37,219 bases of DNA, from positions 1 to 37,219 of the forward strand of contig DUMM01000079.1 of NCBI GenBank assembly GCA_012839845.1, read 5' to 3'. The translations under genes were made by a program, and so were the position numbers. Below the pieces are notes generated by a model. That model was not told where the DNA came from, searched no databases, and saw only the letters and a program-made list of their open reading frames with translations. Source of the stretch: Bacillota bacterium (lineage in GTDB: Bacteria > Bacillota > Limnochordia > DTU087). Shown piece after piece: positions 1 through 37,219 of this stretch (the first letter of the stretch is position 1; each line of letters opens with the position of its first letter).

Positions 1-10
1 TATGTTCATA

Positions 11-72
11 AGAGATCTCACTCCTTAGAGCCTTGTGCTCTGCCAGCTGGAATGGCAGTGAGATCTCTTTTC
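11..72 (+). terminator. Rho-independent terminator of an upstream gene outside the window
   Basis: A perfect 12-bp inverted repeat (agagatctcact / agtgagatctct) at 11-22 and 57-68 is followed by a T-rich tract. The 34-nt apex holds two smaller possible stems (agag/ctct and tgcca/tggca), so the RNA may be branched. The T-run is only on the 3' side in + orientation, so it should stop + strand transcription entering from the left. Confidence 0.8.
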
Positions 73-215
73 TATTCCTCACCAGTATCTTCCTATCTGG
101 ATGACCTACAATAACTTTACACTAAGGTTGCAGGACGGACGTTCTCCTGCTAAAATGAGGTAAATTAAGGACGGGAGTGCGCAGCTGACTGTGTTCAGAT
201 AAAGAAGGTGATTGG

Positions 216-1868
216 ATGAAAATCGCACTGGCACAAATCAACTTAACCATAGGGGACCTGAAAGGCAACATCCAGAAGATCCTGGGCTATACTGCTAGAG
301 CCAAGGAGCTGGGATGTAAGCTGATTGTTTTCCCAGAGATGGCGGTAACTGGTTATCCGCCGGGGGATTTGCTTACCCGCCGGGAGTTTTTGGCTGCAGC
401 CGGGAAGGCTGTTAATCAGCTGGCCCGAGACATCGTGGGCATAGCGGCGGTTATTGGAGGCTTGGAATACCATACAGCCGACGGCGGCGAGCGCAAAGTG
501 GCTGTGTTTAACACGGCTTTCTTCTGCGACGGTCAAGGGAGTATTAGAGGCTGGCACAAACGGAATCTCATGGATTTTGACCTCATAGATGAACGGCGCT
601 ATTTTACCCCTGGCAGGCAAGAGATTGCCCTGGAGGAGGTAGAGGGACTGTCCGTGGGCATATCGGTGGGGGAAGATATGGATGATCCGGAAAGCATCAT
701 GGAGGCTCAGCTGGAGGCGGGGGCTGATTTCTTGGTTAATATCGGCTGTTTTCCTTACTACTTTGGCCAAGAGTCGAATACCCAAGAGGTGCTCAGCCAA
801 ATAGCCCGCAGGGCCGGTAAGCCGGTGCTTTGGGTGAACCAAGTCGGCGCCAATGATGAGGCCATTTTTGCCGGACAGTCTCTGGCGGTTGACGGCCTGG
901 GCCATATCTGCGCAAGGGGCAGTGCTTTTCAGGAAGAACTCATCGTAGTGGAAGTTGAAGGCACCCAGGTCAAAGGGCAGATGCCTCCAGTCACCACCAA
1001 CTCCATAGCCATGCTCCACAGGGCCCTGGTTTTGGGGATTAGGGATTACGCTGTCAAATCCGGTTTTACTGATGTAGTTCTGGGGCTGTCTGGAGGTTTA
1101 GATTCGGCGATTACAGCCTGTCTGGCTGTGGATGCTTTGGGCAAGGAACATGTTCACTGCGTTTCCCTTCCCAGCCCTTACACGTCCACCACGTCCATCA
1201 CCGATGCCAAGCAGCTGGCGGAGAATCTGGGCTGCGAGTTGAAGATCATCCCCATTGCCGATGCTTTGGCGAGTGTTAAGAGCACTCTCTTGGACAGCTT
1301 TATTGATGTGAATCTCGATGTAACGGAGGAGAATATCCAGGCCCGCCTGCGGGGGATGTTCTTAATGGCTCTAGCCAACAAGTACGGCTGGCTGCTGCTC
1401 AATTCCAGCAACAAGTCGGAACTGGCGGTAGGCTATGCAACCCTGTACGGTGACATGGCCGGCAGTCTGGCGGTACTCAGCGATGTCTACAAGTCTGACC
1501 TTTATCGGCTGGCAGATTGGATTAACCGGGAGAGGGAGATAATTCCCACTTCCATCCTGACTAAGCCGCCCTCCGCGGAACTCCGCCCCAATCAGCGGGA
1601 TGCAGACAGTCTGCCTCCCTATAATATCCTGGACGGAATCCTGCGGCTGGTCATTGAGGAAGGCAAGAATAGAGAGGAAGTAGCTGAGGCAGGTTATCCC
1701 CAGGAAACGGTTGATGAGGTACTGCACCTTTTGGTGCGGAGCGAGTTCAAACGCCGGCAAGCGGCGCCTGGACTGCGGGTGACCAAGCGGGGCTTCGGCC
1801 GCGGCTGGCGGATGCCGTTGGCAGCCAAGCACCAGTGGCTGTGGGATGCTGCCCCTGTAGATGACTAG
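216..1868 (+). CDS. nadE: NAD+ synthetase, glutamine-dependent type, with altered amidase active site
   Basis: Last step of NAD synthesis: ATP-dependent amidation of deamido-NAD. The protein has 550 aa, normal for the two-domain form. Residues 1-260 are a nitrilase-type glutamine amidase domain (FPEMAVTGYPPGD with Glu41; Lys115 in HKRN; DERRYFTPG). Residues 275-550 are the synthetase domain, with the PP-loop SGGLDS at 292-297 and the NSSNKSELAVGYATLYGD block. The start has a good SD (aagaaggtg). Oddity: where the family has the nucleophilic Cys in an ICEDxW-like motif, this protein reads SVGEDMDD, with Gly152 (ggg) in the Cys position. Glutamine hydrolysis should therefore be lost or done differently, and the enzyme may use free ammonia. 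The reading frame is otherwise intact. Assignment is very secure; loss of amidase activity is inferred. Confidence 0.95.
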   Translation: MKIALAQINLTIGDLKGNIQKILGYTARAKELGCKLIVFPEMAVTGYPPGDLLTRREFLAAAGKAVNQLARDIVGIAAVIGGLEYHTADGGERKVAVFNTAFFCDGQGSIRGWHKRNLMDFDLIDERRYFTPGRQEIALEEVEGLSVGISVGEDMDDPESIMEAQLEAGADFLVNIGCFPYYFGQESNTQEVLSQIARRAGKPVLWVNQVGANDEAIFAGQSLAVDGLGHICARGSAFQEELIVVEVEGTQVKGQMPPVTTNSIAMLHRALVLGIRDYAVKSGFTDVVLGLSGGLDSAITACLAVDALGKEHVHCVSLPSPYTSTTSITDAKQLAENLGCELKIIPIADALASVKSTLLDSFIDVNLDVTEENIQARLRGMFLMALANKYGWLLLNSSNKSELAVGYATLYGDMAGSLAVLSDVYKSDLYRLADWINREREIIPTSILTKPPSAELRPNQRDADSLPPYNILDGILRLVIEEGKNREEVAEAGYPQETVDEVLHLLVRSEFKRRQAAPGLRVTKRGFGRGWRMPLAAKHQWLWDAAPVDD

Positions 1869-1945
1869 ATTTTCCTCAAGCAGGGAAATTATGGGATGGG
1901 ACATAATTCTTCGGTGTTACTTTCTTAGAAGCGGAGGTGCGGCTC

Positions 1946-2056
1946 GTGGCAGTGTGGAGATGTACCGCTTGCGGTGAGACTAAAGAAGGGCGGTGCCGGC
2001 CTAAGGCATGCCCCAAGTGCGGAGCTCCCAAAGAGCAGTTTGAAAAAGTAGAATGA
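1946..2056 (+). CDS. Small rubredoxin-like / zinc-ribbon protein (36 aa)
   Basis: Too short for the ORF track. A GTG start at 1946 sits 7 nt after a strong ggaggt SD (1933-1938). The 36-aa product has the pattern WRCTACGE...ACPKCGAPKEQF, i.e. two CxxC knuckles about 17 residues apart. This closely resembles the rubredoxin-like C-terminal domain of rubrerythrins, so it probably binds one Fe or Zn. Only three or so residues precede the first knuckle, so it is a free-standing minimal domain, not a fragment of a visible larger gene. It is followed 15 nt later by a strong terminator, which supports a real transcription unit with nadE. Its partner is unknown: an electron carrier and a structural zinc protein are both possible. 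Confidence 0.7.
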   Translation: MAVWRCTACGETKEGRCRPKACPKCGAPKEQFEKVE

Positions 2057-2071
2057 CGAATAACCACCGGC

Positions 2072-2112
2072 AAAGACCAGGAAAGAGAGCAAAATCTCTC
2101 CTGGTCTTTTTT
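2072..2112 (+). terminator. Rho-independent terminator after the small rubredoxin-like gene
   Basis: An 11-bp stem, aaagaccagga (2072-2082) with tcctggtcttt (2099-2109), has a further gaga/tctc pairing inside and runs into a stretch of T. It ends the nadE-small protein unit. Confidence 0.85.
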
Positions 2113-2190
2113 CTATGCGGCTGGTCTCCTCCCGGATGATAATCCCCACAGCGGGGAAAATAGCAAGAGAAGCACAGCGGGAGCCTTCCC

Positions 2191-3411
2191 ATGATGTCTC
2201 CGGGGAGTGTGATCAGCATTCCGCACGTTCTCCATGTAATGCGGCCTGCAGCTGGGGGTATGCTAACCCACTTGGAACTTCTCCTTAAAGGTCTCGGTCG
2301 AGCTGGTTTTGAACTTACCGCCGCGTGTCCCGTTGATGAGTTGGTGCTTCAGCATATGAGAGCAGCGGGCATTGCCCGCATTCTGCCGCTGGATGTGGGA
2401 GATGCCGTGAGACCTTTGGCTGATCCGTTGATTATCGGGAGGTTCTCCCGCTTTCTGGAGGAACACCCATTTGATATTATCCACGCCCATGGGGCTAAAG
2501 CAGGACTTATCACCCGCCTGGCACTTAACTGGCGCAGGAGACTGCCTTATCCCGTCATTGTGAGTTACCACAACGAGATTCTGCCGGAAAGCCGCCATGT
2601 CAGGCAGCGGAGAATGCGTTATCTGGCTGAAAGATGCTTGGCGGGATCAACTTCCCATTTCATCGCCGTCTCTCCGCCCATCAAAGAGGAACTGATCACT
2701 GTCATCGGCTGTTCTCCCGACCAAGTCAGTCTTATACCCAACGGTATCGAGCTTCCCGAACCAGAATCCCAGGAAGACTGGACAGCAGTCCGCCGTACCT
2801 GCCGATTGCGATGGGGCTGGCCTGATGAAACCGACGGGTTCATTGTCGGGACAGCCTGCCGCTTGACTTGGGAGAAGGGACCTGATCTGCTGATTAAGGC
2901 GGCAGAACTTGCACTGGCAAGGGAGCGAAGTCTGCGGTTTGTCATTATCGGCGATGGGCCCATGGCTGAGGAACTGAGGCAAGCTGCAAGAAACCTCGGC
3001 ATTCTCCCCTTTGTCCGATTCTTGGGCTATCAGAGGGATGCCCGCCAGCTATTTCCTGCCTTTGATGCCTTTGTCCTGCCCTCCCGTACCGAAGGGTGGC
3101 CCCTGTCGCTAATGGAAGCCATGGCCGTGGGTTTACCGGTGGTGGCAGCTGGTACCGGCGGTGCCGCCTATATGGTCGAATCCGGCCGAACCGGCATTTT
3201 GGTAAGGCCCGGCAACGCCGAGGAGCTGGCGGAGGCGCTAATTCTCTTGGCTAGAAACAAAGAGCTGGCCGAAAAGCTGGGCAGAGCTGCGGCCCATCAC
3301 GCTTACTGCCATTTCAGCGCGGAAGCTATGGTAGCCAGGGTGAAAGAGGTTTACGATGAGGTCCTTTCGCAGACATCCTCTGCATCTTTATTAAGAGAGG
3401 GTGGCAAGTGA
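2191..3411 (+). CDS. GT4-family glycosyltransferase
   Basis: A 406-aa GT-B-fold glycosyltransferase of the GT4 (RfaB/WcaL-like) family. The N-terminal half carries the acceptor-side motif HVMRPAAGGMLTHLELLLKGL and a DIIHAHGAKAG segment. The C-terminal half binds nucleotide sugar, with VPNG-like SLIPNGIELP, then the E-x7-E signature in PSRTEGWPLSLMEAMA and a GTGGAAYMVE loop. There is no signal peptide, so it should act at the cytoplasmic face of the membrane. The start is ATG (tandem ATGATG) after a gggag SD. The stop lies within a few bases of the next gene's start, so the two are probably translationally coupled and used together on a surface glycopolymer or glycolipid. Donor and acceptor sugars cannot be read from the sequence. 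Confidence 0.85.
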   Translation: MMSPGSVISIPHVLHVMRPAAGGMLTHLELLLKGLGRAGFELTAACPVDELVLQHMRAAGIARILPLDVGDAVRPLADPLIIGRFSRFLEEHPFDIIHAHGAKAGLITRLALNWRRRLPYPVIVSYHNEILPESRHVRQRRMRYLAERCLAGSTSHFIAVSPPIKEELITVIGCSPDQVSLIPNGIELPEPESQEDWTAVRRTCRLRWGWPDETDGFIVGTACRLTWEKGPDLLIKAAELALARERSLRFVIIGDGPMAEELRQAARNLGILPFVRFLGYQRDARQLFPAFDAFVLPSRTEGWPLSLMEAMAVGLPVVAAGTGGAAYMVESGRTGILVRPGNAEELAEALILLARNKELAEKLGRAAAHHAYCHFSAEAMVARVKEVYDEVLSQTSSASLLREGGK

Positions 3412-3412
3412 C

Positions 3413-5668
3413 GTGGCTGCGGGCAAAAAGGTCTGGGGTGTGCTGACAGCGATAACCCTGCTGGGGTCATTACTGTTGATGATGGGATTGAGCCTTGAGT
3501 GCTGCGGCGCTGCCGCTGTAGACCGAGAAAACGGCCCTCGGGTCACTGTGGTGGTTATAAACCGCCTGTCGTTGGATGACCTGGCCGCCCTGAGGGGTTC
3601 AGCGTTGTTAGACTTGGCAGCCAAGGGCGGAATCGGACTGATGAACACCAGAACCGGCGGCGGACTCACTGCGGAAAATGCTTATGCCAGCATTGGAGGC
3701 GGTGCCCGCCTGCTGGGGGGAGCCCATGCCAAGCTGGCTCTGTCCAGCGAGGCAGTGTACAAAGGAGAAAGAGCGGGGGACATCTACCGACGCCGTACCG
3801 GCTGGGACCCTCCCCCAGGTTCCATATTGGTGCTGGATATAGAGAATATCAAAGCCAACAATCTTGCCTCTGGCAATATCCAGCTGGTGGGGCTGATTGG
3901 CGAAACTTTGCGGGAGGCCCAGCTAAATGCAGCGCTGATCGGCAACGCCGACACCCAGGAGTACCAAAGGTGGGCAGCCCTCATTGCCATGGACAGCAGA
4001 GGCCAAATCCCCATAGGCAGTGTGGATCCGGAGCTCAATACATTGGATCCGGGGTTTCCCACCGGCCGCCGGAGCGATATTCCAGTTCTGTGGCAGGAAT
4101 ACCTGCGAGTGCGGGCCAGCGCGCCGTTTGTTGTGGTAGATCTGGGAGACATGGATAGGGTGGAAGAGGAAAGGCGGCAGCTTGCTCCGTCCCGCTACCG
4201 CAGCTACCGCCGGACAGCCCTGGAAAGCGCCGACGGATTTTTGAGAGAGCTCCTCAGTACAGCAGACCTCAGCAAGGAGTGGATTTTAGTCGTCAGCCCC
4301 TTGCCCATTGGGGAAGGCGCCTCACGGGGGGAGCTCCTTACGCCCATAATTGCTGCTGGACCAGGTCTTGCACCGGGCTTATTGGTGAGCACCACCACCC
4401 GCCGTCCCGGTGTAGTTGCCAATTACGATATCGCACCCTCGGTACTTGCTTGGCTGAACCTTCCTTCACCGAAAGGGCTGCCGGGAGCAGTACTTACTAC
4501 CACCGGCAAAATTCCCCAGATATTCAGCAGTTCCAATGTCGGCCCTGATACTCCGCTGGAGGTCAGGTTGAGGTATCTAGCGGAGCTGCTTTCCCGCAGT
4601 GCAGCTGTTTACCTTCATCGCGCGCCTCTTCTCAAGACCTTTGTTACTTTGGAGATTATCATTTACCTGACCGCCTTCGCCTTGGCGGCAGTGTATCCCA
4701 GTCTGCCCAGAGGTTGGACTAACTGCATGGTATTCTTGCTCCTCTTTATTGCTTCAACGCCTTTGGCTCTGCTAGTCTTGCCGCTCCTGCAGCCGGTGAC
4801 GGTGACTGCAGCTTTCTTGTACACATTAGCTGCGGCACTTTCCTTTGCGGCCTTGGCATGGGTCTTGATTGCCAAAACGGAGCGGCGGTTTGTATTCATC
4901 TGTGCTGTGACTGCCCTGGGGATCGCCGCCGACGCGCTGTTGGGCGGTCCGCTGATCAAGTACTCACCCTTAGGCTATGATGTGATGCTGGGCGCCAGGT
5001 TTTACGGGATAGGCAATGAATACATGGGAATCCTGGTGGGGGCATCATTGCTGGCGGCACCTGCAGTCAAGGAGCGCTTTCCCAGGACGGCTCCCATTGT
5101 TGTGCTCTGGTTTCTGCTGGTGACTTTCATCCTCGGTTTGCCGACCCTTGGGGCTAATGCTGGCGGCACCATTACTGCCCTTGCGGCCTTCCCCTTCGCC
5201 TACGGAATGGGGGATAGGGGCAGGCGGTGGAAGGCCTTTGGGTTCCTCGTTGCGGTGCTTGCGGTGCTGGTCTTGCTGAATGTTATTGCCGCCGACGGCG
5301 TCGGCTCTCATGTCGGCAGAGCGCTGAAGCTGGTCCTAGAAGGCAGCTGGGCGGAAATTGCTGCCATTGCCCGGAGGAAGTTGGCCATGAACTGGCGGCT
5401 GATGCGGTACAGTATCTGGAGCAAGGGTCTGCTGGTTGCCCTGGGTATCATGGCAGTTCTGGTTTACCGGCCTACTCCGGGGATAAAGGAGATCATGGAA
5501 GAGCACCCCAGTCTGCGGAGAATTGTGTTTGCTACCATCCTCGGCAGTTTGGCCGCTTTGTTGTTCAATGATTCCGGAGTAGTAGCCGGGGGAACTGCCA
5601 GCATCTATGCTGCTGGTCTTGTGTTAAGCCTAATCCTAGAGCAGCGGGGAAGAAGGGGGGAAGAATAA
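3413..5668 (+). CDS. Alkaline-phosphatase-like domain fused to polytopic membrane domain
   Basis: About 751 aa. After an N-terminal membrane anchor (WGVLTAITLLGSLLLMMG), residues ~45-385 look like a divergent alkaline-phosphatase/sulfatase-superfamily fold on the outer face: VTVVVINRLSLDDL start, GLTAENAYASIGGGAR in the nucleophile area, and a late TRRPGVVANYDIAPSV block. From ~410 on there are about eight hydrophobic segments, with a conserved-looking GARFYGIGNEYMG loop. The usual DHG metal motif is not obvious (SPLPIGEG lies where it might be), so catalysis is uncertain. The ORF track starts at GTG 3401, but the SD (gagaggg) abuts that codon; GTG 3413 gives usable spacing. Coupling to the GT4 gene suggests a role in modifying an exported glycopolymer. 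The function is unknown. Confidence 0.6.
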   Translation: MAAGKKVWGVLTAITLLGSLLLMMGLSLECCGAAAVDRENGPRVTVVVINRLSLDDLAALRGSALLDLAAKGGIGLMNTRTGGGLTAENAYASIGGGARLLGGAHAKLALSSEAVYKGERAGDIYRRRTGWDPPPGSILVLDIENIKANNLASGNIQLVGLIGETLREAQLNAALIGNADTQEYQRWAALIAMDSRGQIPIGSVDPELNTLDPGFPTGRRSDIPVLWQEYLRVRASAPFVVVDLGDMDRVEEERRQLAPSRYRSYRRTALESADGFLRELLSTADLSKEWILVVSPLPIGEGASRGELLTPIIAAGPGLAPGLLVSTTTRRPGVVANYDIAPSVLAWLNLPSPKGLPGAVLTTTGKIPQIFSSSNVGPDTPLEVRLRYLAELLSRSAAVYLHRAPLLKTFVTLEIIIYLTAFALAAVYPSLPRGWTNCMVFLLLFIASTPLALLVLPLLQPVTVTAAFLYTLAAALSFAALAWVLIAKTERRFVFICAVTALGIAADALLGGPLIKYSPLGYDVMLGARFYGIGNEYMGILVGASLLAAPAVKERFPRTAPIVVLWFLLVTFILGLPTLGANAGGTITALAAFPFAYGMGDRGRRWKAFGFLVAVLAVLVLLNVIAADGVGSHVGRALKLVLEGSWAEIAAIARRKLAMNWRLMRYSIWSKGLLVALGIMAVLVYRPTPGIKEIMEEHPSLRRIVFATILGSLAALLFNDSGVVAGGTASIYAAGLVLSLILEQRGRRGEE

Positions 5669-5721
5669 GAGAACCCACCCCAAGCTTCCTTGCCCGCTGC
5701 CAAAAGCTGAAGATATGGTAC

Positions 5722-5750
5722 TATACACCCTCTCCCCAGTGTGGTATTAT
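5722..5750 (+). promoter_or_regulatory. Possible sigma-A promoter with an imperfect direct repeat
   Basis: TATACA (5722-5727), a 17-nt spacer and TATTAT (5745-5750) form a plausible promoter for the 4Fe-4S gene. It lies within two near-copies of tggtactatacaccc (5716-5730) and tggtattatataaccc (5742-5757), spaced 26 nt start to start, which could also be a tandem operator. The -35 match is weak. Confidence 0.35.
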
Positions 5751-5817
5751 ATAACCCAGTTGCTCAGTAGGAATTAAGCAGGTAGACATGCATCAGACAT
5801 ACTGGGGAGGGTAATTG

Positions 5818-6615
5818 GTGGTAAAACGCGTGATTATCCGCATTGATGAGGAAAAGTGCAACGGCTGCGGCCTCTGCATCCCCGGCTGTGCGGAGGGCGC
5901 CCTGCAGATAATTGACGGCAAGGCCCGCTTGGTCAGAGAAGCCCTCTGCGACGGTTTGGGTGCCTGTCTCGGCGAATGTCCTCAAGGTGCCCTCTACCTG
6001 GAGGAGGCTGAGGTCGAAGCCTTTGACCCAGAGTTGGTTACCGCCCTGCACAGCGAGAAGCAGGTCAAGGCACGCGGTACCGTCCAGGAAGAAACTGAAC
6101 CTGCAGCCGGCGGTTTTGAGGGCGGCTGTCCCGGGCTTTGCTCGTTTTCTCTTGGCAGTGCACAGGTAGAACGTAAACAGACCACCTTCGCCGAGGACGT
6201 CGGGGATGGACAGGCAGTGCCCCAACCAGAACTGAGAAATTGGCCGGTACAGCTGGCCCTTATCTCGCCCAAGGCTTCCTTCTTGAAGGGCGCGCATCTC
6301 TTGCTCTGCGCAGACTGCGTTCCCTTCGCCTTTGCCGGTTTCCACCAAGAGCTGCTGCAGGGTCGGGTTGCGGCGGTGGCCTGTCCGAAGCTGGATGATG
6401 CTGGGCAGCATGTGGAGAAGCTGGCGGCCATCCTCAGGGCCAATGACATAGCCGGCATCACAGTTGCCCGCATGGAGGTGCCCTGCTGCGGCGGCTTGGT
6501 TAGAATGGCAGAGATAGCCTCGGCCATGGCGGGGGTCACGCTGCCCATCAGCGATATTGTCATCACCATTGGGGGCGAGGCCCAAGCGCGCAAGACCCCG
6601 GATACAGGGAGGTAA
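5818..6615 (+). CDS. Di-cluster 4Fe-4S ferredoxin-domain protein
   Basis: A 265-aa iron-sulfur protein. Residues ~1-60 are a bacterial-type ferredoxin domain with CNGCGLCIPGC and a second set CDGLGACLGECPQG, enough for two [4Fe-4S] clusters. The C-terminal ~130 residues form a conserved domain (WPVQLALISPKASFLKGA, LLLCADCVPFA, ACPKLDD, VEVPCCGG-like VARMEVPCCGGL) with extra cysteines. This architecture is widespread in anaerobic Clostridia and methanogens, with no defined reaction that I know of. GTG 5818 is preferred over the track's TTG 5815 because of spacing to the ggggaggg SD. The gene converges on parA with a 17-nt gap and no terminator between them, so its transcript probably runs antisense into parA. 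Confidence 0.75.
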   Translation: MVKRVIIRIDEEKCNGCGLCIPGCAEGALQIIDGKARLVREALCDGLGACLGECPQGALYLEEAEVEAFDPELVTALHSEKQVKARGTVQEETEPAAGGFEGGCPGLCSFSLGSAQVERKQTTFAEDVGDGQAVPQPELRNWPVQLALISPKASFLKGAHLLLCADCVPFAFAGFHQELLQGRVAAVACPKLDDAGQHVEKLAAILRANDIAGITVARMEVPCCGGLVRMAEIASAMAGVTLPISDIVITIGGEAQARKTPDTGR

Positions 6616-6632
6616 GTTCGGCAAAGGACTCT

Positions 6633-7412
6633 TCAGCTTGCACGGCGGGAAAGGTCGAAGAAAATCTCCCTGGCCAGCTGCCGGTAGGCGTCGACGCCCG
6701 GAATGCTGCGGGCATAGTGGATGGTTGGCTCTCCGGCGGCTGCCGATTCTGCGAACCGGATGCTCCTGTAGACCGTGTACTCGTACACCCGGATCTCCGG
6801 TTCAAAGGTTTCGTAAAGCTCTTTCAGCACCTGGGCGGTGTGATTGGTGCGGCGGTCAAACATGGTGGGGAGCAAACCGGCGATTTTGAGCTGGTTGTTG
6901 TGGTGAATCTGGATCTTGCGCACCAGTTTCAGCAGTCCTTGTACTGCCTTTTGGGCCAAGTACTCGCAGGCGACGGGGATGATGAGATAATCGGCGACTG
7001 CCAGAGCATTGACGGTAAGCAATCCGAGGGACGGCTGGCAGTCGATCAAGATTACATCGAAATTATTCCGGATGGGTGTCAAAGATATGGCCAGGCGCCG
7101 CTCCCGGGCAAAGGAGCCCACCAGCTCCATTTCCGCCAAGGCTAAATCGACATTAGCCGGGAGCAGAGAGGCTCCGAAGGATGTCTCGAGTATGTAGGGT
7201 TCGGCACTGGCAGAACGCCGCAGGGCATCGTATATGGTCTTTTCCAGAGAATCCGGCTGGTAACCGCAGCAAAGGGTAAGTCCACCCTGGGGATCAAGGT
7301 CCACCATCAGCACTTTGCAGCCCAACTCCGTAAGGGCAGCTCCCAGGTTAATGGTGGTGGTTGTTTTCCCAACTCCGCCTTTTTGGCTGGCGATGGCGTA
7401 AATGACAGCCAC
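6633..7412 (-). CDS. ParA/Soj-family ATPase (orphan)
   Basis: A 259-aa MinD/ParA-type P-loop ATPase with the deviant Walker A KGGVGKTTTTINLG, then MVDLDPQGGLT and DVILIDCQPSLG. The length fits chromosomal Soj. The track ORF begins earlier, but GTG 7412 (VAVIYAIASQKGG) puts the Walker A close to the N-terminus as in Soj and has a purine-rich stretch (aaaggcagg) upstream. No ParB/Spo0J gene or parS-like site is seen beside it, so it is an orphan copy. It could serve segregation or the positioning of another cargo. It is transcribed alone on the minus strand. Confidence 0.85.
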   Translation of the reverse strand: MAVIYAIASQKGGVGKTTTTINLGAALTELGCKVLMVDLDPQGGLTLCCGYQPDSLEKTIYDALRRSASAEPYILETSFGASLLPANVDLALAEMELVGSFARERRLAISLTPIRNNFDVILIDCQPSLGLLTVNALAVADYLIIPVACEYLAQKAVQGLLKLVRKIQIHHNNQLKIAGLLPTMFDRRTNHTAQVLKELYETFEPEIRVYEYTVYRSIRFAESAAAGEPTIHYARSIPGVDAYRQLAREIFFDLSRRAS

Positions 7413-7498
7413 ATCCGTCACCTGCCTTTCTGAGTGCGCAAATCTATGTACAAAGTTCGCCGCGGTTTCATAAAGACCTTTTATTGGCCTGCAGAAGT

Positions 7499-7539
7499 AC
7501 CTGCCCAAGGCATCAGTGCGATGTCCGGCAGGTTTTTTT
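7499..7539 (+). terminator. Plus-strand intrinsic terminator upstream of araB
   Basis: A 7-bp stem, acctgcc (7499-7505) with ggcaggt (7527-7533), has an inner gcatc/gatgt pairing and then seven T. No + strand gene lies directly upstream; the nearest is the 4Fe-4S gene ending at 6615. It either ends that gene's long 3' transcript running antisense to parA, or acts as a leader attenuator for araB. A second acctgcc copy at 7420-7426 could compete for pairing. Confidence 0.65.
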
Positions 7540-7637
7540 CGTTTTTCTGCGAATACAATTCTTAAATAAAGGGCGGCGTTGGCGTGGTCTGTGCCGAAAG
7601 CTGTATATCAGACAACCCACATGAAGGGGGATTTGCT

Positions 7638-9368
7638 TTGGACAAAAGGCGGTTTGCTTTAGGTTTCGATTACGGTACTAATTCTGTACGGGCATTGGTG
7701 GTAGATATCGCTACCGGCGAAGAAGTGGGCACATATGTGTATAACTACAAGCACGGTGTCGACGGCGTAATTGTCGATCCAGTGGATCCCAATGTGGCTC
7801 GGCAGCATCCTCAAGACTATATAGACGGGCTGGAAGCTGCCGGCCGCGGTGCCATTGAGCAGGCCAAGGCCAACTGCAAGGATTTCAGTCCTGAACAGAT
7901 TATCGGCATCGGAGTAGATACCACAGGCAGTACTCCCATACCGGTCGATGCCCAAGGTGTTCCTTTGGCCCTTGATCCGAGGTTTGCCGATAACCCCAAT
8001 GCGATGGCCTGGCTGTGGAAAGATCACACATCCTACGAGGAAGCTGCCGCGATCACTGCCAAGGCAGCGGAGACTAGACCGCATTTTTTGGCCAAATGCG
8101 GCGGAGCCTATTCATCTGAGTGGTTCTGGTCGAAAATATGGCACTGCTTGAAAGTAGACCCGGAAGTCTTTGACGCTGCCTATACGTGGGTAGAGCTGGC
8201 AGATATTATTCCGGGTTTCTTGACCGGCACCCTGGCTCCCGATCAGCTCAAGCGGGGGGTCTGTGCTGCAGGACACAAGGCCATGTACAATGACCAATGG
8301 GGCGGCTATCCCGATAAAGAATTCCTCGCTGCTCTAGAACCCCGCCTGGTGAGGATCAGGGAGACTCTTCCGGATAAAGCGTATACCGCCGGAGAGAGAG
8401 CTGGATTGTTGACCGAGGAATGGGCAGAGCGCCTGGGTCTGCGGCCCGGCATCGCGGTCAGTGTCGGCGCCTTTGATGCCCACATGGGGGCAGTGGGAGC
8501 CGGCGTCAAGGAAGGGACCCTGGTAAAGATCATCGGGACATCTACATGCGATGTGGCCGTAGCCAGCAAGACAAGAGACCTGCCCGATATCCCGGGCCTT
8601 TGCGGCATCGTCGACGGTTCCGTGCTGCCGGGTTATCTGGGATTAGAAGCAGGGCAGTCGGCGGTAGGGGATATTTTCAACTGGTTTGTTAAGCATTGTG
8701 TGCCCGCCCAATATCATGAAGAAGCGGAAAAGCGGGGGCTGGATCTCCATCAGCTGCTGACAGAAAAGGCGGAAAAGCTGAAGCCCGGAGAAAGCGGCCT
8801 CTTGGCCTTGGACTGGAACAACGGCAATCGCACTATCTTGGTGGATGTGCGGCTGACCGGCCTTATGATGGGACAGACTCTGCAGACCAGGCCGGAGGAG
8901 GTATACCGGGCATTGATCGAAGGCACTGCTTACGGTGCCCGGGTGATCATCGAGCGGTTCGAGGAATACGGCGTTCATATTGAAGAAGTAGTCAACTGCG
9001 GCGGTATCGCTGAGAAAAACCCGATGCTGATGCAGATCTACGCCGATGTCACTAACAGGACCATGAAGATTTCCCGGTCTGCTCAAACTCCTGCCCTGGG
9101 AGCAGCTATGTTCGGCGCGGTGGCTGCCGGACCAGAGAACGGCGGCTACGCAACGGTCCAGGAAGCCCAGGCGGCTATGGGCGGTCTGAAGGAAAGGGAA
9201 TTTGTCCCCATTCCGGAAAACGTAAAGGTCTATGAGAAGCTGTTTAGGATGTACAAAGAGCTCCATGATATTTTCGGAACTAAAGAATATACAGCCAACC
9301 TGTATCACATCATGAAAGACTTGCTGGACCTGAGAGATGCCGTCAGAGAAGGTAAAGAAATCAGCTGA
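7638..9368 (+). CDS. araB: L-ribulokinase
   Basis: Phosphorylates L-ribulose to L-ribulose 5-phosphate in L-arabinose catabolism. A 576-aa FGGY-family kinase: the N-terminal GFDYGTNSVRALVVD phosphate loop, the central GVDTTGSTPIPVD, GAFDAHMGAVGAG, GTSTCDV, and the C-terminal GTAYGARVIIERF...NCGGIAEKNPMLMQI, all typical of AraB rather than xylulokinase. The track starts at GTG 7584, but TTG 7638 lies 7 nt after an aaggggg SD and matches the family N-terminus (LDKRRFALGFDYG). No araA, araD, transporter or AraR-type regulator is next to it, so it stands alone and must work with genes elsewhere. Confidence 0.92.
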   Translation: MDKRRFALGFDYGTNSVRALVVDIATGEEVGTYVYNYKHGVDGVIVDPVDPNVARQHPQDYIDGLEAAGRGAIEQAKANCKDFSPEQIIGIGVDTTGSTPIPVDAQGVPLALDPRFADNPNAMAWLWKDHTSYEEAAAITAKAAETRPHFLAKCGGAYSSEWFWSKIWHCLKVDPEVFDAAYTWVELADIIPGFLTGTLAPDQLKRGVCAAGHKAMYNDQWGGYPDKEFLAALEPRLVRIRETLPDKAYTAGERAGLLTEEWAERLGLRPGIAVSVGAFDAHMGAVGAGVKEGTLVKIIGTSTCDVAVASKTRDLPDIPGLCGIVDGSVLPGYLGLEAGQSAVGDIFNWFVKHCVPAQYHEEAEKRGLDLHQLLTEKAEKLKPGESGLLALDWNNGNRTILVDVRLTGLMMGQTLQTRPEEVYRALIEGTAYGARVIIERFEEYGVHIEEVVNCGGIAEKNPMLMQIYADVTNRTMKISRSAQTPALGAAMFGAVAAGPENGGYATVQEAQAAMGGLKEREFVPIPENVKVYEKLFRMYKELHDIFGTKEYTANLYHIMKDLLDLRDAVREGKEIS

Positions 9369-9403
9369 CAAAAGCGAAGTGCCTCGACTGACATGAGGCT
9401 AAT

Positions 9404-9438
9404 ACAGCCCTGCTTCCCGCACAGGGGAGCAGGGCTGT
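9404..9438 (+). terminator. Terminator hairpin after araB
   Basis: A perfect 11-bp stem, acagccctgct (9404-9414) with agcagggctgt (9428-9438), is followed by a T-rich but interrupted tract (tcttgctctt). It lies 36 nt past the araB stop. Confidence 0.7.
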
Positions 9439-9477
9439 TCTTGCTCTTGCTAATGGCGATGATATGCTGATGCGGTT

Positions 9478-9630
9478 TTATGCTTCCTTAGCTAGCCGCA
9501 TGAGCGCCATTTTCAAGGGCTGAATGCCTCGGTTCTTGGCACTCGTGTCCAGGGTTGGATGCTGGGCGATGGCTTGAATTGCCTCCTCCAGCAGTTTGAT
9601 TTGCTTGTCCCGCCTAGCTGTATCACTCAC
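9478..9630 (-). CDS. Small helical hypothetical protein (50 aa)
   Basis: I do not recognise this family. The track gives 72 aa, but GTG 9630 follows an aggggg SD by 8 nt, giving 50 aa: charged, no Cys, no membrane segment, largely helix-forming (QIKLLEEAIQAIAQ, then LKMALMRLAKEA). The strong SD and sensible composition favour a real gene. It lies downstream of spmB on the same strand, 210 nt away, so it could be read from the spm transcript or on its own. Confidence 0.45.
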   Translation of the reverse strand: MSDTARRDKQIKLLEEAIQAIAQHPTLDTSAKNRGIQPLKMALMRLAKEA

Positions 9631-9840
9631 GGCCAATTCCCCCTGCTTGTTTCTCTGCAGTATAAAGTATGTGCATGCTGCCGGAGAATTATGCATTTAT
9701 TGGTAATCCTGCCAGAACCTGTGGGGCCAGTTCCTTTTTTCAGTGTCTGAGGGAAGACGGGTTGAGTGAACCAGAGCCAAGTGCGAAGCACAGTATCCAC
9801 GGAGCGGCGGATAGAGCCTGCCGATGCTGCCCATCAGGTC
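9631..9840. other. Gap between spmB and the 50-aa gene
   Basis: No convincing gene or RNA is seen here. On the + strand, gaacctg...cagttc followed by six T (about 9713-9738) makes a weak bulged hairpin, but no + gene precedes it. Confidence 0.3.
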
Positions 9841-10377
9841 TCAGGCGAACAGCCTGCTGCAGATATAGACTGCGGCTAGGAACCCTACCAGGTCTGACCA
9901 CAGGCCAATGGGTAAGGCGTGTCTGGCCCGGGTGACGCCTACGGCACCGAAATACACCGTGATGACATACAAAGTGGTCTCCGTGCTGCCTTGAACAGCA
10001 GACGCCGTCATCCCCACAAGGGAATCCGGTCCGTAGGTTTGCAGAAGCTCACCTAGTATACTTAAGGAACCTGAACCGGAGAGGGGTCGGATCAAAGCCA
10101 GCGGCACTACCTCTGGAGGGATGCCCAGCGCCTTTGTGAGGGGAGTTGCCGCTCTCAGCAAGAGGTCCATTCCACCGGCAGTTCGGAACACCCGCACAGC
10201 CACAAACATAGCTATTAGGTATGGCGTTATCCTTACCGCCGTGGCCAAGCCCTGCTTCGCTCCCTCTACAAACGCTTCATATATTCTAACCCCCCGAATC
10301 AATCCCCATAGCGGGATTCCGAGGACGATGGCCGGGATGGCCCACCGGCTGATGGCCTCCATGGTACTAATCAGCAT
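9841..10377 (-). CDS. spmB: Spore maturation protein B
   Basis: A 178-aa polytopic membrane protein of the Gate/nucleoside-recognition family, matching SpmB: IPLWGLIRGVRIYEAFVEGAK near the N-terminus, LIRPLSGSGSLSILGELL, and GSTETTLYVITVYFGAVGVTRARHAL near the C-terminus. In Bacillus, SpmA and SpmB are made in the mother cell line of spore development and are needed for full spore-core dehydration; their substrate is unknown. The ATG start has a gaggtga SD 6-7 nt upstream. It follows spmA by 42 nt on the minus strand, so the two form one operon. It is good evidence that the host makes endospores. Confidence 0.92.
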   Translation of the reverse strand: MLISTMEAISRWAIPAIVLGIPLWGLIRGVRIYEAFVEGAKQGLATAVRITPYLIAMFVAVRVFRTAGGMDLLLRAATPLTKALGIPPEVVPLALIRPLSGSGSLSILGELLQTYGPDSLVGMTASAVQGSTETTLYVITVYFGAVGVTRARHALPIGLWSDLVGFLAAVYICSRLFA

Positions 10378-10419
10378 CTTTGTTCACCTCAATTCAGTGA
10401 GGAACCGGATGGTGGGCTG

Positions 10420-11004
10420 TCAGCGTCTCCTAGATAGGCGGCGCCAAAGCTTATCGGTGACAACTGCCGCTAAAGTGGAGATTGCCGAGGCAGCCAGTGC
10501 TGGGCCGATGATTCCGGCAGGATCTTTGGAGCCGGCCGCGGCCCGCAGGGCAATGACGGTAACAGGTATGATTGTCAGTGAGGAGGTGGTCACAGCTACA
10601 AAGGTGCACATGGCATCGGTGGCTGTTCCAGGTTGGGAGTTAAGTTCATCAAGCTTTTCCATCGCTTTAATTCCCAAAGGAGTAGCCGCATTGCCCATGC
10701 CCAGCATATTGGCAGTCATGCTCATGATCACCGCTCCCATGGCGGGATGGTCCGGCGGTACATCGGGGAACAGCCACCGGGTAAAGGGCCGCAGCAGTCT
10801 GGCAAAGAGCTTAATCAGATGGGATTTCTCTGCGATTTCCATCAAGCCAGACCAAAAAGCTATCAGTCCCATGAGGCCGATGACTAAGGTAACAGCATCT
10901 CGGGCACCGGCTAGAATGGCATCTGTCACCTGCGGCGCGCTGTCGCTGCAGCCAGCGAGAACGATGCCGCTGGCCAAAAGGAAGAACCAAATCCAATTGA
11001 TCAT
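10420..11004 (-). CDS. spmA: Spore maturation protein A
   Basis: A 194-aa membrane protein, partner of SpmB. Motifs: IGLMGLIAFWSGLMEIAEKS, LFPDVPPDHPAMGA, MSMTANMLGMGNAATPLGIKAM and a C-terminal TTSSLTIIPVTVIALR segment. The track's GTG 11010 directly abuts the ggaggt SD and cannot be used with it, whereas ATG 11004 has a 6-nt spacing. The N-terminus is hydrophobic with a Cys at LAGC, but the family is polytopic, so I do not call a lipoprotein. It is divergent from ctsR; no clear sigma-E/G promoter could be picked out. Confidence 0.92.
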   Translation of the reverse strand: MINWIWFFLLASGIVLAGCSDSAPQVTDAILAGARDAVTLVIGLMGLIAFWSGLMEIAEKSHLIKLFARLLRPFTRWLFPDVPPDHPAMGAVIMSMTANMLGMGNAATPLGIKAMEKLDELNSQPGTATDAMCTFVAVTTSSLTIIPVTVIALRAAAGSKDPAGIIGPALAASAISTLAAVVTDKLWRRLSRRR

Positions 11005-11117
11005 CCTCACACCTCCCCCTGCTAATACTTATGCCACCCGAAGCGTATCATGTTGTTGGATTGAAGTTTGCTGCACCGATTGGAGCAGAAGCGCAGCTGG
11101 GCGCATTTGCCCGAAAT

Positions 11118-11134
11118 CTTGACCTTATTTGACC
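11118..11134 (-). promoter_or_regulatory. Distal CtsR box
   Basis: On the minus strand this reads ggtcaaataaggtcaag, a GGTCAAA-N3-GGTCAAA heptad repeat with one mismatch in the last base. It lies far upstream of the ctsR promoter and between ctsR and spmA, so it may aid repression at a distance or act on a minus-strand promoter. Confidence 0.7.
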
Positions 11135-11238
11135 AAAAAAATGGACGCATTGGCGATATATCACGTGCGGCGGCGGCAGCAATCCCTCAAATTTGGTGAA
11201 TTCCCGCCGCAATCGGCTCAGATGGCCCGTAAGACCAG

Positions 11239-11268
11239 TTGAACACTTTGCCGAACCTCTGCTAGAAT
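11239..11268 (+). promoter_or_regulatory. Sigma-A promoter of the ctsR operon
   Basis: TTGAAC (11239-11244), an 18-nt spacer and TAGAAT (11263-11268). The CtsR box begins 11 nt after the -10, over the expected transcription start, which fits repression by CtsR. Confidence 0.75.
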
Positions 11269-11278
11269 AAAGCCGAAA

Positions 11279-11295
11279 GGTCAAAGAAGGTCAAA
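11279..11295 (+). promoter_or_regulatory. Proximal CtsR operator
   Basis: A perfect GGTCAAA-gaa-GGTCAAA direct heptad repeat with 3-nt spacing, the known CtsR recognition sequence, sits just downstream of the -10. It implies heat- and stress-controlled, autoregulated expression of ctsR-mcsA-mcsB-clpC. Confidence 0.92.
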
Positions 11296-11314
11296 AGCAA
11301 GAGAAATAGCGCAG

Positions 11315-11803
11315 ATGGAGGTGGCATCGATTAGCAGCCTAACGGATCACATAGAACGCTACATTAAAGCTCTGCTGGATCAAGCTGGTCAAGGAGGACT
11401 GGAGATCCGCCGTACCGAGCTGGCGGAACTGTTTGAATGCGTGCCATCCCAGATTAACTACGTGCTCAAAACCCGCTTTAGCAGCGAGCGGGGATATATT
11501 GTAGAAACCCGCCGGGGAGGCGGCGGGTATATCCGCATCTTTCGACTGGAACCTCAGCATCCCCAAGGCATTTGCTCTTGGATACGTCAAGCTGTAGGCG
11601 AGAGCATAGACATGGGTGAAGCTGAGGACCTGCTGGCTCGACTTGTGGATCACAATTACCTGAGCAGAAAGGACGCGCTGCTGATTCGCTCTTTGTTGGC
11701 AGAGGAGACCGAGCAGCTGCAGCCGGCCCTCGCCGCTAGGGTAAGAGCCATGCTGCTGCGGTGTATGCTGATTGTCTTCCTGCACGAAAGCTGTAGTGAG
11801 TGA
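11315..11803 (+). CDS. ctsR: Transcriptional repressor CtsR
   Basis: Class III stress-gene repressor, 162 aa as drawn. The winged-helix N-terminal domain contains FECVPSQINYVLKTRFSSERGYIVETRRGGGGYIRI, the DNA-contact and Gly-rich wing segment of the family; the C-terminal four-helix domain is less conserved. First gene of the ctsR-mcsA-mcsB-clpC operon, behind a CtsR box. Start choice is unusual: ATG 11315 has only a weak upstream SD, while a perfect ggaggt (11317-11322) lies inside the ORF, 7 nt before an in-frame ATT (11330). Starting there gives a family-like N-terminus (xSSLTDHIERYI), so an AUU start is a real alternative. Confidence 0.93.
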   Translation: MEVASISSLTDHIERYIKALLDQAGQGGLEIRRTELAELFECVPSQINYVLKTRFSSERGYIVETRRGGGGYIRIFRLEPQHPQGICSWIRQAVGESIDMGEAEDLLARLVDHNYLSRKDALLIRSLLAEETEQLQPALAARVRAMLLRCMLIVFLHESCSE

Positions 11804-11838
11804 GCTCAGGGAGAGACCGAATAAAGGGGGTTCAACCA

Positions 11839-12375
11839 GTGCTGTGCGAGGAATGCCGCAGGCGTCCGGCCTCGGTTCATATTACCAAGATAGTGAACAA
11901 TATGAAGACAGAGATGCATTTGTGTCAGGAGTGCGCCCAAGAAAAGGGCGAGCTGACCCTTGCCTTTGAACCATCTTTAAGTTTTGAAGATTTCTGGAAA
12001 GGGATGCTGGAGCAGTTCCAAGCCTTTTCACCGGCACCGTCTGTTGGGCTTAGAACCCATCGCTGCCCCAATTGCGGCCTCGCCTACACAGAGTTTAAGG
12101 AGACGGGCCGGCTGGGATGCAGTGAGTGCTACGATCAGTTTAGAGGTGAGCTCCTGCCTCTGCTGCGGAGGATTCAGGGCAGCACCAACCATACCGGCAA
12201 AACACCGGGCGTCAGCAGTGTCGCTGCCAGCTACCGCCAGCAGATAGAAGAGCTGCGGGAGCAGCAGCGGAAAGCTATTTTGGAGGAGAAATACGAGGAG
12301 GCAGCCAAGCTGCGGGATAAGATTAGAGCGCTGGAAAAGAACCTGCGAGAAGCGGAGAGACAAGAAGGCCGCTGA
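11839..12375 (+). CDS. mcsA: McsA, zinc-binding activator of McsB
   Basis: A 178-aa adaptor that activates the protein-arginine kinase McsB and modulates CtsR. Four CxxC knuckles are visible: LCEECRRRP, LCQECAQEKG, RCPNCGLAY and GCSECYDQF. A C-terminal UVR (UvrB/UvrC-like) coiled segment follows, EEKYEEAAKLRDKIRALEK. The track begins at 11800, but GTG 11839, 8 nt after an aaaggggg SD, gives the usual N-terminus (VLCEECRRRPASVHITKI). It lies 35 nt after ctsR and 30 nt before mcsB in the same operon. Confidence 0.93.
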   Translation: MLCEECRRRPASVHITKIVNNMKTEMHLCQECAQEKGELTLAFEPSLSFEDFWKGMLEQFQAFSPAPSVGLRTHRCPNCGLAYTEFKETGRLGCSECYDQFRGELLPLLRRIQGSTNHTGKTPGVSSVAASYRQQIEELREQQRKAILEEKYEEAAKLRDKIRALEKNLREAERQEGR

Positions 12376-12405
12376 GCAGGAGCTCGAGAAAGGGGGCAGC
12401 TAGCA

Positions 12406-13461
12406 GTGTCTTTGCAAGATGCGGTTAACAGTATCCTAAGTCAGTGGATGAAAGGCAGAGGCCCGGAAGATGAAATTGTAATGGGGAGCCGCATTCGTCT
12501 GGCGCGTAATATAGCTAAGATTCCTTTCCCGTCCGCGGCCGATGATCAGCAGGCAGCTCATGTCAACGAACTGGTGCGTTCGGTGGTGGAGAGCACCGAT
12601 AAACTGGACTGGAAGTATCTCAGCCTCATCGATATGCCCAGATTGGACAGGGAGCTGCTGGTGGAAAAGCACCTTATCAGTCCCCAGCAGGCTCGGGACG
12701 TCAAGCATAAGGCGGTGGTACTGAGCCGGGATGAAGTGGTGAGCATCATGGTCAACGAGGAGGACCACCTGCGGATCCAGTGTATTCACCCCGGGTTTCA
12801 ACTGGAATCAGCTTGGGAACAATGTGATCGAGTAGATGATATTCTCGGGGACAAACTGGAATACGCCTTTTCTACGGACCTGGGGTACCTAACCGCTTGT
12901 CCCACCAATGTCGGAACGGGGCTGAGGGCTTCTGTGATGCTGCACCTGCCGGCATTGGCAATGACAAAGCAAATGGCTGGGCTAATACCAGCGGTCAATA
13001 AGCTGGGTATCGCGGTTAGGGGTTTGTACGGTGAAGGGACGGAATCTGTCGGCGATATCTACCAGATTTCCAATCAACTGACCTTGGGTCACTCGGAAAA
13101 GGAGATTATCCAGCATTTAGCCACTGTAGCCAGACAAGTAATTGACCAAGAGAAGGGGGCCCGGGAACAGCTGCTCAAAGTGGGCAGGGCCCAACTGGAG
13201 GATCAGTGTTACAGGGCATACGGAGTGCTGTCCCAGGCGAGGCTGATCTCCAGTCAGGAGGCCATGCAGTTGGTTTCTTTGGTCTGGTTGGGTGTGGATT
13301 TAGGGCTGGTGAAAGAAGTCGATACCCAGATAGTTAAGTCTCTAGTAATGCTGATTAGGCCTGCCCATCTGCAGAAATTGATCGGCAGAAATATGGATGC
13401 AGGCGAACGGGATGTGTATAGGGCCAGCCTGATTAGAGAATATCTGCAGACTCGTCAGTGA
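12406..13461 (+). CDS. mcsB: Protein-arginine kinase McsB
   Basis: Phosphorylates arginine side chains, inactivating CtsR and tagging proteins for ClpC-ClpP. A 351-aa phosphagen-kinase-fold protein, normal length: IVMGSRIRLARNI, a central CPTNVGTGLRASVMLHLPAL active-site block, and GLYGEGTESVGDIYQISNQ. The start is GTG with a gaaaggggg SD. It sits between mcsA and clpC, 57 nt before the latter. Confidence 0.96.
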   Translation: MSLQDAVNSILSQWMKGRGPEDEIVMGSRIRLARNIAKIPFPSAADDQQAAHVNELVRSVVESTDKLDWKYLSLIDMPRLDRELLVEKHLISPQQARDVKHKAVVLSRDEVVSIMVNEEDHLRIQCIHPGFQLESAWEQCDRVDDILGDKLEYAFSTDLGYLTACPTNVGTGLRASVMLHLPALAMTKQMAGLIPAVNKLGIAVRGLYGEGTESVGDIYQISNQLTLGHSEKEIIQHLATVARQVIDQEKGAREQLLKVGRAQLEDQCYRAYGVLSQARLISSQEAMQLVSLVWLGVDLGLVKEVDTQIVKSLVMLIRPAHLQKLIGRNMDAGERDVYRASLIREYLQTRQ

Positions 13462-13518
13462 GAAATCTACCCGTCCGGAAGAACGGAGGTCATTGGAGAT
13501 AAAGGAAGGTGAGGGTTA

Positions 13519-15960
13519 ATGTTTGGCAGATTCACCGAGCGGGCACAGAGGGTAATTGTCTTGTCTCAAGAGGAAGCTCGCCGCCTTGGCCATAATGTGG
13601 TAGGAACCGAGCACCTGCTTCTGGGACTGGTGGCTGAAGGTCACGGTGTGGCTGCCAGAGTTCTGCAGGAGTTGGGTGCATTGGACAAAATCCGTTCTGA
13701 GGTCGAACGGGTTATCGGCCGGGGTGAGGGGATAACGCTGGGCCAGATCGGTTTTACTCCCCGGGCAAAGCGGGTCTTGGAGCTGGCCTTCGACGAAGCC
13801 CGCCAGTTGGGCCATCCCTATATCGGTACCGAGCACATTCTCCTCGGCCTGATCCGAGAAGGGGAGGGCGTAGCAGCTCAGGTGCTGCGGAACTTGGGAG
13901 CGGATTTGGAACAGGTGAGAAGACAGGTGCTTACCCAGCTGGGCGAGGGTTCGGCACCGGCAGCCGTCGGCAAAGCGCGTTCCCGCAAGACGCCTACACT
14001 GGATCAATTCGGCCGGGACCTTACTGAGATGGCCCGGGAAGGCAAGCTGGATCCGGTTATCGGCCGGGAGAAAGAGATCCAGCGGGTGATTCAGGTGCTG
14101 AGCCGCCGAACCAAGAACAACCCCTGCCTCATTGGCGAACCAGGAGTGGGCAAGACGGCCATCGCTGAAGGACTGGCCCAAAAAATAGTGGCCGGCGATG
14201 TGCCTGAAACCCTTGCCAACAAGCGAGTTGTGACCTTGGATCTGGGGGCTTTAGTTGCCGGTTCCAAGTTTAGAGGAGAATTTGAGGAGCGGCTCAAGAA
14301 GGTGATGGAAGAGATCCGGGCTTCCGGTGATGTCATCCTCTTCATCGATGAGATGCATACCATCATCGGTGCGGGGGCGGCGGAGGGTGCCATCGATGCC
14401 AGCAACATCTTGAAGCCCGCTCTAGCCAGGGGAGAACTGCAGGCCATCGGAGCTACTACCATCGACGAATACCGCAAGTACGTGGAAAGAGACGCAGCTT
14501 TGGAACGGAGATTTCAACCGGTGATGGTTGATGAGCCCACCGTTGAGGAGAGCATCGCTATTCTAGAAGGACTCCGGGATCGGTATGAGGCCCATCACCG
14601 GGTAAAGATCACCGATGAGGCTATAGAGGCAGCGGTGAAGCTGTCTGATCGATACGTCATCGATCGCTTCCTGCCGGATAAGGCCATTGACCTAATCGAT
14701 GAAGCAGCCTCCAAGGTGAGATTGGCAAAACTGGTAACACCTCCGCAGCTCAAGGAGTTGGAGGCTAAGATCGAGGAAATCCGGATTGAGAAGGAGTCAG
14801 CTATTAGGAACGAAGAGTTTGAGAAGGCTGCTGCCCTAAGGGACGAAGAGCAGAAACTCAGGGAGCAGCTTAACAACGGCCGGGAGGAATGGAAAAACAA
14901 CAGGGTACGGCAGGAAGGCATAGTCACGGCCGAAGATATAGCCGAGGTGGTTTCCAGTTGGACCGGAATTCCGGTGTCAAAACTGGCCCAGGAGCAGATG
15001 GACCGGCTGCTCCATCTGGAAGAGATTCTGCATCAGCGGGTAGTCGGGCAGGATGAAGCCATCAGCGCCATCTCCCAAGCCATCCGCAGGGCCCATGCCG
15101 GGCTGAAGGATCCCAAGCGGCCCGTCGGTTCCTTCATCTTCTTGGGGCCGACCGGCGTCGGCAAGACGGAATTGGCCAGGGCTTTGGCGGAGGCGCTGTT
15201 CGGGGATGAAGATGCCATGATCCGACTGGATATGTCGGAGTATATGGAGCGCCATACAGTCTCCCGTCTGATTGGCGCACCTCCGGGATATGTGGGCTAT
15301 GAGGAAGCCGGCCAGCTCACCGAAAAGGTGCGGCGGCGTCCTTACTCGGTGGTGCTGTTTGACGAAATTGAGAAAGCCCACCCTGAAGTCTTCAATATAC
15401 TGCTGCAGGTGCTGGAGGACGGCCGTCTCACCGATTCCAAGGGCAGGACGGTGGATTTCCGGAACACCGTCTTGATTATGACTTCCAATGTGGGCGCCCA
15501 CCAGATCCAGCGGAGCGGCGGCAGTATAGGTTTCCGGATTGAAGAGGATGAAGAAAGCAGCTATCAGGATATGAAAAAGCTGGTCACCGATGAGCTGCGG
15601 AAGACTTTCCGGCCTGAGTTTCTCAACCGCATCGATGAAATTATCGTGTTCCACGCACTGAACAAGGAGCACATTAAGGATATAGTTGAGATAATGCTGA
15701 AGGACCTCCGGAAACAGCTGCAGGATAGGGGTATGTCCCTAACCGTCAGCGATGCGGCCAAAGAGATTCTCATCGACGAGGGCTTTGACCCTGACTTCGG
15801 TGCCCGGCCCCTGAGGAGAGCTATTCAGCGGCTCATCGAGACACCGCTGTCCGAGGAGATCCTTAAGGGAACCTTTACTGAAGGCGACAACATTTATGTA
15901 GGTGCGGAAAACGGAGAACTGGTCTTCGGCAAGAAAGAAGAACAGCTGACCAAGGTATAA
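13519..15960 (+). CDS. clpC: ATP-dependent Clp protease ATPase subunit ClpC
   Basis: An 813-aa Hsp100 unfoldase that feeds substrates, including arginine-phosphorylated proteins, to ClpP. Domains: Clp-N double repeat (1-145); first AAA+ with GEPGVGKTA Walker A; UVR/M-domain region [19 protein letters not shown]; second AAA+ with [10 protein letters not shown]-terminal D2-small domain with [20 protein letters not shown]-type ClpP loop is expected, and I see [11 protein letters not shown] after a GG-rich stretch, which is in the right place. ATG with an aggaaggtgaggg SD. Last gene of the CtsR operon, followed by a terminator. Confidence 0.97.
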
Positions 15961-15968
15961 AGACCAGC

Positions 15969-16032
15969 GGCGGGCGGGGTATGAGGCATTGCAGATGCTG
16001 CGCTGCTTTGCATCTGTGCCCGCTCGCCTTTT
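15969..16032 (+). terminator. Terminator of the ctsR-clpC operon
   Basis: A 10-bp stem with one G-T pair (15969-15978 with 16019-16028) is followed by TTTT, with a second 8-bp stem (gcagatgc/gcatctgt) stacked inside. Confidence 0.8.
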
Positions 16033-16089
16033 CTGCGCTTTGGAGTCTTGTCGCCTAAGCAATTGATTTGTCGAGATTTACCCCGAAAA

Positions 16090-16118
16090 TTGATATATAG
16101 TGGCAGGAATGCTATACT
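16090..16118 (+). promoter_or_regulatory. Sigma-A promoter of radA-disA
   Basis: TTGATA (16090-16095), a 17-nt spacer and TATACT (16113-16118), 40 nt before the radA start. It separates radA-disA from the CtsR operon, so these genes need not be stress-controlled with clpC. Confidence 0.8.
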
Positions 16119-16157
16119 TAAAATGATTTTTGCTGGTTCAATTCGTGGGGGAAGCGT

Positions 16158-17540
16158 ATGGCCAGGCCGAGGAAGAAGTACGTCTGCTACAACTGCGGTC
16201 ACGAGACGATGCAGTGGTTTGGAAGATGCCCTGGCTGCCAAGAGTGGAACACCTTGGTGGAGGAAATCCAACCCCAAAGCAGCGCTCCTGCCGTCCGCAC
16301 TCCTGGGGCAAAGCGGACTCATTCCCGTCCACTGCCCCTTTCACAGCTTGATGTTATTTCCCAACATCGGCAGCCCACTGGACTTGCTGAATTGGATAGA
16401 GTCTTAGGCGGAGGCATAGTGCCCGGTGGTGTGGTATTGGTGGGCGGTGAGCCCGGAGCAGGCAAGTCTACCCTGCTGCTGCAGGTTGCCGGCTATCTAG
16501 CAGCCGGCGGCCGGCAGGTTCTTTATGTTTCCGGTGAAGAATCCGGTCCCCAAATCAGACTACGGGCCGATCGGCTGGGTATTTGTCAGGATTCACTGTT
16601 TATCCTCACTGAAGTGGATGTAGAAGCAGTCATCGGGCATGCAGTTCAGCTGCAGCCGGCGTTGGTCGTTATTGACTCTATACAGACCATGATGCATCCG
16701 GGAATCGACTCCCCGCCGGGCAGCATGGTACAGGTGAGGGAAACAGCCTCCCGGCTGATTGCTGCCGCCAAAGAAGAGACCATCCCCATCTTCTTAGTTG
16801 GACACGTGAATAAAGGCGGCTCCATTGCCGGCCCTAAGGTATTGGAGCACGCTGTGGATACAGTCCTCTATTTCGAGGGCGACCGTCGGGCAAGCTTCCG
16901 GATTCTCCGGGCAGTCAAGAACCGCTACGGATCCACGAACGAGATCGGGGTTTTCCAGATGGGAAGCAAAGGCCTGGAACCCGTCGACAATCCCTCGTCT
17001 TTCTTTCTGGCGGAACGGCCCCAGCGGGTGCCGGGTTCTGTAGTTACAGCCTGTATGGAGGGCACCAGGCCGCTGTTGGTGGAAGTTCAGGCTCTGGTGG
17101 GACCAAGCCCCTTTGGCGGCACTCCCAGGCGTCAATCTACCGGTGTCGAACCTAGAAGGCTGGCTATGATCCTGGCGGTCTTGGAGAAGCGCTGCGGTCT
17201 GCAGCTGCAGACCCAAGACGTGTACGTAAATGCCGCCGGTGGAGTGCGAATTGAGGAGCCGGGGGCGGATTTGGCGGTGGCAGTCGCTGTAGGCAGCAGC
17301 TACTATAACAGGCCTGTGGATGCCGACACCATAATTGTTGGAGAGATAGGGCTGGCCGGTGAAGTCCGCAGTGTGCCCTACGGCGATATCCGCTTGGCGG
17401 AGGCAGCGAGATTGGGGTTTAACAGAGCCATTGTTCCAGCAAGTGTGTACCATTCGGCGGCCGGCAGCGGCCTTGAACTGGAACTTGTAGCTGTCCGTTC
17501 CCTGGCCCAAGGCCTGGAGCTGGCCCTGCCCCGTTCATAG
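16158..17540 (+). CDS. radA: DNA repair protein RadA
   Basis: Branch-migration helicase in recombinational repair, 460 aa, normal size. N-terminal zinc finger YNCGHETMQWFGRCPGC (Cys 10, 13, 24, 27), RecA-like ATPase with GGEPGAGKST (~96-105), the RadA-specific KNRYGSTNEIG motif (254-258) and a C-terminal Lon-protease-like domain (GVRIEEPGADLAVAVAV). ATG with a gggggaag SD. It is followed 31 nt later by disA, the usual Firmicutes pairing, consistent with RadA's known influence on DisA. Confidence 0.96.
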   Translation: MARPRKKYVCYNCGHETMQWFGRCPGCQEWNTLVEEIQPQSSAPAVRTPGAKRTHSRPLPLSQLDVISQHRQPTGLAELDRVLGGGIVPGGVVLVGGEPGAGKSTLLLQVAGYLAAGGRQVLYVSGEESGPQIRLRADRLGICQDSLFILTEVDVEAVIGHAVQLQPALVVIDSIQTMMHPGIDSPPGSMVQVRETASRLIAAAKEETIPIFLVGHVNKGGSIAGPKVLEHAVDTVLYFEGDRRASFRILRAVKNRYGSTNEIGVFQMGSKGLEPVDNPSSFFLAERPQRVPGSVVTACMEGTRPLLVEVQALVGPSPFGGTPRRQSTGVEPRRLAMILAVLEKRCGLQLQTQDVYVNAAGGVRIEEPGADLAVAVAVGSSYYNRPVDADTIIVGEIGLAGEVRSVPYGDIRLAEAARLGFNRAIVPASVYHSAAGSGLELELVAVRSLAQGLELALPRS

Positions 17541-17571
17541 GTCCAAATGCGTAAGATAAGGGGGGACGACC

Positions 17572-18654
17572 ATGAAGGATCCCAGGTCAACTCCAGATGA
17601 ACAGATGCTGAAGACAGTTTGGATGCTGGCTCCGGGGACCATGCTGTACGAGGGTTTAGAAAACATCCTGCGGGCCCGTACCGGTGCTCTGATTGTCGTT
17701 GGTGACAGCGAACAGGTGTTGGACCTGGTTGATGGAGGTTTCCGGATCGATACAGAAATGCGCCCAACTGCTTTGTATGAACTGGCTAAGATGGATGGGG
17801 CAATTGTCCTCAGCAGCGATGCCAAGCGGATTCTCTATGCCAATGCTCAGCTCAACCCCGATCCCCTGATTCCAACCTTCGAAACCGGTACGCGGCACCG
17901 CACTGCCGAGCGGGTGGCAAAGCAAACAGGGGAGCTGGTAATTTCTATTTCTCAGCGCCGGAATGTCATCACACTCTATAAAGGCAATTTTAAATACGTA
18001 ATGCGGGATATCAGCGTGATTTTGACCAAGGCCAATCAGGCGCTGCAGACTTTAGAGAAATATAAGAGCGTGTTGGAGCAGGGATTGACCAATATCAGTG
18101 CCCTTGAATTTGAGGATCTGGTGACTTTGGCCGATGTTGCTCAAGTGCTGCAGAGAGCTCAGATGGTGGAACGCATAGCCGGCGAGATCGAGAAGTACGT
18201 GGCGGAGCTGGGCACCGAGGGACGGCTGGTCAATATGCAGCTGGAAGAGCTGATGGTAGATGTCAAAGATCAGGGGCTTCTGGTTGTAAAGGACTATCTA
18301 GCCCCCGGCAAGGAAGAAACAGCCGACCAAGTATGGGAATCCCTGGGATACTGGAGCGCAGAGGAACTCTTGGATCTGTCTCAGATTGCCCGGGCGCTGG
18401 GCTATAGCGGCGGCATCGGCAGCCTCGATACGCCTGTAACTCCTAGAGGCTATCGGATTCTTACCAAGATCCCGAGACTGCCCATGCCTGTCGTGGAAAA
18501 TCTCATTACTGCTTTCCAGAACCTTCCCAACATAATGGCCGCCAGTACCGATGAGCTTGATGATGTAGAAGGCATCGGTGAAGTGAGGGCTAAGGCTATC
18601 CAGGAAGGCTTGCGGCGGCTGCGGGAGCAGGCTCTCTTGGATCGGCATATTTAG
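17572..18654 (+). CDS. disA: DNA-integrity scanning diadenylate cyclase DisA
   Basis: Makes c-di-AMP from two ATP while surveying DNA for branched structures. 360 aa: N-terminal DAC domain with the catalytic DGA (residues 75-77) and GTRHR (106-110) motifs both intact, a helical linker, and a C-terminal helix-hairpin-helix DNA-binding domain (DELDDVEGIGEVRAKAI). ATG follows a ggggggac purine tract. Co-transcribed with radA. Confidence 0.96.
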   Translation: MKDPRSTPDEQMLKTVWMLAPGTMLYEGLENILRARTGALIVVGDSEQVLDLVDGGFRIDTEMRPTALYELAKMDGAIVLSSDAKRILYANAQLNPDPLIPTFETGTRHRTAERVAKQTGELVISISQRRNVITLYKGNFKYVMRDISVILTKANQALQTLEKYKSVLEQGLTNISALEFEDLVTLADVAQVLQRAQMVERIAGEIEKYVAELGTEGRLVNMQLEELMVDVKDQGLLVVKDYLAPGKEETADQVWESLGYWSAEELLDLSQIARALGYSGGIGSLDTPVTPRGYRILTKIPRLPMPVVENLITAFQNLPNIMAASTDELDDVEGIGEVRAKAIQEGLRRLREQALLDRHI

Positions 18655-18726
18655 GGACCAATGAAAATGTACGAAAGACAGCCTAATATGGCGATTTGCG
18701 TCAAAAACTGCAGAAGAGGCCAGGGA

Positions 18727-18756
18727 TTGACAGTTTCTGACGTTTGATGTTACAAT
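18727..18756 (+). promoter_or_regulatory. Strong sigma-A promoter of carD
   Basis: Perfect TTGACA (18727-18732), an 18-nt spacer and TACAAT (18751-18756). The start of transcription should be near 18763. Confidence 0.85.
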
Positions 18757-18769
18757 AAAGTAGGGTTCG

Positions 18770-18788
18770 TATAGCCATATTGGCTATA
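18770..18788. repeat. Inverted repeat in the carD leader
   Basis: tatagcca-tat-tggctata is a perfect 8-bp inverted repeat with a 3-nt centre. It lies just past the predicted transcription start and 4 nt before the carD ggaggt SD, so it can act as a DNA operator or a small RNA hairpin. Confidence 0.55.
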
Positions 18789-18805
18789 GATTGGAGGTCC
18801 CTTTG

Positions 18806-19282
18806 GTGTTCAATGTCGGTGATAAGGTAGTCTATCCTATGCATGGCGCTGGTATTATCGAGGCCATCGAGGAGCGGGAGGTTCTGGGCAACAGGCAGAA
18901 ATACTACATCATGAAACTTCCCATCGGCGACATGCAGGTCATGGTCCCCATGGAGAGCGCTGAGGATGTCGGCTTAAGGGAGATCATCGACCATGAGGGA
19001 GTAAAAAAGGTTATTGAGATCCTCAAGGGCAAGAAGACCAAGATGTCTTCCAATTGGAATAGACGATATAGAGCCAATATGGAGAAAATTCGGTCTGGCG
19101 ACATCTTTGAAGTGGCGGAGGTGGTCCGCAACCTAGCTATCAGGGATGCCGAAAAAGGGCTGTCAACTGGCGAGAAAAAGATGCTGGATAGTGCCAAGCA
19201 GATTCTTATCAGTGAATTGGTGTTGGCTCAAGACGCAACAGAGGAGGAGATCGAGGCGCTCATAGAGGAATGTCTCGGATAA
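18806..19282 (+). CDS. carD: CarD-family transcription regulator
   Basis: A 158-aa RNA-polymerase-binding regulator of the CarD/CdnL family. N-terminal Tudor-like RNAP-interaction domain (FNVGDKVVYPMHGAGIIEAIEE), then a helical C-terminal domain that binds DNA upstream of the -10 in characterised members. The track starts at TTG 18791, which overlaps the ggaggt SD; GTG 18806, 7 nt after the SD, gives the standard N-terminus. It has its own promoter and terminator, so it is monocistronic. Confidence 0.9.
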   Translation: MFNVGDKVVYPMHGAGIIEAIEEREVLGNRQKYYIMKLPIGDMQVMVPMESAEDVGLREIIDHEGVKKVIEILKGKKTKMSSNWNRRYRANMEKIRSGDIFEVAEVVRNLAIRDAEKGLSTGEKKMLDSAKQILISELVLAQDATEEEIEALIEECLG

Positions 19283-19283
19283 G

Positions 19284-19310
19284 GCGTCAGGTGCGACCTG
19301 GCGCGTTTTT
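19284..19310 (+). terminator. carD terminator
   Basis: gcgtcagg (19284-19291) pairs with cctggcgc (19297-19304, one G-T pair), then gttttt. Confidence 0.85.
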
Positions 19311-19408
19311 GTCCCCGGCAAGATGAAGCAATATGCGCTGACCTTGCAATCCTAGGGGTAATGTTTTGGTTGGTTTTGGGACAGACTGTGTAAAGGAGGT
19401 GAAAAATT

Positions 19409-20506
19409 ATGTTTAGGTTCATCCTGAAGCTGGTATTCGTCCTTGTGGGTGCTGGCATTCTGCGTCAAGCAGCTGCTCATTTATTGAATGCAGGGCTGTG
19501 GCTTAACCCGGCGGTTAATAGTAGTCGGGTTTTGTTGTGGGCATCGGCAATAGGTGCAGTTCTCGGCTTAATCATCGGCCCCCGGATCATAAATAAACTG
19601 GAGCAGGCGATGGGCCGGCTCATTTCCAGTCTCAACCGGACCTCACCTTACGATCTGGTTGTCGGAGCCGCAGGCTTAGTTGTAGGATTGCTCATCGGAA
19701 TCCTGGCTACTCTTCCTATTCCTGACCACGTACCAATCATTGGAGAATACGTCCCTTTAGTTGCAACACTGACCATCGGATATATAGCAATGGCGGTGGC
19801 TTTGAAGAAAAAAGAGGAATTATTGAGTTTATTCAATCTGTTCCCCCGTTCAGTGGATAAGCAGCACGGGCGGGAGCGGCGTTTCTTTGGGCAGAAAGTA
19901 GCATGCAAGATTCTAGACACCAGTGTAATCATCGACGGCAGGATTGCGGATATCTGCCGCACCGGGTTTCTTGAAGGTACGCTGATTGTCCCGGGTTTTG
20001 TCCTGGAAGAACTGCAGCGTATCGCCGACTCTTCCGATGTGCTGAAGCGCAACCGAGGAAGGCGGGGGCTGGACATTCTCAACAAGATGCAAAAGGAACC
20101 GGGAGTCACCATCAAGATCGACTACCGGGACTTTGATGACATTGCTGAAGTAGATACCAAACTGCTTCGCCTGGCCAAGGTGCTGGGTGCCAAGGTAGTA
20201 ACCAATGACTACAACTTGAACAAGGTGGCAGAACTGCAGGGAATACCGGTGCTGAACATCAATGAACTGGCCAATGCCGTCAAGCCCATAGTCCTGCCGG
20301 GAGAAGAAATGGTCGTGCATGTGATCAAAGACGGAAAAGAACAGGGACAAGGTGTTGCTTACTTAGATGACGGGACTATGATCGTGGTAGATGGGGGCCG
20401 CAAGTACATCGGAGAAGATGTGGGCGTTATGGTAACCAGCGTCCTGCAGACAGCTGCGGGAAGGATGATTTTCGCCAAGCCCAAGGCTATGGAAAAGGCA
20501 TTGTAA
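19409..20506 (+). CDS. PIN-TRAM membrane protein (YacL family)
   Basis: 365 aa. The N-terminal ~135 residues hold about four membrane helices. A PIN nuclease-fold domain follows (CKILDTSVIIDGRIADIC, with Asp170 in the first acidic motif; VTNDYNLNK near the end), and a C-terminal TRAM domain (EEMVVHVIKDGKEQGQGVAYLDDGTMIVV) suggests RNA binding. It resembles Bacillus YacL, found in the same chromosomal position between disA/carD and ispD. A membrane-tethered RNase is the likely role, but no substrate is established. The ATG follows a strong aaaggaggtg SD. Confidence 0.88.
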   Translation: MFRFILKLVFVLVGAGILRQAAAHLLNAGLWLNPAVNSSRVLLWASAIGAVLGLIIGPRIINKLEQAMGRLISSLNRTSPYDLVVGAAGLVVGLLIGILATLPIPDHVPIIGEYVPLVATLTIGYIAMAVALKKKEELLSLFNLFPRSVDKQHGRERRFFGQKVACKILDTSVIIDGRIADICRTGFLEGTLIVPGFVLEELQRIADSSDVLKRNRGRRGLDILNKMQKEPGVTIKIDYRDFDDIAEVDTKLLRLAKVLGAKVVTNDYNLNKVAELQGIPVLNINELANAVKPIVLPGEEMVVHVIKDGKEQGQGVAYLDDGTMIVVDGGRKYIGEDVGVMVTSVLQTAAGRMIFAKPKAMEKAL

Positions 20507-20538
20507 CCAAATTATAAGCTGGTCATAGTTAGGAATCA

Positions 20539-20573
20539 GGGTCTCGCTGGATCGGATCAGCGGGGCCCTTTTG
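20539..20573 (+). terminator. Terminator after the PIN-TRAM gene
   Basis: gggtctcgctg (20539-20549) pairs with cagcggggccc (20558-20568, two G-T pairs), followed by TTTT and further T. Confidence 0.8.
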
Positions 20574-20641
20574 ATTGCCAAGGTGTGGGAGGCTTCAGTG
20601 ACTGTAAGCTAAACTTGCAGGCGAGGGGGAGTAGAGCCGTA

Positions 20642-21850
20642 ATGGGAAGAGTAACAGCTGTTGTGCCGGCAGCGGGAAAAGGACTGCGGATGGGGCTTGA
20701 AAGTCCGGGGAAGCAGTTTGCAGACCTGGGAGGCAAGCCGGTCCTTGCCCATACATTGACGGCTTTAGCTGCTGCAGAGGCGGTTGATGGGATAATTGTG
20801 GTGACGGGGAAGGAGCAGATCCCTTTAGCCAGGCGTTTGGTGCAAGACTATCCTGTGGGCAAAGTGCACGATATAGTACCGGGGGGCGACACCCGGCAGG
20901 AATCGGTACGGCTGGGGCTCAGCCGAGTTCCTTGCGACACGGAGATAGTTGTAGTACACGACGGCGCCAGGCCCTTGGTAGAGCCGGTCCTGGTTAATCA
21001 GGTCATCGAGGCCGCGCGGGAGTACGGGGCGGCGGGTGCGGCAGTGCCGGTGAAAGACACCATCAAAGTAAGCGACGAAGCGGGATTCGTCATCTCTACT
21101 CCGTCGAGGGATAGATTGTGGGCCATTCAAACTCCTCAGGCCTTTCGCTGTGAACTCCTCAAGGAGGCACATCGGCAGGCTCAAGCCCAGGGCTATGAGG
21201 GTACCGATGACTGCATGCTGGTGGAAAAGCTGGGTCGGCCGGTTAAGCTGGTTTTGGGCAGCTACCGGAACATCAAGCTGACAACACCGGAAGATATGAT
21301 TATCGCCGCAGCTCTGCTGGAGGCCGCTGCCAAGGGGCAGTCTCGGGAGGACAGGGGGCCCATGCCGAGACCTCGGGTTGGGTGGGGATATGATGTTCAT
21401 CAGCTGGTGGAAGGCCGCCCCCTGATTCTGGGAGGTGTTGCTGTCCCCCATGAAAAGGGCCTCTTGGGCCACTCCGATGCCGATGTACTGCTCCATGCGG
21501 TGATGGACGCGCTGCTTGGGGCGCTGGCCTTAGGTGATATAGGTCAGTATTTCCCCGACACCGACCCCAAGTGGCGGGGGGCCAGCAGTCTGGAGCTCCT
21601 GCGGCAGGTGGGCAGCATCATAGCCTCGGTCCAAACCCGCAAACCTGTTATTTCCCACATCGACTGCGTGATTATCGCCGAGCGGCCCAGACTAGCCGCT
21701 CATATTCCCCAAATGCGCAGAAACATTGCAGAGGCTTTGCAGCTGGACATCGATCAGGTGAGCATCAAGGCCACAACATCCGAGGGTTTGGGGCCGGCGG
21801 GGCGGGGCGAGGGAATCATCGCCCAGGCGGCAGCTCTGGTTTTGGCATAA
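20642..21850 (+). CDS. ispDF: Bifunctional IspD-IspF fusion (MEP pathway)
   Basis: 402 aa carrying two non-consecutive MEP-pathway enzymes. Residues 1-~230 are IspD (CTP + MEP to CDP-ME): [11 protein letters not shown]...[20 protein letters not shown]. Residues ~241-402 are IspF (cyclodiphosphate synthase): GWGYDVHQL with the metal Asp/His, [19 protein letters not shown], and a C-terminal [16 protein letters not shown] short charged linker (QSREDRG) joins them with no stop or frameshift. The start is ATG 20642 after gaggggga; the track's longer N-terminus lacks family similarity. Firmicutes usually carry ispD and ispF as adjacent separate genes; the fused form is well known in some Proteobacteria. 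An ATG with a purine-rich upstream (21361 area) opens the IspF part, so internal initiation is possible. Confidence 0.93.
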
Positions 21851-21861
21851 CCAGTGCATGG

Positions 21862-21921
21862 AACCCTCATTTTTTACCCATACTAGGTATGCATGGCAGC
21901 AGTTGGGTGAAAAGGAGGGTT
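21862..21921 (+). promoter_or_regulatory. Leader hairpin that would sequester the rlpA SD
   Basis: 21862-21880 (aaccctcattttttaccca) can pair with 21904-21921 (tgggtgaaaaggagggtt): seven pairs, one mismatch, five pairs, one bulge, five pairs. The aggagg SD of rlpA lies almost entirely in the 3' strand. The apex contains catac-tag-gtatg, another inverted repeat. Confidence 0.5.
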
Positions 21922-21927
21922 TTGCAA

Positions 21928-22719
21928 TTGCAGCGACTTATCAGCCTGATACTCAGCCTGATCTTAATCTTTACTGTCGGAAGCGGGTTGGTCCGGGAAC
22001 TCTACTCTGTAGGGGATGTAATAATGGCCGGTGAGAGCATCGGTGTCCGCCAAACCCGCATTGGCGGAAGGGAGGTAGGTGAGGTTCTGGTCAACGGCCA
22101 AGTCGTCCTGCGGGTGAGGACCAGTGCAGGAGGCCTTACTCCCTTCCAGCGGGCAGCGGTTATAGCCGGCCGGATAGCTGCCTGCGCAGGGGAAGGGTAT
22201 CGTCCTGATGCCATTCTGCCGGATGTAGTCAACGGCAGCAATGCTGTCAGCTGGAGAGGAGAATTGATCGCAACAGTGGATGCTGCCCACGCCAAACTAA
22301 ACAATACCACTCCCTACCTGCTGGCCAAAGTCTGGGCCAACAACATGCGGCGGGCATTTGGTTGTGCCTCCGTTCCTACCGAATATGTCTTGGACGATGC
22401 CAATGGTGAAGTGATCACTGCTTTCTGCACAGCCTCTTGGTACGGCGACGGATTGGACGGTCAGGTTACCGCCAGCGGTGAGCTGTTTGACAGCTCGGCT
22501 CTTACCGCTGCCCACCGCTATCTCCCCTTTGGCACACGGGTGCGGGTTACCAACCTGTATAACGGCAAGAGCGTAGTGGTGGTCATTAACGATCGAGGGC
22601 CCTATGTGAAAGGCAGAGCCATAGACCTCTCAAAAGGAGCCGCAATTGCTCTGGGCATGAAAGAACAGGGCATCGGTCCAGTCAAATTGGAGGTCATGGG
22701 GTCAGGGAGGGTTATCTAA
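21928..22719 (+). CDS. RlpA-like double-psi beta-barrel exported protein
   Basis: 263 aa. An N-terminal hydrophobic segment (LISLILSLILIFTVGSGL) acts as signal peptide or anchor. Residues ~30-160 are an unfamiliar extracellular region. Residues ~165-262 are a double-psi beta-barrel RlpA domain: TASWYGDGLDGQ, LTAAHRYLPFGTRVRVTN, NDRGPYVKGRAIDLS with the conserved Asp233. Relatives cleave or bind peptidoglycan. The track ORF runs back into ispDF in another frame; TTG 21928, 9 nt after aggagg, is the best start (TTG 21922 is too close). Its stop overlaps the next ATG by one base (taATG), so the two are translationally coupled. Confidence 0.78.
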   Translation: MQRLISLILSLILIFTVGSGLVRELYSVGDVIMAGESIGVRQTRIGGREVGEVLVNGQVVLRVRTSAGGLTPFQRAAVIAGRIAACAGEGYRPDAILPDVVNGSNAVSWRGELIATVDAAHAKLNNTTPYLLAKVWANNMRRAFGCASVPTEYVLDDANGEVITAFCTASWYGDGLDGQVTASGELFDSSALTAAHRYLPFGTRVRVTNLYNGKSVVVVINDRGPYVKGRAIDLSKGAAIALGMKEQGIGPVKLEVMGSGRVI

Positions 22720-23669
22720 TGGCCCAATCCAGCAATGCGGCTAAGGGCTTGGCGGCAGTCAAGCTGCCCTTTGCGGCGGCTGGTGCCTTTATCGCGCTCT
22801 GCTTGGCATTCTGGGTTGCTACGGCAGCAGCTGCGGCAAATGGGGTTGCAGTATGGGGAGCAGACTTGTCCCCTTCGGAAAAGACCAAGATAGTCCAGCT
22901 GATGGGCATTGAGCCCAGTGACATAGCTCTGGAGCTGACTGTGACCAATGCCGAAGAGCATGCCCTGTTGGGAAGTACAGTACCCGCCTCCTATCTGGGC
23001 ACCCGGGCTGTGTCATCAGCCTATGTGCGTCCCCTGGAGGCAGGAAAGGGCCTGAAGATTACAACTCACAACATCACCTGGGTTTCCAAGCGGATGTTTG
23101 CTCAGGCGCTGGTAACAGCCGGGATGCGAGACGCGGAGGTAATTGCAGCGGCTCCGGTACCGGTTTCGGGCACAGCAGCTTTGACCGGCATCTTCAAGGC
23201 CTTCGAGACGGCATCCGGTGATGAGCTTCCCCGCAGAGCCAAGGAGCTGGCCGGCGAGGAGCTATACATCACCCGAGAGGTAGGGGAGTCCATCGGCCAG
23301 GAGCAAGCCGGCCGGCTGATGGAAATGGTGAAAAGACAGGTTGTGGAGCAGGGGCTGACCGACGAAGAACAGGTTATTGAGGTTGTCCGCAGGATAGCCG
23401 CTGACCTGGACTTGAGCCTTACGGAAAGGGAAATTGAGAGAATCGCCTCCCTGATGTCCAAGCTCCAGGAATTGGACCTCAAGCTGGATGATCTGGACAG
23501 GCAGCTTCGTCAAATATCCGACAATGTCAGCATCCTTGCAGAAGGGCAAAGAGGCCTGCGGAGTTCTTTAGCTGCCTGGCTGCAGCAGCTTCTGGATTTC
23601 TTGGCCCGGCTCTTGGAGCAGCTGATGTCCTTTGCTGGCGGTGTTCTTAAGCGGCTGCTGCCGGCCTAA
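22719..23669 (+). CDS. DUF1002-family exported protein
   Basis: 316 aa with a signal peptide or anchor (residues ~15-42, ending in TAAAAANG). The body matches my memory of the DUF1002 family: VWGADLSPSEKTKIVQLMG, VTNAEEHALLGSTVPASYLGTRAVSSAYV, THNITWVSKRMFAQALVTAG, PVSGTAALTGIFKAFE. The C-terminal ~100 residues are an acidic coiled-coil-like helix followed by an amphipathic/hydrophobic tail. No activity is known for the family. One-base overlap with the RlpA-like gene implies a joint envelope role. The 3' end converges on the DUF441 gene with a 16-nt gap. Confidence 0.75.
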   Translation: MAQSSNAAKGLAAVKLPFAAAGAFIALCLAFWVATAAAAANGVAVWGADLSPSEKTKIVQLMGIEPSDIALELTVTNAEEHALLGSTVPASYLGTRAVSSAYVRPLEAGKGLKITTHNITWVSKRMFAQALVTAGMRDAEVIAAAPVPVSGTAALTGIFKAFETASGDELPRRAKELAGEELYITREVGESIGQEQAGRLMEMVKRQVVEQGLTDEEQVIEVVRRIAADLDLSLTEREIERIASLMSKLQELDLKLDDLDRQLRQISDNVSILAEGQRGLRSSLAAWLQQLLDFLARLLEQLMSFAGGVLKRLLPA

Positions 23670-23685
23670 ACGCGGATATCGGCTG

Positions 23686-24132
23686 TCAGCGGCTGAACAG
23701 TTCAGTCAAGAGTGCGGCCATACCTGCTGCCACCAATGGACCTACCGGAATGCCGTCAAAGAATGTGGCGCCGATAATGGTACCTATCACCAGCCCGGTG
23801 ATGCTTTCCGGGTGTGTTTTCAAGAGGCTAAGCCCCTTGGCACCTAGATAAGCACCGGCGATGCCTCCGAGGATGGCTGCAGTACCCTGGGGAGTGATGA
23901 ACGCGCCTACCAAATCCCTGCTGGTTAACTCCCCAGCGGCAAAGGGCGTCAAGATGGCAAAGATAAGAAGAGTGAGCCCTGCCCGAAAGCCTGGCCCTTC
24001 GAGGTACGGCAAGACCCAGTGAATGCCCAAGAGGCGGATTAACAAAAGGCCGGCGGCAGAGACAGAAACAAGGCGGTTGTCTCCAATCACTCCCAGAAAG
24101 AGCAAGAACAAGAGGCATAAATCGTGGAACAC
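23686..24132 (-). CDS. DUF441 / UPF0756 membrane protein
   Basis: 148 aa with about four membrane helices, resembling the YeaL/DUF441 family: FLGVIGDNRLVSVSAAGLLLIRLLG, LTSRDLVGAFITPQGTAAILGGIAGAYLGAKGL, VIGTIIGATFFDGIPVGPLVAAG. The start is GTG, with an aggagggg SD 6-7 nt upstream. It is the last of four minus-strand genes (comA, micro-protein, yeiH, this one), 138 nt after yeiH, so it is probably but not certainly in the same transcript. Function unknown. Confidence 0.75.
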   Translation of the reverse strand: MFHDLCLLFLLFLGVIGDNRLVSVSAAGLLLIRLLGIHWVLPYLEGPGFRAGLTLLIFAILTPFAAGELTSRDLVGAFITPQGTAAILGGIAGAYLGAKGLSLLKTHPESITGLVIGTIIGATFFDGIPVGPLVAAGMAALLTELFSR

Positions 24133-24270
24133 CCTGACCCCTCCTCTCTCCAGCGTATTCCCCCGGGCTCAGGAAAATGCTGGGCGAAGGGGGATTTGTC
24201 TTCTGGGCGCGGCAAAGGCAGCAGCTGCCCAGGGAGGCGGCACTGCTGCCTCATATCGGGGGAGGGGCTT

Positions 24271-25326
24271 TTAACCCAGCACTGCGTGGATCATTATGAA
24301 AGTGGCTGCGGCCACCAGCACCTCCACGCCAAGTCCCACTGCAAAGGGCCTTAACCCTGCCCGCATGCGGCTTCGCTGCAGGGAAAGCCCAACGCCAGCA
24401 AAGGTCAGGAGAAAAGCCCAGTTGGAGAGATTGGTCAGAAGCTGGGCCTGACTTGCCGTAAAAAAGCCGACGGTCTTCAGGGATGACAGGAGCAGAAACC
24501 CCAGGACGAACTTGGGGAACCTCGACCAGAGGAAGGCCCCTTTGTTCTCGATATCTCGCGTAAGCCCTTGCCGGGCATGGAGCAAGGCGAAAAAGAGGAT
24601 CACAAATCCCATCAGAGCATTCCGCGACAGCTTCACCAGTGTTGCTACTTCGCCGGCCCGCTCGGAAAAGGCCATGCCGGTGGCAACTGCCTCTGCGGTG
24701 TTATCGACGGTTAGACCCGCCCAGTAACCGAACATTATATCTGTCATGCCGGTCAAACGTCCGATGATGGGATATACAGCCAGGCCCATGGCCCCAAAGA
24801 TGAGGACCGTGGCGATAGCGTAGCTGGCCTCTTCTTCAGTCGCGTTGATGGCTCCAGTTGCTCCGATAATGGCCGATACTCCGCAGATGCCGCTGCCCAC
24901 GCCGATGAGGCTGCCCAGTCCTTCGGAAAGGCCTGCCCATTTGGAAAGGAGCCGGGCGGTGAATATTGCCAAACAGATTTCCATTAGTACCAGGACGATG
25001 CCGGTGCCTCCAATATGGATGACACTGGACATGGCAAATTTGGCTCCCATCAGCACGATTCCGACCTTGAGCCAGAATTCGTAGGTACGCACACCTGGGA
25101 TAAACACCTTAGGCAAAGAAACGGCGTTAGAGATCAGGGCACCAAAGGCGATGGCAAATATGACATATTCCATATGGGGAACATACTGGGCAGCGACTTT
25201 TCCCAGAATACCGACGACAAAGAGCAGCGCGATGCCGGGAATAAACCTCAGCCCCTGTGTGAGGAGATTCGGAGACGCGTCCGCAACCGATCTGCTGGTA
25301 GATATGTTCTCTTCCAGTTGACCCAT
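24271..25326 (-). CDS. YeiH/UPF0324-family putative anion (sulfate/sulfonate) exporter
   Basis: 351 aa, about ten membrane segments. Family hallmarks: KVGIVLMGAKFAMSSV, the Gly-rich GVGSGICGVSAIIGATGAINATEEE re-entrant-like loop, YWAGLTVDNTAEAVATG, and a C-terminal LTFAGVGLSLQRSRMRAGLRP. Relatives are described as putative sulfate exporters and some occur beside sulfonate-degradation genes. Here it lies just downstream of phosphosulfolactate synthase and a one-TM micro-protein, so a sulfonate or sulfate anion is a reasonable guess at the substrate. ATG with an aggaggttt SD. Confidence 0.8.
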   Translation of the reverse strand: MGQLEENISTSRSVADASPNLLTQGLRFIPGIALLFVVGILGKVAAQYVPHMEYVIFAIAFGALISNAVSLPKVFIPGVRTYEFWLKVGIVLMGAKFAMSSVIHIGGTGIVLVLMEICLAIFTARLLSKWAGLSEGLGSLIGVGSGICGVSAIIGATGAINATEEEASYAIATVLIFGAMGLAVYPIIGRLTGMTDIMFGYWAGLTVDNTAEAVATGMAFSERAGEVATLVKLSRNALMGFVILFFALLHARQGLTRDIENKGAFLWSRFPKFVLGFLLLSSLKTVGFFTASQAQLLTNLSNWAFLLTFAGVGLSLQRSRMRAGLRPFAVGLGVEVLVAAATFIMIHAVLG

Positions 25327-25358
25327 GACTGTAAACCTCCTGCCTCATGGATGCCGCC

Positions 25359-25466
25359 CTACCAGGGGATTTGCGGCAGCAGCTGGATTTTGGCTAAAGC
25401 AGCAATCACCAGTGCAGTCAGGACTGCAATCCAATCAAGGGACAACCGCCCCTTCTGTTTCGACAC
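25359..25466 (-). CDS. Single-TM micro-protein (35 aa) between comA and the exporter
   Basis: Absent from the ORF track. GTG 25466 follows a gaggaggtga SD by 6 nt, overlapping the end of comA by 32 nt in another frame. The product is MSKQKGR, then LDWIAVLTALVIAALAK, then IQLLPQIPW: a basic N-terminus, one hydrophobic helix and a short Trp-ending tail, i.e. N-in topology. It ends 32 nt before the exporter gene. Size, topology and position resemble small accessory subunits of transporters (compare MetS with MetP), so I infer a small subunit of the YeiH-type protein. The strong SD and coherent TM composition support it; no family is known to me. Confidence 0.6.
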   Translation of the reverse strand: MSKQKGRLSLDWIAVLTALVIAALAKIQLLPQIPW

Positions 25467-26277
25467 CGAGAGTCACCTCCTCGATGGTGAGCTTCAGTGT
25501 ATCGGACCGCATTCCCAAGCGGGTGGCCTCTAAAGCCAACACGTCGCCGGGCTGGATGTTGCCCAAGTTGACGCTGTGGCCCAGTTTGGTCAGGAGCTCT
25601 TTCTGCTGGGACACCTGAGGCGCCTCCCAGATAATGTTCTCCGGATGGAGTACGTTCTCGAGAACAGCTTCCAAGACGTCATTCTTGATATGTCCCGAAT
25701 TGTCGTAGATGCCGATGCCCCGGCCCGATTCCCTGGCTTCTACTATGACCCTGTAGGCGCCTGTATCCAGGTCCTGTTCGATTTGGCGGGCAGCTGCTTT
25801 AGGATCAAAGGGGGCATCCGTGTCTTTCTTGCCCACCTCGGTCAGTACGCCCAGACCAAGGGTATGGGCCCGGATAATGATCTGCCGCCGTTGAGAGGGC
25901 GAAAGGTCTATCGTTCCAGAAGAGACCTCCACATAGGTAAACCCCAGTTCTTTGACCAAGGAGAGAAACTCCTCAGCCTTGCCTTGAAGAACAGCCACCT
26001 CCAGCAGGGTGCCGCCCGGGTAAACATCGACGCCGTAGGACTTGACTAAAGAGATCTTTTTGGCCAGCTGTTCTGCGGGATATAGGGGTGCAGTTCCAAA
26101 TCCCAGTTTAATGAAGTCCACGTAATCAGCGGTGAGTGACAGCCAATGCTCGGTGGTTACAAGATCCATGCCCTTATCGATCACCATGGTCAGGCCGCTA
26201 AACCGGGGTTTGGGCTGACGGCCCTTCCACGGAGGCCGAAGAAGCTCGTTCCACGGGCTGTGCAGCTGATACGTCAT
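25435..26277 (-). CDS. comA: Phosphosulfolactate synthase (ComA family)
   Basis: 280 aa. ComA joins sulfite and phosphoenolpyruvate to give (2R)-phospho-3-sulfolactate, first step of coenzyme M synthesis in methanogens and of sulfolactate formation in some Bacillus (YitD). Motifs: TMVIDKGMD, ADYVDFIKLGFGT, VDVYPGGTLLEVA, FTYVEVSSGTIDLS, DTGAYRVIVEARESG, a TIM-barrel series. The track starts at 26331; ATG 26277, 7 nt after ggaggg, is the better start. ComB (phosphatase) and ComC (dehydrogenase) are not in the window. First gene of the minus-strand block, divergent from cysS. Confidence 0.9.
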   Translation of the reverse strand: MTYQLHSPWNELLRPPWKGRQPKPRFSGLTMVIDKGMDLVTTEHWLSLTADYVDFIKLGFGTAPLYPAEQLAKKISLVKSYGVDVYPGGTLLEVAVLQGKAEEFLSLVKELGFTYVEVSSGTIDLSPSQRRQIIIRAHTLGLGVLTEVGKKDTDAPFDPKAAARQIEQDLDTGAYRVIVEARESGRGIGIYDNSGHIKNDVLEAVLENVLHPENIIWEAPQVSQQKELLTKLGHSVNLGNIQPGDVLALEATRLGMRSDTLKLTIEEVTLGVETEGAVVP

Positions 26278-26451
26278 AGGGCATCCCTCCAATGGTTGAA
26301 AGGTGAAAGAAGTCGCAATCTCCTTTACCATATGCGCTTTAGATCCTAGTGGTCACTGCAGCAGCGGCAGAACTGCTATGCTTTTGAGAAAGACTATGTT
26401 AGGATATAGGAAGAAGTTTGCGGCTGTGCCGCAGTAGAGAGGGAGATAGCC

Positions 26452-27936
26452 GTGGCCATTCAGGTGTATAACACGCTGACCAGGAAGAAAGAACCCTTTG
26501 TCCCCCGGGATCCGGGGCACGTTTCCATATACGTTTGCGGCATCACCCCTTATGATCAGAGCCACTTGGGTCATGCTGTCCCTTCTATCATTTGGGATGC
26601 AATACGCCGCTTCTTGGAGTTTAAGGGATATAAGGTGCGGCTGGTGCAAAACTTTACTGACATAGATGATAAGATCATCGCCAGGGCCCAAGCCACCGGG
26701 GAGGATGTCTTCGAGATCTCCCAGCGCTATGCCCAGGAGTATCTAGATGCTATGGATGCCTTGGGAGTTAAGCGGGCAGATCTTTATCCCCGGGTCAGCC
26801 AGGAGATCCCCGCCATCACAGCTATGGTGCAGGAACTGATTAAGAAAGGCCACGCCTATGTGGTGGATGGGGATGTGTACTTCGATGTTACTTCTTTTCC
26901 TGAATACGGTAAGCTGTCGGGACAGCAGCTGGAGGAATTAGAAGCAGGTGTCCGGCTGAGTGTCGATGAACGCAAGCGCCACCCCATGGATTTTGCTCTG
27001 TGGAAAGCCGCCAAACCCGGGGAGCCTGCTTGGGACAGCCCCTGGGGTAAAGGGCGTCCCGGATGGCATATAGAATGCTCCGCTATGTCTCTGAAATACT
27101 TAGGTAACGGCTTTGACTTCCACGGCGGCGGCGTTGACCTGGTTTTTCCCCATCATGAAAATGAAATCGCCCAGTCGGAGTCTTATACCGGGGAACCTCC
27201 CTTTGCCCGCTGCTGGCTGCACAACGGGCTTCTGCAGGTCAAGGACGAGAAAATGTCCAAGTCCTTGGGGAACTTCACCCCTTTGGCAGGTCTTCTGGAT
27301 AAGTATCCGGCCGGGGTGATTCGGCTTTACGTACTGTCTTCCCATTACCGCAGTCCTTTGCAGTACAGCGAAGAAAAGCTGGAGGAAGCAAGGCGGGGCT
27401 GGGAGCGGCTCATGGATACGGTGGCGAATCTCAAGTATTTGCTGTCCTCATGGGAAAAAGCGGGTAGTCCTGGGGCGGATAGGCCGTCATTGGAGGAGAT
27501 AGAATCTCCTGCCGTCCGGCAGCTGGCTGAGGAAGTCGAGTCCTCCCGCAGCAAGTTCATCGCCGCCATGGAGGATGACTTCAACACCGCCGGAGCCACT
27601 GCCGCGCTGTTTGAGCTGGCCCGGAGCATCAATGCTTTTCAAGGGCAGACGGCAAACTTAACAGATAGGGAGAGGCAGCAGTGCCTGCCGGTACTGAGGG
27701 AGGCCGCCGCTGTTTTCCAGCAGTTGGGCGGCGGTATCCTGGGCCTGATAGAGGACAAATCCAGTCCCTCCGGGGCCGAGCAGCTCACTGAGGCGCTGCT
27801 GGAGCTGTTGGTAGAGGTGCGGCAGCGGGCGAGGGACAAAAAAGATTGGGCCACTGCTGATTATATTCGGTCCGAGCTGGGCAAATTGGGTGTGAAACTG
27901 GAAGATTCGCCCTTGGGGACCCGCTGGAAATTGTAG
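26452..27936 (+). CDS. cysS: Cysteinyl-tRNA synthetase
   Basis: 494 aa, usual for CysRS. HIGH-type motif HLGH in [16 protein letters not shown] (Cys29 as zinc ligand), further zinc ligands in WHIECSAMS and the [10 protein letters not shown] stretch, KMSKS in [12 protein letters not shown], and a C-terminal helical anticodon-binding region. The motif wording GITPYD..HLGHA is also that of the related ligase MshC, but MshC is about 410 aa and lacks this C-terminal extension, so CysRS is favoured. GTG start after gagaggga. A 6-bp hairpin (tgcggc/gccgca) lies just before the SD; no T-box is seen. Confidence 0.95.
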
Positions 27937-28000
27937 TTCTTTCTGCCGGCGGACGAGCAGCGCTTAGCGCTGGTAGAAACCTTTACAGGGTGGGTGTAGT

Positions 28001-28498
28001 TTGGCAGATCATCAAGATTCAACGGTGGATGTACAGGAGCATCTGCGCAAGTTCAAGGAATTGATGGGTACAGACAGGACGTCCTTTCTCGGAGCAGATC
28101 CCGCCCTTCTGCCTCCTTTGGTGCTGGCGTATATCGGCGATGCCGTATTTGAGCTGTGGGTTCGCCTGCAGCTGGTGCGGGCCGGAAGCCGCCGCATGGC
28201 TGCCTTACACAAAGAGGCGGTCCATTGGGTCAATGCCGGTAGCCAAGCCCGCATCCTGGAAGTATGGCAGCCGGTATTGACAGAGGCCGAGAAGGAGATT
28301 GTCAGAAGGGGCCGCAATACCAAGAGCAGTGTCCCTAAGAGCGCGGCGGTGACGGATTACCGCCTGAGCACCGGCCTGGAAGCATTGGTTGGTTATCTGT
28401 TTTTGGCTGGGGAAACTGAAAGACTGCTGGAGCTTCTCACCCTGGCGGTAGAAGTCGATCCTTCCGCGGCAGGAGACAGTAAGGATAGAGGAGTCTGA
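28001..28498 (+). CDS. mrnC: Mini-ribonuclease III
   Basis: 165 aa RNase III-fold nuclease without a dsRNA-binding domain, which matures 23S rRNA in Bacillus. Motifs: LAYIGDAVFELWVRL, RRGRNTKSSVPKSA, and the second acidic motif STGLEALVGYLFLAGE. TTG start after agggtgggtg. Between cysS and rlmB as in most Firmicutes, with one base separating it from rlmB's ATG. Confidence 0.93.
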   Translation: MADHQDSTVDVQEHLRKFKELMGTDRTSFLGADPALLPPLVLAYIGDAVFELWVRLQLVRAGSRRMAALHKEAVHWVNAGSQARILEVWQPVLTEAEKEIVRRGRNTKSSVPKSAAVTDYRLSTGLEALVGYLFLAGETERLLELLTLAVEVDPSAAGDSKDRGV

Positions 28499-28499
28499 G

Positions 28500-29252
28500 A
28501 TGGCAGGGGAAAGAACACAGATCGAAGGCAGAAATCCAGTGAGAGAGGCCCTTCGGGCCGGAACAAAACTGGACCGGCTGGTGTTGGCCAAGGGTTCGGA
28601 ACGCAGCCTCCAGGACATTGTAGCTTTGGCTGAAGCAGCGGGAATTCCCCTAGAATGGAAAGAGCGGGAATGGCTGGATAAGAAAAGCCGCACCAGGGCT
28701 CATCAAGGTGTTATCGGATGGCGGGAGCCTGTAGGATATGTGGAGCTGCCGGACCTTCTGGAAAAGGCCCGGGCATCCTCTCGTCCTCCGCTCTTGGTAA
28801 TTCTAGACGGCATCCAAGATCCCCACAACCTAGGTTCTGTACTGCGGACAGCGGAAGCCGTTGGTGCCCACGGCATAGTGATTCCAAAGCGGCGGGCGGT
28901 GGGGCTGACTGCAACAGTGGCCAAAGTCTCCGTCGGGGCGGTGGAATATGTGCCGGTGGCCCAAGTGACCAATCTGGCCCGGGCCATTTCCGATATAAAG
29001 GAAGCGGGACTGTGGGTGGTGGGAGCCGATATGGACGGAGAAGTGGTCCACTTTGAAGCAGATTTGACGGGCCCGCTGGCACTGGTCATCGGCGGCGAAG
29101 GCAAAGGTCTTGCCCGTTTGACCAAAGAAAAGTGCGACCTTACTGTGAGGCTGCCAATGTACGGCAGGATCAATTCTCTAAATGCGGCAGTGGCTGCCGC
29201 GGTTCTGCTGTATGAAGCAATAAGGCAGAGGACAAGCCATCGGGGAACCTAG
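28500..29252 (+). CDS. rlmB: 23S rRNA (guanosine 2'-O)-methyltransferase RlmB (SpoU family)
   Basis: 250 aa. N-terminal substrate-binding segment (IEGRNPVREALRAG), then the knotted SPOUT domain with motif 1 LDGIQDPHNLGSVLRTAEAVG, motif 2 LVIGGEGKGLARL and motif 3 LPMYGRINSLNAAVAAAVLLYEA, which bind SAM. It modifies 23S rRNA in the peptidyl-transferase area. The ATG lies one base after the mrnC stop, so translation is coupled. The YacP-type NYN-domain gene that often follows is absent. Confidence 0.94.
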   Translation: MAGERTQIEGRNPVREALRAGTKLDRLVLAKGSERSLQDIVALAEAAGIPLEWKEREWLDKKSRTRAHQGVIGWREPVGYVELPDLLEKARASSRPPLLVILDGIQDPHNLGSVLRTAEAVGAHGIVIPKRRAVGLTATVAKVSVGAVEYVPVAQVTNLARAISDIKEAGLWVVGADMDGEVVHFEADLTGPLALVIGGEGKGLARLTKEKCDLTVRLPMYGRINSLNAAVAAAVLLYEAIRQRTSHRGT

Positions 29253-29520
29253 TCCTGAAGCTGTTTTCTTGACGCTCCCCTGGTGCTGTTGTATAATGTC
29301 TTTGTGTTGGCAGTGGACAAGCTGAGCCCAGCAGAAGGATGGTTGCGGCATGCCTTGGGGAAGCTTCAATGGATCCATTCCGTGAACAGGGAGGTCAGGG
29401 AAATGGACCCACTCCCCTACAGACACTTTGGTGCTCTGCTCGGGGAAGGGATGATGCCCTTGTGCTGAGGCGCAAGGTCAATCTCTGTCAGGCGAAAACG
29501 ACCGGGTGGAGGCGATATGT
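29253..29520 (+). promoter_or_regulatory. sigH promoter (29269-29297) and ~215-nt leader
   Basis: TTGACG (29269-29274), a 17-nt spacer and perfect TATAAT (29292-29297) predict a start near 29304, leaving over 200 nt of untranslated leader. It contains a 12-bp palindrome aatggatccatt (29368-29379) and a small aaggg/ccctt hairpin. No convincing ORF or known riboswitch is seen. Confidence 0.75.
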
Positions 29521-30177
29521 TTGAGCAGTCAGGCGCAGCGTAAGTTGTACGAGGGCTACCTAGGCCTAGAAGACGAGGAACTGGTCGGACTTGTAAGGGA
29601 AGGCGACGAACTTGCGCTGGAGTATATGATCAACAAATACAAGAATTTCGTCCGGGCGAAGGCACGCTCGTATTTTCTTATCGGGGCCGATCGGGAAGAT
29701 ATCATTCAAGAAGGAATGATCGGGTTATACAAAGCCATCAGAGACTTTAGATCCGACAAGTTGGCTTCCTTTCGCGCCTTTGCTGAATTGTGCATAACCA
29801 GGCAGATCATCACTGCCATTAAGACAGCAACTCGCCAAAAGCACATTCCCCTTAACTCCTATGTGTCGTTAAATAAGCCCATCTACGATGAGGAATCCGA
29901 TAGAACCCTGCTGGATGTTCTCTCTGGGAACAGGGTCACAGATCCTGAAGAACTGGTAATCAGCAGAGAGGAGTTTATCCATATCGAGCAGAAAATGGGT
30001 GAATTCCTCAGCGAGCTGGAATGGAAAGTCCTCATGTACTATTTGGAAGGCAAGTCCTATCAGGAGATTGCCGACAGCCTGGGCCGGCATGTCAAGTCTG
30101 TGGATAACGCCCTGCAGAGGGTAAAGCGCAAGTTAGAAAGATATCTTCAGAAGCGGGATGAGAAGGCCACTGGATAG
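29521..30177 (+). CDS. sigH: RNA polymerase sigma-H factor (Spo0H)
   Basis: 218 aa, sigma-70 family, matching SigH: region 2 ALEYMINKYKNFVRAKARSYFLIGADREDIIQEGMIGLYKAIRDF, then KTATRQKHIPLNSYVSLNKP, and region 4 helix-turn-helix SYQEIADSLGRHVKSVDNALQRVKRKL. In Bacillus it drives early sporulation and stationary-phase genes. The track starts at GTG 29506, which overlaps the SD; TTG 29521 lies 8 nt after ggagg and is preferred. The only sporulation sigma factor in the window. Confidence 0.94.
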   Translation: MSSQAQRKLYEGYLGLEDEELVGLVREGDELALEYMINKYKNFVRAKARSYFLIGADREDIIQEGMIGLYKAIRDFRSDKLASFRAFAELCITRQIITAIKTATRQKHIPLNSYVSLNKPIYDEESDRTLLDVLSGNRVTDPEELVISREEFIHIEQKMGEFLSELEWKVLMYYLEGKSYQEIADSLGRHVKSVDNALQRVKRKLERYLQKRDEKATG

Positions 30178-30240
30178 AAGCCGCGTTCGGTCTTGCCGGT
30201 GCTGCTTAAAGGTAATACCTGCATACGCTGCTGAGAAAAC

Positions 30241-30289
30241 GGGGATGCATAAAACGGTGCTGGGTACCGGGCTGCATCTCCTTTAGTTT
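30241..30289 (+). terminator. Probable sigH terminator
   Basis: ggggatgca (30241-30249) pairs with tgcatctcc (30273-30281, one G-T pair) around an inner cggt/accg stem, followed by tttagttt. Confidence 0.65.
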
Positions 30290-30328
30290 CGCCTACTGCT
30301 CCCAGGGTGTGTTTGCGACTTGTGGATG

Positions 30329-30357
30329 TTGACAGGCTTAAGCTTATGTGCTAAATT
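30329..30357 (+). promoter_or_regulatory. Sigma-A promoter of rpmG-secE-nusG
   Basis: Perfect TTGACA (30329-30334), a 17-nt spacer and TAAATT (30352-30357), 37 nt before rpmG. Confidence 0.75.
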
Positions 30358-30393
30358 CTAAAGGTAACTGACTAGGGCTGGAGGTGTGACCGG

Positions 30394-30543
30394 ATGCGGG
30401 TAGGCATTACATTGGAGTGTACCAAATGTAAGAACCGGAATTATCGCACTGTCAAGAACCGACGCAATGACCCGGACCGCTTAGAGTTGAAGAAATACTG
30501 CAGGTTCTGCAGAGAACATACTCTTCATCGAGAGACACGTTAG
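30394..30543 (+). CDS. rpmG: Ribosomal protein L33 (bL33)
   Basis: 49 aa, too short for the ORF track. ATG follows a ctggaggtg SD. Sequence features: [21 protein letters not shown], then [17 protein letters not shown]. Two CxxC pairs show the zinc-binding (C+) form of L33. First gene of the rpmG-secE-nusG unit, the standard order. Confidence 0.95.
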
Positions 30544-30617
30544 CTTTATGGGTCAAGATCGGCGGGTACAGCAGCAGAGTCACCCTGTCATGCCCCGTGT
30601 GTAAGGATGTGAAGCAA

Positions 30618-30845
30618 ATGGGTGTAGCTACCAAAAGCGAAAGTAAGCCTATTACACAGCGGATCGGTCGGTTTTTGAGGGAAGTCCGGGCTGAATTGAA
30701 GAAGGTCGTGTGGCCAGATCGGGAGGAACTGAAGAGATATACCCTGCTTGTGATCGCTTCTGTAGCTGTCATAGCTGTATGCGTCGGCCTGGTAGATTTT
30801 GCTTTCGGTCGATTACTTTTTCTATTGCAGAGACTAGGGGGGTGA
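30618..30845 (+). CDS. secE: Preprotein translocase subunit SecE
   Basis: 75 aa, the single-TM bacterial SecE of the SecYEG channel: amphipathic FLREVRAELKKVVWPDREELKRYT, then one TM (LLVIASVAVIAVCVGLVDFAF). The track starts at GTG 30597, but ATG 30618, about 10 nt after aagga, fits better. It lies between rpmG and nusG. Confidence 0.93.
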   Translation: MGVATKSESKPITQRIGRFLREVRAELKKVVWPDREELKRYTLLVIASVAVIAVCVGLVDFAFGRLLFLLQRLGG

Positions 30846-30856
30846 GGGGGATAGCG

Positions 30857-30892
30857 GTGGTGATCACCAGTACCCCCTTGCATTATGGATGA
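30857..30892 (+). CDS. Possible 11-aa leader peptide overlapping nusG start
   Basis: GTG 30857 lies 6 nt after a strong gaggggg SD (30844-30850) and opens an 11-codon frame ([11 protein letters not shown]) ending at TGA 30890-30892, overlapping nusG's ATG by 8 nt. nusG itself has no SD, so reinitiation after this mini-ORF would explain how nusG is translated. A ggtgatcacc palindrome covers its first codons. Confidence 0.45.
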
Positions 30893-31427
30893 GGTCCAGG
30901 TTCCAGGAGCCCAGTGGTATGTGATCCATACTTATTCTGGGTATGAGAACAAAGTCAAGACTAATCTAGAGCGCCGGGTAGAATCCATGGCCATGGAAGA
31001 TAAGATCTTCGAAGTGGTCGTCCCAGTCGAGGAAGAGATGGATTTTAAGGACGGAAAAAAGAAGCTGGTGAAGAAAAAGATCTTCCCTGGCTATGTCTTG
31101 GTGCACATGATTATGACTGACGACTCCTGGTATGTTGTGCGCAACACCCCTGGTGTTACCGGCTTTGTCGGCTCTGGAAACAAACCCATACCCTTGCAGG
31201 AAGAAGAGCTTCAAGCTATCCGTCGGCAGATGGGCTTGGAAGATCAAAAACCCAAGGTTGCTTATGAGGTTGGCGACAATGTGCAGGTGATCGACGGGCC
31301 CTTCGTCAATTTCACCGGCACCATCGAGGAGGTCAACCTGGAAAGGGGCAAGCTGAGGGTTATTGTCTCGGTATTCGGGCGGGATACACCAGTAGAGCTG
31401 AACTTTGAACAGGTGCAGAAGATTTAG
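30885..31427 (+). CDS. nusG: Transcription termination/antitermination factor NusG
   Basis: 180 aa, standard NusG. NGN domain [21 protein letters not shown] and [30 protein letters not shown] (RNAP-binding), and C-terminal KOW domain [24 protein letters not shown] 30885 is the only usable in-frame start after the TGA at 30861, but the sequence before it (cccccttgcatt) is not an SD. Translation is probably coupled to the overlapping mini-ORF. Co-transcribed with secE. Confidence 0.95.
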
Positions 31428-31456
31428 TTTTCCGTTGTCAGAGGGAGGTGGAAGGA

Positions 31457-31882
31457 TTGGCCAAGAAAGTGACTGCTGTCGTCAAACTGCAGGTGCCAGC
31501 TGGGAAAGCAAACCCTGCTCCTCCGGTAGGACCGGCCCTTGGTCAGCACGCAGTCAATATTATGGAGTTCTGCAAGGCTTTTAATGAACGGACCGCTAAC
31601 CAAGCCGGAATGATCATACCTGTGGTGATTACCGTCTATGAAGATCGGTCATTCACTTTTGTGACCAAAACCCCTCCGGCAGCCGTCCTGTTGAAGAAGG
31701 CGGCCGGGTTAGAGAAGGGTTCTGGAACTCCCAATATGCAGAAGGTGGGCAAGGTAACTAAAGAGCAGCTGCGGGAGATCGCTGAGCTGAAGATGCCTGA
31801 CCTCAACGCTGCTAGTGTGGAAGCGGCCATGCGGATGATCGCTGGTACGGCTCGCAGCATGGGTATTGAGGTAGAAATGTAG
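31457..31882 (+). CDS. rplK: Ribosomal protein L11 (uL11)
   Basis: 141 aa: [40 protein letters not shown] and the C-terminal rRNA-binding domain ending in [15 protein letters not shown] 31457 ([10 protein letters not shown]), 9 nt after ggaggt, is preferred to the track's GTG 31448, which touches the SD. It pairs with rplA, 62 nt downstream. Confidence 0.96.
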
Positions 31883-31944
31883 GGGACTGCCCTGACGGCT
31901 GTGGGAGGAATAATCCGCTAGTACCACAAAGGAGGACATAAAAG

Positions 31945-32661
31945 ATGCCAAAAAGAGGCAAGCGGTATTTAGAGGCAGCTAAGGCACTTGACAGAGAGAA
32001 GCTGTACTCACCGGCGGAAGCAATCGAGCTTGTGAAGAAAATGGCTACCGCCAAATTCGATGAAACTGTTGAAGTTGCACTTAAGTTGGGAGTCGATCCC
32101 CGGCACGCTGACCAGCAGGTGAGAGGCACTGTGGTTCTCCCCTATGGAACAGGGAAAAGCGTGCGGGTGGCGGTGTTTGCCAAGGGCGAACACGCTAAGG
32201 AAGCCGAAGCAGCAGGAGCCGATATAGTCGGCGCTGAAGACCTGGTGGAGAAAGTCAGCAACGGTTTTCTGGACTTCGATGTAGCGGTGGCAACTCCGGA
32301 CATGATGAGTATGGTTGGCCGTTTGGGGCGGATTCTAGGACCCCGGGGACTCATGCCCAATCCCAAGGCCGGAACCGTCACCTTCGAAGTAGGTAAAGCA
32401 GTCCAGGAACTGAAGGCCGGTAAGATTGAGTTCCGGGTCGACCGGGCAGCTGGTGTTCACGTTGCCATCGGCAAAGTTTCCTTCACCAGTGAAGCTCTGC
32501 TGGCCAACTTTAAGACCTTGATGGATGCCGTTCTTAGAGCCAGGCCGGCAGCAGCCAGAGGCCAATACCTCCGCAGAGTCGCTGTATCATCCACTATGGG
32601 TCCTGGAGTAAGACTTGATCCACAGCTGGTGATTGAAGCAGTAGCGGAGAGGGAGGATTAA
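31945..32661 (+). CDS. rplA: Ribosomal protein L1 (uL1)
   Basis: 238 aa: [26 protein letters not shown], then [23 protein letters not shown], the signature [21 protein letters not shown], and an rRNA-binding C-terminus. ATG with an aaaggaggac SD. In many bacteria L1 represses its own rplK-rplA mRNA; no obvious copy of the L1 site could be confirmed by eye. Confidence 0.97.
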
Positions 32662-32694
32662 GGAGTCCAAACCATCCGACAATCGAATCGCAGC

Positions 32695-32827
32695 TTACTA
32701 TCGGCCGGAGACAGTCGGTGTCTGTTCAGACTTAAAGGGTTAACCCGCCAACCGAGGCTGGAGGTAAAGCGCCGCTTGTTTTTCTGCGTGCTAAGGCCCT
32801 CTAGATCTGTCTCTAGGGGCTTTTTTC
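32695..32827 (+). ncRNA. Ribosomal L10 leader with terminator-like hairpin
   Basis: Between rplA and rplJ the conserved core of the L10(L12)4-binding leader is visible: ggagacagtcggtg, then the accgaggctgg side strand. It is followed by a terminator-like stem (aaggccctctaga / tctaggggctttttt, 32793-32827, one bulged C). Excess L10-L12 is known to bind this RNA and lower rplJL expression. The terminator suggests transcription attenuation in this organism, as in Bacillus. Confidence 0.8.
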
Positions 32828-32861
32828 GTTGTCGGCAGCACGAGGAATGGAGGTGAGTAGA

Positions 32862-33389
32862 GTGGCAAGACCAGAAAAGGTAGCTGTAGTTGAGGAACTG
32901 AAGGACAAACTCACCCGGGCACAGGCAGTTGTGCTAACAGATTACCGCGGCTTGAACGTTCAAGATATTACAGAGCTTCGGAAGCGGCTGAGGCAAGCAG
33001 GAGTAGAGTACAAGGTAGTCAAGAACACCTTGACCACCCGTGCAGCCAATGAGGTTAATTTGCCTGAGCTCAGCCAGTATCTGACCGGACCAACCGCCAT
33101 CGCCTTCGGATATGAGGAGCCGGTGTCTGTGGCCAAGATATTGAGTGAATTCGCCCGCGATCATAAGGAATTGGAGATCAAGGGTGGAATTTTGGAAGGC
33201 AGAGTCATTGGCGTGGATGAGGTGCAGGCCTTGGCGGAGCTGCCCTCCCGGGAGGAGCTGCTGGCTATGGTGGCCAGGGCGATGCAGGGGCCCATTGCTG
33301 GATTGGCCATTGCTTTGCAGGGTATACTGCGCAGCTTAGCGTACGCTTTGAACGCTGTGCGTGAACAGAAGGAGGGTGCCGGTGCTTAA
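32862..33389 (+). CDS. rplJ: Ribosomal protein L10 (uL10)
   Basis: 175 aa stalk base protein: VARPEKVAVVEELKDKLTRAQAVVLTDYRGL, LRQAGVEYKVVKNTL, and a C-terminal helix that docks L7/L12 dimers. GTG 32862, 7 nt after ggaggt, is preferred; the track ORF begins inside the leader terminator. Regulated by the L10 leader just upstream. Confidence 0.96.
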   Translation: MARPEKVAVVEELKDKLTRAQAVVLTDYRGLNVQDITELRKRLRQAGVEYKVVKNTLTTRAANEVNLPELSQYLTGPTAIAFGYEEPVSVAKILSEFARDHKELEIKGGILEGRVIGVDEVQALAELPSREELLAMVARAMQGPIAGLAIALQGILRSLAYALNAVREQKEGAGA

Positions 33390-33503
33390 CTGCAGCCTTA
33401 GATTGGGTTGACAGGCAGGCCCGGCAGCAGTAAGGGCGGCGGGGATTTGGCCGCTGCAGTTTAAAATACGATCTAATAAGGGATTTACGAGGAGGAGACT
33501 AAA
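33390..33503 (+). other. rplJ-rplL intergenic region with long inverted repeat
   Basis: A TTGACA at 33408-33413 has only a poor -10 (taaggg). aactgcagc just past rplJ can pair with gctgcagtt about 60 nt on, enclosing a GC-rich loop and no T-run. It may slow RNAP or RNase and help the higher L12:L10 ratio. No gene seen. Confidence 0.35.
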
Positions 33504-33878
33504 TTGACCAAGGAACAGATTTTGGAAGCCATTGAGAATATGACAGTGTTGGAGCTTTCTGAGCTGGTTAAGGCTATCGAGGATAGGTTCGGCGTTTCCG
33601 CAGCGGCACCTGTAGCAGTGGCTGCTGTGCCCGGTGCTGCGGCTGCTGCTCCGGCGGAAGCTGAGAAGACTGAGTTCGATGTCATCCTCACCAGCGCCGG
33701 AGACAAGAAGATCCAGGTTATCAAGGTTGTCCGGGAGATTACCGGTCTCGGCTTGAAGGAAGCCAAGGACCTGGTAGACGGAGCTCCCAAGCCCATCAAG
33801 GAGGGCGTCTCCAAGGAAGAGGCCGAGGATATCAAGGCCAAGATCGAAGAGGCTGGCGGTACTGTAGAGCTGAAGTAA
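33504..33878 (+). CDS. rplL: Ribosomal protein L7/L12 (bL12)
   Basis: 124 aa: N-terminal dimerisation and L10-binding helices ([26 protein letters not shown]), Ala-rich flexible hinge (~35-55), and C-terminal factor-binding domain [52 protein letters not shown] start 33504 with a gaggaggag SD. Last of the L11-L1-L10-L12 group. Confidence 0.97.
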
Positions 33879-33899
33879 AGCACGTCACTGGAACCAGAC

Positions 33900-33929
33900 A
33901 CCGGGACGAGGGAGGCTTCTCGTCCCGGT
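33900..33929 (+). terminator. Terminator-like hairpin after rplL
   Basis: Perfect 11-bp stem accgggacgag (33900-33910) / ctcgtcccggt (33919-33929), loop ggaggctt. There is no strong T-run (tcctgcc), so it may be partial or serve mRNA stability. Confidence 0.55.
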
Positions 33930-34026
33930 TCCTGCCAAAGGTAAAGGTAAGTCCGAAATCTACGTCCGTTTACCCCGAGGGGCCTGCACATATAAACTTC
34001 CTGCGAGATGATCTCCGCTTATCACC

Positions 34027-34055
34027 TTGACAGGTGAGAACTGGCATGATACAAT
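34027..34055 (+). promoter_or_regulatory. rpoB promoter P1 (sigma-A)
   Basis: Perfect TTGACA (34027-34032), a 17-nt spacer and TACAAT (34050-34055). It gives a leader of about 275 nt before rpoB. Confidence 0.8.
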
Positions 34056-34334
34056 CAATTAGTGTTATAGTAGGTGTATTGTGCCATAATACAAGACCAA
34101 GCAGTGGCGGCTTACCATTATTTGTCTTCCCAGCGCATATTTGCAGATAAAGAAGTGAATGCTATAAAGTGTGCTTTGCGTTATAGTTATGGCAAGGCTC
34201 GATGGGAAATAACAGGGAGAGGTCTATGCGTCAGCATAGATAGCAGTCTCCCATTTCTTGCTGTAGGGGTTTACCGTCTGCAAGTGGTGGCGCCCTGAGC
34301 TCAGTGGCACAATCCTGAAGGAGAGGTGAACACT
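34056..34334 (+). promoter_or_regulatory. rpoB leader: possible second promoter and branched hairpin
   Basis: TTGCAG (34141-34146), a 16-nt spacer and TATAAA (34163-34168) could be a second promoter. Further on, gggaga (34215-34220) / tctccc (34247-34252) encloses a perfect tctatgc / gcataga stem-loop (34223-34240). The 74-aa ORF at 34074-34298 has no SD and is not called. Confidence 0.5.
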
Positions 34335-37219
34335 TTGGCCGCAGTTGCACAAGTGGGCAAAAGGCAGCAGCGATTGAGTTTTGGCAAGATCCAAGAAGTC
34401 CTCGACATGCCTAATCTCATTGATATCCAGCGGCAGTCCTATGAATGGTTTCTGAAAGAAGGGCTGATGGAAGCCTTTAGGGACATTTCCCCCATCGAGG
34501 ATTTTACCGGCAACCTGGTGCTGGAGTTCATCGATTATTCGCTGGGTGAGCCCAAATACTCCGTGGAGGAGTGCAAGGATAGGGATGTTACCTATGCTGT
34601 TCCTCTAAAGGTGCGGGCAAGGCTGATCAATAAAGAAACCGGTGAAGTGAAGGAACAAGAAGTCTTTATGGGAGACTTCCCGTTGATGACGGAAAACGGG
34701 ACTTTTATTATCAATGGAGCGGAGCGGGTCGTTGTCAGCCAGCTGGTTCGTTCCCCGGGAGTGTATTATGGGAAAGAGGTTCATGCCAGCGGGAAGGTTC
34801 TGTACAATGCCAGCATTATCCCCAATCGGGGCGCCTGGCTGGAGTTTGAGATGGACACCAATGATGTGGTCTATGTCCGCATAGACAGAACCCGAAAGCT
34901 GCCGGTGACTGTGCTGCTCCGGGCCATCGGTTACGGCACTAATGCCCAGCTGATCGAGCTTTTCAATGATGCGCCTGCCCTTGGACCTACATTGGATAAA
35001 GACAGCACCCAGTCAGAAGGGGAAGGGCTCATTGAGATCTACAAACGTCTGCGGCCTGGTGAACCTCCGACTGAAGAATCGGCTAGGAGCCTGTTTGAGA
35101 CCCTCTTCTATGATCCTAAGCGGTACGACCTGGCTGCTGTCGGCCGCTACAAGATGAATAAGAAGCTGAGAATCACTGAGCGGCTGGTGGGGCGGACCCT
35201 GTCTAGACCTGTTGTCCATCCGGAGACCGGCGAGATCTTGGCAGAGGCAAGTACTAGGGTTGACCGCCGGCTTGCGGAGCGGCTCCACGAGGCAGGGGTT
35301 AATGTTGCCTATGTCAGGGGTAAAGATGATGAAGAAATTAAGATCATCGGCAACGGCCAGCCAGCCCATGACGTGCGGGCCCTTACCAGGGAAGATATTG
35401 TCGCCACGGTGGGGTATTTCTTCAATCTCATGGCCGGTGTCGGCACCGTTGACGACATTGATCATCTGGGCAACCGCAGGCTCAAGGCTGTGGGCGAGCT
35501 CTTGCAGAACCAGTTCCGCATCGGGCTTTCTCGGATGGAGCGGGCTGTGCGGGAGCGCATGACAATTCAAGATGTAGATATTATTACGCCCCAGGCACTC
35601 ATCAACATCCGGCCGCTGGTTGCAGCCATCAAGGAGTTCTTCGGCAGCAGTCAGCTGTCCCAATTCATGGACCAAACCAATCCGCTGTCGGAGCTGACCC
35701 ACAAGCGGCGGCTTTCGGCCCTTGGTCCCGGCGGCCTCAGCCGTGAGAGGGCTGGTTTCGAAGTTCGAGACGTGCATCATTCCCACTACGGGCGCATGTG
35801 TCCCATTGAAACCCCTGAGGGACCCAACATCGGGCTCATCGGGTCTTTATGCACTTATGCCCGGATCAACGAGTACGGATTCATCGAAACGCCGTACCGC
35901 CGGGTGGAGAACGGCCGGGTTACCGACGAGGTTGTCTATTTGACAGCCGATGAAGAGGACAACTATGTAATTGCCCAAGCCAACGAGCCGCTGGATGAGG
36001 AGGGGCGGTTTATCCCCTCCCGAGTAACTGTTCGATACATGGACCGAATTCTCCTTGTTCCTTCGGAACAAGTAGATTTCATGGACGTATCGCCGAAGCA
36101 GGTAGTGAGCGTGGCTACCGCTTTGATTCCGTTCCTGGAAAACGATGATGCCTCCCGGGCGCTGATGGGAGCCAACATGCAGCGCCAGGCAGTGCCTCTC
36201 TTGCGTACCGAGTCGCCTTACGTTGGTACCGGTATGGAAGCCAAGACCGCTGTCGATTCGGGTGTTGTGGTGGTTGCCAAGCGCTCAGGAGTGGCAGAGA
36301 GGGTTACGGCCAAGGAAATCGTCATCAGGACCGATGACGGCGGCCGGGATGTGTATCGTCTGAGAAAGTTTGAACGATCCAATCAGGGTACCTGCATCAA
36401 CCAGCGGCCTCTAATCCGCAAAGGCCAGAGGGTTGAAGCTGGAGAGGTTATTGCCGACGGGCCATCGACGGATCACGGCGAGCTGGCCCTGGGGCGGAAT
36501 GTGCTGGTGGCCTTTATGCCCTGGGAGGGCTACAACTTTGAGGATGCCATCTTGATCAGCGAAAGCCTGGTCAAGAACGATACTTTCACATCCATTCACA
36601 TTCAGGAATACGAGGCCCAGGCTCGGGATACAAAGCTGGGTGCAGAGGAAATCACCCGGGATATTCCCAATGTGGGCGAGGATGTCCTGAAGGACCTGGA
36701 TTCTAGAGGCATAGTGCGGATCGGAGCGGAGGTAAGGCCTGGCGATATTTTGGTGGGCAAGGTAACCCCCAAGGGAGAGACTGAGCTGACGGCGGAAGAG
36801 AGGCTGCTGAGGGCGATCTTCGGCGAGAAGGCCCGGGAAGTGCGGGACACGTCCCTTCGGGTTCCCCACGGCGAGGGCGGCATAGTTGTCGATGTGAAGG
36901 TGTTCTCCCGGGATAACGGTGATGAGCTGCCTCCGGGAGTTAACCGCCTGGTGCGGGTATATGTTGCTCAAAAGCGGAAGATCTCCGAGGGCGACAAGAT
37001 GGCCGGGCGTCACGGCAATAAGGGTGTTATTGCCAGGATCTTGCCGGAGGAAGATATGCCTTTCCTTCCCGATGGTCGGCCGGTGGAAATTGTCCTCAAT
37101 CCTTTGGGAGTACCTTCCCGGATGAATATTGGGCAGGTGCTGGAAACCCATTTGGGCTGGGCGGCGGCCGCTTTGGGCCTAAAGGTTGCCAGCCCGGTAT
37201 TTGACGGCGCCGGTGAGAA
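34335..37219 (+). CDS. rpoB: RNA polymerase beta subunit, 3' end beyond window
   Basis: Not in the ORF track because it runs off the window: 961 codons and no stop. TTG 34335 follows ggagaggtg. Readable landmarks: [21 protein letters not shown] near the N-terminus, [16 protein letters not shown], the rifampicin region [51 protein letters not shown], and [20 protein letters not shown] close to the window end. The rifampicin-region residues look wild type. A full subunit is about 1150-1200 aa; rpoC would be expected next. It is under its own strong promoter after the rplL hairpin. Confidence 0.97.

Follow-up and report, generated by a model that had tools for sequence, protein, structure and literature searches.

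In Bacillus subtilis, sulfolactate makes up 5% of the spore dry weight, and the yitCD genes (ComB-ComA) are chiefly controlled by SigK; a late-sporulation operon, yitBA-yisZ, has been connected, together with yitCD, with the synthesis of phosphosulfolactate (PMC517825). A second group of proteins, the YeiH transporters of the PSE family (TC 2.A.98), has a PF03601 membrane core and a sulfur-oxyanion context. Mutation of yeiH makes Salmonella 20 times more sensitive to sulfite, independently of the sulfite reductases, and YeiH has been described as the main sulfite-resistance factor of this organism (PMC12880088). YeiH/SuyZ, studied in Paracoccus, has been proposed to extrude sulfite (PMC11582611). 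Homologues of ComA and YeiH are encoded close together in the locus described here.

The window, that is, the whole stretch of 37,219 nucleotides analysed, belongs to a genome of 2.06 Mb whose close relatives are uncultured Bacillota MAGs, e.g., 'Clostridiales bacterium DTU087'; the names of these isolates read as an anaerobic-digester origin. Four consecutive genes occupy the minus strand. The 3' end of comA (25435..26277; 280 aa) is overlapped by 32 nt by an ORF for a one-helix micro-protein of 35 aa (25359..25466). The start of yeiH (24271..25326), which encodes a transporter core of 351 aa, lies 32 nt past the end of this ORF, and a gap of 138 nt separates yeiH from the gene of a DUF441 membrane protein of 148 aa (23686..24132; PF04284, 135.5 bits against a cut-off of 26.5). 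No terminator-like site was found between these genes on the minus strand. The boundaries outside the unit are formed by two plus-strand genes, the divergent cysS ORF (26452..27936), a flank conserved in the host family, and a convergent DUF1002 gene (22719..23669; PF06207), a flank kept in most members of the family. Elsewhere in the window, IspD and IspF read as one fused ORF (20585-21850).

The order comA-micro-YeiH is kept in all 11 host-family genomes, which cover six genera, and the DUF441 gene comes next after YeiH in 10 of them, namely all those whose contig reaches that far. The same arrangement occurs in the DTU030/AS08, SURF_36/Symbiobacterium, SKS1.bin113 and f70/f35 lineages; in a phylum-wide draw, it was recovered in f35 and f70 (L262, L266, L267, L268), and comA lay near micro-YeiH in two more loci (L264, L272). 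The preliminary description had read the block as a candidate sulfur unit. Its conservation in 11/11 host-family genomes and in unrelated Firmicutes lineages indicates a real unit and more than chance, and the loss of adjacency in relatives that would have spoken against it is not seen.

The reading preferred here, with a probability of roughly 0.5, is that of a late-sporulation operon, driven by SigK in the mother cell and comprising comA, the micro-protein gene, yeiH and the DUF441 gene, which would make the sulfolactate of the spore. ComA would combine PEP and sulfite into phosphosulfolactate, from which ComB, encoded elsewhere, would remove the phosphate. YeiH together with the 35-aa helix protein would form one transporter handling sulfite, most likely for import, a step invoked because these cells apparently lack a route from sulfate to sulfite. 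The DUF441 protein would be another conserved partner in the membrane and is a candidate transporter of the product. We infer that the helix associates physically with YeiH and that the product is located in the spore.

The enzymatic part of this proposal rests on family assignments. ComA matches PF02679 (290.8 bits against a cut-off of 25.2) and, over its full length, TIGR03849, the NCBIfam equivalog model of archaeal ComA (322 bits against 280); phmmer also retrieves the solved phosphosulfolactate synthases 9cm1, 24fo, 1qwg and 1u83. It is a predicted phosphosulfolactate synthase using PEP and sulfite. Its start is better placed at 26277 than at 26331, where the longest listed ORF begins; in our own reading of the sequences, several relatives either lose the frame of this upstream extension or interrupt it with a stop. 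The preliminary description had called for a genome search for comB and comC, which yielded comB, unlinked to comA (G000:C85:27281-27940, 239.5 bits), and no ComC-type dehydrogenase (Ldh_2, PF02615) in the 11 host-family genomes. The comB gene is solitary; groEL and a gene that probably encodes diaminopimelate dehydrogenase lie nearby (G000:C85; L090:9240-9983). Since ComB is present and a ComC-type Ldh_2 absent, sulfolactate should be the end product in the host family. The locus resembles yitCD in its ComA homologue, its spore-forming host and the late mother-cell SigK control that is here deduced from the promoter, and sulfolactate is indeed made in B. subtilis (PMC517825). It differs from yitCD in that comB is unlinked, a two-part YeiH transporter and DUF441 follow comA, and the genome yielded no set of genes leading from sulfate to sulfite.

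The region upstream of comA carries a block, TG(A/G)CC...CATA, common to all 11 host-family members. The corresponding window site, ACCACTAGGATCTAAAGCGCATATGGTA (26326..26353, minus strand; AC-N17-CATANNNTA, with GCATATGGTA as -10), is the only strict AC-N16/17-CATANNNTA match on either strand of the 37-kb window. Compared with the B. subtilis SigK consensus KCACM / GCATANNNTA (quoted in PMC3416734), its -10 is perfect against GCATANNNTA and its -35, TGACC, agrees with KCACM at four of five positions. Strict SigK-type sites precede 9/11 host-family comA genes versus 14/1387 other upstream regions. Relaxed sites precede all 11, as well as 17 of the 63 other named Firmicutes comA genes against 60/1387 in the background (p 5e-9). 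When comA was clustered at 75% identity, the motif was found in 11/39 versus 51/905 (p 1.6e-5); in the tetramer control after clustering, permutations of CATA gave nothing, and AATA matched CATA in enrichment when all 256 tetramers were compared, so that this enrichment is supportive, not decisive. A vegetative promoter and control by SigE, SigF or SigG were also considered and set aside, as neither SigA-type sites nor the motifs of these three factors are enriched upstream of comA. The absence of the SigK motif upstream of the host-family comB counts against the sporulation reading, as does the lack of significant enrichment in the MFS-comA units of other class members. All 11 host-family genomes encode a SigK above the cut-off and two Spo0A_C-domain proteins (e.g., G000:C50, G000:C133). 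With the AC-N16/17-CATANNNTA site upstream and SigK in the genome, the comA operon has the sequence marks of a SigK regulon member, and its control by SigK appears likely on these grounds. A second conserved block, TATCCTAACATAGTCTC, is present on the minus strand between cysS and comA (~26390-26415) in most host-family members, and is perhaps a cysS promoter or leader.

The micro-protein (25466..25359, minus strand) starts with GTG and has the sequence MSKQKGRLSLDWIAVLTALVIAALAKIQLLPQIPW. Its ORF is preceded by a ribosome site of the AGGAGGTGA type in 10/11 host-family genomes and by GGGAGGTGA in the other one. The residues (L/I/V)SL(D/E)W...PW are kept in the family and pN/pS is ~0.31; on account of these three features, it is very probably translated and under selection as a protein. 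The preliminary description had treated it as a separate item. Homology identifies it instead as the missing N-terminal helix of YeiH. In a search of 399 genomes with a profile built from 12 micro-proteins, every hit with E<=1e-4 either immediately preceded a YeiH core or formed one polypeptide with it. Of the free-standing hits, 14 were fetched, two of them from genomes already represented among the seeds; each one immediately precedes a YeiH gene, with or without comA nearby, and so does a further free-standing hit (E 6e-5). Weak hits outside YeiH genes, with E above ~1e-3, look like chance. The profile also matches, at positions 11-34, the N-terminus of one-piece YeiH proteins of ~440-480 aa (G029, G161, G025, G371, G024, G123, G412), and hhalign of the micro-proteins against the fused N-termini gave 95.9% probability (E 6e-9, 25 columns). 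Because free copies lie upstream of YeiH genes and match the N-terminus of the one-piece proteins, the micro-protein is, as judged from homology and gene position, a detachable first helix of the transporter, belonging to YeiH and not to ComA. A limited literature search found no published description of a small YeiH-linked protein, which does not imply its absence elsewhere.

The YeiH core matches PF03601 (229.9 bits against 24.5) and falls below the cut-off of TIGR00698, the NCBIfam model of YeiH proper (113.5 versus 232.6 bits). It shares the membrane core with Salmonella YeiH (PMC12880088) and Paracoccus SuyZ (PMC11582611), and differs from them in this lower score, in its separately encoded N-terminal helix and in a branch that sits with sulfite-consuming enzymes. 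With the fused long-form YeiH of Firmicutes, it shares the helix motif DWW(A/T)V...P, the core family and the operon type, the difference being that those are single polypeptides of ~430-480 aa and the window has a 35-aa helix plus a 350-aa core. In an unrooted tree of 50 YeiH cores, labelled by whether the helix is separate, fused or missing, two label changes suffice, which is the minimum. The fused proteins form a single group (99/98 support), separate forms branch on either side of the split that sets this group off, and the rows without the helix make up a separate group. One fusion event would be the simplest account, and any order of events read from the tree is tentative, since it has no root and its branches without the helix are long. 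A helix-bearing YeiH group is proposed, defined by a DWW-type N-terminal helix, separate or fused, and a PF03601 core; the window protein has both. Sequence searches retrieved no solved relatives of YeiH. The AlphaFold2 model of the core (pLDDT 81.9, with low confidence over the N-terminal 19 residues) gave weak Foldseek matches to NapA, NhaP and CitS (best E 1.5e-3; rmsd mostly high). Those to NapA and CitS hint at an elevator-type transporter, in agreement with the YeiH fold described in PMC4602095. A model of the fused form from eight sequences was of low quality (pLDDT 71.7) and was left out of the conclusions.

The gene neighbours of this group bear on its substrate. Helix-bearing YeiH, split or fused, is a neighbour of three systems that consume sulfite, namely ComA, a fusion of sulfite reductase with TusA, and dsr. 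In one operon (L263), ThiS-ThiF, a JAB protease and a sulfite/nitrite reductase-TusA fusion precede micro and YeiH; in another (L278), ThiF, JAB and the same reductase-TusA are followed by a fused YeiH. The presence of both forms in the same operon type supports their equivalence. These operons (L263:2248-7333, L278:2199-7510) look in themselves like a sulfite assimilation system based on a sulfur carrier. At a third locus (L273:1830-11060), a DsrK-like gene, an oxidoreductase-rhodanese, a free-standing micro and YeiH are followed by DsrA (575 bits), DsrB (524 bits) and DsrC, and in L276 a fused YeiH adjoins DsrK-like and DsrM-like genes. Another helix-bearing copy lies near an SsuA-like ABC transporter (L270). 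As sulfite is the metabolite common to the ComA, reductase-TusA and dsr settings, these contexts suggest that YeiH carries sulfite rather than sulfolactate.

The direction of transport is less directly indicated. No matches to ATP-sulfurylase (PF01747), PAPS/APS reductase or CysD (PF01507) or sulfite/nitrite reductase (PF01077, NIR_SIR) were obtained in the 11 host-family genomes, and controls were positive in genomes known to have them. Unlike B. subtilis, the cells are therefore apparently unable to make sulfite from sulfate; unless it came from other internal sources such as thiosulfate or sulfonates, ComA would then need sulfite from outside, which favours import, and transport by micro and YeiH is probably inward. 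The sulfite resistance conferred by YeiH in Salmonella suggests outward transport, and counts against this. Both substrate and direction are to be taken as predictions. An alternative built on outward transport is detoxification, with ComA fixing sulfite and YeiH expelling the remainder, without any special role in the spore. It fits the Salmonella phenotype (PMC12880088), the extrusion proposed for YeiH/SuyZ (PMC11582611) and a host devoid of sulfite reductases. A detoxification operon should, however, serve growing cells, and the conserved site upstream of comA is of a type recognized by SigK, which acts only late and in the mother cell; the alternative is considered rather unlikely.

Export of sulfolactate by YeiH and its helix is a further possibility; under SigK control, it would run from the mother cell to the forespore, much as SpoVV transports dipicolinate. 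Any mother-cell product meant to end up in the spore has to pass the outer forespore membrane. YeiH comes directly after comA in one operon, and a gene resembling MFS exporters pairs with comA elsewhere, in 26/34 loci from other families of the class and 34/63 named loci. In the former, comA follows the MFS gene between metG and rsmI. These units resemble the window block in that comA and a transporter gene stand together as a small group surrounded by housekeeping genes, and differ from it in the non-homologous transporter, the missing micro-protein and the absence of significant SigK-motif enrichment. The two-gene unit occurs in ~26 same-class genomes (L037-L063, e.g., L044:4439-6763), often followed by an AbrB/SpoVT-like gene. 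Among the 63 named Firmicutes loci outside the host family, the genes within three positions of comA include MFS (34), DUF441 (29, 27 of them on the same strand), DUF2619 (21), ComB (18) and YeiH (5); all five YeiH loci (L167, L169, L194, L199, L202) have a micro ORF between comA and yeiH. In L194 and L199, MFS and YeiH genes flank the same comA, and because they coexist, their roles are not readable from replacement. Against export by YeiH stand this coexistence, the helix-bearing YeiH copies beside reductase-TusA and dsrABC with no adjacent comA, and published YeiH phenotypes that concern sulfite (PMC12880088). The preliminary description had suggested both spore sulfolactate and sulfolactate export: the first half gains from the SigK-type promoter and from SigK and Spo0A in 11/11 genomes, and the second is less likely than sulfite transport, as published YeiH work concerns sulfite (PMC12880088, PMC11582611). 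Export of sulfolactate through YeiH is thus judged improbable.

As transporter of the product, the DUF441 protein has a claim at least equal to that of YeiH. It occurs beside comA in both YeiH-type and MFS-type operons (e.g., window 23686-24132, L183, L188, L198, L207-L211). A literature search on DUF441 returned nothing of use.

It is very doubtful that the micro-protein is a mere translational-coupling leader or an independent regulator with no part in the transporter: its overlap with comA and its distance from yeiH would suit coupling, but it is selected as a protein, linked to YeiH even without comA, and shares homology with the N-terminal part of undivided YeiH proteins. That ComA feeds coenzyme M or another sulfonate, as its passing the archaeal equivalog model might suggest, is most improbable in view of the missing ComC-type dehydrogenase and the sulfolactate precedent of B. 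subtilis (PMC517825).

Extended beyond this family, the proposal can only be tentative: Firmicutes may possess two-component sulfite importers, with a YeiH core and a separate one-helix subunit that is fused in some lineages, which would supply ComA late in sporulation in spore formers without sulfate assimilation and so fill the spore with sulfolactate. Widespread as they are, YeiH/PSE transporters have hardly been studied biochemically and carry the annotation 'putative sulfate exporter'. The split or fused helix and the recurring sulfite-consuming neighbours make their substrate and subunit composition testable, and could correct many annotations; a conserved transporter subunit of 35 residues is also the kind of gene that standard annotation overlooks. 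The SigK-type sites suggest that the loading of spores with sulfolactate reaches many anaerobic Firmicutes, sulfate reducers and bacteria of digesters among them. If this is true, germinating spores would release an organosulfonate into those anaerobic habitats.
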